This document shows positions 1 through 34,433 of a stretch of DNA of 34,433 nucleotides, piece after piece. Numbering within the stretch: the first letter of the stretch is position 1; the number at the start of each line of letters is the position of its first letter. The translations under genes and the position numbers were made by a program. The stretch comes from a virus, in IMG/VR virus record IMGVR_UViG_3300031841_002868, positions 1 through 34,433 of that record. The stretch is one strand, 5' to 3'. Below the pieces are notes generated by a model. The model saw only the letters and a list, made by a program, of their open reading frames with translations. It did not search any database and was not told the DNA's origin.

Positions 1-92
1 TTGGCAATGAAAATGTAAACAACGTCGTTGTTGGTATCAATATGCTCCATTTTGCATTTACCGAAACAAGCAATATTAACCATAAGGAATAA
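1..92 (+). CDS. 3' end of an unidentified gene (partial)
   Basis: The frame beginning at base 3 is open from the window edge to a TAA at 90-92, giving the last 29 residues of a protein. That TAA abuts the ATG at 93, the compact spacing used throughout this operon, and the ribosome-binding sequence AAGGAATA of the next gene (84-91) is read as its final codons. No domain can be recognised from so short a fragment. A 7-bp inverted repeat at 18-32 lies inside this frame. Confidence 0.45.
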   Translation, partial: GNENVNNVVVGINMLHFAFTETSNINHKE

Positions 93-356
93 ATGATGCA
101 GAACGATTTAATAATTGACGATTTTAAGATTTCGACTTGGTCCTCTGAATTTGCTGAGCCTAAATACCTCGCAGTAAACATGACAGTAGCGCTAAAAAGG
201 CTTGAAGGTTACGGCCTAACGGATGAAGAAAAAACATCACTACCCGCTTTAATGGCAGGTTATTGCAGGCTTGTTGACGAAGCTAGACTCACCGGATTCG
301 GCGATACGGAATTCGAGGCAATTAAAGATTTATTCTCTCTCGCCACAACTACTTAA
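93..356 (+). CDS. Hypothetical phage protein, 87 aa
   Basis: Small soluble protein with no family I recognise. Two consecutive ATG codons (93 and 96) follow an AAGGAATA ribosome-binding sequence at 84-91. It is acidic and mixed-charge, with no membrane segment or cysteine pairs, and looks mainly helical in its second half. It is the first complete gene of an operon whose genes are nearly touching and which ends at ninG, so it is probably expressed with the delayed-early genes. Function unknown. Confidence 0.65.
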   Translation: MMQNDLIIDDFKISTWSSEFAEPKYLAVNMTVALKRLEGYGLTDEEKTSLPALMAGYCRLVDEARLTGFGDTEFEAIKDLFSLATTT

Positions 357-365
357 AAGGAATAG

Positions 366-497
366 ATGATGGGACCAATAAGATTTAGTTTAAAACCATT
401 GCTGGTAGTAGTCATTCTTCTTTCTGCGCTTGCAGGATGGGCAGTCATAGAGCTGCTGATATGGCTGATTAAGAATGTCAGTGTAACTTTTGGATAA
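366..497 (+). CDS. Small single-span membrane protein, 43 aa
   Basis: Short gene starting with a doubled ATG (366, 369) directly after AAGGAATA at 357-364. Residues about 12-36 form one long hydrophobic segment (rich in L, V, I, A and W) preceded by a basic residue pair, so it is probably a one-pass inner-membrane peptide. It fills the gap between its neighbours exactly and carries the same start module as the genes on either side, which supports it as real. Function unknown; small phage membrane peptides of this kind are often lysis- or exclusion-related, but nothing here shows that. Confidence 0.55.
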   Translation: MMGPIRFSLKPLLVVVILLSALAGWAVIELLIWLIKNVSVTFG

Positions 498-504
498 GGA
501 ATAG

Positions 505-777
505 ATGATGAGTGTAGGCGGGAAAGTAATAGATCATAAAATATTCGATGAAAAAGTTTATATAAACACAACTGACGGTAGTGAGTGCGCTATCTATGTG
601 GAAAGAGACAAAAACTCAGAGTCGGTATCAATTAACGATGTTGTTTGGTGGCAGGGCGATAAAGCATACTGGACTACAAAGGATAGAAAGGCTCAGGTTG
701 AAACAGTCTTATTTAGACGCGGCTTTTCTGGTGTTCCTTATCCGCACGACAAGCCAGAAGTGAAGCCTAAATATTAA
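505..777 (+). CDS. Hypothetical phage protein, 90 aa, beta-rich
   Basis: Starts with tandem ATG codons (505, 508) behind AAGGAATA at 496-503. The protein alternates hydrophobic and charged residues, suggesting beta strands, with a conspicuous DVVWWQGDKAYW segment in the middle and a GFSGVPYP motif near the end. I recall similar WWQG and GFSG/GYSGV motifs in uncharacterised proteins of temperate-phage accessory regions, but know of no function. No membrane segment or signal peptide. Confidence 0.65.
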   Translation: MMSVGGKVIDHKIFDEKVYINTTDGSECAIYVERDKNSESVSINDVVWWQGDKAYWTTKDRKAQVETVLFRRGFSGVPYPHDKPEVKPKY

Positions 778-802
778 CCAACCATAAGGAAGGTAACGAG
801 AA

Positions 803-1003
803 ATGAATTTTAGACCTACATGCCCTCATTGCGATTACGAATTTGATGATGAAGAAACTTGGTACGCTGGTACGGGTAGAACAGTTAATACCGGTGATTG
901 TGACGAGTCAGAATTGGTTTGTCCGAATCTCGATTGTAAGAAAGAATTTAAAGTTGTATGCGTCCATCAAATAACCTTTGAACACATTGAGGAACTAGAA
1001 TGA
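803..1003 (+). CDS. Zinc-ribbon-like small protein, 66 aa
   Basis: Two CxxC-type knuckles, CPHC at residues 7-10 and CPNLDC at about 40-45, are separated by an acidic linker, the usual layout of a small treble-clef or zinc-ribbon protein binding one zinc ion. The rest is acidic. The stop overlaps the next start (ATGA at 1000-1003), implying translational coupling. Zinc binding is inferred from the cysteine spacing; the partner (nucleic acid or protein) cannot be told. Confidence 0.7.
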   Translation: MNFRPTCPHCDYEFDDEETWYAGTGRTVNTGDCDESELVCPNLDCKKEFKVVCVHQITFEHIEELE

Positions 1004-1227
1004 ATAACCTAACACAAGAGAAAGCCAGCGAGATAGAGATTAAAGCCAGAAACAGGCTGCGAGAAGAAATAAAAGCATCTCAGTTTTCTATTGATTGCGA
1101 TGAGGGCTGTATGTCTGTGATAGGTAATGCGCAATTGCAAAAGGCTTTGGCTGGGTATTTTACAACAGTCAACAAGTTTGTGAGGCGGCTTGATGTTGAA
1201 TATTACAGGCGAAAAAACAATGAATAA
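1000..1227 (+). CDS. Hypothetical protein, 75 aa
   Basis: Helical, charged small protein in a four-base ATGA overlap with the zinc-ribbon gene. Its first 21 nt are identical to the first 21 nt of the next gene (1220), so both proteins begin MNNLTQE although the rest is unrelated. The QEKA residues near its start also match the C-terminal QEKA of three downstream genes, which suggests repeated recombination at short shared sequences. Function unknown. Confidence 0.6.
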   Translation: MNNLTQEKASEIEIKARNRLREEIKASQFSIDCDEGCMSVIGNAQLQKALAGYFTTVNKFVRRLDVEYYRRKNNE

Positions 1228-1540
1228 CCTAACACAAGAGCAAGTGAGTGAGTTGAGTGGTGAAGATCTAAATATAGGTTTAGCTACCCTTTTGGGTTTA
1301 GAGCATATCGGTAAATCGGTTTTTTCAAAAGATGAAATTCGAGTCAAGAAGCCTATGGAGCCCTCTTTTAGAGTTGACTACTGCAATAATTGGATTGATC
1401 TAATGCCAGTACTTAAAGAAAATCATAAAGACTTTATTTTGATGGGTTATAGAATCGACCAAGGGTTGCAGTGTAAATCCCCTCAACGCACATTAGCTGA
1501 ATGGCTGTTTTTGGTTTTGCAGGAGAAAGCTAAGTTATGA
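1220..1540 (+). CDS. Phage ABA-sandwich-domain-like protein, 106 aa
   Basis: The ATG at 1220 is preferred over an upstream in-frame ATG at 1190 because its first 21 nt duplicate the start of the preceding gene. The body resembles phage ABA sandwich domain proteins: an N-terminal helix with the element LNIGLATLLG, a central YCNNWIDLMPVL segment, then a helix ending AEWLFLVLQEKA. Such proteins are common accessory genes of temperate phages of Proteobacteria and have no firm function. The end of the gene (CAGGAGAAAGCTAA) doubles as the ribosome-binding site of the next one. Confidence 0.65.
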   Translation: MNNLTQEQVSELSGEDLNIGLATLLGLEHIGKSVFSKDEIRVKKPMEPSFRVDYCNNWIDLMPVLKENHKDFILMGYRIDQGLQCKSPQRTLAEWLFLVLQEKAKL

Positions 1541-1917
1541 GTGAAATAAAAAAAGAACTAACAAAGGAAGAAAATTTAAAGTATCAACTAGAGACTTTGA
1601 TTTCTTTCGATAAGTCCGATTTAGACTACCCCGAAATGGATGTTGGTTACGAAAACGTTAATGGTGAAGATTGTTTTTCCACTGTTTGCTTGTTGGATTT
1701 GGGTAAAGAATCCTTAGCAAGAATCAACGAGCTCGAAAAGCAATTAGCTGAGATAATGCCTGATAAAATATGGTGCGCTGCAAATAAGGTCTTATCAATG
1801 TATTTTTACACTGAGGAAGATGCAAAAATTTATGCCTCATCTTTTGGTGCGGCTTGTTTCATGGAAGTGTTTGCCGTGGATGTTTTAAGGCTACAGGAGA
1901 AAGCTAATAATGAGTGA
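1537..1917 (+). CDS. Mosaic phage accessory protein, 126 aa (Ea22-like style)
   Basis: Acidic protein overlapping the previous stop by four bases. A central coiled-coil-like linker INELEKQLAE (about residues 64-73) separates an N-terminal part from a C-terminal block ending LRLQEKANNE. The linker is nearly repeated in the next gene at DNA level (21 of 24 bases). This linker-and-module design resembles the mosaic Ea22/Eaa-type proteins of lambdoid phages. The 3' end repeats CAGGAGAAAGCTAA and acts as the ribosome-binding site of the following gene. Function unknown. Confidence 0.6.
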   Translation: MSEIKKELTKEENLKYQLETLISFDKSDLDYPEMDVGYENVNGEDCFSTVCLLDLGKESLARINELEKQLAEIMPDKIWCAANKVLSMYFYTEEDAKIYASSFGAACFMEVFAVDVLRLQEKANNE

Positions 1918-2251
1918 GTTCATGTGTTCAGATTGCGGTGAGGCTTATATGTATTGCGCTTGTGAAGAAAACCCCCTCAACAGTGACAAATTAAGCTTAG
2001 ATGGTTCTGGTGGTGTGACTCGACGAATGACTGATAAAGAAAGAATCCAAGAACTCGAAAAACAATTAGCAGAGTCAGTACCTAAGAGTGAAATTAAAAA
2101 CTTAGGTGAAATGTGGCCTATATTTTTACACTGGGTTAATGATTATGTCGGAGAAAATACCAACAAAGTAGGCAATATTTCTTACTCAAGAGAGGATATG
2201 CGCTACGCATTTCAGGCTGGTTATGAGTTGATGCAAGAGAAAGCTAAATAA
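1910..2251 (+). CDS. Mosaic phage accessory protein with N-terminal Cys motif, 113 aa
   Basis: Overlaps the previous gene by eight bases. It starts with a cysteine-rich knuckle (CSDCG then CAC, residues 6-18) that may bind zinc, then the coiled-coil linker IQELEKQLAE (about 45-54) shared with the preceding gene, then a C-terminal aromatic module ending LMQEKAK. The module MWPIFLHWVNDYV resembles the C-terminal modules of Ea22-like accessory proteins. Its end (CAAGAGAAAGCTAA) serves as the next ribosome-binding site. Function unknown. Confidence 0.6.
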   Translation: MSEFMCSDCGEAYMYCACEENPLNSDKLSLDGSGGVTRRMTDKERIQELEKQLAESVPKSEIKNLGEMWPIFLHWVNDYVGENTNKVGNISYSREDMRYAFQAGYELMQEKAK

Positions 2252-2676
2252 TGACGTCCTTTACCATAAACTCAAAACAAGCTGTTGAGAGCTTCCAAGA
2301 GTTTATACAAGAAGAGTTCATAAAAGAAAAATACTTGATAGCTAAAATAGTTAAGGCTACTAGGCTCCAAATACAGAATCGATGGATTCAGCAGTTCTAT
2401 AACATGGTATCGGGTCAAACTGGACAACCAAGGCAAACACTAGTTAATCACTGTAAATACTATCACGGCATGCCTATATTATTAGTAGACCAGCCAGAGC
2501 AAGCCGAACTATGGCGCAAGATGATGATTCCGCTAACAGAGCAAGAAAGGCTTGCAGCTATGGAAATAACGGCTGTAACTAGCTTGATGGACGTTCACGA
2601 GTGTTCAGATTATATTAAACAATTAATAGCTCATTTTGACCACTGTGAGCTACCAAGAAAGCAATGGAGAGAGTGA
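2251..2676 (+). CDS. Phage recombination-region protein upstream of NinG, 141 aa
   Basis: Positioned directly before ninG, where many phages carry a NinB-type or other small recombination gene. The sequence has a helical N-terminus with LQIQNRWIQQFY, a central HCKYYHGMPIL, then the block PLTEQERLAAM and a C-terminal VTSLMDVHECSDYIKQLI. I recall this layout from uncharacterised phage proteins next to NinG or RusA. It does not match classical NinB closely, so I leave it unnamed. The stop TGA touches the next gene's TTG. Confidence 0.55.
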   Translation: MTSFTINSKQAVESFQEFIQEEFIKEKYLIAKIVKATRLQIQNRWIQQFYNMVSGQTGQPRQTLVNHCKYYHGMPILLVDQPEQAELWRKMMIPLTEQERLAAMEITAVTSLMDVHECSDYIKQLIAHFDHCELPRKQWRE

Positions 2677-3243
2677 TTGCCAAACGCTAAACTAAAATGC
2701 TGCAACTGCAAAGATAGGTTCAAGCGCGAATCTATGACCAATCTACCAGCGGGAAACTTCTGCTCTCAGGACTGTATTGTTGACTATGCAGCTAGCAAAG
2801 GCAAAAAAGCAGTTAAGGATAAAGCCAAGAAAGACCATGCACTAAGAAAGAGGGTATTTTATGCAAACGATCTCAAAACAAGAAAAGCAGCAGCAAAAAA
2901 AACCTGTCACGAATATATTAGGCTGCGAGACTATGGAAGACCTTGTATCTGCTGTGGCAGAAAGCTTGGAGATAAATTCGACGCTGGACACTACCTTGAG
3001 TCAGGCAACAACCCACGGATTAGGTATGATGAAGATAACATTCACGGCCAGTCAGTGTACTGCAACCAATATCAAGGTGGAAACAGTGATGATTACCGAG
3101 GAAGATTGATTAAAAAAATAGGCTTGCAGCGCGTTGAAAGGCTTGAAAGCATGAAAGGCGGCACAGTAAAGCGAACCGCCCAAGACTATAAAGATATTGA
3201 AGATTACTACAAAGAGAAAATAAAACAGCTTAACAGCGTCTAG
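2677..3243 (+). CDS. ninG: NinG/Rap-family recombination protein, 188 aa
   Basis: NinG (Rap) is the lambdoid recombination endonuclease that acts on branched DNA structures during phage recombination. The N-terminus has a cysteine cluster (CCNC at 8-11, FCSQDC at 28-33), a basic helical middle, then CICCG, DAGHYLESG and the NIHGQSVYCN element with downstream GGNSDDYR typical of the family. Length fits. The start is TTG at 2677, abutting the previous stop. It closes the accessory operon before the lysis region, as in P22 and lambda. A different-frame 82-aa open frame inside it is a shadow. Confidence 0.85.
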   Translation: MPNAKLKCCNCKDRFKRESMTNLPAGNFCSQDCIVDYAASKGKKAVKDKAKKDHALRKRVFYANDLKTRKAAAKKTCHEYIRLRDYGRPCICCGRKLGDKFDAGHYLESGNNPRIRYDEDNIHGQSVYCNQYQGGNSDDYRGRLIKKIGLQRVERLESMKGGTVKRTAQDYKDIEDYYKEKIKQLNSV

Positions 3244-3331
3244 CACTTCTTTTCTGTGGGTTTTGGCCGAATATCCCAACTCTCACTTTAGGCTAGGCGC
3301 TTTTTTATTAACCAGCAATAAGGAATAAATA

Positions 3332-3511
3332 ATGATTATAGAGTTAGAGTTAAAAGCAGCGGGAGGTCTCGAGCCTACAAAATCAGATATGCAGAAAAAT
3401 ATCAGCGCGCTTGATGATGCTTTATCTCGCAAGTTCAAAGGTGATACTGATATTTTACTAAATGACACAAAAAGTATTTTGATTGGTATACAGAAAAACC
3501 TAAACCGATAA
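3332..3511 (+). CDS. Small hypothetical protein, 59 aa
   Basis: Starts at ATG 3332 behind AAGGAATA (3320-3327), the recurring start module of this phage, and ends at TAA 3509-3511. It is a helical, mixed-charge peptide with no cysteines or membrane span. The stop codon is itself embedded in another AAGGAATA copy (3510-3517) with no gene start close behind. Function unknown. Confidence 0.5.
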   Translation: MIIELELKAAGGLEPTKSDMQKNISALDDALSRKFKGDTDILLNDTKSILIGIQKNLNR

Positions 3512-3528
3512 GGAATAAGAGCACTAAA

Positions 3529-3557
3529 TTGCGACTCTAGCCAATAACCGTTATAAT
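3529..3557 (+). promoter_or_regulatory. Sigma70-type promoter before the lysis region
   Basis: TTGCGA at 3529-3534 and a perfect TATAAT at 3552-3557 with 17-bp spacing. It lies in the longest gap of this part of the genome, just upstream of the lysis cassette, so it could transcribe lysis and possibly tail and head genes. Strength and timing are inferred from the consensus match only. Confidence 0.6.
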
Positions 3558-3598
3558 TACCTATCTTTTAATCAAGGTGTAAGAATAATGACAATAAG

Positions 3599-3760
3599 AT
3601 GGCCAAGCTATCCGTATTCAATAGGCGGTGGCGAATCTCAGAAAATAATAGAACTGTATTGTCTGGGATTGGATCTACCCAACAAGCGATAGCAATAGCT
3701 AAGCGTTACGGGGTTGTATTGTCAGAGTTAAAGCAGATTGATTACTTGAAAGTAGCATAA
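3599..3760 (+). CDS. Small HTH-like protein, possibly split by a frameshift, 53 aa
   Basis: The ATG at 3599 opens a 53-aa frame whose second half, AIAIAKRYGVVLSELKQI, reads like helices two and three of a helix-turn-helix. It lacks a good ribosome-binding site. In another frame, ATG 3588 sits about ten bases behind an AAGG and encodes a 34-aa peptide ending at 3692 whose SQKIIELYCLGLDLPNK would make a fitting first helix. Joining the two frames near 3681-3690 gives a more convincing HTH protein than either alone, so a one-base deletion (or recoding) is possible. Confidence 0.4.
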   Translation: MAKLSVFNRRWRISENNRTVLSGIGSTQQAIAIAKRYGVVLSELKQIDYLKVA

Positions 3761-3786
3761 CATCCATAATTAGCGAAGGAATAGCG

Positions 3787-4077
3787 GTGATTAAAATGAG
3801 CAGGGAGCACTTTTACACAGTGCTAACTATTTTTTTAATGTTTTTCACGCTAGCAAGTTTAGTGATGTGGAGTATACAAACTCAAATCTCAGTACGAGAT
3901 AGTCACGAAATGCTGCGTGAGAGCTTGAAGGAAACAAAAATAGAGGTTCGTATTTTGCAAATGCATGTTCAAGATCAAAATGCGATAATGATTAGAGAGG
4001 GTATTAAAAAGCCTGGAGACTCAACAACAGGCCCAACCCATCCAAATAGGCTAGAGGATAAAGATGAGCGCGATTAG
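3787..4077 (+). CDS. Single-span membrane protein of the lysis region, 96 aa
   Basis: The GTG start at 3787 is favoured over the ATG at 3796 because AAGGAATA (3776-3783) is correctly spaced for it. One strongly hydrophobic segment at about residues 11-29 is followed by a charged helical stretch (about 35-65) and a proline-containing tail. This is the topology of a phage holin-associated or antiholin-like protein, and it is the first gene of the lysis cassette. Which of the cassette's membrane proteins is the holin cannot be decided from sequence. Confidence 0.6.
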   Translation: MIKMSREHFYTVLTIFLMFFTLASLVMWSIQTQISVRDSHEMLRESLKETKIEVRILQMHVQDQNAIMIREGIKKPGDSTTGPTHPNRLEDKDERD

Positions 4078-4249
4078 ATGTAAGATTATCATTTGTGGTG
4101 GCGAGGTTGGCAACGCTGCTAATACCGCAATGGCTGTTATTGACGACTTATCTAAAGATGAGAAGTTGACAAAAAAGTTCGTTGAAGCTTCTGAGGAATT
4201 TGTTCATAAAATGCACAGAATCAACGAAGAGCTAACAAAAAATGCCTGA
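4064..4249 (+). CDS. Hypothetical protein in the lysis cassette, 61 aa
   Basis: Overlaps the previous gene by 14 bases and the next by eight, so probably translationally coupled. A short hydrophobic N-terminus (CKIIICGG) precedes a charged helical remainder. It is too weakly hydrophobic for a confident membrane span. No family recognised. Confidence 0.5.
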   Translation: MSAIRCKIIICGGEVGNAANTAMAVIDDLSKDEKLTKKFVEASEEFVHKMHRINEELTKNA

Positions 4250-4496
4250 AAAAAAACCCATACTCCCTATATCGATAATTCTCTTTTGCGTCACTAATCT
4301 AGCTTGTCTGGCTGGTGGCGCAGGTATCTTTATTAATCAGATGGATAATGTTTTAAATACTCAGCACGAGATAGTTGATGAGCTTAAAGGTATAAAGAAC
4401 GCCGTCCAAGAGCTTCATATTAATAGTGCGGAATTACGGGTTCATCAGAAAGAATCCAAAAGAAGAATTGAGCGACTAGAGACTAAGCACCCTTGA
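4242..4496 (+). CDS. Membrane-anchored coiled-coil protein, holin-like, 84 aa
   Basis: Residues about 7-29 form a single membrane segment with a GGAG stretch, followed by a long amphipathic charged helix (about 35-80) likely to be coiled coil. It lies immediately before the lysozyme, whose TTG start overlaps its TGA stop, the usual place for a holin or lysis regulator. Candidate class III-like holin or antiholin by position and topology; not proven. Confidence 0.6.
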   Translation: MPEKKPILPISIILFCVTNLACLAGGAGIFINQMDNVLNTQHEIVDELKGIKNAVQELHINSAELRVHQKESKRRIERLETKHP

Positions 4497-4891
4497 GCGC
4501 ATTAGAGCAAATTAAGATAGATGAGGGGTTTCGCGGTAAGCCGTATAAATGTACAGCTGGCAAAGTAACGATCGGGTTCGGCCGAAATCTTGATGACAAC
4601 CCGTTAACTAGAGCGGAAGCTGAATTCCTGCTAAATAACGATCTTAAGAAAGTAGCAAAGCAAGCGTCAAGGTTTGGATTCTATCAAAAGCTAAACACCA
4701 CAAGGCGAGCCGTGATAATCAATATGATATTCAATCTAGGCTTAAGTAGATTCAACCAATTCAAAAAAATGATATCAGCCCTCGAGTCTAATGATTACGC
4801 AGAGGCCGCAACCCAAATGCTAGACTCTAAGTGGGCTAAACAGGTTGGAGATAGAGCAATTAGACTATCTAAAGAAATGAGGAACGGTTAA
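4493..4891 (+). CDS. T4-type lysozyme endolysin (GH24), 132 aa
   Basis: Glycoside hydrolase family 24 muramidase that cleaves the N-acetylmuramic acid to N-acetylglucosamine linkage of peptidoglycan at the end of infection. The catalytic region shows E11, C20 and T26, the same positions as T4 lysozyme E11/D20/T26, with cysteine in place of aspartate as in some phage lysozymes such as P1 Lyz. ITIGFG-like VTIGFGRNLD and the C-terminal family block follow. No signal or SAR segment is visible, so a holin should be needed for release. It starts at TTG 4493 overlapping the previous stop. Confidence 0.85.
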   Translation: MSALEQIKIDEGFRGKPYKCTAGKVTIGFGRNLDDNPLTRAEAEFLLNNDLKKVAKQASRFGFYQKLNTTRRAVIINMIFNLGLSRFNQFKKMISALESNDYAEAATQMLDSKWAKQVGDRAIRLSKEMRNG

Positions 4892-5088
4892 TGAACGACA
4901 TGGTAAAAGATAAGTCCGGCAAAGTTTGCGCTGCAAAGATAGCGTACTGGATAACACTAATATCATGCCTTGTTAAAATATTCATGCAAGAATCCCCAGA
5001 TTACTCAGGCTTGGCTTTGTTTCTATCACCTGTAGCTGCAACTTACTTTGGGCGCAACTGGTCTAAGGAGCATAAAAAAGATGCTTAA
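4891..5088 (+). CDS. Holin-like small membrane protein, 65 aa
   Basis: ATG overlaps the lysozyme TAA by one base. A hydrophobic helix at about residues 14-32 and a second at about 38-54 are separated by a short polar turn, with a basic tail (SKEHKKDA). Length, two spans and the lysozyme-to-spanin location fit a small class II-type holin. It may also be an accessory membrane protein; three other membrane proteins lie in the same cassette. Confidence 0.6.
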   Translation: MNDMVKDKSGKVCAAKIAYWITLISCLVKIFMQESPDYSGLALFLSPVAATYFGRNWSKEHKKDA

Positions 5089-5338
5089 AGGTATTTGGTT
5101 AAAGGTGGCGGCATTCTTCGCGGCATTAAGTGGTATTCTGTTAGTTTGGGGTAGACACCAGCAAAACCAGAGAGAAAAGGCAGAGCATGAAGTAAAAATC
5201 AAAGACACCATCGAAGAAATCGACGCTGAACAGGAATTATTCGAGCAGGAATTGAGAAAAGATGAACAGAAACGAATTAATCAAAAGGTTAAAAATAGCC
5301 AGTTTGCTAGTAGGCGTGATCGCGCTTCAAAGCTGTAG
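5081..5338 (+). CDS. Inner-membrane spanin subunit (Rz-like), 85 aa
   Basis: The ATG at 5081 is chosen over the in-frame ATG at 5048 because it overlaps the previous gene's end by only eight bases and places the membrane helix (about residues 8-23) at the N-terminus. A long charged helix follows (about 26-80, rich in E, K, Q and D), the periplasmic coiled coil expected of an i-spanin. The outer-membrane partner starts inside it in another frame, the hallmark of Rz/Rz1 pairs. Together they would fuse inner and outer membranes in the last step of lysis. Confidence 0.75.
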   Translation: MLKGIWLKVAAFFAALSGILLVWGRHQQNQREKAEHEVKIKDTIEEIDAEQELFEQELRKDEQKRINQKVKNSQFASRRDRASKL

Positions 5339-5543
5339 CAGTTTAGAAATCGCTCATAGCGACCTGAATTGCGTGCTATATCCTGAGAAATCGCTTGCTG
5401 ATAGAATGAGTGATGAAGAATTAAACTCAATGTCTGATGAAGTGTTTAACAAGGTAGAGATTCACATAATCAGCTACCAAGAACGCATGAATACTCAATG
5501 TGAAGCAATTAAGAAGCATAATCAATTACACGGTGACAACTGA
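5262..5543 (+). CDS. Outer-membrane lipoprotein spanin subunit (Rz1-like), 93 aa
   Basis: The N-terminus is a lipoprotein signal peptide: basic residues, a hydrophobic core (12-22) and the lipobox L22-Q23-S24-C25, with C25 as lipidated residue. Glutamine at the second lipobox position is less common but tolerated in phage lipoproteins. The gene begins within the i-spanin frame and extends well past it, an overlapping rather than embedded pair. At 93 aa it is longer than lambda Rz1 and is not proline-rich. The stop overlaps the next ATG. Confidence 0.7.
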   Translation: MNRNELIKRLKIASLLVGVIALQSCSSLEIAHSDLNCVLYPEKSLADRMSDEELNSMSDEVFNKVEIHIISYQERMNTQCEAIKKHNQLHGDN

Positions 5544-6034
5544 TGGCACAAGGGTTGGTCAAAGATGACGTTTTAAAATACTTCAAGTATGATCAAGGGA
5601 AGCTTTTTTGGAGGCTGCCTAGAGGTCGAAAAGTTAAGGCTGGGGATAGGGCTGGAAGTGTTAACTCTATAGGATATAGAGTCATTGGATTGAATGGCGG
5701 TAGATACTTAGAGCATCGAATCATTTTTTTAATGTTTAACGGGATGGAGCCTGATTATATTGACCACATCAATCACGATCGCTCTGATAATAGAATTGAA
5801 AACCTTAGAGAATGCTCAAGATCTCAAAATAATTTCAACTCAATAAAGCCAAAAAACAACACATCTGGATGCAAAGGTGTTTATTGGGAAAAGAGAAGAA
5901 GCAGATGGCTTGCCAGAATTGAAAGCAAAGGAAAGCAGATTTTTATAGGAAGGTATAAAAATATAAAAGATGCTATCAGGGCGATCCATAAGGCTAGAGC
6001 GAAATACCATGGAGATTTCGCTTTTAATGGTTAA
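5543..6034 (+). CDS. HNH homing endonuclease with AP2-type DNA-binding domain, 163 aa
   Basis: HNH nuclease core at about residues 57-105 (LEHRIIFLMFNG, YIDHINHDRSDNRIENLREC, SQNNFNS), then an AP2-like domain at about 108-160 (SGCKGVYWEKRRSRWLARI, FIGRYKNIKDAIRA). This is the domain order of free-standing phage homing endonucleases, which cut intron-less or marker-less alleles and spread by repair. The gene fits exactly between the spanin and tail genes (TGATG overlap). Its first codons (MAQG) repeat the start of the following gene. A paralogue lies at 29509. Confidence 0.85.
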   Translation: MAQGLVKDDVLKYFKYDQGKLFWRLPRGRKVKAGDRAGSVNSIGYRVIGLNGGRYLEHRIIFLMFNGMEPDYIDHINHDRSDNRIENLRECSRSQNNFNSIKPKNNTSGCKGVYWEKRRSRWLARIESKGKQIFIGRYKNIKDAIRAIHKARAKYHGDFAFNG

Positions 6035-6053
6035 TTTATAGAGGTAGCAAGAA

Positions 6054-6503
6054 ATGGCGCAAGGAGATTTTCAGCTTTTTGAAGAATTCGCCCTTAACTT
6101 AGGAAATGGCGATCATAATATGGGGAGTGATAACTTCTCAGTCATACTAATAACCACGCTGCCAACAGCGGCAGACACATCACCAGATAGAGCTGATTAT
6201 ACAGAGTGTTCGGCTGGTGGAAGTTATTCAACAGGCGGCATAGCTTTAACAGAAAGCTGGACAGAAGCAGCAGGAGTTGGAACTTTTGACTTTACCAATG
6301 ATCCAGAATGGGCAGCAGCAGCATCCAGCCCCACAAACATCAAAGCAGCACTAATAGTCAACGATACTCACGCAAGCACTAGAGATGCGGTGGGGTTTAT
6401 TGATATGACCACCGATGCCGGAACAACCGCAATATCAATGGTTGATGGTAAGGTCAAGATTGTTGCTAATCCCTCTGGCGTGTTCACACTGACGATCAAC
6501 TAA
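6054..6503 (+). CDS. Putative phage structural protein, 149 aa
   Basis: Begins FEEFALNLGNGDHNMGSDNF, a start I associate with small structural proteins of marine phages (FEEF, then G-D-H, then GSD). The rest is Ala/Thr/Gly-rich with alternating beta-type hydrophobicity. A GAGGT ribosome-binding site precedes the ATG. It leads a block of six genes placed between lysis and terminase, probably tail, fibre or adsorption proteins. Exact role unknown. Confidence 0.6.
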   Translation: MAQGDFQLFEEFALNLGNGDHNMGSDNFSVILITTLPTAADTSPDRADYTECSAGGSYSTGGIALTESWTEAAGVGTFDFTNDPEWAAAASSPTNIKAALIVNDTHASTRDAVGFIDMTTDAGTTAISMVDGKVKIVANPSGVFTLTIN

Positions 6504-6504
6504 A

Positions 6505-8175
6505 ATGGCTTTTGTCTCTGGGGCTACCACCAACCCATCAGCATCCTACACCCCCGCTAGCGGCACTAATACAATGCTTGTCTGGGTTACTGGTGCTACC
6601 GGTGTCGGTACGGCTACAGTTAGCGGTCAAGATTTTGGCGGGACTTCAATGTCCGAGATTGCCAACTCTGACCAATCAGTTGATTTAGCAGGGAGTGGCG
6701 ACCCGACTATTGCATCAGCCTTTTTATTGGCTCCAGGAACAACAAGTCAAACTTGCTCCCTAACATGGTCTAGCTCTCGCCTAAACGAAGGCGGCTATGC
6801 GTTCACAGTAGACGACGCGGGAAGCATAACCGGAACGTCAGGTGGCACCTATTCAGGCTCAGGAACAACCGAGCCAAGCTTAAGCTATGATGCAGAAGAT
6901 GGCGATACAGTTGTCTATGTGAGGCAACATTGTCGCGGTGGTGGGGCTATATCGTGGACTGCGCCAACTAATTTTACAGAAAGGTCAAATATTGCCTTAG
7001 TTACAAGCCCAGGCCGTCGCTCAATGGCGGTATGGACTCGAGACGTCACAAGCACCCTAACAAGCCAAACAGTTCAAGCAAGTGAGTCAGCGGATGGGGA
7101 CGGCGTTCACCATGTATTTGTTATTAAGAAATTCTCTGCTGATGTAACAGCCAATATGACACTAGAGACTATCTCAATCGATAGTTTTAACATGTTTGTA
7201 CTGGCCTCAAATATAGCATCCCTAATCAACACAGTAGACAATTATGAATTAGTTGGAAGCGGAGTCTCTAATTTTGGCGCGGGTGGCTCAAATACTTCTG
7301 ATGCCACCTATAGAGATGAAACAGACGAGCTAATTACTGTCAGGAATGGTAGTGCTACAGCTGATGTTTATGACTTAGGAAGTTACGGCACCGCAACAAA
7401 AACAATCACATTGAACTTTGACGGCTCAGATTGCGAAGGCATCTGTGATATGGGTGGTGGTGAGTTCGCTACCTGTTCAGAGGATGGCGGAAGATATCAA
7501 TTTAATATCTATGATTGGCCTAGCGACGTAGGAACAACTGCAACCAGCAAGCAAGAATTCACAATAGCGGCTAATGCTACTGACACTAACAGTGGTCCAG
7601 AAGGTATATGCTTCGACCGAGCTAACCAAATATTTTATATTGTTGGCGAAGGTGAGCAAAGTAGCACCGATAGAGAGTTCTTTAAGGTATTAAGGCCTGG
7701 GGTTCTAGGAAGGTTTGGTGATACTTCTACTAGTTATGCTTACAATGATGCCGATGATGGTGACGGCTGGTCGCTAGATGACTATATTTCACAGCCTTGG
7801 GACCCTGAAACAGCTTTTTCATCGTATGGCGCAACTGGTGCCGCGTTTGATTTGTCGAGTATTGACTTTGATCACGATTCTGAAAACGTTTTAATCTCAT
7901 CTCACACCGGCCAAAAGGTTTTGCAAGTCGATGTTACTGACGGTTCGGTGGTTGCTGAGGTAGATAATACAGACCTAACTCAAATGGAAGGGATAGCAAT
8001 ACTTCCAGACGGCAATCTAATGATGATGGGTGAAGCTGACGAGTATCAAATATTCGAATCAATTACCACAATTAACATGACTACTGCAACAATGACAATT
8101 CAAGGGTATAATATGACCATTGAAACCGGTGCATCTAGCATAGCAGCGTTAAGGCGCAGACATATGGGCTACTAA
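6505..8175 (+). CDS. Tail or adsorption protein with SdiA-regulated/YjiK-like beta-propeller, 556 aa
   Basis: Residues 1-215 form a Ser/Thr/Gly-rich beta domain of the phage adsorption type. Residues about 240-518 look like an SdiA-regulated/YjiK beta-propeller: repeated blocks SDATYRDETDELITV, CEGICDMGGGEFATCSE, GPEGICFDRANQIFYIVGE, FDHDSENVLISS and MEGIAILPDGNLMMMGE match that family's strand pattern and its EG signature. A 14-residue strand (NMTLETISIDSFNM, 217-230) recurs as NMTTATMTIQGYNM (524-537), so the propeller sits between two copies of one repeat. It has no clear ribosome-binding site, which implies coupling to the upstream gene one base away. Confidence 0.65.
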   Translation: MAFVSGATTNPSASYTPASGTNTMLVWVTGATGVGTATVSGQDFGGTSMSEIANSDQSVDLAGSGDPTIASAFLLAPGTTSQTCSLTWSSSRLNEGGYAFTVDDAGSITGTSGGTYSGSGTTEPSLSYDAEDGDTVVYVRQHCRGGGAISWTAPTNFTERSNIALVTSPGRRSMAVWTRDVTSTLTSQTVQASESADGDGVHHVFVIKKFSADVTANMTLETISIDSFNMFVLASNIASLINTVDNYELVGSGVSNFGAGGSNTSDATYRDETDELITVRNGSATADVYDLGSYGTATKTITLNFDGSDCEGICDMGGGEFATCSEDGGRYQFNIYDWPSDVGTTATSKQEFTIAANATDTNSGPEGICFDRANQIFYIVGEGEQSSTDREFFKVLRPGVLGRFGDTSTSYAYNDADDGDGWSLDDYISQPWDPETAFSSYGATGAAFDLSSIDFDHDSENVLISSHTGQKVLQVDVTDGSVVAEVDNTDLTQMEGIAILPDGNLMMMGEADEYQIFESITTINMTTATMTIQGYNMTIETGASSIAALRRRHMGY

Positions 8176-8176
8176 T

Positions 8177-10078
8177 ATGAATATACTTGGAAAATACAAC
8201 CAAGCAAAAACTATAACATTTGACCTAGTAGCTCCAGATGGAGTTGATTTAATCACCAATGCCACTTTTGCGGCTGGTGATGTTGTTTTAATGTCAGATG
8301 AAGGTGTAGAGGCTAATACCACCAACTTACCTACTGATGAAGGTACTGGATACTCTCTGGTACTTACTGCAGCAGAAATGAGTATGGCAAGGGGTAGAGT
8401 TTACATTATTGACCAAACTGGTACTAAAGTATGGCTAGATAAATCAATCGGAATAGAGACTTACGGTAATGCTAGCGCTGAACATGCTTTCGACCTAGAT
8501 ACAGCAACTCAAGATGTTAATGCTATTCAAATAAGCGGAGATGCAACCGCAGCAGACAACCTAGAAGCTATGTATGATGGCACGGGATACACTGACGACA
8601 ACGCCCCAGCAAAGCAATCACAACTATCAACGCTGACAAATGTTGGATCAGCAGTGAATAAAGCAGCGCTAAGCTACACATTAACCACTGGAACACAATC
8701 CGCCAACCTATTTAGCGATACAGAAGCGCTCGACGGGGTAAGGCATACTCACACTGATGCGGCTGGAGCTATAGAATTTTATTATGAATTTGCAATAGGC
8801 GGAGGCACAGCCTCAAGCGTTCAGGTGACTGGGTATGTTAATGGTGTTAATGATGATGTAGATGTTTATGGTTACGATTGGGTTACCGCTGGATGGAAGC
8901 AAATAGGAAATATTCAAGGAACTAATTCAACAACTAACAGTGTTTATTCATTTGATTTATTTGTTGATATGGTTGGCAATGGGGCTGACGAGGGAAAAGT
9001 CAGAGTTAGATTTTTTAAAGCAAGCGGCTTAACTGGTGCAACGGCGGCAATAGATCAAGTTTTCGTTGCCTTTTCTCAAGGAGTCGAAGGATACGACAAC
9101 GGCGCGGTATGGTTCAATTCCAACGCGTCAAATACTAATACAGAGGTAAATATAGACGGAACCGCAAGAAACCCTGTGTCAACAAGCGCTGCATTGCTAT
9201 CATTACTGACATCAACAGGATTGCATAAAATTGAGGTCACCCCAGGTTCGACCCTGACGCTTGGCGGAGATTATGAAGGTTATGATGTTATAGGTAATGG
9301 CTCAGTACTCGCTCTTGGAGGTCAAAATATTGGCGGCACTGTCTTTGAAAGATTTTCGAGCGTTTCTGGCGTGGGAACATCAACCGCTGACCCTGTATTT
9401 TTTGAGGATTGTATATTTGCTACGGCAACACTCCCAAATTATGTTGCTCAGCAATGCGGATTTGGCGCAACAATAACCCAATCAGGTCCAGGAGATTTTA
9501 CTCACATCGATTGCTATTCAACTGTTGCTGGCTCTGGAAGTCCAACGTTTACCAGAAGCGGGGTGGGGGTTGCTACAGCGGAATATAGAAGGTTTAGCGG
9601 AGGAATAACCCAGTCAGGAATAACAGGAAGCGATACATTTACTATAGGCGGCGAGTTAGGCACTGTTACATTAAATGGGGCGTCTGGAGATGTCGAGCTT
9701 AGAGGTGTCTACAAGGCTGTAACAGATAATAGAACTGGGACTCCAACATTAAATCTTGACGGAGCAGTGAAAGGCGGGGATGTAGCCTTGATACTAGCAG
9801 ATACTAACGAATTGCAAACTGATGATATACCTGGATTGATAGCCGCTTTAAATAATATCAGCGAGGCGCAAGTCAATGCTCAATGCGACACAGCGATAAG
9901 CGACGCAGCATTAGCGACAGCAGCCTCCCTAGCAACCGTCGACTCAGTGGCAGATGCAATAAAGGTCGTGACAGATCAATTTGTATTCACCATAGCCAAT
10001 CAAGTAGATTCCAACGTCCAATCGATTAACGATGTAACAATCACCGGAGACGGCTCAGCCACGCCGTTTGATGTATAA
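8177..10078 (+). CDS. Large beta-rich phage structural protein, probably tail fibre or baseplate, 633 aa
   Basis: Residues 1-95 make a compact beta domain (ITFDLVAPDGVDL, GRVYIIDQTGTKVWL), followed by the linker DVNAIQISGDATAADNLEAMYDG common in phage fibre-type proteins. A jelly-roll-like segment (about 165-300) and glycine-rich, helix-like repeats (about 350-530) follow, and a helical C-terminus about 550-633. The start is one base after the previous stop with a weak ribosome-binding site. Composition and position suggest a host-binding structural component; no enzymatic motif seen. Confidence 0.6.
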   Translation: MNILGKYNQAKTITFDLVAPDGVDLITNATFAAGDVVLMSDEGVEANTTNLPTDEGTGYSLVLTAAEMSMARGRVYIIDQTGTKVWLDKSIGIETYGNASAEHAFDLDTATQDVNAIQISGDATAADNLEAMYDGTGYTDDNAPAKQSQLSTLTNVGSAVNKAALSYTLTTGTQSANLFSDTEALDGVRHTHTDAAGAIEFYYEFAIGGGTASSVQVTGYVNGVNDDVDVYGYDWVTAGWKQIGNIQGTNSTTNSVYSFDLFVDMVGNGADEGKVRVRFFKASGLTGATAAIDQVFVAFSQGVEGYDNGAVWFNSNASNTNTEVNIDGTARNPVSTSAALLSLLTSTGLHKIEVTPGSTLTLGGDYEGYDVIGNGSVLALGGQNIGGTVFERFSSVSGVGTSTADPVFFEDCIFATATLPNYVAQQCGFGATITQSGPGDFTHIDCYSTVAGSGSPTFTRSGVGVATAEYRRFSGGITQSGITGSDTFTIGGELGTVTLNGASGDVELRGVYKAVTDNRTGTPTLNLDGAVKGGDVALILADTNELQTDDIPGLIAALNNISEAQVNAQCDTAISDAALATAASLATVDSVADAIKVVTDQFVFTIANQVDSNVQSINDVTITGDGSATPFDV

Positions 10079-10308
10079 TGAGCTTAAGCGTTGCTGGTGT
10101 ATGGGCTGTTAACGTTTGGGACCAAACCGTATGGGCTGATGGCGTATGGAGAGAGGGAGAGCCAGCAGTCTCAACAATCCCAGCAGCAGAAGGGGTCTAT
10201 AGCACTCAAAGCGCTGGGAATGGCATATATTCAGATCAATCAACAGGCAATGGAATTAGTTCAACTCAATCGCTTGGCGGCGGTTTAAACAGTTCAGGTA
10301 CTCTGTAA
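10078..10308 (+). CDS. Small Gly/Ser repeat protein, 76 aa
   Basis: The N-terminal third is Trp-rich with WA-VNVWDQTVWADGVW-type alternation. The C-terminal part is about four copies of a ten-residue repeat with consensus GNGIYSTQST (three good copies then a degenerate one ending the protein). Such repeats suggest a small fibrous or glycine-loop structural element. TAATG overlap with the previous gene and no ribosome-binding site imply translational coupling. A frame inside it is a shadow. Confidence 0.55.
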   Translation: MSLSVAGVWAVNVWDQTVWADGVWREGEPAVSTIPAAEGVYSTQSAGNGIYSDQSTGNGISSTQSLGGGLNSSGTL

Positions 10309-10622
10309 TGGGAAATTTAAACAAAAACGAAATTGGTCAACCTATAAGAATTAATCTTGGTGAGGATATTAGCCTAGCAACTCCAACACTAATATTACAA
10401 CCAAGACTAGGTGAGACTAAAGAAATTACCACCGGTGTAACAATTCCAGACTCAGCAGTGACAATAGGCACAACAACCCTAAATGCAAACGAGTATGTTG
10501 AATACACCACCAAAGATGGTGATTTGGATTATTCAGGACAGTGGAGATACAAAGCAAAGTTAACATTTAGCGCGACGGATGTTAGACAAACTGATTATCA
10601 AAGATTCACCGTGCTTCCATGA
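10308..10622 (+). CDS. Ig-like beta-sandwich structural protein, 104 aa
   Basis: Alternating beta strands end in a YSGQWRYKAKLTFS ... YQRFTVLP pattern, as in small Ig-like or BppU-type N-terminal domains of phage tail proteins that describe an applied ramp of strands. It overlaps its neighbours by one and four bases. Probably a small tail or baseplate component within the 6054-10906 block. Assignment rests on composition and location. Confidence 0.55.
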   Translation: MGNLNKNEIGQPIRINLGEDISLATPTLILQPRLGETKEITTGVTIPDSAVTIGTTTLNANEYVEYTTKDGDLDYSGQWRYKAKLTFSATDVRQTDYQRFTVLP

Positions 10623-10906
10623 CAGACCAAAAAAACAAAATAATAGAAAAAGGTATTAAATCGATACCCAAGTTCGTATGGATTATATGCGGCTCTTACG
10701 CCCTTACTGTCATAACAACAGTATTAGCCCTAAACTTTGCCCATATCGACGCAGACAAGCACATAAACAGGTATTTTGATATACTTCTAAGCAGGGAAGA
10801 AGTTAATAACTGTAAAAACCCTATCAATAAAAGCATTATAGATAAAATTAATCAAAACTCGGAAGACATAGTTAAATTAAAAGTTAACTCTCATTCACCC
10901 AAATAA
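10619..10906 (+). CDS. Membrane protein with periplasmic-type helix, 95 aa
   Basis: Starts in an ATGA overlap. Residues about 18-40 (FVWIICGSYALTVITTVLALNF) form one membrane helix, followed by a charged helical region. It is the last gene before the small terminase and could be another lysis- or superinfection-related membrane protein. No family recognised. The 52 nt after it carry a short direct repeat (AAAGAGG twice, 10935-10950) and the terminase ribosome-binding site. Confidence 0.55.
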   Translation: MTDQKNKIIEKGIKSIPKFVWIICGSYALTVITTVLALNFAHIDADKHINRYFDILLSREEVNNCKNPINKSIIDKINQNSEDIVKLKVNSHSPK

Positions 10907-10958
10907 CATAACGAACAGTATCGCACCTGTATAAAGAGGCGCAAAGAGGTAAAAAGTT

Positions 10959-11357
10959 ATGGAGAAGAAAAAGAGAAAGTCAAACGCGGGAAGGCCAAAG
11001 ATTTATAAGGACGTCGATCACATGGAAGCCCTTATAGAAGACTATTTTAGAACAGATGCATATATGGGAGAGGGCGACAATAGAGTCTTTGCTCCTACTA
11101 TGTCCGGCCTAGCTTTACACTTAGGCTTGTGTAGACAGTCGTTATTAAACTACTCCAATGATGACGAATTTGTGGACGCTATAAAAAAGGCTAGGAATAA
11201 AATAGGTGCAACTTTAGAGCAAAGGCTGTACGGAAACAACGTCACAGGCATTATATTCAACCTGAAAAACAACTTCGATTGGAAAGACAAGAAAGAAACA
11301 GAGCTGTCTGGGGGGCTGCACTTAACAACCGAGGAGTGGCTTGGTGAACTCGAATAA
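10959..11357 (+). CDS. Small terminase subunit, 132 aa
   Basis: Recognises the packaging start of the phage DNA and hands it to the large subunit. A basic N-terminus (KKKRKSNAGRPKIY) leads into a helix-turn-helix-like segment (about 45-65, GLALHLGLCRQSLLNYS), then a helical oligomerisation region (ATLEQRLYGNNVTGIIFNLKNN) and the FDWKDKKETELSGG end characteristic of small terminases of P22-like and related phages. It precedes and overlaps the large terminase gene. Confidence 0.8.
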   Translation: MEKKKRKSNAGRPKIYKDVDHMEALIEDYFRTDAYMGEGDNRVFAPTMSGLALHLGLCRQSLLNYSNDDEFVDAIKKARNKIGATLEQRLYGNNVTGIIFNLKNNFDWKDKKETELSGGLHLTTEEWLGELE

Positions 11358-12879
11358 CCAAGAAAAAGAAAAACGCCAAAGGTTAAAGGATGATTTCGAC
11401 TTCTATTCAAGAAACTGCCTAACCATACGAGCCAAAACAGCTGAGAAGATAAAGTTCAGACTGAATAAAGCTCAGCTCCATATCCACAACCAAATAGAAA
11501 AACAACTGCATGATACAGGCAAAGTAAGGGCCGTTATTCTAAAAGGCAGGCAGCAAGGCGCATCAACCTATATCCAAGGGCGCTTTACATGGCGCACAAC
11601 CCATAGGAAAGGGGTTAGAGCATTCATACTAACCCATGAAGACGACGCCACTCAAAACCTATTCTCAATGGGTAAGCGCTATTATGAGAATTTACCTGTA
11701 TTTGTCAAACCCTCAATTTCTGCATCAAACGCCAAAGAGCTAATATTTGATAAGCTAGATTCTGGTTATAAAGTAGGAACAGCAGGAAATAAATCAGTAG
11801 GAAGGTCGCAAACAAATCAATTCTTTCATGGTTCAGAGGTTGCTTTCTGGCCTAACGCAGCAGAGCATGCAAAAGGAATACTCCAAACAATCCCAGACAT
11901 GCCTGGAACAGAAATAATTTACGAGTCTACTGCTAACGGTCTTGGCAACTTCTTTCATCAACAGTGGAAATTAGCAGAATCAGGGCAAAGTGAATTTATA
12001 GCAATATTCGTTCCTTGGTTTTGGCAAGAGGAATATGTCAAAGAATTACCAGAAGAATTTCATAAAACAGACGAAGAGCATAGCTTAGCGGGCCAGTACG
12101 AAATAACTGATGAACAAGTTTATTTCAGGCGAATGAAAATAGTTGAATTGTCAGCAGATGGAACAGATGGCGAAAAAGCATTTAAACAAGAATACCCTAT
12201 GAACGCATCCGAAGCTTTTCAAGTTTCCGGTGGTGATGGGTTAATAACCGCAAATAATATTGTAAAAGCAAGAAAGAACAATGTTAACGCTAGCGGGTCT
12301 TATGTTGTTGGAGTTGACCCATCAAGAGGCGGCGACAGGTTTTCTACAGTAAAAAGAGCAGGCCGCAAATCTTGGGGTTTAAAGAGCTACACCGGTGATC
12401 AAGTTGACAAGCTAGGAAAGGCGGTATCGATTTGCAAATCTATTCTCGATACTGTTGACCCTGTAATAGGCAAAAAGCCTGACATGATGTTTATTGACGC
12501 AGGTGGTGGCGCTGATATTGTCGATCGCCTTCACGAGCTAGGATATGAGGATAGAGTCAAGGCTATATACTTCGGTAGCACCCCGTTAAATACAGAGAAA
12601 TACAAAAATAAACGCTGTGAAATGTGGGGAGAGCTTAATTTGTGGCTAAAAGATGAAAACTTAGAGGTGGAAATACCCGACTCAGACACCTTGCAAGCCG
12701 ACTTAAGCGCCTCTCCCTATGACAGAGACTCACATGATAGAATTTGCCTATGGAAGAAGGAAAGGATAAAATCACACTATGGGTTCTCGCCTGATGAGGG
12801 TGACGCACTAGCATTAACCTTTGCTGAGCCTGTAGTAAAGAAAACAATTGAAGAAATAAACTTTTTAAGCGAGTTCTAA
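11344..12879 (+). CDS. Large terminase subunit (ATPase and nuclease), 511 aa
   Basis: Motor that cuts concatemeric DNA and pumps it into the procapsid. The ATPase domain shows a Walker A variant KGRQQGAST at about 67-75, then a Walker B-type strand GTEIIYESTANG. The nuclease domain has VVGVDPSRGGDR and MMFIDAGGGADIVDRL aspartates and a C-terminal DEGDALALTFA. The GTG at 11344 is preferred over TTG 11341 because GAGGAG at 11331-11336 is better spaced for it. It overlaps the small subunit. No nuclease or ATPase residue is visibly missing. Confidence 0.9.
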   Translation: MNSNNQEKEKRQRLKDDFDFYSRNCLTIRAKTAEKIKFRLNKAQLHIHNQIEKQLHDTGKVRAVILKGRQQGASTYIQGRFTWRTTHRKGVRAFILTHEDDATQNLFSMGKRYYENLPVFVKPSISASNAKELIFDKLDSGYKVGTAGNKSVGRSQTNQFFHGSEVAFWPNAAEHAKGILQTIPDMPGTEIIYESTANGLGNFFHQQWKLAESGQSEFIAIFVPWFWQEEYVKELPEEFHKTDEEHSLAGQYEITDEQVYFRRMKIVELSADGTDGEKAFKQEYPMNASEAFQVSGGDGLITANNIVKARKNNVNASGSYVVGVDPSRGGDRFSTVKRAGRKSWGLKSYTGDQVDKLGKAVSICKSILDTVDPVIGKKPDMMFIDAGGGADIVDRLHELGYEDRVKAIYFGSTPLNTEKYKNKRCEMWGELNLWLKDENLEVEIPDSDTLQADLSASPYDRDSHDRICLWKKERIKSHYGFSPDEGDALALTFAEPVVKKTIEEINFLSEF

Positions 12880-12880
12880 T

Positions 12881-14962
12881 ATGGAAACAGTTATAAACCA
12901 AACAGAAGACGAGAGCTTGCACCAAGAAGCTATTAAGCGATTTGAACAAATAGAGGATAAGAAGCAACGAAAGCAAGCCATAGAGGATATGCGCTTTGCT
13001 CACGTTGACGGCGGTCAGTGGGACGAAGAAGCCAGAGAGAAAAGAGCTAACCGGCCAAGATTCACAATTAACCGAATAGCAGGGGCTATATCTCAAGTTG
13101 TTGGCGATCAAAGGCAAAACAGAACAGCCATCAAGGTTAGGCCGGTATCAAGTGGAGCAGACGAAAAAACAGCTAACATATTCAACGGCTTAATTAGAAA
13201 CATAGAGTCACTATCAAAAGCTAGCAATGCTTACGATGCAGCATTCGACGAAGCGGTCACAGGCGGATTTGGTGGATGGAGAATATTAACAGAGTTCAAC
13301 GATGATGATATTTTCGAGCAAGATATAAAAATTCAACCAATCAACTCGGCTGCTAGCTCCTTATACTTTGGGCCGTCAAAAGAATATGATAAGAGGGATG
13401 CGCCATTTGCTTTTGTTGTAACTGACATGCCGATACATGAATTCAAATCTAGATGGCCTAAAAGCCAAGCGTCAAGCTTTACTGACTCGAGACTGTCAAA
13501 CTCTTCTTGTAATGACTGGTTCCAAGGCGATACCGTTAGAGTTGCTGAGTATTGGAAGAAAGAGCCAGTTAAAAAACAAATCGCGCTACTTTCTGACGGA
13601 AGGGTTATTGATTCCGAAGAAGAAAAATCCGTATTGGATGAATTGGCTCAACAAGGTGTTACAGTAATAAAAACAAGAGAGGTTAAATCTCACAAGATAA
13701 CCATGTATACCATGAACGGCAATGAGCTACTTGACAAACCTAAAGAATGGGCGGGTAAATATATTCCACTAGTTCCAGTTTATGGGAAGGTTCATCATAT
13801 CGAAGGTAGGACGTTTGTTAAAGGGATGGTTCGAGACGCTAAAGACCCGCAAAGAATTTATAACTACGAAACAAGTCAAGCAATAGAGACAAGCGCGCTA
13901 ACCCCTAAAGATCCTTATTGGATGACAAAAGAGATGGCGGCAGGGCATGAAGCATCGTTGAGCACCTTTAACAAAAAGAACGCTCCATTCATGTTTTATA
14001 ATCCAGACTCTAAACACCCTGGGCCACCAACCAGAACCGGCGCACCATCGTTACAGCAAGCAACTCTGGCAATGATAGCTCAAGCCTCACAGGATATTCA
14101 TGCTACAACCGGATTAGAGCCAGCGTCTATGGGTAACGTCCCGGAGCTTAAAAGCGGCAAGGCAATCCAAGCTCAGCAAGCAATGGGGGATCGCGGGTCT
14201 TTTATTTACTCCGACAATCTACAAAAATCAATTCAGTACACTGGGGAAATATTGGTTGACTTAATTCCTAGGATTTATGACACGCAGAGAACAGTTAGAG
14301 TGTTAAATGTGGATGGCTCTAGTGAGCTGGTAGAGATAAATAAAGAAATAAACCAAACTGTTATGGATTCGCAAACAGGTAACAAAAACATTGTTAACGA
14401 CCTAACTATTGGTAAATATGACGTAGTGACCGATTCAGGGCCGTCATTTGCAACCAAACGCGCAGAGTCAGCAGAGCAATTAATTCAGTTAGCAGGAAGT
14501 TCTCCGCAGATTCAAGCTTTAGCTATGGATTTAATTGTTAGTAATTTAGATATTAACAACTCAGAAGAGCTAACTAAGCGAGTTAGATTAGCAATGATCA
14601 AGCAAGGCGCCGTACAACCAACCGAGGACGAAGCAGAAGAGCTAGGCTTAAATCAACCTCAACAGCCAGACCCTATGCAACAAGCGTTAGCTGAAAATGT
14701 CCAAATGGATACACAAGAGAAGATGGCTAAAATTGAAAATACAGAGGCCGACACTTTAAGCAAAAAAATCAAAGCCCAACAAGATACAGCCAAAACTGTT
14801 GATATATTGGTCCAAACAGTACTAGACAAAATAGCGGCCGGAATACCAATAACCCAAGAGGAAGCGCTAATTGTTCAAGCTCAAAGAGATATTCTGGCCG
14901 ATGCCCAAGACGAGTTGATAATGGCTAATAGTCCTAATCAATTGAATCAGGTGCTACAATAG
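12881..14962 (+). CDS. P22-type portal protein, 693 aa
   Basis: Dodecameric ring through which DNA enters and leaves the capsid. The N-terminal block RFTINRIAGAISQVVGDQRQNR and the large barrel-forming body with a long C-terminal helical, Gln/Glu-rich extension (about 585-693) match the P22 gp1 family (725 aa in P22). The position, one base after the terminase, is canonical. An internal 76-aa frame at 13437 is a shadow. Confidence 0.9.
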   Translation: METVINQTEDESLHQEAIKRFEQIEDKKQRKQAIEDMRFAHVDGGQWDEEAREKRANRPRFTINRIAGAISQVVGDQRQNRTAIKVRPVSSGADEKTANIFNGLIRNIESLSKASNAYDAAFDEAVTGGFGGWRILTEFNDDDIFEQDIKIQPINSAASSLYFGPSKEYDKRDAPFAFVVTDMPIHEFKSRWPKSQASSFTDSRLSNSSCNDWFQGDTVRVAEYWKKEPVKKQIALLSDGRVIDSEEEKSVLDELAQQGVTVIKTREVKSHKITMYTMNGNELLDKPKEWAGKYIPLVPVYGKVHHIEGRTFVKGMVRDAKDPQRIYNYETSQAIETSALTPKDPYWMTKEMAAGHEASLSTFNKKNAPFMFYNPDSKHPGPPTRTGAPSLQQATLAMIAQASQDIHATTGLEPASMGNVPELKSGKAIQAQQAMGDRGSFIYSDNLQKSIQYTGEILVDLIPRIYDTQRTVRVLNVDGSSELVEINKEINQTVMDSQTGNKNIVNDLTIGKYDVVTDSGPSFATKRAESAEQLIQLAGSSPQIQALAMDLIVSNLDINNSEELTKRVRLAMIKQGAVQPTEDEAEELGLNQPQQPDPMQQALAENVQMDTQEKMAKIENTEADTLSKKIKAQQDTAKTVDILVQTVLDKIAAGIPITQEEALIVQAQRDILADAQDELIMANSPNQLNQVLQ

Positions 14963-15031
14963 TTTAAAATTATAACCAAGGCTTACTCCATGCCTTAAAT
15001 GGAGGCTAAAATCAGCCAAGAGGCGAAAAAC

Positions 15032-15811
15032 ATGAGTAACGCTGCACAGGTCGAGACTTTAGACGATCTAGATCAAAGTATCCAAGACGCACTAGAGAAA
15101 GATAAAGAGGAATCAGCCCCTCAAGAGGTAGAAGCACCAGAGGTTGAAAAACCTAAAGAGCTAGCGGAAGACAAGCCAAAAGAAGACGGCTTTCAAAAGC
15201 GAATTAACAAGGTTACAGCAGACAAGTGGGAGGCATTAAAAAGGGCAGAAGCAGCAGAGGCTAAACTTGCAGAGGTGCAACAAGCCAAAGAAGCTAACCC
15301 CCAGAAGCCGCCAACGCTTGAAGATTTCGATTATGACGATCAAGCTTATCAAGAAGCGCTAATTGATTACAAAGTCGAAAACAAAGCTAAATCTTTAGAA
15401 CAAAAGCAGCAGGAAGCGCTACAAGAGCAAAGCAAAGCCGAGACGCTTAAGAGATTCACTGAAAACTCTGCAAAATTTGCAGCAGATAAAGAGGATTTTA
15501 ATGACGTTCTAGCTAGGGTTCCAATATTGCAGCCATCAGTACTAAATGAGTTGATGAGCCTAGATAACGGTCCTGAAATTGCTTACTTCTTAGGCAATCA
15601 TTCTGACATAGCTGATGAAGTTATTAGAATGAATCCAGTTGCAGCAGGGATAAAGATTGGCGAAATTTCAAGAAAGCTTGCTGAGCCTAAACCAATTAAA
15701 ACTAGTTCGGCTCCAGAACCGATTGAGCCTATTTCGTCCGGTGGCGCTGTTGAGTCTGATATATCAGACGAAATGTCGATGGATGAATGGATGGCTAAAT
15801 ACAATCCATAA
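15032..15811 (+). CDS. Scaffolding protein, 259 aa
   Basis: Acidic, Glu/Lys/Ala/Gln-rich, strongly helical protein between portal and coat, as for P22 gp8 (303 aa). Coiled-coil-prone stretch at about residues 40-160; the C-terminus ends with acidic MSMDEWMAKYNP. The ATG at 15032 is chosen because AAGAGG (15019-15024) precedes it at good spacing, whereas the ATG at 14999 has none. It would direct coat assembly into the procapsid and then leave. Confidence 0.75.
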   Translation: MSNAAQVETLDDLDQSIQDALEKDKEESAPQEVEAPEVEKPKELAEDKPKEDGFQKRINKVTADKWEALKRAEAAEAKLAEVQQAKEANPQKPPTLEDFDYDDQAYQEALIDYKVENKAKSLEQKQQEALQEQSKAETLKRFTENSAKFAADKEDFNDVLARVPILQPSVLNELMSLDNGPEIAYFLGNHSDIADEVIRMNPVAAGIKIGEISRKLAEPKPIKTSSAPEPIEPISSGGAVESDISDEMSMDEWMAKYNP

Positions 15812-15837
15812 CGGAGCCACAATAGAGGTGTATTATC

Positions 15838-17064
15838 ATGGCTAACAATTTCAAGAACACGAGTTTAGTCACTCGTATCGCATTAAAAGAGTTTATGAAC
15901 GCTCTTCAATTAGGTTCAAAAGTAGATCGCCAATTGGATGATCAATTCCGAAAAGTCGGCAACGCTATCAACGTTAGACGCCCAGTAATGTTTGTTACTG
16001 AGTCCGGCGCAGCTATCTCAGCTAACACTGATGTTGAAGAAAGAGCGGCAGTCCTTACTTTAGATTCACGAGAAAAAGTGTCTTTTGCCGTAACTTCTCA
16101 GGATTTAACGTTATCAGTAGAGGATTTCACATCTCGCTTTGTTCAGCCAGCTATGGCCGAGCTCGCGCAGAAAGTTGAGTCTGACATTGCTGCTAAGTAT
16201 TATGAGATCGGTAACTTTGTTGGAACCCCAGGAACAGCCCCTTCAACATTTTTAGAAGTTGGCGCAGCAGCTAAGGTTTTGTCTAAGCTCGGAACGCCAA
16301 TGAATGTTCGCTGGTGTGCTTTTTATGATGAAGACGCTAGCTTAGCGCTTGCTGACGGCCTTAAAGGTGTATTCCCTAAAGAGATTGCATCTAGAGCTAT
16401 CGAAGAGGCTTCTATCGGTCGCTATTCTAAGTTTGAGCTGTTTGAGAATCAATCCCTAGCAATCCATACAGTAGGAACGCATGGTGGAACGCCTTTAGTA
16501 AACGGCGCTGCGCAAAACGTAACCTATGCTGCAAGCGGCGATGCTTGGACTCAAAGCTTGGTAACTGACGGTTGGACAAACTCTGTTACCGGCATTCTAA
16601 AGCAGGGTGATGTTATTACTATTGCTGGCGTTAACTCAGTAAATCGTAAAACCCGCCAAGATACCGGCGATTTGCAAACCTTCTCAGTTCAAGCTGATGC
16701 AAACTCAGGAGCTACCACAGGTCCGGCGACTTTAACTATCTCGCCTCCTATGATCACCTCTGGCCCGTATCAAACAGTAACAGCGGCTCCAGCGGATAAC
16801 GCAGCTATTACAGTTAAAACTGGTACAGCTGACGCCACTTACAAGCAGAATTTAGCATTCCATCCAAACGCTATCACATTAGCAATGGCTCCATTGGATT
16901 TACCTACAGATGGCGCAAGTGCTTCAAGAGAGAGCTTTGGAAATATCTCTATTCGAGCAGTAAGACAGTACAACATCACATCAGATGAAACTACCTATCG
17001 ATTTGATATCTTGTATGGTATTAAAGCGTTGAATCCTGACTTCGCGGTTAGAACAACTTCTTAA
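15838..17064 (+). CDS. P22-type major capsid (coat) protein, 408 aa
   Basis: HK97-fold coat protein of the P22 gp5 family (430 aa in P22). The N-terminal sequence MANNFKNTSLVTRIALKEFMN, the segment RRPVMFVTESGA, and TSQDLTLSVEDFTSRFV are typical of the family. An inserted beta-rich region occurs at about residues 225-340 (GGTPLVNGAAQNV to KTGTADATYKQN), the place of the telokin-like insertion domain in P22. A GAGGTG ribosome-binding site precedes it. A strong hairpin follows the stop. Confidence 0.9.
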   Translation: MANNFKNTSLVTRIALKEFMNALQLGSKVDRQLDDQFRKVGNAINVRRPVMFVTESGAAISANTDVEERAAVLTLDSREKVSFAVTSQDLTLSVEDFTSRFVQPAMAELAQKVESDIAAKYYEIGNFVGTPGTAPSTFLEVGAAAKVLSKLGTPMNVRWCAFYDEDASLALADGLKGVFPKEIASRAIEEASIGRYSKFELFENQSLAIHTVGTHGGTPLVNGAAQNVTYAASGDAWTQSLVTDGWTNSVTGILKQGDVITIAGVNSVNRKTRQDTGDLQTFSVQADANSGATTGPATLTISPPMITSGPYQTVTAAPADNAAITVKTGTADATYKQNLAFHPNAITLAMAPLDLPTDGASASRESFGNISIRAVRQYNITSDETTYRFDILYGIKALNPDFAVRTTS

Positions 17065-17074
17065 TCCCCTTCAT

Positions 17075-17104
17075 ACCCCTCCTTAAAACGAGGGGTTACT
17101 TTTT
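17075..17104 (+). terminator. Hairpin with T-run after the coat gene
   Basis: Seven-bp stem ACCCCTC/GAGGGGT (17075-17081 and 17090-17096) with an eight-base loop, then TACTTTTT. It begins ten bases after the coat stop and lies before the 17114 start, so it is likely an attenuator reducing expression of the tail genes relative to coat. The T-run is separated from the stem by three bases, which would weaken termination. Confidence 0.6.
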
Positions 17105-17113
17105 GGAGTTATT

Positions 17114-17236
17114 ATGAAAAAAGAATCATTCCCTATGTGGGTTTACCACAAAACCAAAGAAGCAAAAATCATTGACTCGGCGGATTTCGACAAACTAAAA
17201 GCGGCTGGCTGGAAAGACGCACCGGTTAAGAAATGA
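17114..17236 (+). CDS. Small hypothetical protein, 40 aa
   Basis: ATG follows TTGGAG at 17103-17108. The short sequence contains a VYHKTKEAKIIDSADFDKL strand-helix and ends GWKDAPVKK. The GW-D-(A/S)-P motif recurs in the next protein (GWHDSP), hinting at a shared peptide-binding or assembly motif of these two small virion-region proteins. TGA overlaps the next ATG. Function unknown. Confidence 0.5.
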   Translation: MKKESFPMWVYHKTKEAKIIDSADFDKLKAAGWKDAPVKK

Positions 17237-17562
17237 AGAAGTTTTTATACGCAAAAGACAAAGAGCCCATCATTGTTGATGAGTGTCAAGAGATGGAGGG
17301 ATGGCATGATTCACCATTGGCATTTGTCAAGACAACCGATTTCGGTGTTGATCCAGATGACGCAATGAAGGTTCAATTGCTTGGCGAGGCTATCGAGGGC
17401 GTGAAAGATTGCGCTAATGGCATGTTAAACCTCCATGTGATGAGTATGAAACAACTAAGAGAGTTTGCGGAAACAAATTTCCCAGAGATAAGAGCTCGCT
17501 CTAAAAAGGCTATTATCCGAAAAATCGAGAACACTAATGGCAACAGCAGCAGATATCATTAA
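17233..17562 (+). CDS. Head-region small protein with HeH/SAP-like C-terminus, 109 aa
   Basis: N-terminal strand-rich segment with GWHDSPLAFVKTTDFG, then a helical end MSMKQLREFAETNFPEI with basic KKAIIRKIE, which resembles the HeH/LEM or SAP-type helix-extended-helix found in small phage head proteins. It lies between coat and gp4. It overlaps the next gene by 26 bases, so the exact end of the shared region is certain but its role is not. Confidence 0.55.
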   Translation: MKKFLYAKDKEPIIVDECQEMEGWHDSPLAFVKTTDFGVDPDDAMKVQLLGEAIEGVKDCANGMLNLHVMSMKQLREFAETNFPEIRARSKKAIIRKIENTNGNSSRYH

Positions 17563-17974
17563 GGGCGCTTTGAGGCGCTTACAGGTTATAGGAAGTGAAA
17601 CACCTATTGAGGCTGATGAGATACAAGACGGCCTAGAAGACTTAAACGACTTTGGCAGTAGTCACGAGGTCGGCTTTCTGCAATTAGGATTTTCCTCATT
17701 ATCAAGTCAGTCAGATAGTGTCAGCATTCCAGAGGGGGCTATTGGCTACTTTAAAGATGCTTTGGCTCTTTATATTGCTGGTCAATATGGTGCGCCTATC
17801 CCGCAGTCACTAGTTATGTCGCATGAAAAAACAAAAGCCGCTGCACTAAACGCTTTTCAACCAGTTATCAATGTAGAGTTTCCTGATACGCTACCAATCG
17901 GCTCTGGAAACAATTGCGACTTAAACATAGAAGATCAAAGATACTTCACTCCTAATTCAACAGAGAATTTTTAG
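17537..17974 (+). CDS. P22 gp4-like tail accessory factor, 145 aa
   Basis: Binds the portal after DNA packaging and starts assembly of the tail machine. The N-terminus AADIIKGALRRLQVIG and DGLEDLND, and the central GAIGYFKDALALYIA, match the P22 tail accessory factor gp4 family (166 aa in P22). It lies between coat and gp10 as in P22. It starts inside the preceding gene in another frame. Confidence 0.8.
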   Translation: MATAADIIKGALRRLQVIGSETPIEADEIQDGLEDLNDFGSSHEVGFLQLGFSSLSSQSDSVSIPEGAIGYFKDALALYIAGQYGAPIPQSLVMSHEKTKAAALNAFQPVINVEFPDTLPIGSGNNCDLNIEDQRYFTPNSTENF

Positions 17975-19426
17975 ATGCCTAAAATGTCGCTACCAATAGG
18001 CGGTGGATTTTACCAATCCGAATCTTTGCCAGTGTCAGCGCAAAGATGCATAAATCTTTTCCCTTCATCCGTTCAGACGCCTAACACTCTAGCCAGTACT
18101 ATTTTGCTAAACACTCCAGGCCAAAAGGCTTTCGCTAGCACTGCTGGAGCTAATAGGGGTCAGCATGTCATGGCTGGTGTTAACTACGCAGTCAGTGGTA
18201 ATCTTTTATATTCGATTAATGATCAAGGTGCAACCACAGAGATAGGCGCTATTGAAGGCTCTGGACTGGTATCAATGGCGGACAATGGTAGCAAGTTGGC
18301 GGTAGTGGTTCCTGGTGGTAAGTCATATTCCTATGATGGAACAACACTATCACAGATAACCGATATTGATTTTAGAGTTTCAGACACAGTTTCATATAAA
18401 GATGGCTATTTCATATTTACCTCATCTGATGGGGCGGTGTTTTTTAACTCGGAACTTAACGATCCCACAAACTTCGGCGCTTTAGACTTTGGAACGGCGG
18501 AAATAGACCCAGATAGCATAGTTGCCTCTCATGTAGTGCATAACGAGCTATTCATATTAGGTGAAGAAACTATTGAGCTATTTCAAAACATTGGCGGCTC
18601 AGGCTTTCCCTTTCAAAGAATACAGGGAGCCAACATACAAAAAGGCGCTCATGCTAAATTTGGCATAGTTCCACTAGATGAAACTTTTGCTTTCGTCGGA
18701 GGTGGAAAAAAAGAGAAGTCAGGCGTTTACATAGTATCTGACAGCTCAAGAGCTACGAAAATAAGCACCCCAGCAATTGACAATGCAATACAGGAGTTTA
18801 CTAGAGACGAAATTTCAGACTGTATTGGCATGAGTTACTTTGATAGAGGTAATCAAATAGCGGTTTTTACATTCCAATCAGACAGAATTCCCGATAAAAC
18901 TATTGCTTATAACCACACAGCGTCAAAGCTTGGCGGAATCCCAACATGGTTCGAGTTTCAAACAGGTGTAGATGATGCAAGATGGAATGTTAATTCAATA
19001 TCCTATGCTTACGGTAAGCTTTTAGCAGGGACTACTAATGGTGATATTGTTGAGTTAGATCACAAAACATACACCGACCTAGGCGACCCTATTAAGCGTC
19101 AATTCACTAGCGGGCCATTCACGAATGAAGAGGCGCCTTTATTTGCTCCTGAAATCATATTATGGATGGAGGCAGGTGTAGGTCAAGGCAATGGTCAAGG
19201 CGAAAACCCTTCGGTTAGTATGGATTGTTCCTATGATGGCAAAACGTTTGGCAATGATAGGGTTAGAAAAATAGGAAAGGTTGGCGAATATGGCCATCAA
19301 ACATCATGGCGGAGGAATGGCAGGCAAGCAGTTTTCAGAGTAAACCGATTTACTATAACCGACCCAGTTAAGACAATTATCAGAAAGTTACAAATAGTGG
19401 CTTCGGCGAGTGGCCCAGATGCCTGA
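17975..19426 (+). CDS. P22 gp10-like packaged-DNA stabilisation protein (tail hub), 483 aa
   Basis: Caps the portal-gp4 channel and holds the packaged genome. MSLPIGGGFYQSESLPVSAQRCINLFP and the beta-propeller-type repeats (ILGEETIELFQNIG, FAFVGGGKKEKSGVYIVSD, YGKLLAGTTNGDIVELD) are typical of this family (472 aa in P22). It abuts gp4 with no gap. Confidence 0.85.
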   Translation: MPKMSLPIGGGFYQSESLPVSAQRCINLFPSSVQTPNTLASTILLNTPGQKAFASTAGANRGQHVMAGVNYAVSGNLLYSINDQGATTEIGAIEGSGLVSMADNGSKLAVVVPGGKSYSYDGTTLSQITDIDFRVSDTVSYKDGYFIFTSSDGAVFFNSELNDPTNFGALDFGTAEIDPDSIVASHVVHNELFILGEETIELFQNIGGSGFPFQRIQGANIQKGAHAKFGIVPLDETFAFVGGGKKEKSGVYIVSDSSRATKISTPAIDNAIQEFTRDEISDCIGMSYFDRGNQIAVFTFQSDRIPDKTIAYNHTASKLGGIPTWFEFQTGVDDARWNVNSISYAYGKLLAGTTNGDIVELDHKTYTDLGDPIKRQFTSGPFTNEEAPLFAPEIILWMEAGVGQGNGQGENPSVSMDCSYDGKTFGNDRVRKIGKVGEYGHQTSWRRNGRQAVFRVNRFTITDPVKTIIRKLQIVASASGPDA

Positions 19427-19760
19427 GCAATTAATTCCACTAAGGCGCGGAGAGGCTATCTTTAATCAAGATGGCCAAGGCACTAGGCGATTTAATGAAT
19501 ACATAGAGGCTTTAACTTCGACAGTTGTCCAGAATGACGCCAGCTCGGAAGAGGTCTCAGAAGTCGCGGGACAAGTAAACAAAGTTTCTGGCGACCTCGA
19601 AGAGGTCAAGTTGCTTCTTAGGAGTCTCGAAGAGCAAATACCGGTGATTAACAACCAAGACATACATGATAGACTTAACCAGCTGGAATGTGCAGTTGAT
19701 AGAGTTGTAGATTTATCAATTATATTAAAAAGATTAGATGATATAGAGGCGCAGTTATGA
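19419..19760 (+). CDS. Small coiled-coil tail protein, possible short tail-needle analogue, 113 aa
   Basis: A GTG nine bases upstream (19410) is an alternative start; neither has a clear ribosome-binding site, and the gene starts inside gp10. The sequence has an RRGEAIFNQDGQGTRRFNEYIEAL head, common in small phage tail proteins, then a long heptad-like region (about 48-113, VAGQVNKVSGDLEEVKLLLRSLEEQ) likely to be trimeric coiled coil. It occupies the slot of P22 gp26 (the needle, 233 aa) but is half its length, so the needle identity is only a positional guess. Confidence 0.55.
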   Translation: MPEQLIPLRRGEAIFNQDGQGTRRFNEYIEALTSTVVQNDASSEEVSEVAGQVNKVSGDLEEVKLLLRSLEEQIPVINNQDIHDRLNQLECAVDRVVDLSIILKRLDDIEAQL

Positions 19761-20098
19761 GTATAGTTTATATAGACGCAGTATCCGAACAGGTCCCAAT
19801 AACCAACACAACGATTTATACCTGCCCATCAAACGCAGCAAGCGCCCACGTTCAGTTTGCTAACTGTACTAATGAGGATGGCACAAGCACGACAATATCT
19901 ATCAATATCGTGCAGTCTGGAGGCTCTGTGGGGGTGACTAATTTGTATGTCGCACCAACAACAGTTAATCCGAACGCAACTAATGGCCTAACCGGCATTA
20001 TTAACGCAATTTTAAAGCCTGGAGACTTTATCAGCGCAATAGCAGCTGACGCAGATAGGTTAAATTTAAAAGTCGGGATTAAAGAGATTTACGCATGA
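19757..20098 (+). CDS. Beta-rich virion protein, 113 aa
   Basis: Almost entirely Thr/Asn/Ala/Val alternating strands (TTIYTCPSNAASAHVQFANCT, ISINIVQSGG), a sandwich-like fold common in phage capsid or tail decoration proteins. It starts in an ATGA overlap with the coiled-coil gene and ends in one with the GNAT-like gene. Role unknown. Confidence 0.6.
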   Translation: MSIVYIDAVSEQVPITNTTIYTCPSNAASAHVQFANCTNEDGTSTTISINIVQSGGSVGVTNLYVAPTTVNPNATNGLTGIINAILKPGDFISAIAADADRLNLKVGIKEIYA

Positions 20099-20481
20099 TT
20101 ACTAAGCCTATTAGTATCGATGAGGCGAAAAGAGTTTTATTTAACTCTGAGCTTTTTAATCGAGTATCTAATGGTAAAGACAGGCATGAGATAAAGTTTA
20201 AAAAAGGTTTGTATATTGGAGGTTTTGTTGGAGGGTCGTTGAAATGTGTTGGAATGATTTATGATCACATTAATTTTCAATCGATACACATTAACATCAT
20301 TAAAAAACACAGGGCTAGACTAGGCGTTATTTTTGGTAAAAATCTGTTAAAATACACACTAAACAAACCGATTGTGACAAACATTCCAGAAAAGTTTTAT
20401 GATGTTAGACGGTTTGCTGAATATTTTGGATTTAAAGTTGCTGGAAAAAGGAATGGCGATTTGATCTATATAAGAGGTTAG
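20095..20481 (+). CDS. GNAT-fold-like protein of the ejection region, 128 aa
   Basis: Strand-helix pattern of an acyltransferase fold: KGLYIGGFVGGSLKCVGMIYDH strands, IHINIIKKHRARLGVIFGKNLL, where the acyl-CoA loop would be, then PIVTNIPEKFYDVRRFAEYFGFK. Similar GNAT-like proteins occur in this position (P22 gp14 region) in podoviruses. The canonical R/Q-x-x-G-x-G/A acetyl-CoA loop is not complete, so it may have a structural rather than an enzymatic role. Confidence 0.55.
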   Translation: MITKPISIDEAKRVLFNSELFNRVSNGKDRHEIKFKKGLYIGGFVGGSLKCVGMIYDHINFQSIHINIIKKHRARLGVIFGKNLLKYTLNKPIVTNIPEKFYDVRRFAEYFGFKVAGKRNGDLIYIRG

Positions 20482-20485
20482 AAAG

Positions 20486-21340
20486 ATGGGTTTTGTAAGT
20501 GATTTTTTTGGAGACGGTGAAGCTGCTGACATTCTAGCTGGCGGGGAAGGTGATTTTCTTGACCTGTGGGGTCGCAGGGCTGGCCGCGAAGCTAGAGAAG
20601 CTGCTGAGGTGCAAGAGGAGCAGTTCGGGCAAGGTATCGCAGAGCAGCGCAGGCAGTTTGATTTACTATACGATCTATCAAGACCATCAATAGAGGCTGG
20701 AGACCTAGCTAGGCAGCAGCAGTTGGCATTGCTTGGGTTGTTGGGTCCAGAAGCTCAACAGCAAGCTCAGTCAGAAGTTGAAGAAAGTCCCGCGCAAAAA
20801 TTCATTAGAGACCGTCAACAAAGAGCGCTACTTAGAAACGCTTCCGCTATAGGCGGGCTAGGTGGTGGAAATGTTAGATCGGCACTACAAGAGCAGGCAG
20901 CAGGGTTTGCTATGCAAGACGCCGAAAACCAATTTAATCGATTAGCCTCACTTACTGGCGGCGCTCAAGTTGGCGTTGGCAATGTAGGCCAGTTTGGAGG
21001 TCAAGCAACCAATGCTATAACTAATCTATTAGGTCAACAGGGTAACGCTATAGCATCCGGCATATTCGGTCAGCAGCAGGCTAGACAGCAAGGCACAAAC
21101 AACGCATTAGCTATTGGTGGCGCTTTAGCAGCTGCATTTTCTGATGAAAGACTAAAAGACAATGTTAGAAAGATTGGCAAAATGGGCGATTTAAATATTT
21201 ACGAATGGGAATGGAAGTCAACCGGAAAGACTGACAGAGGATTTATTGCTCAGGAAGTTAAAGAAAAGCATCCTGAATTAGTTGAAGAACACAACGGATT
21301 CTTAAAAGTTAACTATGAGAAAGCGATGGAGGTTGCATAA
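20486..21340 (+). CDS. P22 gp7-like ejection protein with S74-type C-terminal domain, 284 aa
   Basis: First of three proteins ejected with the DNA to form a conduit across the cell envelope. Helical Gln/Ala/Gly-rich body (about 30-215) with Gly patches. Residues about 219-280 (SDERLKDNV, IYEWEW, RGFIAQEVKEKHPEL, KVNYEKA) match the peptidase S74/intramolecular-chaperone pattern, as in other phage ejection or fibre proteins. P22 gp7 itself is 229 aa, so the extra C-terminal domain explains the size difference. Order and size fit gp7-gp20-gp16. Confidence 0.7.
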   Translation: MGFVSDFFGDGEAADILAGGEGDFLDLWGRRAGREAREAAEVQEEQFGQGIAEQRRQFDLLYDLSRPSIEAGDLARQQQLALLGLLGPEAQQQAQSEVEESPAQKFIRDRQQRALLRNASAIGGLGGGNVRSALQEQAAGFAMQDAENQFNRLASLTGGAQVGVGNVGQFGGQATNAITNLLGQQGNAIASGIFGQQQARQQGTNNALAIGGALAAAFSDERLKDNVRKIGKMGDLNIYEWEWKSTGKTDRGFIAQEVKEKHPELVEEHNGFLKVNYEKAMEVA

Positions 21341-22545
21341 TGGCCGTTGTATCAGCTAATCAATTCAACCTTGGCGTTGATCCAGTAGGTTCAATCTCTA
21401 GAGGTATGAGCCTAGGCGACCAATTTAGAGCGATGCAGCTCAAGAAAAAACAAGAGGAATTCTTGGAAAAAGGCGGATTAGAGCACCCAATGGCTGCGCA
21501 GCAAGCAGGCAGGCTAGGACTAGACTTTCAAGCCAAGGTATTTAGAAATCTTGGCATTGCTGACGCTAGAACAGGTCAAATCGACAAAAAGAAAGCGGCG
21601 GAAGCGGCTGATTTTGCGTTTAAAGTTGAAAATATGACGCCTGAGCAACAAAACAAAGCCATTATTAAAAGAGTTGAAAGGCTTGACTCCGAGGGTCGGG
21701 ACTCGTCACAAACGAAAGAATTGCTCTCGCTACCTCCTGAGCAAAGAAAAAACGCATTGCAAGCTGTTCAATTGGCCTCAATCCCTAATGAAGAGCGAAT
21801 TAAGTTTATGAGTGGTCAACTAGATCGCAACAAAATCAAGTCATTCGCCCCTCAAGCTAACGACAAAGGCGGATTATCGATACCTCAAATACTTCCAGAT
21901 GGCTCGGTTAAATTTGTTGAGGTTCCTGGAAGTGTTGCGGAGACAGCTGTAGAAAAAGGCGCAAGACAGCTTGAAGAAAAGTCAGAGCTTGAAAGCGTCA
22001 AAACTTCCGAGACAGAAAAAAGAGAAATTAAAAAGCTAACAGCTAAAAGAAAGCAAGGCTATGTTGATGCTGGCGTTGAAGCTGCTGACAATATGGCAAA
22101 CATTAAGCGATCAATAGATTTGCTAGATAGCGTGGCGACTGGTGGATTTGATAATGCATCACTTAGAGCTAAACAGATATTCGGAGTTGAGTCGGGCGAC
22201 GAAGCGGAGCTATCTACCAATCTAGGTAGATCGGTATTAGCTCAATTAAAACCTATATTTGGAGCGGCGTTTACAGCCCAAGAAGGCGAAAGCTTAAAAC
22301 GTATAGAGGCTGGCTTTGGGAAATCCACAGAAGGCAACAAACGCTTATTAAAGCAGTTGTTAAAGATAACCGAGAGAGCGGCTAGGAGAGGTTTGGCGGC
22401 CGCAGAAGATTTAGAGGATAGCTTTACTGCTGACGAAATCAAAAGAGCCATGACTGTGACCGACACACCCGAGGTTGACGGAGAACTGACAGCAGAAGAG
22501 CAAGCAGAGCTAGAGGCGTTAAGAGCTGAATTCGGAGGGCAATAA
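21340..22545 (+). CDS. P22 gp20-like ejection protein, 401 aa
   Basis: Second member of the ejection set by position and size (471 aa in P22 gp20). Helical, charged, Gln/Glu/Lys-rich, with LDFQAKVFRNLGIADARTG and a conserved-looking GRSVLAQLKPIFGAAFTAQEGE segment near residues 289-311. It begins at the last base of the previous stop and abuts the next ATG. Assignment is by synteny; sequence resemblance to gp20 is not obvious by eye. Confidence 0.65.
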   Translation: MAVVSANQFNLGVDPVGSISRGMSLGDQFRAMQLKKKQEEFLEKGGLEHPMAAQQAGRLGLDFQAKVFRNLGIADARTGQIDKKKAAEAADFAFKVENMTPEQQNKAIIKRVERLDSEGRDSSQTKELLSLPPEQRKNALQAVQLASIPNEERIKFMSGQLDRNKIKSFAPQANDKGGLSIPQILPDGSVKFVEVPGSVAETAVEKGARQLEEKSELESVKTSETEKREIKKLTAKRKQGYVDAGVEAADNMANIKRSIDLLDSVATGGFDNASLRAKQIFGVESGDEAELSTNLGRSVLAQLKPIFGAAFTAQEGESLKRIEAGFGKSTEGNKRLLKQLLKITERAARRGLAAAEDLEDSFTADEIKRAMTVTDTPEVDGELTAEEQAELEALRAEFGGQ

Positions 22546-24297
22546 ATGCCAACCCCTAGAGAAGAATTAGAGCAGTTAAGAAAACTAAAAAGACTTAGGG
22601 AGTTAGAGTCAAAGGCGTCTGGACAAGTTCAGGCAGAGCCAGCACTTGAAGACGTCGACCCAATGCGAGATATCAAGATGTTTGGCGTTTCTGCCGATGA
22701 TGTTGTCGGCGGCGTAAATTTAGGTAAAAACATATTGACTGGCGCTATAGCAAAGCCTATCGCTGGTAGTATCGCTGTTAAAGATGTTTTGCAAGGTGAA
22801 GGGATGCAGGGCGCAGAAACAGTTAAAAAATTCACTGAGGAAATTCAAAGCCCATTAAGTGAAAGCGGTCAAAGAGTTGCAAGCAAGATAGGTGAAAGCA
22901 TTAGTGAATTATCGTCCAACCCTGCTTTTTCAGGCATTGTTGAGCAATTAAAAAAAGCTCAAGGCGAATTTACCAACATGCTATCGACAGGCGGAAGGGT
23001 TTTAGCAGATCCATTAGATGCAGTTGCAGTCGCTGTTAATCCAGATAGAGAACCATCAGAAAGGGCTAAAGTTGGCGAGGCTATCGGCGCATCCCTTGGT
23101 GAAGCAATTCCTCAAACAGCGCTCGAAGTTGCTGGATATAGAGGCTTATCCGCTCCAACAGTTAAAGCAGCGGTTAGCGCAACTAAGAAAACGCTACCAA
23201 AACTACCTACGCCAAAACAGGTGACTAAACTTATTAAAGAGTCTGCACCAAGCGTTGAAAAACTACAAGGTGCGGCCAGAGCTATTTACAATAAAATAGA
23301 CGAGCTTGGAGTGACTATTAAACCAAAAGTCACAGACGGGCTTTTCCAAAGAATCAATAAAACTGTTAAAGCGGAAGGGTTTAATGCAAAAATACACCCG
23401 AAAGTGTCAGGCGTTCTTGATGAGCTAAACAAAAGCATAGGTCAAACTTTGTCAGTATCAGAGGTTGATGTGCTGAGAAAAGTTGCAAGAGGTGCAGCTA
23501 GAAGCATTGACCCAGATGAGGCTAGAATTGGCATGATTATCATGTCGAAGATAGACGACACCTTGGATGGGTTAACTAGTAAATCATTAATTAAAGGCAA
23601 TACAGAGAATGTTGGCAAGCTTTATCGGCAAGCAAGGGATTTGTGGGGCAGGTCTAGACGCTCAGAGATGATAGAGGACGCTTTTGAAAAAGCTAAAAAT
23701 CAAGCGTCCGGCTTCGAGAATGGCTTAAGAGTGCAGTTTAGATCTATTCTTAACAACCCTAAAAAGCTAAAAGGTTTTAAGCCTGATGAAATAGACGCCA
23801 TGAAAAAGGTTGTTCGAGGCGGTCCGGCAGAAAACACACTAAAAGCTCTGGGAAAATTTGGATTTACCGAAGGTCAAGCATCAACAATGCTTCTTGGTAG
23901 TGCTGGGGTTGCTGGTGGGGCGGCGATCGGCGGCCCAGTTGGAGCGGTTGCAATCCCAGCTATAGGGCAGGTTTCTAAAAATTTAGCCCAAAAACTAACA
24001 AGAAATAACTCAATGCTGGCAAACGACATTATAAAAGCCGGTCCCAATGCTAGAAAAATAATCAACTCGTACTTTAGAGCGGTACCAAAAGGCGAGAGAA
24101 GCGCAAGAGACCTAACTGAGCTATTGCTAGGTAAAGAGCTAAAAGGCGTTTCAGGTAAATCGAAAGGCTTAACTGTTGAAGAAAATGGATTAATTAGAGA
24201 CGCGGTGTTTTTTAACAAAGTGTTAGATGAGCAAGAGCTAAAGCGCGCTCTAGGGCTTGCGGTAGTGACAGAATCAGAGAGAGATAAAAATGAGTAG
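22546..24297 (+). CDS. P22 gp16-like ejection protein, 583 aa
   Basis: Third ejection protein by position and length (609 aa in P22 gp16). Long helical protein with small-residue segments that could enter membranes, notably the alanine/glycine stretch at about residues 449-473 (LLGSAGVAGGAAIGGPVG). The C-terminus is charged. It overlaps the tailspike start by eight bases. Assigned from synteny and topology. Confidence 0.65.
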   Translation: MPTPREELEQLRKLKRLRELESKASGQVQAEPALEDVDPMRDIKMFGVSADDVVGGVNLGKNILTGAIAKPIAGSIAVKDVLQGEGMQGAETVKKFTEEIQSPLSESGQRVASKIGESISELSSNPAFSGIVEQLKKAQGEFTNMLSTGGRVLADPLDAVAVAVNPDREPSERAKVGEAIGASLGEAIPQTALEVAGYRGLSAPTVKAAVSATKKTLPKLPTPKQVTKLIKESAPSVEKLQGAARAIYNKIDELGVTIKPKVTDGLFQRINKTVKAEGFNAKIHPKVSGVLDELNKSIGQTLSVSEVDVLRKVARGAARSIDPDEARIGMIIMSKIDDTLDGLTSKSLIKGNTENVGKLYRQARDLWGRSRRSEMIEDAFEKAKNQASGFENGLRVQFRSILNNPKKLKGFKPDEIDAMKKVVRGGPAENTLKALGKFGFTEGQASTMLLGSAGVAGGAAIGGPVGAVAIPAIGQVSKNLAQKLTRNNSMLANDIIKAGPNARKIINSYFRAVPKGERSARDLTELLLGKELKGVSGKSKGLTVEENGLIRDAVFFNKVLDEQELKRALGLAVVTESERDKNE

Positions 24298-26314
24298 ATT
24301 TGTACTTCCACTAGAAAGCACTTTCAATATCAACGGCGCTCCTCAAGATGGTGCCAAATTGGAGTTTTTTAACCCTGGGCTATTAACTAATAAAGACACT
24401 TATTCAGATCAAGCTCTCACCACCGCCAATACGAACCCAGTAATCGCTAACGCCTCTGGACGGTTTGGCGCTATCTGGATGAATGGCGATTATGATGTAA
24501 CCCTAAAAGACAAAAACGACGTCTTGATATGGGGGCCAGAGCGTGTTTTATCTAACGTGACAAACGATGACGCTTTCAAGCTTAACGAGGCCACTACAGC
24601 TACTATGGCCGCTGATACAGCCAAAACATACGTTGTCGGAGATGTTGTTGAAACAAAAGAATTTTCAACCGGTAACGGCGGCGGCGGAACTTACGATTGT
24701 GTAACAGTCGGAATTACTGCTAATGTAGACCTACCCAACGGACGTAATATTATTGTTTCAACGGTAGATAATACTAAGTGTTATGTGTTGAGGGTTGATG
24801 GAGATGTTAACGTCAGAGCGTTTGGAGCGACTGGCGACGGGGTGACAGATGATACCGCAAGCATACAAGCAGCTATAAACTATGCAAGTAATTTTAATAT
24901 ATACACAATACGCTTTCCAAGTGGTGAATATGCATCTACCACCTTATACGCTTTTTACCATGTGACATTAAACCCTGGGTACGCGACCGGCGGGGATAAC
25001 CGACATGGAAAAATAAAAATGCAAGGTGAGGGCGCGTTAGACATAGCATTTATGCGAACATATACACCAGCCTTTGGTTCTATTATAAACTTCGGCACAA
25101 GTGACGGACTAATAGTCTCTAGCGTATCAGAGGGGCACGGTGTTAACCCATACCCTGCTAGAAAGTTTCAATTAAGAGATATGACATTAACATCAAACAG
25201 TACTACACACGTGCTTGAAGTCGCATCTTGTCCAGAGATTAGAATTATCAATTCTTCAATCTTACAAAGAAACGCAGCGGGTAGTGGAGCCTTAATTAAA
25301 TCAGCTTGGTTTGGAAAGATTATTGACAGCATTATAATGAATGATGAAGCCACCCCAACAGGCATAGGGCTTGAGCTAGGTACAGACATTAGCGCGGGAT
25401 TGTTTGATATACGTGGATCACTAATTGACGGGTTCCAAGACAACATTACTTGGGAGGCTGGCAGTTGGGATGGTTTAAGCATAAGGGATACCGCCATCCA
25501 AAGAGCTGACCGGTACAGTATTCACACCAAAGCGGGGGATATTAATCAGCTTAATTTAAAGAACGTACACTTTGAGGGAGACAGTAGAACTAGCGATATA
25601 TTTATAGCAGGGTCAACCGTCAGAGCTTTATCAGTTAAAGATACGTTCTTTTTAGGCGGCACTACTACGACATCTTACATATCAGGCCCAGTAATAGATA
25701 TTGACACGGTGGAGACAGTCACGCTAGAGGACAACCATGTATTCAGAGGGTTTAGCGCGTTTTGTAGCATATCAGCAGTCTCTAACGGAGTTACATCTGG
25801 CCAAGCAAATAGAAACAGCTTTATCCATGATAATATCGCAGCTGTTACACCAACAATCTATTTATTTGACGGGGTTGTGCCTCACTTAGAAGATAACATC
25901 TATACCGGCGCATCGGTAGGGCTACACGAGGCTTCGACTTTCAAGCTATACGATGAGTCTGGATTGCCTAGTGTCGATGTGAGGGATAAAATCACCGGCA
26001 CTAACAGTATTTCTAAACTAGCTTTTGGGCCTGTTAGGGTTGTCACTGGAGCCTCGGGGACTTATGCTACAGCGTCCAATGGCAATAATGTTGTTTATGA
26101 CATAACTAATACAGTTGCTAGCTCATTAACCTTATCTAATATAGCGACAGCTATTGACGGGAGAGCCTATCTAATTAAAAACAACGCGGCTAGCGTCGGC
26201 GTTTTAAACGTAAGGAACAGCTCGGACTCCAGCCTAATACTGTCCTTAGCTATAGGTGAATCGTCGTGGTTTGTGTTCGACAAACACGGCGCAGCAAAAT
26301 ACATATCCATCTAA
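24290..26314 (+). CDS. Tailspike with P22-type head-binding domain and pectate-lyase-like beta-helix, 674 aa
   Basis: Residues about 1-110 match the P22 tailspike head-binding domain (MSRFVLPLESTFNINGAPQ, YSDQALTTANTNP, GDYDVTLKDKN). After a linker, NVRAFGATGDGVTDDTASIQ (about 174-193) opens a right-handed beta-helix as in P22 gp9 and pectate-lyase-fold depolymerases. The C-terminal 80 residues are a beta domain. It would bind and probably cleave a surface polysaccharide; the substrate is not predictable. It is the last late gene and is followed by a terminator. Confidence 0.85.
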   Translation: MSRFVLPLESTFNINGAPQDGAKLEFFNPGLLTNKDTYSDQALTTANTNPVIANASGRFGAIWMNGDYDVTLKDKNDVLIWGPERVLSNVTNDDAFKLNEATTATMAADTAKTYVVGDVVETKEFSTGNGGGGTYDCVTVGITANVDLPNGRNIIVSTVDNTKCYVLRVDGDVNVRAFGATGDGVTDDTASIQAAINYASNFNIYTIRFPSGEYASTTLYAFYHVTLNPGYATGGDNRHGKIKMQGEGALDIAFMRTYTPAFGSIINFGTSDGLIVSSVSEGHGVNPYPARKFQLRDMTLTSNSTTHVLEVASCPEIRIINSSILQRNAAGSGALIKSAWFGKIIDSIIMNDEATPTGIGLELGTDISAGLFDIRGSLIDGFQDNITWEAGSWDGLSIRDTAIQRADRYSIHTKAGDINQLNLKNVHFEGDSRTSDIFIAGSTVRALSVKDTFFLGGTTTTSYISGPVIDIDTVETVTLEDNHVFRGFSAFCSISAVSNGVTSGQANRNSFIHDNIAAVTPTIYLFDGVVPHLEDNIYTGASVGLHEASTFKLYDESGLPSVDVRDKITGTNSISKLAFGPVRVVTGASGTYATASNGNNVVYDITNTVASSLTLSNIATAIDGRAYLIKNNAASVGVLNVRNSSDSSLILSLAIGESSWFVFDKHGAAKYISI

Positions 26315-26335
26315 ATTAAAATCATGGCGTAAACC

Positions 26336-26357
26336 AGCCTCGTTCGCGGGGCTTTTT
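26336..26357 (+). terminator. Rho-independent terminator with UUCG loop after the tailspike
   Basis: Stem AGCCTCG/CGGGGCT (26336-26342 and 26347-26353, one G-U pair) closed by the very stable loop TTCG with a C-G closing pair, followed by TTTTT. It ends the long late transcription unit. Confidence 0.85.
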
Positions 26358-26375
26358 ATGCTTATCAAATAATCC

Positions 26376-26404
26376 TTGACTATAAATATATATTATATTA
26401 TATT
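26376..26404 (+). promoter_or_regulatory. Strong sigma70 promoter for the 26435 operon
   Basis: TTGACT (26376-26381) and TATATT (26399-26404), spacing 17. The spacer contains a ten-bp palindrome AATATATATT (26385-26394) and the region is almost all A/T, so the RHH protein encoded first may bind here and autoregulate. Autoregulation is an inference from the arrangement. Confidence 0.7.
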
Positions 26405-26434
26405 ATTACCAAGTTAATAAACAAAGGGCAAAAA

Positions 26435-26617
26435 ATGAAAAAAGATTTAGGTAGACCAAAAGAAGAAGAGCGGGAGCTGAAAACATTACAATTCTCAGTT
26501 CTTATCAAACCAAGTGTAGGAAGCGTTATAGACTCAATGGCAGGTTCTAGGGCTGATGTAATAGAAAGGCTGTTAAACGAGCATTTAGAGCGTTTAGAAT
26601 ATGATTCGAGAGGTTAA
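26435..26617 (+). CDS. Ribbon-helix-helix (CopG/Arc-type) regulator, 60 aa
   Basis: Short DNA-binding protein: strand KTLQFSVLIKPSVG (about 14-27), helix IDSMAGSRADVIERLLNEHLERL (about 29-51), the usual RHH pattern with Gly-Ser-Arg at the helix turn. The N-terminus is basic. Phage Arc and Mnt are the reference RHH repressors, and P22 carries them near the tailspike gene too. It is preceded by AAAGGG and a strong promoter. Probably a dimeric repressor, likely of its own operon. Confidence 0.7.
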   Translation: MKKDLGRPKEEERELKTLQFSVLIKPSVGSVIDSMAGSRADVIERLLNEHLERLEYDSRG

Positions 26618-26618
26618 T

Positions 26619-26738
26619 ATGAAAAAAGAACAAATCACAGGCGACGACAAATTAACAGAGGGTGAAGCGGTTATATTTTGGATTTTTATTATCGCTGCTA
26701 TTTTTGGAATATCACTACTTATTTGGAGTTTATTATGA
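26619..26738 (+). CDS. Small membrane protein, 39 aa
   Basis: ATG at 26619 behind AGAGG. The C-terminal half (about 17-38, VIFWIFIIAAIFGISLLIWSLL) is one membrane helix, so a single-pass protein. The TGA overlaps the next ATG, supporting it as an operon member. Function unknown. Confidence 0.6.
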   Translation: MKKEQITGDDKLTEGEAVIFWIFIIAAIFGISLLIWSLL

Positions 26739-27184
26739 GGACAATTCAAAGCAGAATACAGCATTGCAAAAATAGAGTTCCGATCGCAGCGCCTAAGACC
26801 GAGGAAAGCGCAAAACTTCAAGCTGATGTAGATGCATGGCTAGCGAAGGGTAACGAGATTTACGACGCTGACAAAAAAGAGGCTAATTTTAGGAACGATA
26901 TTGAAAAATCCAGAGCCTACAAAAAACGCACCAAGCCAGTATTGAACCTATCCATGTGGCGCTTTAGAGGCGAAGATACCATCCTAACCACTAAAGATAT
27001 GGTTAGAGTTTTAGAGTGCTCTAGCGATTGGGTTGTGACTGAATACACTAAAAAACACCTTATTCCAGCACCCTACAAAATCAGAGATTTAGATGGAAAG
27101 GTAAAAATAACCAAGCAAAACCACAACGCCAACTATTGGAAGTTGGGCGATTTAATTAATCACAATAAGGAGCTAGAAAAATGA
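26735..27184 (+). CDS. Hypothetical DNA-binding-like protein, 149 aa
   Basis: The ATG at 26735 is chosen over the in-frame ATG at 26678 because GGAG at 26725-26728 fits it and it makes an ATGA overlap with the small membrane protein. The middle (TTKDMVRVLECSSDWVVTEYTKKHLIPAPYKI, about 90-120) has the spacing of a MerR/AlpA-type helix-turn-helix. The rest is helical and basic. Function is unknown; excision- or regulation-type role possible. Confidence 0.5.
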   Translation: MRTIQSRIQHCKNRVPIAAPKTEESAKLQADVDAWLAKGNEIYDADKKEANFRNDIEKSRAYKKRTKPVLNLSMWRFRGEDTILTTKDMVRVLECSSDWVVTEYTKKHLIPAPYKIRDLDGKVKITKQNHNANYWKLGDLINHNKELEK

Positions 27185-27405
27185 GACAGTCAACCGAACT
27201 AAGCAACTTGGTCGCTAAACACCTACAAGGCCAAGTGCCACCCACAGTAGTTAATGAATTTAACAAGCTAATTGTAAAAATGCGTAAAGATGAATCAACT
27301 ATTGCGGATGCTGTGGATAAGTTTGAAGCTATCCACAAGCCCCAAGTTGGAGCGGTCAATCTAAACGATGAAATACTTAAAGGGAAGCTATCCTTTGAAA
27401 TTTAG
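27181..27405 (+). CDS. Hypothetical helical protein, 74 aa
   Basis: ATGA overlap with the previous gene. All-helical by eye, with one amphipathic region at about 10-55. No family recognised. It ends inside the next gene's frame region. Confidence 0.5.
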   Translation: MRQSTELSNLVAKHLQGQVPPTVVNEFNKLIVKMRKDESTIADAVDKFEAIHKPQVGAVNLNDEILKGKLSFEI

Positions 27406-27556
27406 ACTTGAATCGCTTGTAAAGGGCTACAACAAGCCTAAGAAGCACGATATTGAAAAAGATGTAGAAGTTATCGATTTAGAAGAGAAAACGCCGTCAG
27501 AGGCCGATTTTGAGCTTGCTGATGCCATGATTGAGTATTATAGGGAGGAATTATGA
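27395..27556 (+). CDS. Hypothetical protein, 53 aa, TTG start preferred
   Basis: An ATG at 27368 would give 62 aa but has no ribosome-binding site and overlaps the upstream gene by 38 bases. The TTG at 27395 has AAGGGA at good spacing and overlaps by 11 bases, so I prefer it. The protein is charged and helical with an acidic EVIDLEEKTPSEADF segment. Function unknown; start moderately uncertain. Confidence 0.45.
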   Translation: MKFRLESLVKGYNKPKKHDIEKDVEVIDLEEKTPSEADFELADAMIEYYREEL

Positions 27557-27762
27557 AAGTAACGAGTGAGGATTTGCTTTTAATTGTTTTGATTATTTGT
27601 GTGACAATTCTATTTATTTTTCCGGCGAGGGGTTTTAATCAACCAACATGCCAAAGCGAATTCAGCCAAAAGGTTAAATCAACCAGTATCGAGCATGGTC
27701 AAGATATCCCACACAAGGGAAAGCGGCCTAATCGAATAGTAATTGAATGTGAGGGTAAGTAG
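27553..27762 (+). CDS. Membrane-anchored or exported small protein, 69 aa
   Basis: Residues about 7-23 (LLLIVLIICVTILFIFP) form a strongly hydrophobic segment near the N-terminus, followed by a soluble tail with two cysteines (CQSE and ECEGK) that could pair in the periplasm. ATG overlaps the preceding stop. Not a lipoprotein by sequence. Function unknown. Confidence 0.55.
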   Translation: MKVTSEDLLLIVLIICVTILFIFPARGFNQPTCQSEFSQKVKSTSIEHGQDIPHKGKRPNRIVIECEGK

Positions 27763-27799
27763 ATGGATATTGAATTAATAGTTAGAGTTAACGGTATGT

Positions 27800-27964
27800 A
27801 TGGCAGCTGTAACTGGGGCAGCAACTACACAAGAGGCTAAAATAGTAATAAAAACAAGGGAAGATGCTGCGGAGGTTTTGGCTGATGAAATTGCCCAGCT
27901 AATAGTTCGCGAAATGAAGAAAAACGACACTCACAATGGCTACAAGGAGGATAACAAACAATGA
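27800..27964 (+). CDS. Hypothetical helical protein, 54 aa, possibly frameshifted N-terminus
   Basis: Second half (AAEVLADEIAQLIVREMK, about 23-40) is a clear helix and the TGA overlaps the next ATG in the local ATGA style. The start has little ribosome-binding signal. A separate 25-codon frame from ATG 27763 (MDIELIVRVNG then a stop at 27840) reads like the missing N-terminal strand, so a one-base indel near 27795-27800 could have broken a longer gene. Function unknown. Confidence 0.5.
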   Translation: MAAVTGAATTQEAKIVIKTREDAAEVLADEIAQLIVREMKKNDTHNGYKEDNKQ

Positions 27965-28218
27965 GCATAGAAGATGAAAAAGAGTTTGATAAGGTATTAA
28001 ATGATATTTTATTTCTAGGCCAAGGCTTCGTAAAAGATGGGAAACGCGTACCACCGGAAGATGTTTATTTGGATCGTTATGATATTCTAGTGGAGGGTAT
28101 AAAAGAGTTGATTGCAGAGTATCATGTAGACAAAGGAAAGCATTTAAATATGGACTATATGGACTTATTTATAAATCTGTACATTGACCTACAAAAACTA
28201 ATAACTAAGGAGGAATAG
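27961..28218 (+). CDS. Hypothetical acidic helical protein, 85 aa
   Basis: Behind AAGGAGG and overlapping the previous stop. Acidic, helical, no cysteines or membrane span. Contains DVYLDRYDILVEGIKELIAEYH. No family recognised. One of four small overlapping ORFans before the structured non-coding region. Confidence 0.6.
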   Translation: MSIEDEKEFDKVLNDILFLGQGFVKDGKRVPPEDVYLDRYDILVEGIKELIAEYHVDKGKHLNMDYMDLFINLYIDLQKLITKEE

Positions 28219-28221
28219 AGA

Positions 28222-28425
28222 GTGACTAAAGAGGAAAAATTAGAGGCTAGATTGATCAACTTGGAAACCGCTTTTATAGCCTATTCAACGCTAACAATAA
28301 ACCTGTTGCCGGAAGACGCTCAGCAGTCTACATATAACATGATTAATGAGTTGTTCAATAGCGCGTTAACGCTAGGCAAAGACGAAAACCAGATTGATTT
28401 TATTAAGGAGGGTATAGAAGAATGA
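28222..28425 (+). CDS. Hypothetical helical protein, 67 aa (GTG start)
   Basis: GTG at 28222, eight bases after a perfect AAGGAGG (28207-28213). All-helical and acidic. Function unknown. Confidence 0.55.
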   Translation: MTKEEKLEARLINLETAFIAYSTLTINLLPEDAQQSTYNMINELFNSALTLGKDENQIDFIKEGIEE

Positions 28426-28658
28426 GTAATGTAATAGGGTTTCCGCAAACTGATGTTGAGTATATACTCAACAGTACTGGCGAAATTGTAGAGTCAATTA
28501 TCATCGATTTATCAAGACTAAAAAGCATCGAACTAAGAAGGGATGAGTCAGACGAAGTCAGAGGCCGCATAACTGGACTGTGTATTGCTTGGCTAGCTTT
28601 AGAGAATCCAGAGGTGTTAAATTTTGATGATGAATTAAATGAGGAGGATGGAGAGTGA
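28422..28658 (+). CDS. Hypothetical acidic protein, 78 aa
   Basis: ATGA overlap and a GGAGGG ribosome-binding site. Acidic C-terminus (DDELNEEDGE). No family recognised. Confidence 0.55.
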   Translation: MSNVIGFPQTDVEYILNSTGEIVESIIIDLSRLKSIELRRDESDEVRGRITGLCIAWLALENPEVLNFDDELNEEDGE

Positions 28659-28870
28659 GTGATAATTACAGCGCAATAGTTGATTTTATAACTAAAGGAT
28701 TGAAGGATATTGACCCGTTAAGCATGCGGCAAGAAATGACAATTGCAGGCTATCTGGCTATGTTTCAGGCTCAAATAGAGGCTAGAGGTCTTAATTCTGC
28801 GATTGGACTTATTGAAAACGGGCTTAATGAACTAAACAACAACCAAGAACAGGTTGATAAAATCAAATAA
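28655..28870 (+). CDS. Hypothetical helical protein, 71 aa (GTG start)
   Basis: GTG start in a four-base overlap behind GAGGAGG. Two amphipathic helices predicted by eye; no family recognised. It is the last gene before the 638-nt non-coding region, whose first 50 nt also hold an AAAGGAG that leads to no gene. Confidence 0.55.
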   Translation: MSDNYSAIVDFITKGLKDIDPLSMRQEMTIAGYLAMFQAQIEARGLNSAIGLIENGLNELNNNQEQVDKIK

Positions 28871-28886
28871 AGGAGTAAAATAGTAA

Positions 28887-28913
28887 TTGCTGATCGTACA
28901 GCGAAGTTATAGA
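28887..28913 (+). promoter_or_regulatory. Weak candidate promoter before RNA element A
   Basis: TTGCTG (28887-28892) and TATAGA (28908-28913) with 15-bp spacing, shorter than ideal. A start near 28920 would fall at the 5' edge of element A (28922). Readthrough from the upstream operon is an equal alternative. Confidence 0.25.
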
Positions 28914-28921
28914 AAGAAAGA

Positions 28922-29042
28922 CTAGTTCACGTATTACAATTTGATTTGAAGGCTTTATAGAGAAATCCTTAGCCCTTAGTTAAAAAACCGTGAACTGGCA
29001 CTTTGGGGTACGACTGAGGGTTTCTCTGTAAGGCTTTTTTTT
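28922..29042 (+). ncRNA. Structured RNA element A: 19-bp stem with interlocking pseudoknot and T-run
   Basis: Strand 28950-28968 pairs along its full 19 bases with 29018-29036 (four G-U pairs). CTAGTTCACG (28922-28931), upstream of the stem, pairs with CGTGAACTGG (28989-28998) inside its loop (one G-U), so the two helices interlock as a pseudoknot. Eight T (29035-29042) follow the stem, so the 3' half could also act as a terminator for the upstream operon. Function unknown. Confidence 0.55.
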
Positions 29043-29060
29043 CGCCTATCAGAAAAGCAA

Positions 29061-29161
29061 TAGACTGTTTAATAGAGAGATCTAGAAAAGCTATAAAAGG
29101 CGAGTTAGCTCACGAAAGCGAAAGCTGGTAAGTGTAATAGATCTTTCCCTTAAGCAGTCTA
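29061..29161 (+). ncRNA. Structured RNA element B: 12+10-bp hairpin
   Basis: Outer helix 29061-29072 with 29150-29161 (12 bp, one G-U), a 2x2 internal loop, then inner helix 29075-29084 with 29138-29147 (10 bp, one G-U). The 53-nt apical region has a possible small hairpin (AGCTA/TAGCT). 5' and 3' ends are brought side by side. It has the same architecture as element C, three bases downstream. Confidence 0.55.
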
Positions 29162-29164
29162 AAT

Positions 29165-29268
29165 AGTGTTTATATGTGGTAGATCTGAATCATCCAGCTG
29201 GTTTGAATGTATCGTCCGGATCGGTGCAGGAGTGTCGAAACTCTTTAGATCTCCTTCATATAAACACT
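29165..29268 (+). ncRNA. Structured RNA element C: perfect 12-bp outer helix and AGATCT inner helix
   Basis: AGTGTTTATATG (29165-29176) pairs perfectly with CATATAAACACT (29257-29268). Inside, GG plus AGATCT (29181-29186) pairs with AGATCT (29247-29252) plus CC, with one bulged T. The apical region contains small hairpins including GAGT/ACTC around GTCGAA. Ends are juxtaposed as in B. Not a tRNA: no seven-bp acceptor and T-arm arrangement with a seven-base loop. Confidence 0.55.
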
Positions 29269-29343
29269 TCCTCTCAATCAGCCATTTTTAGCTAGTTTAT
29301 CGGTTAGCAAATGTTCGGCTAGTTAGTTATGTAAAACTCAAAC

Positions 29344-29403
29344 TATTAACGTAGGCACATGTTAGATCACTTGACGTTAATAATAGAAGAGAAAAACAAG
29401 TGG
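29344..29403 (+). ncRNA. H-type pseudoknot D
   Basis: Stem TATTAACGT (29344-29352) with ACGTTAATA (29374-29382) closes a 21-nt loop. The last six loop bases CACTTG (29368-29373) pair with CAAGTG (29397-29402), extendable by one G-U pair. Element E repeats the same loop length and strand order. Confidence 0.45.
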
Positions 29404-29435
29404 CACTATAAATCTCGGCGATGATCGGATGGGGC

Positions 29436-29493
29436 TAGTAGTATGCAATACTCAATATTTTGGGTAAGTGCATACTATTATCTGACGACTTAC
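29436..29493 (+). ncRNA. H-type pseudoknot E upstream of the HNH gene
   Basis: Stem TAGTAGTATGCA (29436-29447) with TGCATACTATTA (29469-29480), 12 bp with one G-U, closes a 21-nt loop. The last five loop bases GTAAG (29464-29468) pair with CTTAC (29489-29493). It ends 15 bases before the HNH start codon, so it may be part of that gene's leader and could influence its translation. Confidence 0.45.
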
Positions 29494-29508
29494 AAACAGG
29501 GCTAGATT

Positions 29509-29991
29509 ATGAAAGATATAACACAGGATTTAGTTAAAGAATTGTTTAATTATAGGTGTGGAGTTTTGTATTGGAAATCTAACCACCCCAAGAGGCCGAA
29601 TAAAAAAGCTGGATACGTAGATAAAAGAGGCTATACAAAAATCATAGTAGGAGGCAAGCATCAGTACGCTCATAGGCTTATATTTCTGTATCATGAAGGA
29701 TATTTGCCGAAATATGTAGATCATATATCTGGCAGAGATAAAGGAGATCGGATAGGTAATTTACGAGAGTGCAGCTCATCACAAAACAACTTTAACAGCA
29801 GTATGGGCGCACGTAACAAGTCAGGAGTGAAAGGGGTTCACTGGTGTAAAACCATAAAAAGATGGAGGGCGCAAATAAGAGTAAAAGGAAAACAAATAAG
29901 CGTGGGAAGCTTCTCAAGCCTGAGTGAGGCAGAAAAGGAAATGAAAAAGGCGCGACAAAGATACCATGGCGAATTTGCCAACCACGGTTAG
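29509..29991 (+). CDS. HNH homing endonuclease with AP2-type DNA-binding domain, 160 aa (second copy)
   Basis: Clear paralogue of the protein at 5543: HNH core with AHRLIFLYHEG, YVDHISGRDKGDRIGNLREC, SQNNFNS (about 54-102) and AP2-like domain SGVKGVHWCKTIKRWRAQI, ISVGSFSSLSEAEK (about 105-157). Both end YHG-x-FA-x-x-G. Likely an independent free-standing homing endonuclease inserted between the structured RNA region and the RNA-ligase-like gene. It has an AGGG ribosome-binding site. Which site it cuts is unknown. Confidence 0.85.
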   Translation: MKDITQDLVKELFNYRCGVLYWKSNHPKRPNKKAGYVDKRGYTKIIVGGKHQYAHRLIFLYHEGYLPKYVDHISGRDKGDRIGNLRECSSSQNNFNSSMGARNKSGVKGVHWCKTIKRWRAQIRVKGKQISVGSFSSLSEAEKEMKKARQRYHGEFANHG

Positions 29992-30022
29992 ACAACCTAT
30001 AACTTAATAACTGGAGAATAGA

Positions 30023-30580
30023 ATGATAAAACTTAAAACCTTATTTAAAAAAGATAGCAATCATAAAGCGACTAGCGAGATCCAATGCTTGTGGGTTGCC
30101 AATGATGGCGTGAAGGCGTATATAAAGCGGGATGGTACAGCCTGCATGATTAAAAAAGGTGTTTTATATAAGCGCTACGATGCAAAAATCAACAAAAAAA
30201 CAGGTAAAAGAAAAACGCCTCCTATTGGAGCTATAAGTTGCTGCCCTCCCGATAATGTTACTGGACATTGGCCGCACTGGGTTAAATGCGGCGAAGGGGA
30301 CAAATACCACGCTGAGGCTTTTAATTGCCTACTTGATAAGGCTGATGGAACTTATGAGTTATGCGGGCCGAAAATTAACGGGAACAACGAAAAGCTGACA
30401 ACTCATGTATTAATTAACCATAAAAGCGAGCCAATTAATCAACCGCTTGTTATTTCGTATAGCGGATTTAGTGGGTTTTTGTCCGAACTAAATCATGAGG
30501 GCGTTGTTTTTTATGGACCCAATAATGAAATGTGTAAGTTGAGGCGTGTCGACTTTGGTTTTAGTTGGCCGAACGAATAA
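30023..30580 (+). CDS. RNA ligase-like nucleotidyltransferase (DUF5565-type), 185 aa
   Basis: ATP-dependent ligase family fold: motif I K35-R-D37-G38 (IKRDGTAC) with K35 as the likely adenylated lysine, a KRYDAK segment (50-55), motif III-like GTYELCGPKING (109-120), motif IV-like HEGVVFY (158-164) and a motif V-like KLRR (172-175). The TGHWPHW and PPDNVTG segments are ones I recall from the small phage RNA ligases of the DUF5565 type. No kinase or phosphatase partner lies in the window. GGAG precedes the start. Typical role would be sealing broken RNA such as cleaved tRNA; its substrate here is unknown. Confidence 0.7.
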   Translation: MIKLKTLFKKDSNHKATSEIQCLWVANDGVKAYIKRDGTACMIKKGVLYKRYDAKINKKTGKRKTPPIGAISCCPPDNVTGHWPHWVKCGEGDKYHAEAFNCLLDKADGTYELCGPKINGNNEKLTTHVLINHKSEPINQPLVISYSGFSGFLSELNHEGVVFYGPNNEMCKLRRVDFGFSWPNE

Positions 30581-30605
30581 CCACTATTAACTAAAGGAAA
30601 ACAAT

Positions 30606-30782
30606 ATGATGATAACCAAGTACCAGAGAGTTACCTTGAAATCAGACAGAGGTAATGGCGGATTTTATGACAAGAAAGAAAATGTTAAAAGGTTCATGTC
30701 TGACTATTCGAACTATGGCGGAGTTCAGCGGCTAGACACTGCTGGCTACTGGATTGATCTAGATAAAGATGAACTTAAATAG
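30606..30782 (+). CDS. Small hypothetical protein, 58 aa
   Basis: Starts with tandem ATG (30606, 30609) behind AAAGGAAA. Mixed beta/helical with GGFYDKKENVKRF and YWIDLDKD. Just under 60 residues, so easily overlooked, but the start signal and fit between neighbours support it. Function unknown. Confidence 0.55.
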   Translation: MMITKYQRVTLKSDRGNGGFYDKKENVKRFMSDYSNYGGVQRLDTAGYWIDLDKDELK

Positions 30783-30793
30783 GAGATAAGATA

Positions 30794-30997
30794 GTGGATA
30801 ATATTAGGCGAAAAGAGCTTGAGTGGTATAAGGAGCATGGAAAGTATAAGGATAGAATTCACGCAAAGTATAAAGATAGCGAGTATGTAATTGGTGATTT
30901 TTCATGGAATAAGAAAAATCCAGAAAGGCCTGAATATATAGAGGTTTATATGAAATCAGGCTTAAGACCTTTAAAGGAGAGTAATAACAATGAGTGA
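30794..30997 (+). CDS. Hypothetical basic protein, 67 aa (GTG start)
   Basis: GTG at 30794 behind AGGAGATAAG. Aromatic and charged (WYKEHGKYKDRIHAKYKD, FSWNKKNPERPEY). Overlaps the next gene by eight bases. Function unknown. Confidence 0.5.
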   Translation: MDNIRRKELEWYKEHGKYKDRIHAKYKDSEYVIGDFSWNKKNPERPEYIEVYMKSGLRPLKESNNNE

Positions 30998-31262
30998 TAA
31001 TAATTTAAACGATTTACTTCAAAGGCTAAAGCATTCAATTTCTGGCGACGCTTATTTGGGTGACAGTGCAGAGCTGATATTGTGTGAAGAGTTAGCCGAT
31101 AAAATAAAGCAACTACAAAAAGAGAATGCCGACTTAAATACTCTTTTAGATTCTTGCTATAACGATATATGTAGACCCTATGGAAAAATAAGCAAAAGCA
31201 CCGCGCAGGTATTGTATATAAGAGAGTGTAGTAAAATCCTAACCTCAAACAAAGAGGAATAA
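30990..31262 (+). CDS. Hypothetical coiled-coil-like protein, 90 aa
   Basis: Starts behind AAAGGAG. Contains ELADKIKQLQKENADLNTLL (about 35-54), a probable short coiled coil, followed by a cysteine-containing segment. Last gene before a 153-nt gap with a promoter and structured leader. Function unknown. Confidence 0.55.
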   Translation: MSDNNLNDLLQRLKHSISGDAYLGDSAELILCEELADKIKQLQKENADLNTLLDSCYNDICRPYGKISKSTAQVLYIRECSKILTSNKEE

Positions 31263-31283
31263 CCATAGCTAACAAAATAATAA

Positions 31284-31311
31284 TACACAACGAGTCAAAC
31301 TAGTTTATAAT
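31284..31311 (+). promoter_or_regulatory. Candidate promoter for the 31416 operon
   Basis: Perfect TATAAT at 31306-31311; the -35 region is poor. Transcription would start near 31318, exactly at the base of the 31319 hairpin. An activator may be needed, or another sigma-factor contact may be used. Confidence 0.45.
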
Positions 31312-31318
31312 ACATATA

Positions 31319-31396
31319 CGCGGCTAAGAGCTTGATTGATCCCTTGCTTTACTCCATCCCCTTGAGTTAGCCGCGCATTGTTTCATTAAAGGGGAT
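31319..31396 (+). ncRNA. 5' leader pseudoknot upstream of the 31416 gene
   Basis: Perfect nine-bp stem CGCGGCTAA (31319-31327) with TTAGCCGCG (31367-31375) around a 39-nt loop. Within the loop, ATCCCCTT (31356-31363) is perfectly complementary to AAGGGGAT (31389-31396), making an H-type pseudoknot. It ends 19 bases before the ATG at 31416, near the ribosome-binding site GAGG (31404-31407), which the same loop strand could alternatively pair with. A translational control leader is likely. Confidence 0.5.
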
Positions 31397-31415
31397 AAAA
31401 CTTGAGGGGTTACAA

Positions 31416-31928
31416 ATGATAGACCTAAAAACCTGCACAAGAGCCGATTTTATAGAGGCTTACACAAATCTAGAAAACTCACACAAGCACCTAGAAAACG
31501 AAGTTCATTACCTTAACGAGCGCCTCCAGGAATACGAAGGCATTCAAACTGACGGTGAAAAAGAAGCGGAGTTTCAAAAATTCTGGACGATGTACGAAAA
31601 GAAAGGAAATCTTAAAACTACTCGCGCTAGGTGGAATAAGCTCAGCAAGAAGAAGAAAAATCTAATATTCGAGCATTTACCCAAATACGTTAAATCAACC
31701 TACAAAGATGCTAGATATCCATCAAGAAAGAACGCAGAAGTCTATATCAGTAAAGAAGCGTGGCTCGATGAAATTATTGAGAATAAAGACTATCAGAAGT
31801 TTTCACCACAACCAGCAGTAGGAAGCGCATCATTTAAGCCAAGCCCGATAAAAAATAGAAGCAAGGAGCTAGATAGGCTTAGAGAGGAGAGTAAATCAGT
31901 TAACATTAAAGAGAGGTTAGGGTTATGA
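31416..31928 (+). CDS. Phage replication-type protein (DnaT/helicase-loader-like domain), 170 aa
   Basis: N-terminal coiled coil (about 15-42), then EFQKFWTMYEKKGNLKTTRARWNKLS (about 52-77), HLPKYVKSTY and YISKEAWLDEI (about 110-120), the conserved C-terminal domain of phage replication proteins whose usual form is FWxxYPRK-x-KKxAxxAWxKL. A DNA-binding wHTH is not evident. It would help load the replication machinery. Its leader carries a pseudoknot. DnaT-like identity is moderate. Confidence 0.6.
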   Translation: MIDLKTCTRADFIEAYTNLENSHKHLENEVHYLNERLQEYEGIQTDGEKEAEFQKFWTMYEKKGNLKTTRARWNKLSKKKKNLIFEHLPKYVKSTYKDARYPSRKNAEVYISKEAWLDEIIENKDYQKFSPQPAVGSASFKPSPIKNRSKELDRLREESKSVNIKERLGL

Positions 31929-32152
31929 GTAACAATAACTGGATAGATGCGAGTAAAAAATTACCAAAAGATGGAGAGGATATTTTTATTTTTAGGTTGA
32001 CTGACGGTGAATTTAAAATGATGAGGGGTGTTGGTATTTGGCGTTATTGTGCCGATGATTTAACCCCTTTTAGAGGTGATGAGTTTGGCACTGTAACGCA
32101 TTGGCAGCCAATGGCTATACCCGAGCCGCCAAAGCAAAAGGATAGTGAATGA
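31925..32152 (+). CDS. DUF551-domain protein, 75 aa
   Basis: NNWIDASKKLPKDGEDIFIF at the N-terminus and VTHWQPMAIPEPPK at the end are the two ends of the DUF551 family, common in phages and prophages and of unknown function. ATGA overlap with the preceding gene. Confidence 0.75.
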   Translation: MSNNNWIDASKKLPKDGEDIFIFRLTDGEFKMMRGVGIWRYCADDLTPFRGDEFGTVTHWQPMAIPEPPKQKDSE

Positions 32153-32313
32153 CCCCAGAGCAAGCTAAAGAAGCTCAACGTTGGAGTTATTTGGTTAAAG
32201 GTATAACTTGGCAGCACCAGCAAAACTGGAGAGCCACCATACTGCGTGAGCAAGGTAGAGAGGCGGCTGAGCTATTTGATAGAAGGGTTAGATATGTTAA
32301 CTCACTCACCTAA
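32149..32313 (+). CDS. Small hypothetical protein, 54 aa
   Basis: ATGA overlap with the DUF551 gene. Helical, Gln- and Arg-rich, with WSYLVKGITWQHQQNWRATIL. It overlaps the leftward repressor gene convergently by 12 bases at its 3' end. Function unknown. Confidence 0.5.
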   Translation: MTPEQAKEAQRWSYLVKGITWQHQQNWRATILREQGREAAELFDRRVRYVNSLT

Positions 32314-32499
32314 AGCTATAAGCTCGCTAGGCTTCATATTGCAAATACCAGCGTATTTAACAATAGTTGATAGGGTGGGGTTTTGTGAGTTGCATTGCCT
32401 GTGAACGGTGCTTAAGTTAACGCCCATCCATTCGGAAGCTGTAACTTGACTTATGCCCGACTTAACCAAAGCTAGTTTTAATATTTTGTTCGATTTCAT
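32302..32499 (-). CDS. Cro/CI-type HTH repressor, 65 aa
   Basis: Only convincing leftward gene in the window. LVKSGISQVTASEWMGVNLSTVHRQ (about 11-35) is a helix-turn-helix of the Cro/CI family, and its small size suggests a Cro-like or stand-alone DNA-binding regulator without a cleavage domain. It is read leftward from a divergent promoter region shared with the 32582 operon, where a 12-bp perfect palindrome overlaps the rightward promoter. Likely represses that operon and its own transcription. AAAGG precedes the ATG. Confidence 0.75.
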   Translation of the reverse strand: MKSNKILKLALVKSGISQVTASEWMGVNLSTVHRQCNSQNPTLSTIVKYAGICNMKPSELIALGE

Positions 32500-32516
32500 A
32501 AATTACCTTTAAAAAT

Positions 32517-32528
32517 GCATTGCAATGC
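32517..32528. promoter_or_regulatory. Perfect 12-bp palindrome, candidate operator
   Basis: GCATTGCAATGC at 32517-32528 is a perfect inverted repeat. It overlaps the -35 of the rightward promoter (TTGCAA, 32520-32525) and lies in the leftward leader. It is the best operator candidate for the leftward HTH protein. Only one perfect copy is seen in this spacer. Confidence 0.55.
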
Positions 32529-32548
32529 CTAGAAAGCTGTATTATACT
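32520..32548 (+). promoter_or_regulatory. Rightward promoter for the 32582-34433 operon
   Basis: TTGCAA (32520-32525) and TATACT (32543-32548), spacing 17. The -35 is inside the palindrome. Confidence 0.6.
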
Positions 32549-32569
32549 AGATTCATCAGATAAAGTTAA
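32541..32569 (-). promoter_or_regulatory. Leftward promoter for the repressor
   Basis: On the minus strand, TTAACT (32569-32564) and TATAAT (32546-32541), spacing 17. The -10 shares bases with the rightward -10, so the two promoters cannot be used at once. The palindrome lies just downstream of the -10. Confidence 0.5.
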
Positions 32570-32581
32570 GGAATAAATTAA

Positions 32582-32956
32582 ATGAGTCAATTAACATTTT
32601 TCGAGCAGTATGTAGAATCAGTATTCGGCCTTGAAGATGTAACGTACATTTCAGACGAGCAAGCGCTATCAAATCTAGGCTTTATGCAAGTCAATCACCC
32701 TGATAAGTATCAAGAGATAATCGATCAAGTAAACGCCAGCTATGAGCCTCCAGAGGGCAAGGAGTGCGACCTTGATGAATTAACCGACGCTATCACTAAT
32801 AGAAACCCAATGAAATTCGTTATGGAATTAGAGCGATTAATGATAGTTGAATTTAAAGCCTATATTGATGAAGCCCAAGAAGAAATCGCATACAAGAGCG
32901 CGAATCCAGAACGTGACGGCTCTTATGAGGCTAAACAAGCAAGGGAGACGGCGTGA
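32582..32956 (+). CDS. Hypothetical acidic protein, 124 aa
   Basis: First gene of the rightward operon, behind AAGGAATA (32568-32575). Acidic and helical, with no motif recognised. The last residues overlap the next start. By position, an early gene such as an anti-repressor or recombination accessory is possible, but nothing in the sequence shows this. Confidence 0.6.
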   Translation: MSQLTFFEQYVESVFGLEDVTYISDEQALSNLGFMQVNHPDKYQEIIDQVNASYEPPEGKECDLDELTDAITNRNPMKFVMELERLMIVEFKAYIDEAQEEIAYKSANPERDGSYEAKQARETA

Positions 32957-33294
32957 TGAGAGAGATCAAGTTCAGGGGTTGGAATGGTGGTGAATTTTAC
33001 AATCCAATAATCGCGGAAGGGGAGGTATTCAGGAATGGTAGGGATTTTGAGGATTGGAACACCGCGAGCCAAGATCCCCTTATGCAATACACCGGCCTAA
33101 AAGACAGGAACGGCGTTGAGATTTATGAAAATGATATCTTAGATTGGGATAAAAAAGAGTGGGGCGAACCTTATCAAGAGGTTGCAAAGTGGGATTATGA
33201 GTTATTAAACATAAGACAGAATGACTGGTCTGAATGGTGTGAAGTAATCGGAAATATTTATGAAAACCCAGAGCTGCTAGAGGTCAAACAATGA
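32953..33294 (+). CDS. YopX-family protein, 113 aa
   Basis: MREIKFRGWNGGEFY at the start, DPLMQYTGLKDRNGVEIYENDIL in the middle and VIGNIYENPELLE at the end are the three conserved blocks of the YopX family, a very common phage and prophage protein of unknown function. ATGA-type overlap with both neighbours. Confidence 0.85.
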   Translation: MMREIKFRGWNGGEFYNPIIAEGEVFRNGRDFEDWNTASQDPLMQYTGLKDRNGVEIYENDILDWDKKEWGEPYQEVAKWDYELLNIRQNDWSEWCEVIGNIYENPELLEVKQ

Positions 33295-33386
33295 AACTAA
33301 CAACAGAAGAAAGAAAAGAGCTAGCATGGGTAATAGCTGGCTGCATATTTTTAATATTATTAATGAGTTTGGTGGAGTCGATATGA
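33291..33386 (+). CDS. Small membrane peptide, 31 aa
   Basis: ATGA overlap with the YopX gene and ATATGA overlap with erf, so it fits the operon exactly. Residues about 12-27 (AWVIAGCIFLILLMSL) form a membrane helix. Function unknown; its main role may be to couple translation of the next gene. Confidence 0.5.
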   Translation: MKLTTEERKELAWVIAGCIFLILLMSLVESI

Positions 33387-34225
33387 ACAACTTAATCAAA
33401 AATGAAAACAATGTTGTAACTATTTCAGGCGAAGACAAGTATCAAAAACTTATGGAGATAGCGATAAACGCAAACGCTGATGTTGATAAGTTAGAGAAAT
33501 TAATGGATCTACAGGAAAGATTTGAACGAAAGGAGGCTAAAAAAGCCTTTAGCAGGGCTTTGGCTAGATTTCAGTCGCAATGTCCTGTTATCAAAAAAAC
33601 AAAGACAGGCCATAATTTTAGCTACGCTCCAATGTGTGACGTTATTGATCAAGTTAAAGAGCTTGAGGCGGCTTGCGGGTTATCCCATAGATTCGAGCAG
33701 GAATCAACAGACGACACCATATCAATAACATGCGTGCTAAGTCATGTTGATGGGCACTCTGAAAAGCTAAAGCTTGACGCATTAGCAGATCAAACAGGAA
33801 GTAAAAACGCTGTTCAAGCTATCGGCTCAACCATAACCTACCTTCAAAGATATTCATTCTTGGGTTCTCTCGGTATAGCCACAGCGGACGAGGATATGGA
33901 CGGGAGGCGGCCGAAGCCAGAAGGTAAGGGGGGGAACTGGAAGTCTGGAAAGGATTATAATTTATTGCCATCATCTCTTAGGGAGGTATTTTTAAACCTT
34001 AATGAGGCGTACCAATCTGGCGATTACCAGCATTTCTATGAAATATTTGAAACCTTTGATATTCAAGAGGAAAAAATAGCTGTTTGGAATTGCTTTGCTA
34101 GTGATGAAAGGTCAGAGCTAAACAAGTTTGGTAAGTCGGAATACAAAAGAGTTGAGAATCCAGAGAGAAAACAGTATTGCTCAGATAAAGAATTTGCAAG
34201 ATTTGAAAAAAGATTCAACGGATAA
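33383..34225 (+). CDS. ERF-family single-strand annealing recombinase, 280 aa
   Basis: Anneals complementary single strands in phage recombination and genome circularisation. Start is ATG 33383 (GGTGGAG upstream, overlap with the small peptide) rather than ATG 33326. The ERF core covers about residues 40-175, with FSYAPMCDVIDQVK and the diagnostic KNAVQAIGSTITYLQRYSFLGSLGIATADEDMDG-type block (about 141-174). The C-terminus is a variable charged domain. P22 Erf is the reference; NinG at 2677 is a likely functional partner. Confidence 0.85.
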   Translation: MNNLIKNENNVVTISGEDKYQKLMEIAINANADVDKLEKLMDLQERFERKEAKKAFSRALARFQSQCPVIKKTKTGHNFSYAPMCDVIDQVKELEAACGLSHRFEQESTDDTISITCVLSHVDGHSEKLKLDALADQTGSKNAVQAIGSTITYLQRYSFLGSLGIATADEDMDGRRPKPEGKGGNWKSGKDYNLLPSSLREVFLNLNEAYQSGDYQHFYEIFETFDIQEEKIAVWNCFASDERSELNKFGKSEYKRVENPERKQYCSDKEFARFEKRFNG

Positions 34226-34240
34226 CAAGAGGGTAATTAA

Positions 34241-34433
34241 ATGAAAGGTCACGGATTATCATCACAACGAAAGCCAGTCACTAGCAAATTAAGAAGCATT
34301 AGAGAGTCTAAAGGGTTGAGCCGGTTAGCCTTATCTCTAGATACTGACTCTATGATATCGGTCACAACGGTAGTTAGAGCTGAGGCTGGTGATAATACCA
34401 GAATAAGGACTGCTATTGAGTTATGTAATGCTT
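34241..34433 (+). CDS. Cro/CI-type HTH regulator (partial, 3' end missing)
   Basis: Start at 34241 behind AGAGGG; 64 codons present and the frame is open at the window end. LRSIRESKGLSRLALSLDTDSM (about 17-38) is an HTH of the XRE family with a basic N-terminus. Further function cannot be told from the fragment. Confidence 0.6.
   Translation, partial: MKGHGLSSQRKPVTSKLRSIRESKGLSRLALSLDTDSMISVTTVVRAEAGDNTRIRTAIELCNA

Follow-up and report, generated by a model that had tools for sequence, protein, structure and literature searches.

Which kind of element fills the longest non-coding gap of a phage genome, if it is none of the familiar RNA elements? The stretch of DNA analysed here (34,433 nt, called the window in the following) is a 34 kb IMG/VR virus record encoding a P22-like portal and related head genes. 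For one block of it the original prediction had claimed a notable gap of 638 nt, no convincing gene, dense RNA structure and at least five pairings. Defined as sequence not covered by plus-strand open reading frames (ORFs) of at least 50 aa, the gap indeed measures exactly 638 nt and is the longest uncovered stretch in the window, the next being 208 nt; the longest ORF within it is 41 aa. Its MFE is -180.9 as compared to -150.7 +/- 5.1 in 20 dinucleotide shuffles (z -5.9), and inverted-repeat arms of 25, 24, 24, 12 and 9 nt were found (Table 1). Two pairs of related elements had been claimed as well, for which support was not found, only short repeats of 14, 12, 10 and 8 nt being present. Two of the three interlocking pseudoknots that had been proposed, PK1 and PK2, are supported by covariation. 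The third candidate, CGCCT at 29043 with AGGCG at 29098, was rejected, as it is not kept in the IMG/VR relative G023, which shares the 5' strand and carries another hairpin content. Apart from the block, a perfect 20-nt palindrome, possibly a protein-binding site, lies at 28454-28473 inside a small gene (28422-28658).

Table 1. Coordinates of the block, its parts and its neighbour genes in the window
Feature	Position	Strand	Remarks
Candidate sigma70-type promoter TTGATA-16-TAAAAT	28854-28881	+	Just upstream of the RNA; 10/12 consensus bases
Non-coding block	28871-29508	+	638 nt; HNH/AP2 gene directly 3'
Inverted-repeat arms (25, 24, 24, 12, 9 nt)	29165/29244, 29061/29138, 28949/29014, 29436/29469, 29344/29374		
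5' domain ("unit 1"): P1, PK1, PK2, P3, T8	28885-29042	+	Six-variant covariation; 18-variant permutation; layout in 29/31 gaps
P1 hairpin GCTG/CAGC	28889-28902	+	Loop strand TCGTAC (28894-28899) pairs in PK1
PK2 5' strand CTAGTTCACG	28922-28931	+	Partner 28989-28998; 54/54 cells paired, six variants
P3 5' strand	28950-28972	+	Partner 29014-29036
PK2 3' strand CGTGAACTGG	28989-28998	+	Partner 28922-28931
PK1 3' strand GTACGA	29008-29013	+	36/36 cells paired, six variants
P3 3' strand, then T8; terminator-like	29014-29042	+	T5-T8 after P3 in 29/31 gaps
Hairpin frame H2	29061-29161	+	Arms 29061-29077 and 29147-29161; 67-nt hairpin content 29078-29144
Hairpin frame H3	29164-29268	+	Arms 29164-29179 and 29253-29268; cloverleaf-like content 29180-29252
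3' part with two hairpins (29344-29382, 29436-29480)	29278-29508	+	Not homologous to the 3' domain of relatives
HNH and AP2 endonuclease gene, homing type	29509-29991	+	PF13392, PF00847 (AP2 slightly below cut-off)
RNA-ligase-family gene	30023-30580		After the HNH/AP2 gene; 185 aa, KxDG motif (KRDG)

That the block is neither a tRNA, a group I or II intron nor a CRISPR array, as had been stated, was borne out. In Rfam it has no match at the gathering score, and what is listed at E up to 10 is at chance level; ARAGORN detected no tRNA in it. The identities tmRNA and CRISPR were rejected on the basis of Rfam, ARAGORN and repeat searches. Concerning group I and II introns, the core helices are unmatched in Rfam at E up to 10 and the upstream gene has its own stop before the block. 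The Rfam covariance models of GOLLD and ROOL gave no match at the gathering score and, on the block, none at E up to 10. Within the literature that could be searched, a description of this RNA was not found.

A direct blastn of the whole block against phages and a search with an exact pattern from its 5' edge yielded nothing, and a second conserved pattern retrieved, besides known loci, coding false positives only. The upstream gene has one relative in IMG/VR (L018), with a DNA identity of 98% up to 28894 that then collapses. In the same place, L018 carries a homologous 5' domain, retained chiefly as a layout: a GCTG/CAGC hairpin whose loop pairs downstream, then a second upstream strand with its pairing partner in an inner loop, and a long stem with a T run and CGCC behind it. 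Further copies were collected with a pattern from the stem end, and more via the surrounding accessory genes. The pattern used for sequence variants A to C required a T run; variants D, E and F were found via proteins and the isolates via the 3' domain, so that the T run in these is independent of the search. The 3' part of L166 matches the Pseudoalteromonas phages HS1 and HS5, and the gap of HS5 contains a seventh variant, in which PK1 is a perfect helix of 7 bp and PK2 has 10 bp, and which lacks a T run. Using HS5, NF and 1.085 as blastn queries, 30, 30 and 41 overlapping phage records were matched, all of them Vibrio or Pseudoalteromonas phages and mostly in unannotated gaps. No plasmid matched the RNA, the block is absent from the examined sequence of major-capsid relatives and of the HNH relative, and two genome scans addressing the host revealed no relative. 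Two further observations concern copy number. Vibrio phage NF (NC_070773) carries two different RNA copies (L178 and L192) in separate places and on opposite strands, and IMGVR_UViG_3300032087_003094 (G022, 74480 b) contains two versions of the module about 35 kb apart, with blocks near 38180 and 73150, and looks like two related genomes joined.

The 5' domain covers about the first 160 nt of the block; besides a small hairpin it contains the two pseudoknots and a stem of 20 bp with a T run at its end. Of 31 gaps examined, 29 show a -10 of TATAAT type, a 5' domain measuring 111-153 nt, a P3 of -20.9 to -34.1 kcal/mol and T5-T8, a survey in which each gap is represented by its best T run, so that weak cases are possibly flattered. 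The score of the window promoter alone is not above chance for the region; in relatives, a TATAAT-type -10 is found at the equivalent position. In the IMG/VR copies whose upstream edge is included, the RNA follows immediately on such a promoter, which is TTGATA-16-TAAAAT in the window and L018 and TAGACA-16-TATAAT in G022, G023, G024, L166, L167 and L170. The stem P3 is followed directly by the T run in 29/31 copies, HS5 being an exception. The loop of P3 is long (about 35-60 nt) and structured, and a scan for standard terminators with short loops (3-8 nt) does not list P3 and T8 of the window.

Evidence for the two pseudoknots comes from six sequence variants of the 5' domain (A to F), in which helices were assigned by hand because MAFFT gave wrong alignments of the hypervariable 5' parts; from variant E, a single bulged C was omitted. 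PK1, in which the P1 loop pairs with the strand preceding the 3' half of P3, shows standard pairs in 36/36 cells, and PK2 in 54/54. Upon reassignment of the 3' strands among the variants, the true pairing alone among 720 reaches full pairing, and this holds for each of PK1 and PK2. Double compensatory changes occur in 6/6 columns of PK1 and 8/9 columns of PK2. When the test is extended to 18 distinct variants, matching each 5' segment to the P3 interior of its own variant does better than 20,000 of 20,000 permutations, with several true pairs ranking low within their row or column of the matrix; 1.074, 1.003 and 1.115 are exceptions, with the second pseudoknot arranged differently. The pseudoknot strands are specific to each variant and pair poorly across variants. 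G-U pairs outnumber A-C pairs by 27 to 2 on the plus strand, which argues for the plus strand as the RNA. A descriptor composed of P1, PK1, P3 and the T run had 30 matches in 3.7 Mb of DNA, 28 with PK2 and two without; all 28 are copies of known sites, and dinucleotide-shuffled DNA gave 0. A covariance model built without pseudoknots from nine relatives (R1) is too weak and did not find the window copy, whose link to the relatives runs through the intermediate variants B, C, D, E and F. Of the tests that had been suggested, the Rfam search and the covariation in homologues thus favour the prediction of an unrecognised structured RNA on the plus strand.

Downstream of the 5' domain lies a slot with variable contents. 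Frame H2 is near-identical in the window, G023 and L167, and in the latter two its content is either a tRNA-Tyr carrying a 92-nt insertion or a different hairpin; frame H3 is common to all three. The H3 content of the window has a cloverleaf as its MFE structure but is not a tRNA, since RF00005 is unmatched at E up to 10 (29176-29260) and ARAGORN reports none. G023 agrees with the window in every one of 189 nt that span the 5' domain and the first frame arm. Its H2 encloses a tRNA-Tyr(GUA) whose anticodon loop contains the 92-nt insertion, and two tRNA-Arg lie in another frame; calls of this insertion type numbered 0 in 1.25 Mb of shuffled DNA. Frame H3 of L167 contains a tRNA-Leu-like gene (5563-5680; RF00005, 39.9 bits). 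The recurrence of the same frames with other contents in the window, G023 and L167 indicates that frames are conserved and contents swapped. Altogether, 6/31 copies have tRNA genes inside the gap, behind the T run or in frames or slot, and the window copy has none. They directly follow the T run in VaM_H2 (Met, Arg), Seahorse (Trp, Arg, Gly) and 1.085 and 1.134 (both Trp, Arg). As these tRNAs begin few nt past the T run and no promoter is seen in between, read-through seems to be needed for their expression. Two of the tRNA genes encountered are unusual in themselves. The tRNA-Tyr(GUA) of L153 (IMGVR_UViG_3300031841_002721, 7316-7482, minus strand) bears a 92-nt insertion in the anticodon loop that is too short for a usual group I intron and the removal of which gives a normal tRNA-Tyr, and the tRNA-Leu-like gene of L167 encodes its CCA and has an unusually large anticodon loop as well as a long variable arm.

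The 3' part differs between copies. Many relatives, including most of the gaps other than those with tRNA genes, share a covarying 3' domain, here called Z. Of its 29 predicted pairs, 19 show double compensatory changes. The conserved Z motifs are absent from the window block, the last 230 nt of which (29278-29511) are as a whole not significantly structured (z -1.6). In G023, G024, L167 and some isolates, too, Z is replaced by another 3' part.

The gene that follows the RNA varies likewise. It encodes an HNH protein in the window, GIY-YIG/T5orf172 proteins in G024 (PF13455/PF10544), L167 and the Vibrio phages 1.016 and 1.265 (T5orf172 annotated in these two phages), DNA methylases in HS5, L3 and 1.122, and others elsewhere; a homing endonuclease is often absent beside the RNA copies. 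A second HNH/AP2 endonuclease gene, related to the neighbour of the block, is located at 5543-6034 of the window. The prediction had placed the block beside an RNA-ligase-family gene. Such a gene is nearby; the direct neighbour is the HNH/AP2 gene. The stress laid on the ligase is unsupported, for 0/7 other block-bearing records carry one, and the descriptor including PK2 had 0 matches in 16 other phage loci with this ligase family. Judged from these sequences, the RNA ligase does not belong to the system. Its domain is related to RLIG1 and similar to proteins of mycobacteriophages and a Cellulophaga phage.

We therefore read the block, with a probability of about 0.7, as the copy that this phage has of a large RNA belonging to a new class of phage RNAs. 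As the comparison of copies shows, the layout of the class is an own sigma70-type promoter, a 5' domain (110-155 nt) with two pseudoknots, a long stem and a T run, a slot, a 3' part and an accessory gene. The slot may contain tRNA genes, or hairpins of tRNA size, in long stem frames, the 3' part is exchangeable, and the accessory gene is often a predicted homing endonuclease or DNA methylase. The question whether the block is one large RNA or a cluster of small ones is herewith partly answered: a conserved promoter-proximal 5' domain is combined with a slot, which takes up tRNAs or hairpins of their size, and with a 3' part that can be exchanged.

The class is absent from Rfam and apparently undescribed, and it appears most akin to the large phage RNAs that are linked to tRNAs. 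GOLLD and ROOL are phage RNAs often found near tRNA islands; the linker of GOLLD sometimes contains tRNAs, and ROOL, from phages and prophages, has several pseudoknots (PMC12286853). With GOLLD the class shares large size, phage origin, tRNA association and a variable, sometimes tRNA-bearing linker, and with ROOL the occurrence of several pseudoknots in a phage RNA in the vicinity of tRNAs (PMC12286853). GOLLD is, however, often longer than 800 nt and conserved in its 3' region, whereas in the class described here the 5' domain is constant and flanked by promoter and T run; as compared to ROOL, its two pseudoknots are hypervariable in sequence among close relatives. In phage T6, the homing endonuclease SegB amplifies the tRNA-Tyr region and thereby defeats Septu, which resembles the present loci in that phage tRNA genes adjoin a homing endonuclease (PMC13096335). 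A pseudoknotted leader is not reported in the accessible part of that source, and the endonuclease is here HNH or GIY-YIG and often absent. Attenuators and terminator-gating riboswitches are alike in having a structured leader after a promoter, a long stem with a T run and alternative pairings. They differ in that the P3 loop is long and structured here, a conserved ligand core is absent and the pairing strands vary freely; gating is in our case only proposed.

As to function, we tentatively propose that the 5' domain is a conditional-terminator leader which gates a mobile tRNA slot. The strands of the pseudoknots would be transcribed first and could pair before the last strand of P3 exists. 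Once P3 has formed, transcription would presumably stop at the T run. A pseudoknotted form that persists would delay P3 and let the polymerase read into the slot, providing tRNAs or tRNA-like RNAs for the phage. Swapping of contents between phages would be accounted for by the endonuclease next to the RNA and by the repeated frames. For variants C and D, at most 2.3 kcal/mol separate the fold with PK1 and PK2 from the P3 fold; for A, B, E and F, the P3 fold is favoured over the nested fold with PK1 and PK2 by 10-30 kcal/mol. A balanced switch is hence not general, and pseudoknots and P3 may coexist. Also speaking against our reading of the block as a whole are the missing T run of HS5, the slot of the window without recognisable tRNAs, the lack of the Z domain in the window, the window copy not being found with the covariance model and the window promoter not scoring above chance by itself.

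The main alternative is a third ornate RNA resembling GOLLD and ROOL, the 5' and 3' domains of which would fold together into an RNA-only particle or scaffold. The tRNAs would then ride in a variable linker, and the T run would merely be structural or part of a processing site, which would suit HS5. Two covarying domains do flank a variable linker, sometimes with tRNAs in it, just as GOLLD and ROOL occur near tRNA islands and GOLLD has linker tRNAs (PMC12286853). We nevertheless regard this explanation as somewhat less probable: Rfam has no match, a T run after P3 in 29/31 copies is odd for the middle of one RNA, and the 3' domain is replaced in the window, G023, G024, L167 and some isolates, so that 5' and 3' domains are not obligate partners.

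Slightly less probable again is that the 5' domain is a free-standing small RNA gene of 110-155 nt acting in trans, for example as an anti-defence decoy or a superinfection-type determinant, with the downstream RNAs as separate genes of an accessory island. Promoter and terminator-like end in nearly all copies and the occurrence of the 5' domain with many different downstream elements would fit such a gene. Its variant-specific strands with their poor cross-pairing are what is expected of specificity determinants, but in the phages' own DNA no trans targets of the variable strands beyond chance were found, HS5 has no T run, and the tRNAs lie few nt behind the T run with no intervening promoter seen. 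That the pairings are remnants of mobile DNA, i.e. recombination or homing sites and not RNA, is very improbable despite the mosaic structure and the adjoining HNH, GIY-YIG or methylase genes, given the strand-specific G-U pairs, the pseudoknot covariation, which palindromic DNA sites do not need, and the promoter at the 5' edge of the block.

To our knowledge, large structured phage RNAs are few and their functions are not known. The RNA described here lies unannotated in dozens of isolated phages, several of them with culturable hosts, and its transcription, structure and deletion phenotypes are directly testable. Through it, phage tRNA genes and homing endonucleases are connected with a double-pseudoknot domain that is strongly constrained in structure and little in sequence. 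Possibly it is, next to GOLLD and ROOL, a third kind of large phage RNA linked to tRNAs, widespread among Vibrio and Pseudoalteromonas phages of the sea, which either gates or physically carries tRNA or tRNA-like contents against tRNA-targeting host defences and in which hypervariable, yet strictly self-complementary pseudoknots mark compatibility types. The RNA bears on the open questions why phages keep tRNAs and what GOLLD- and ROOL-like RNAs do.
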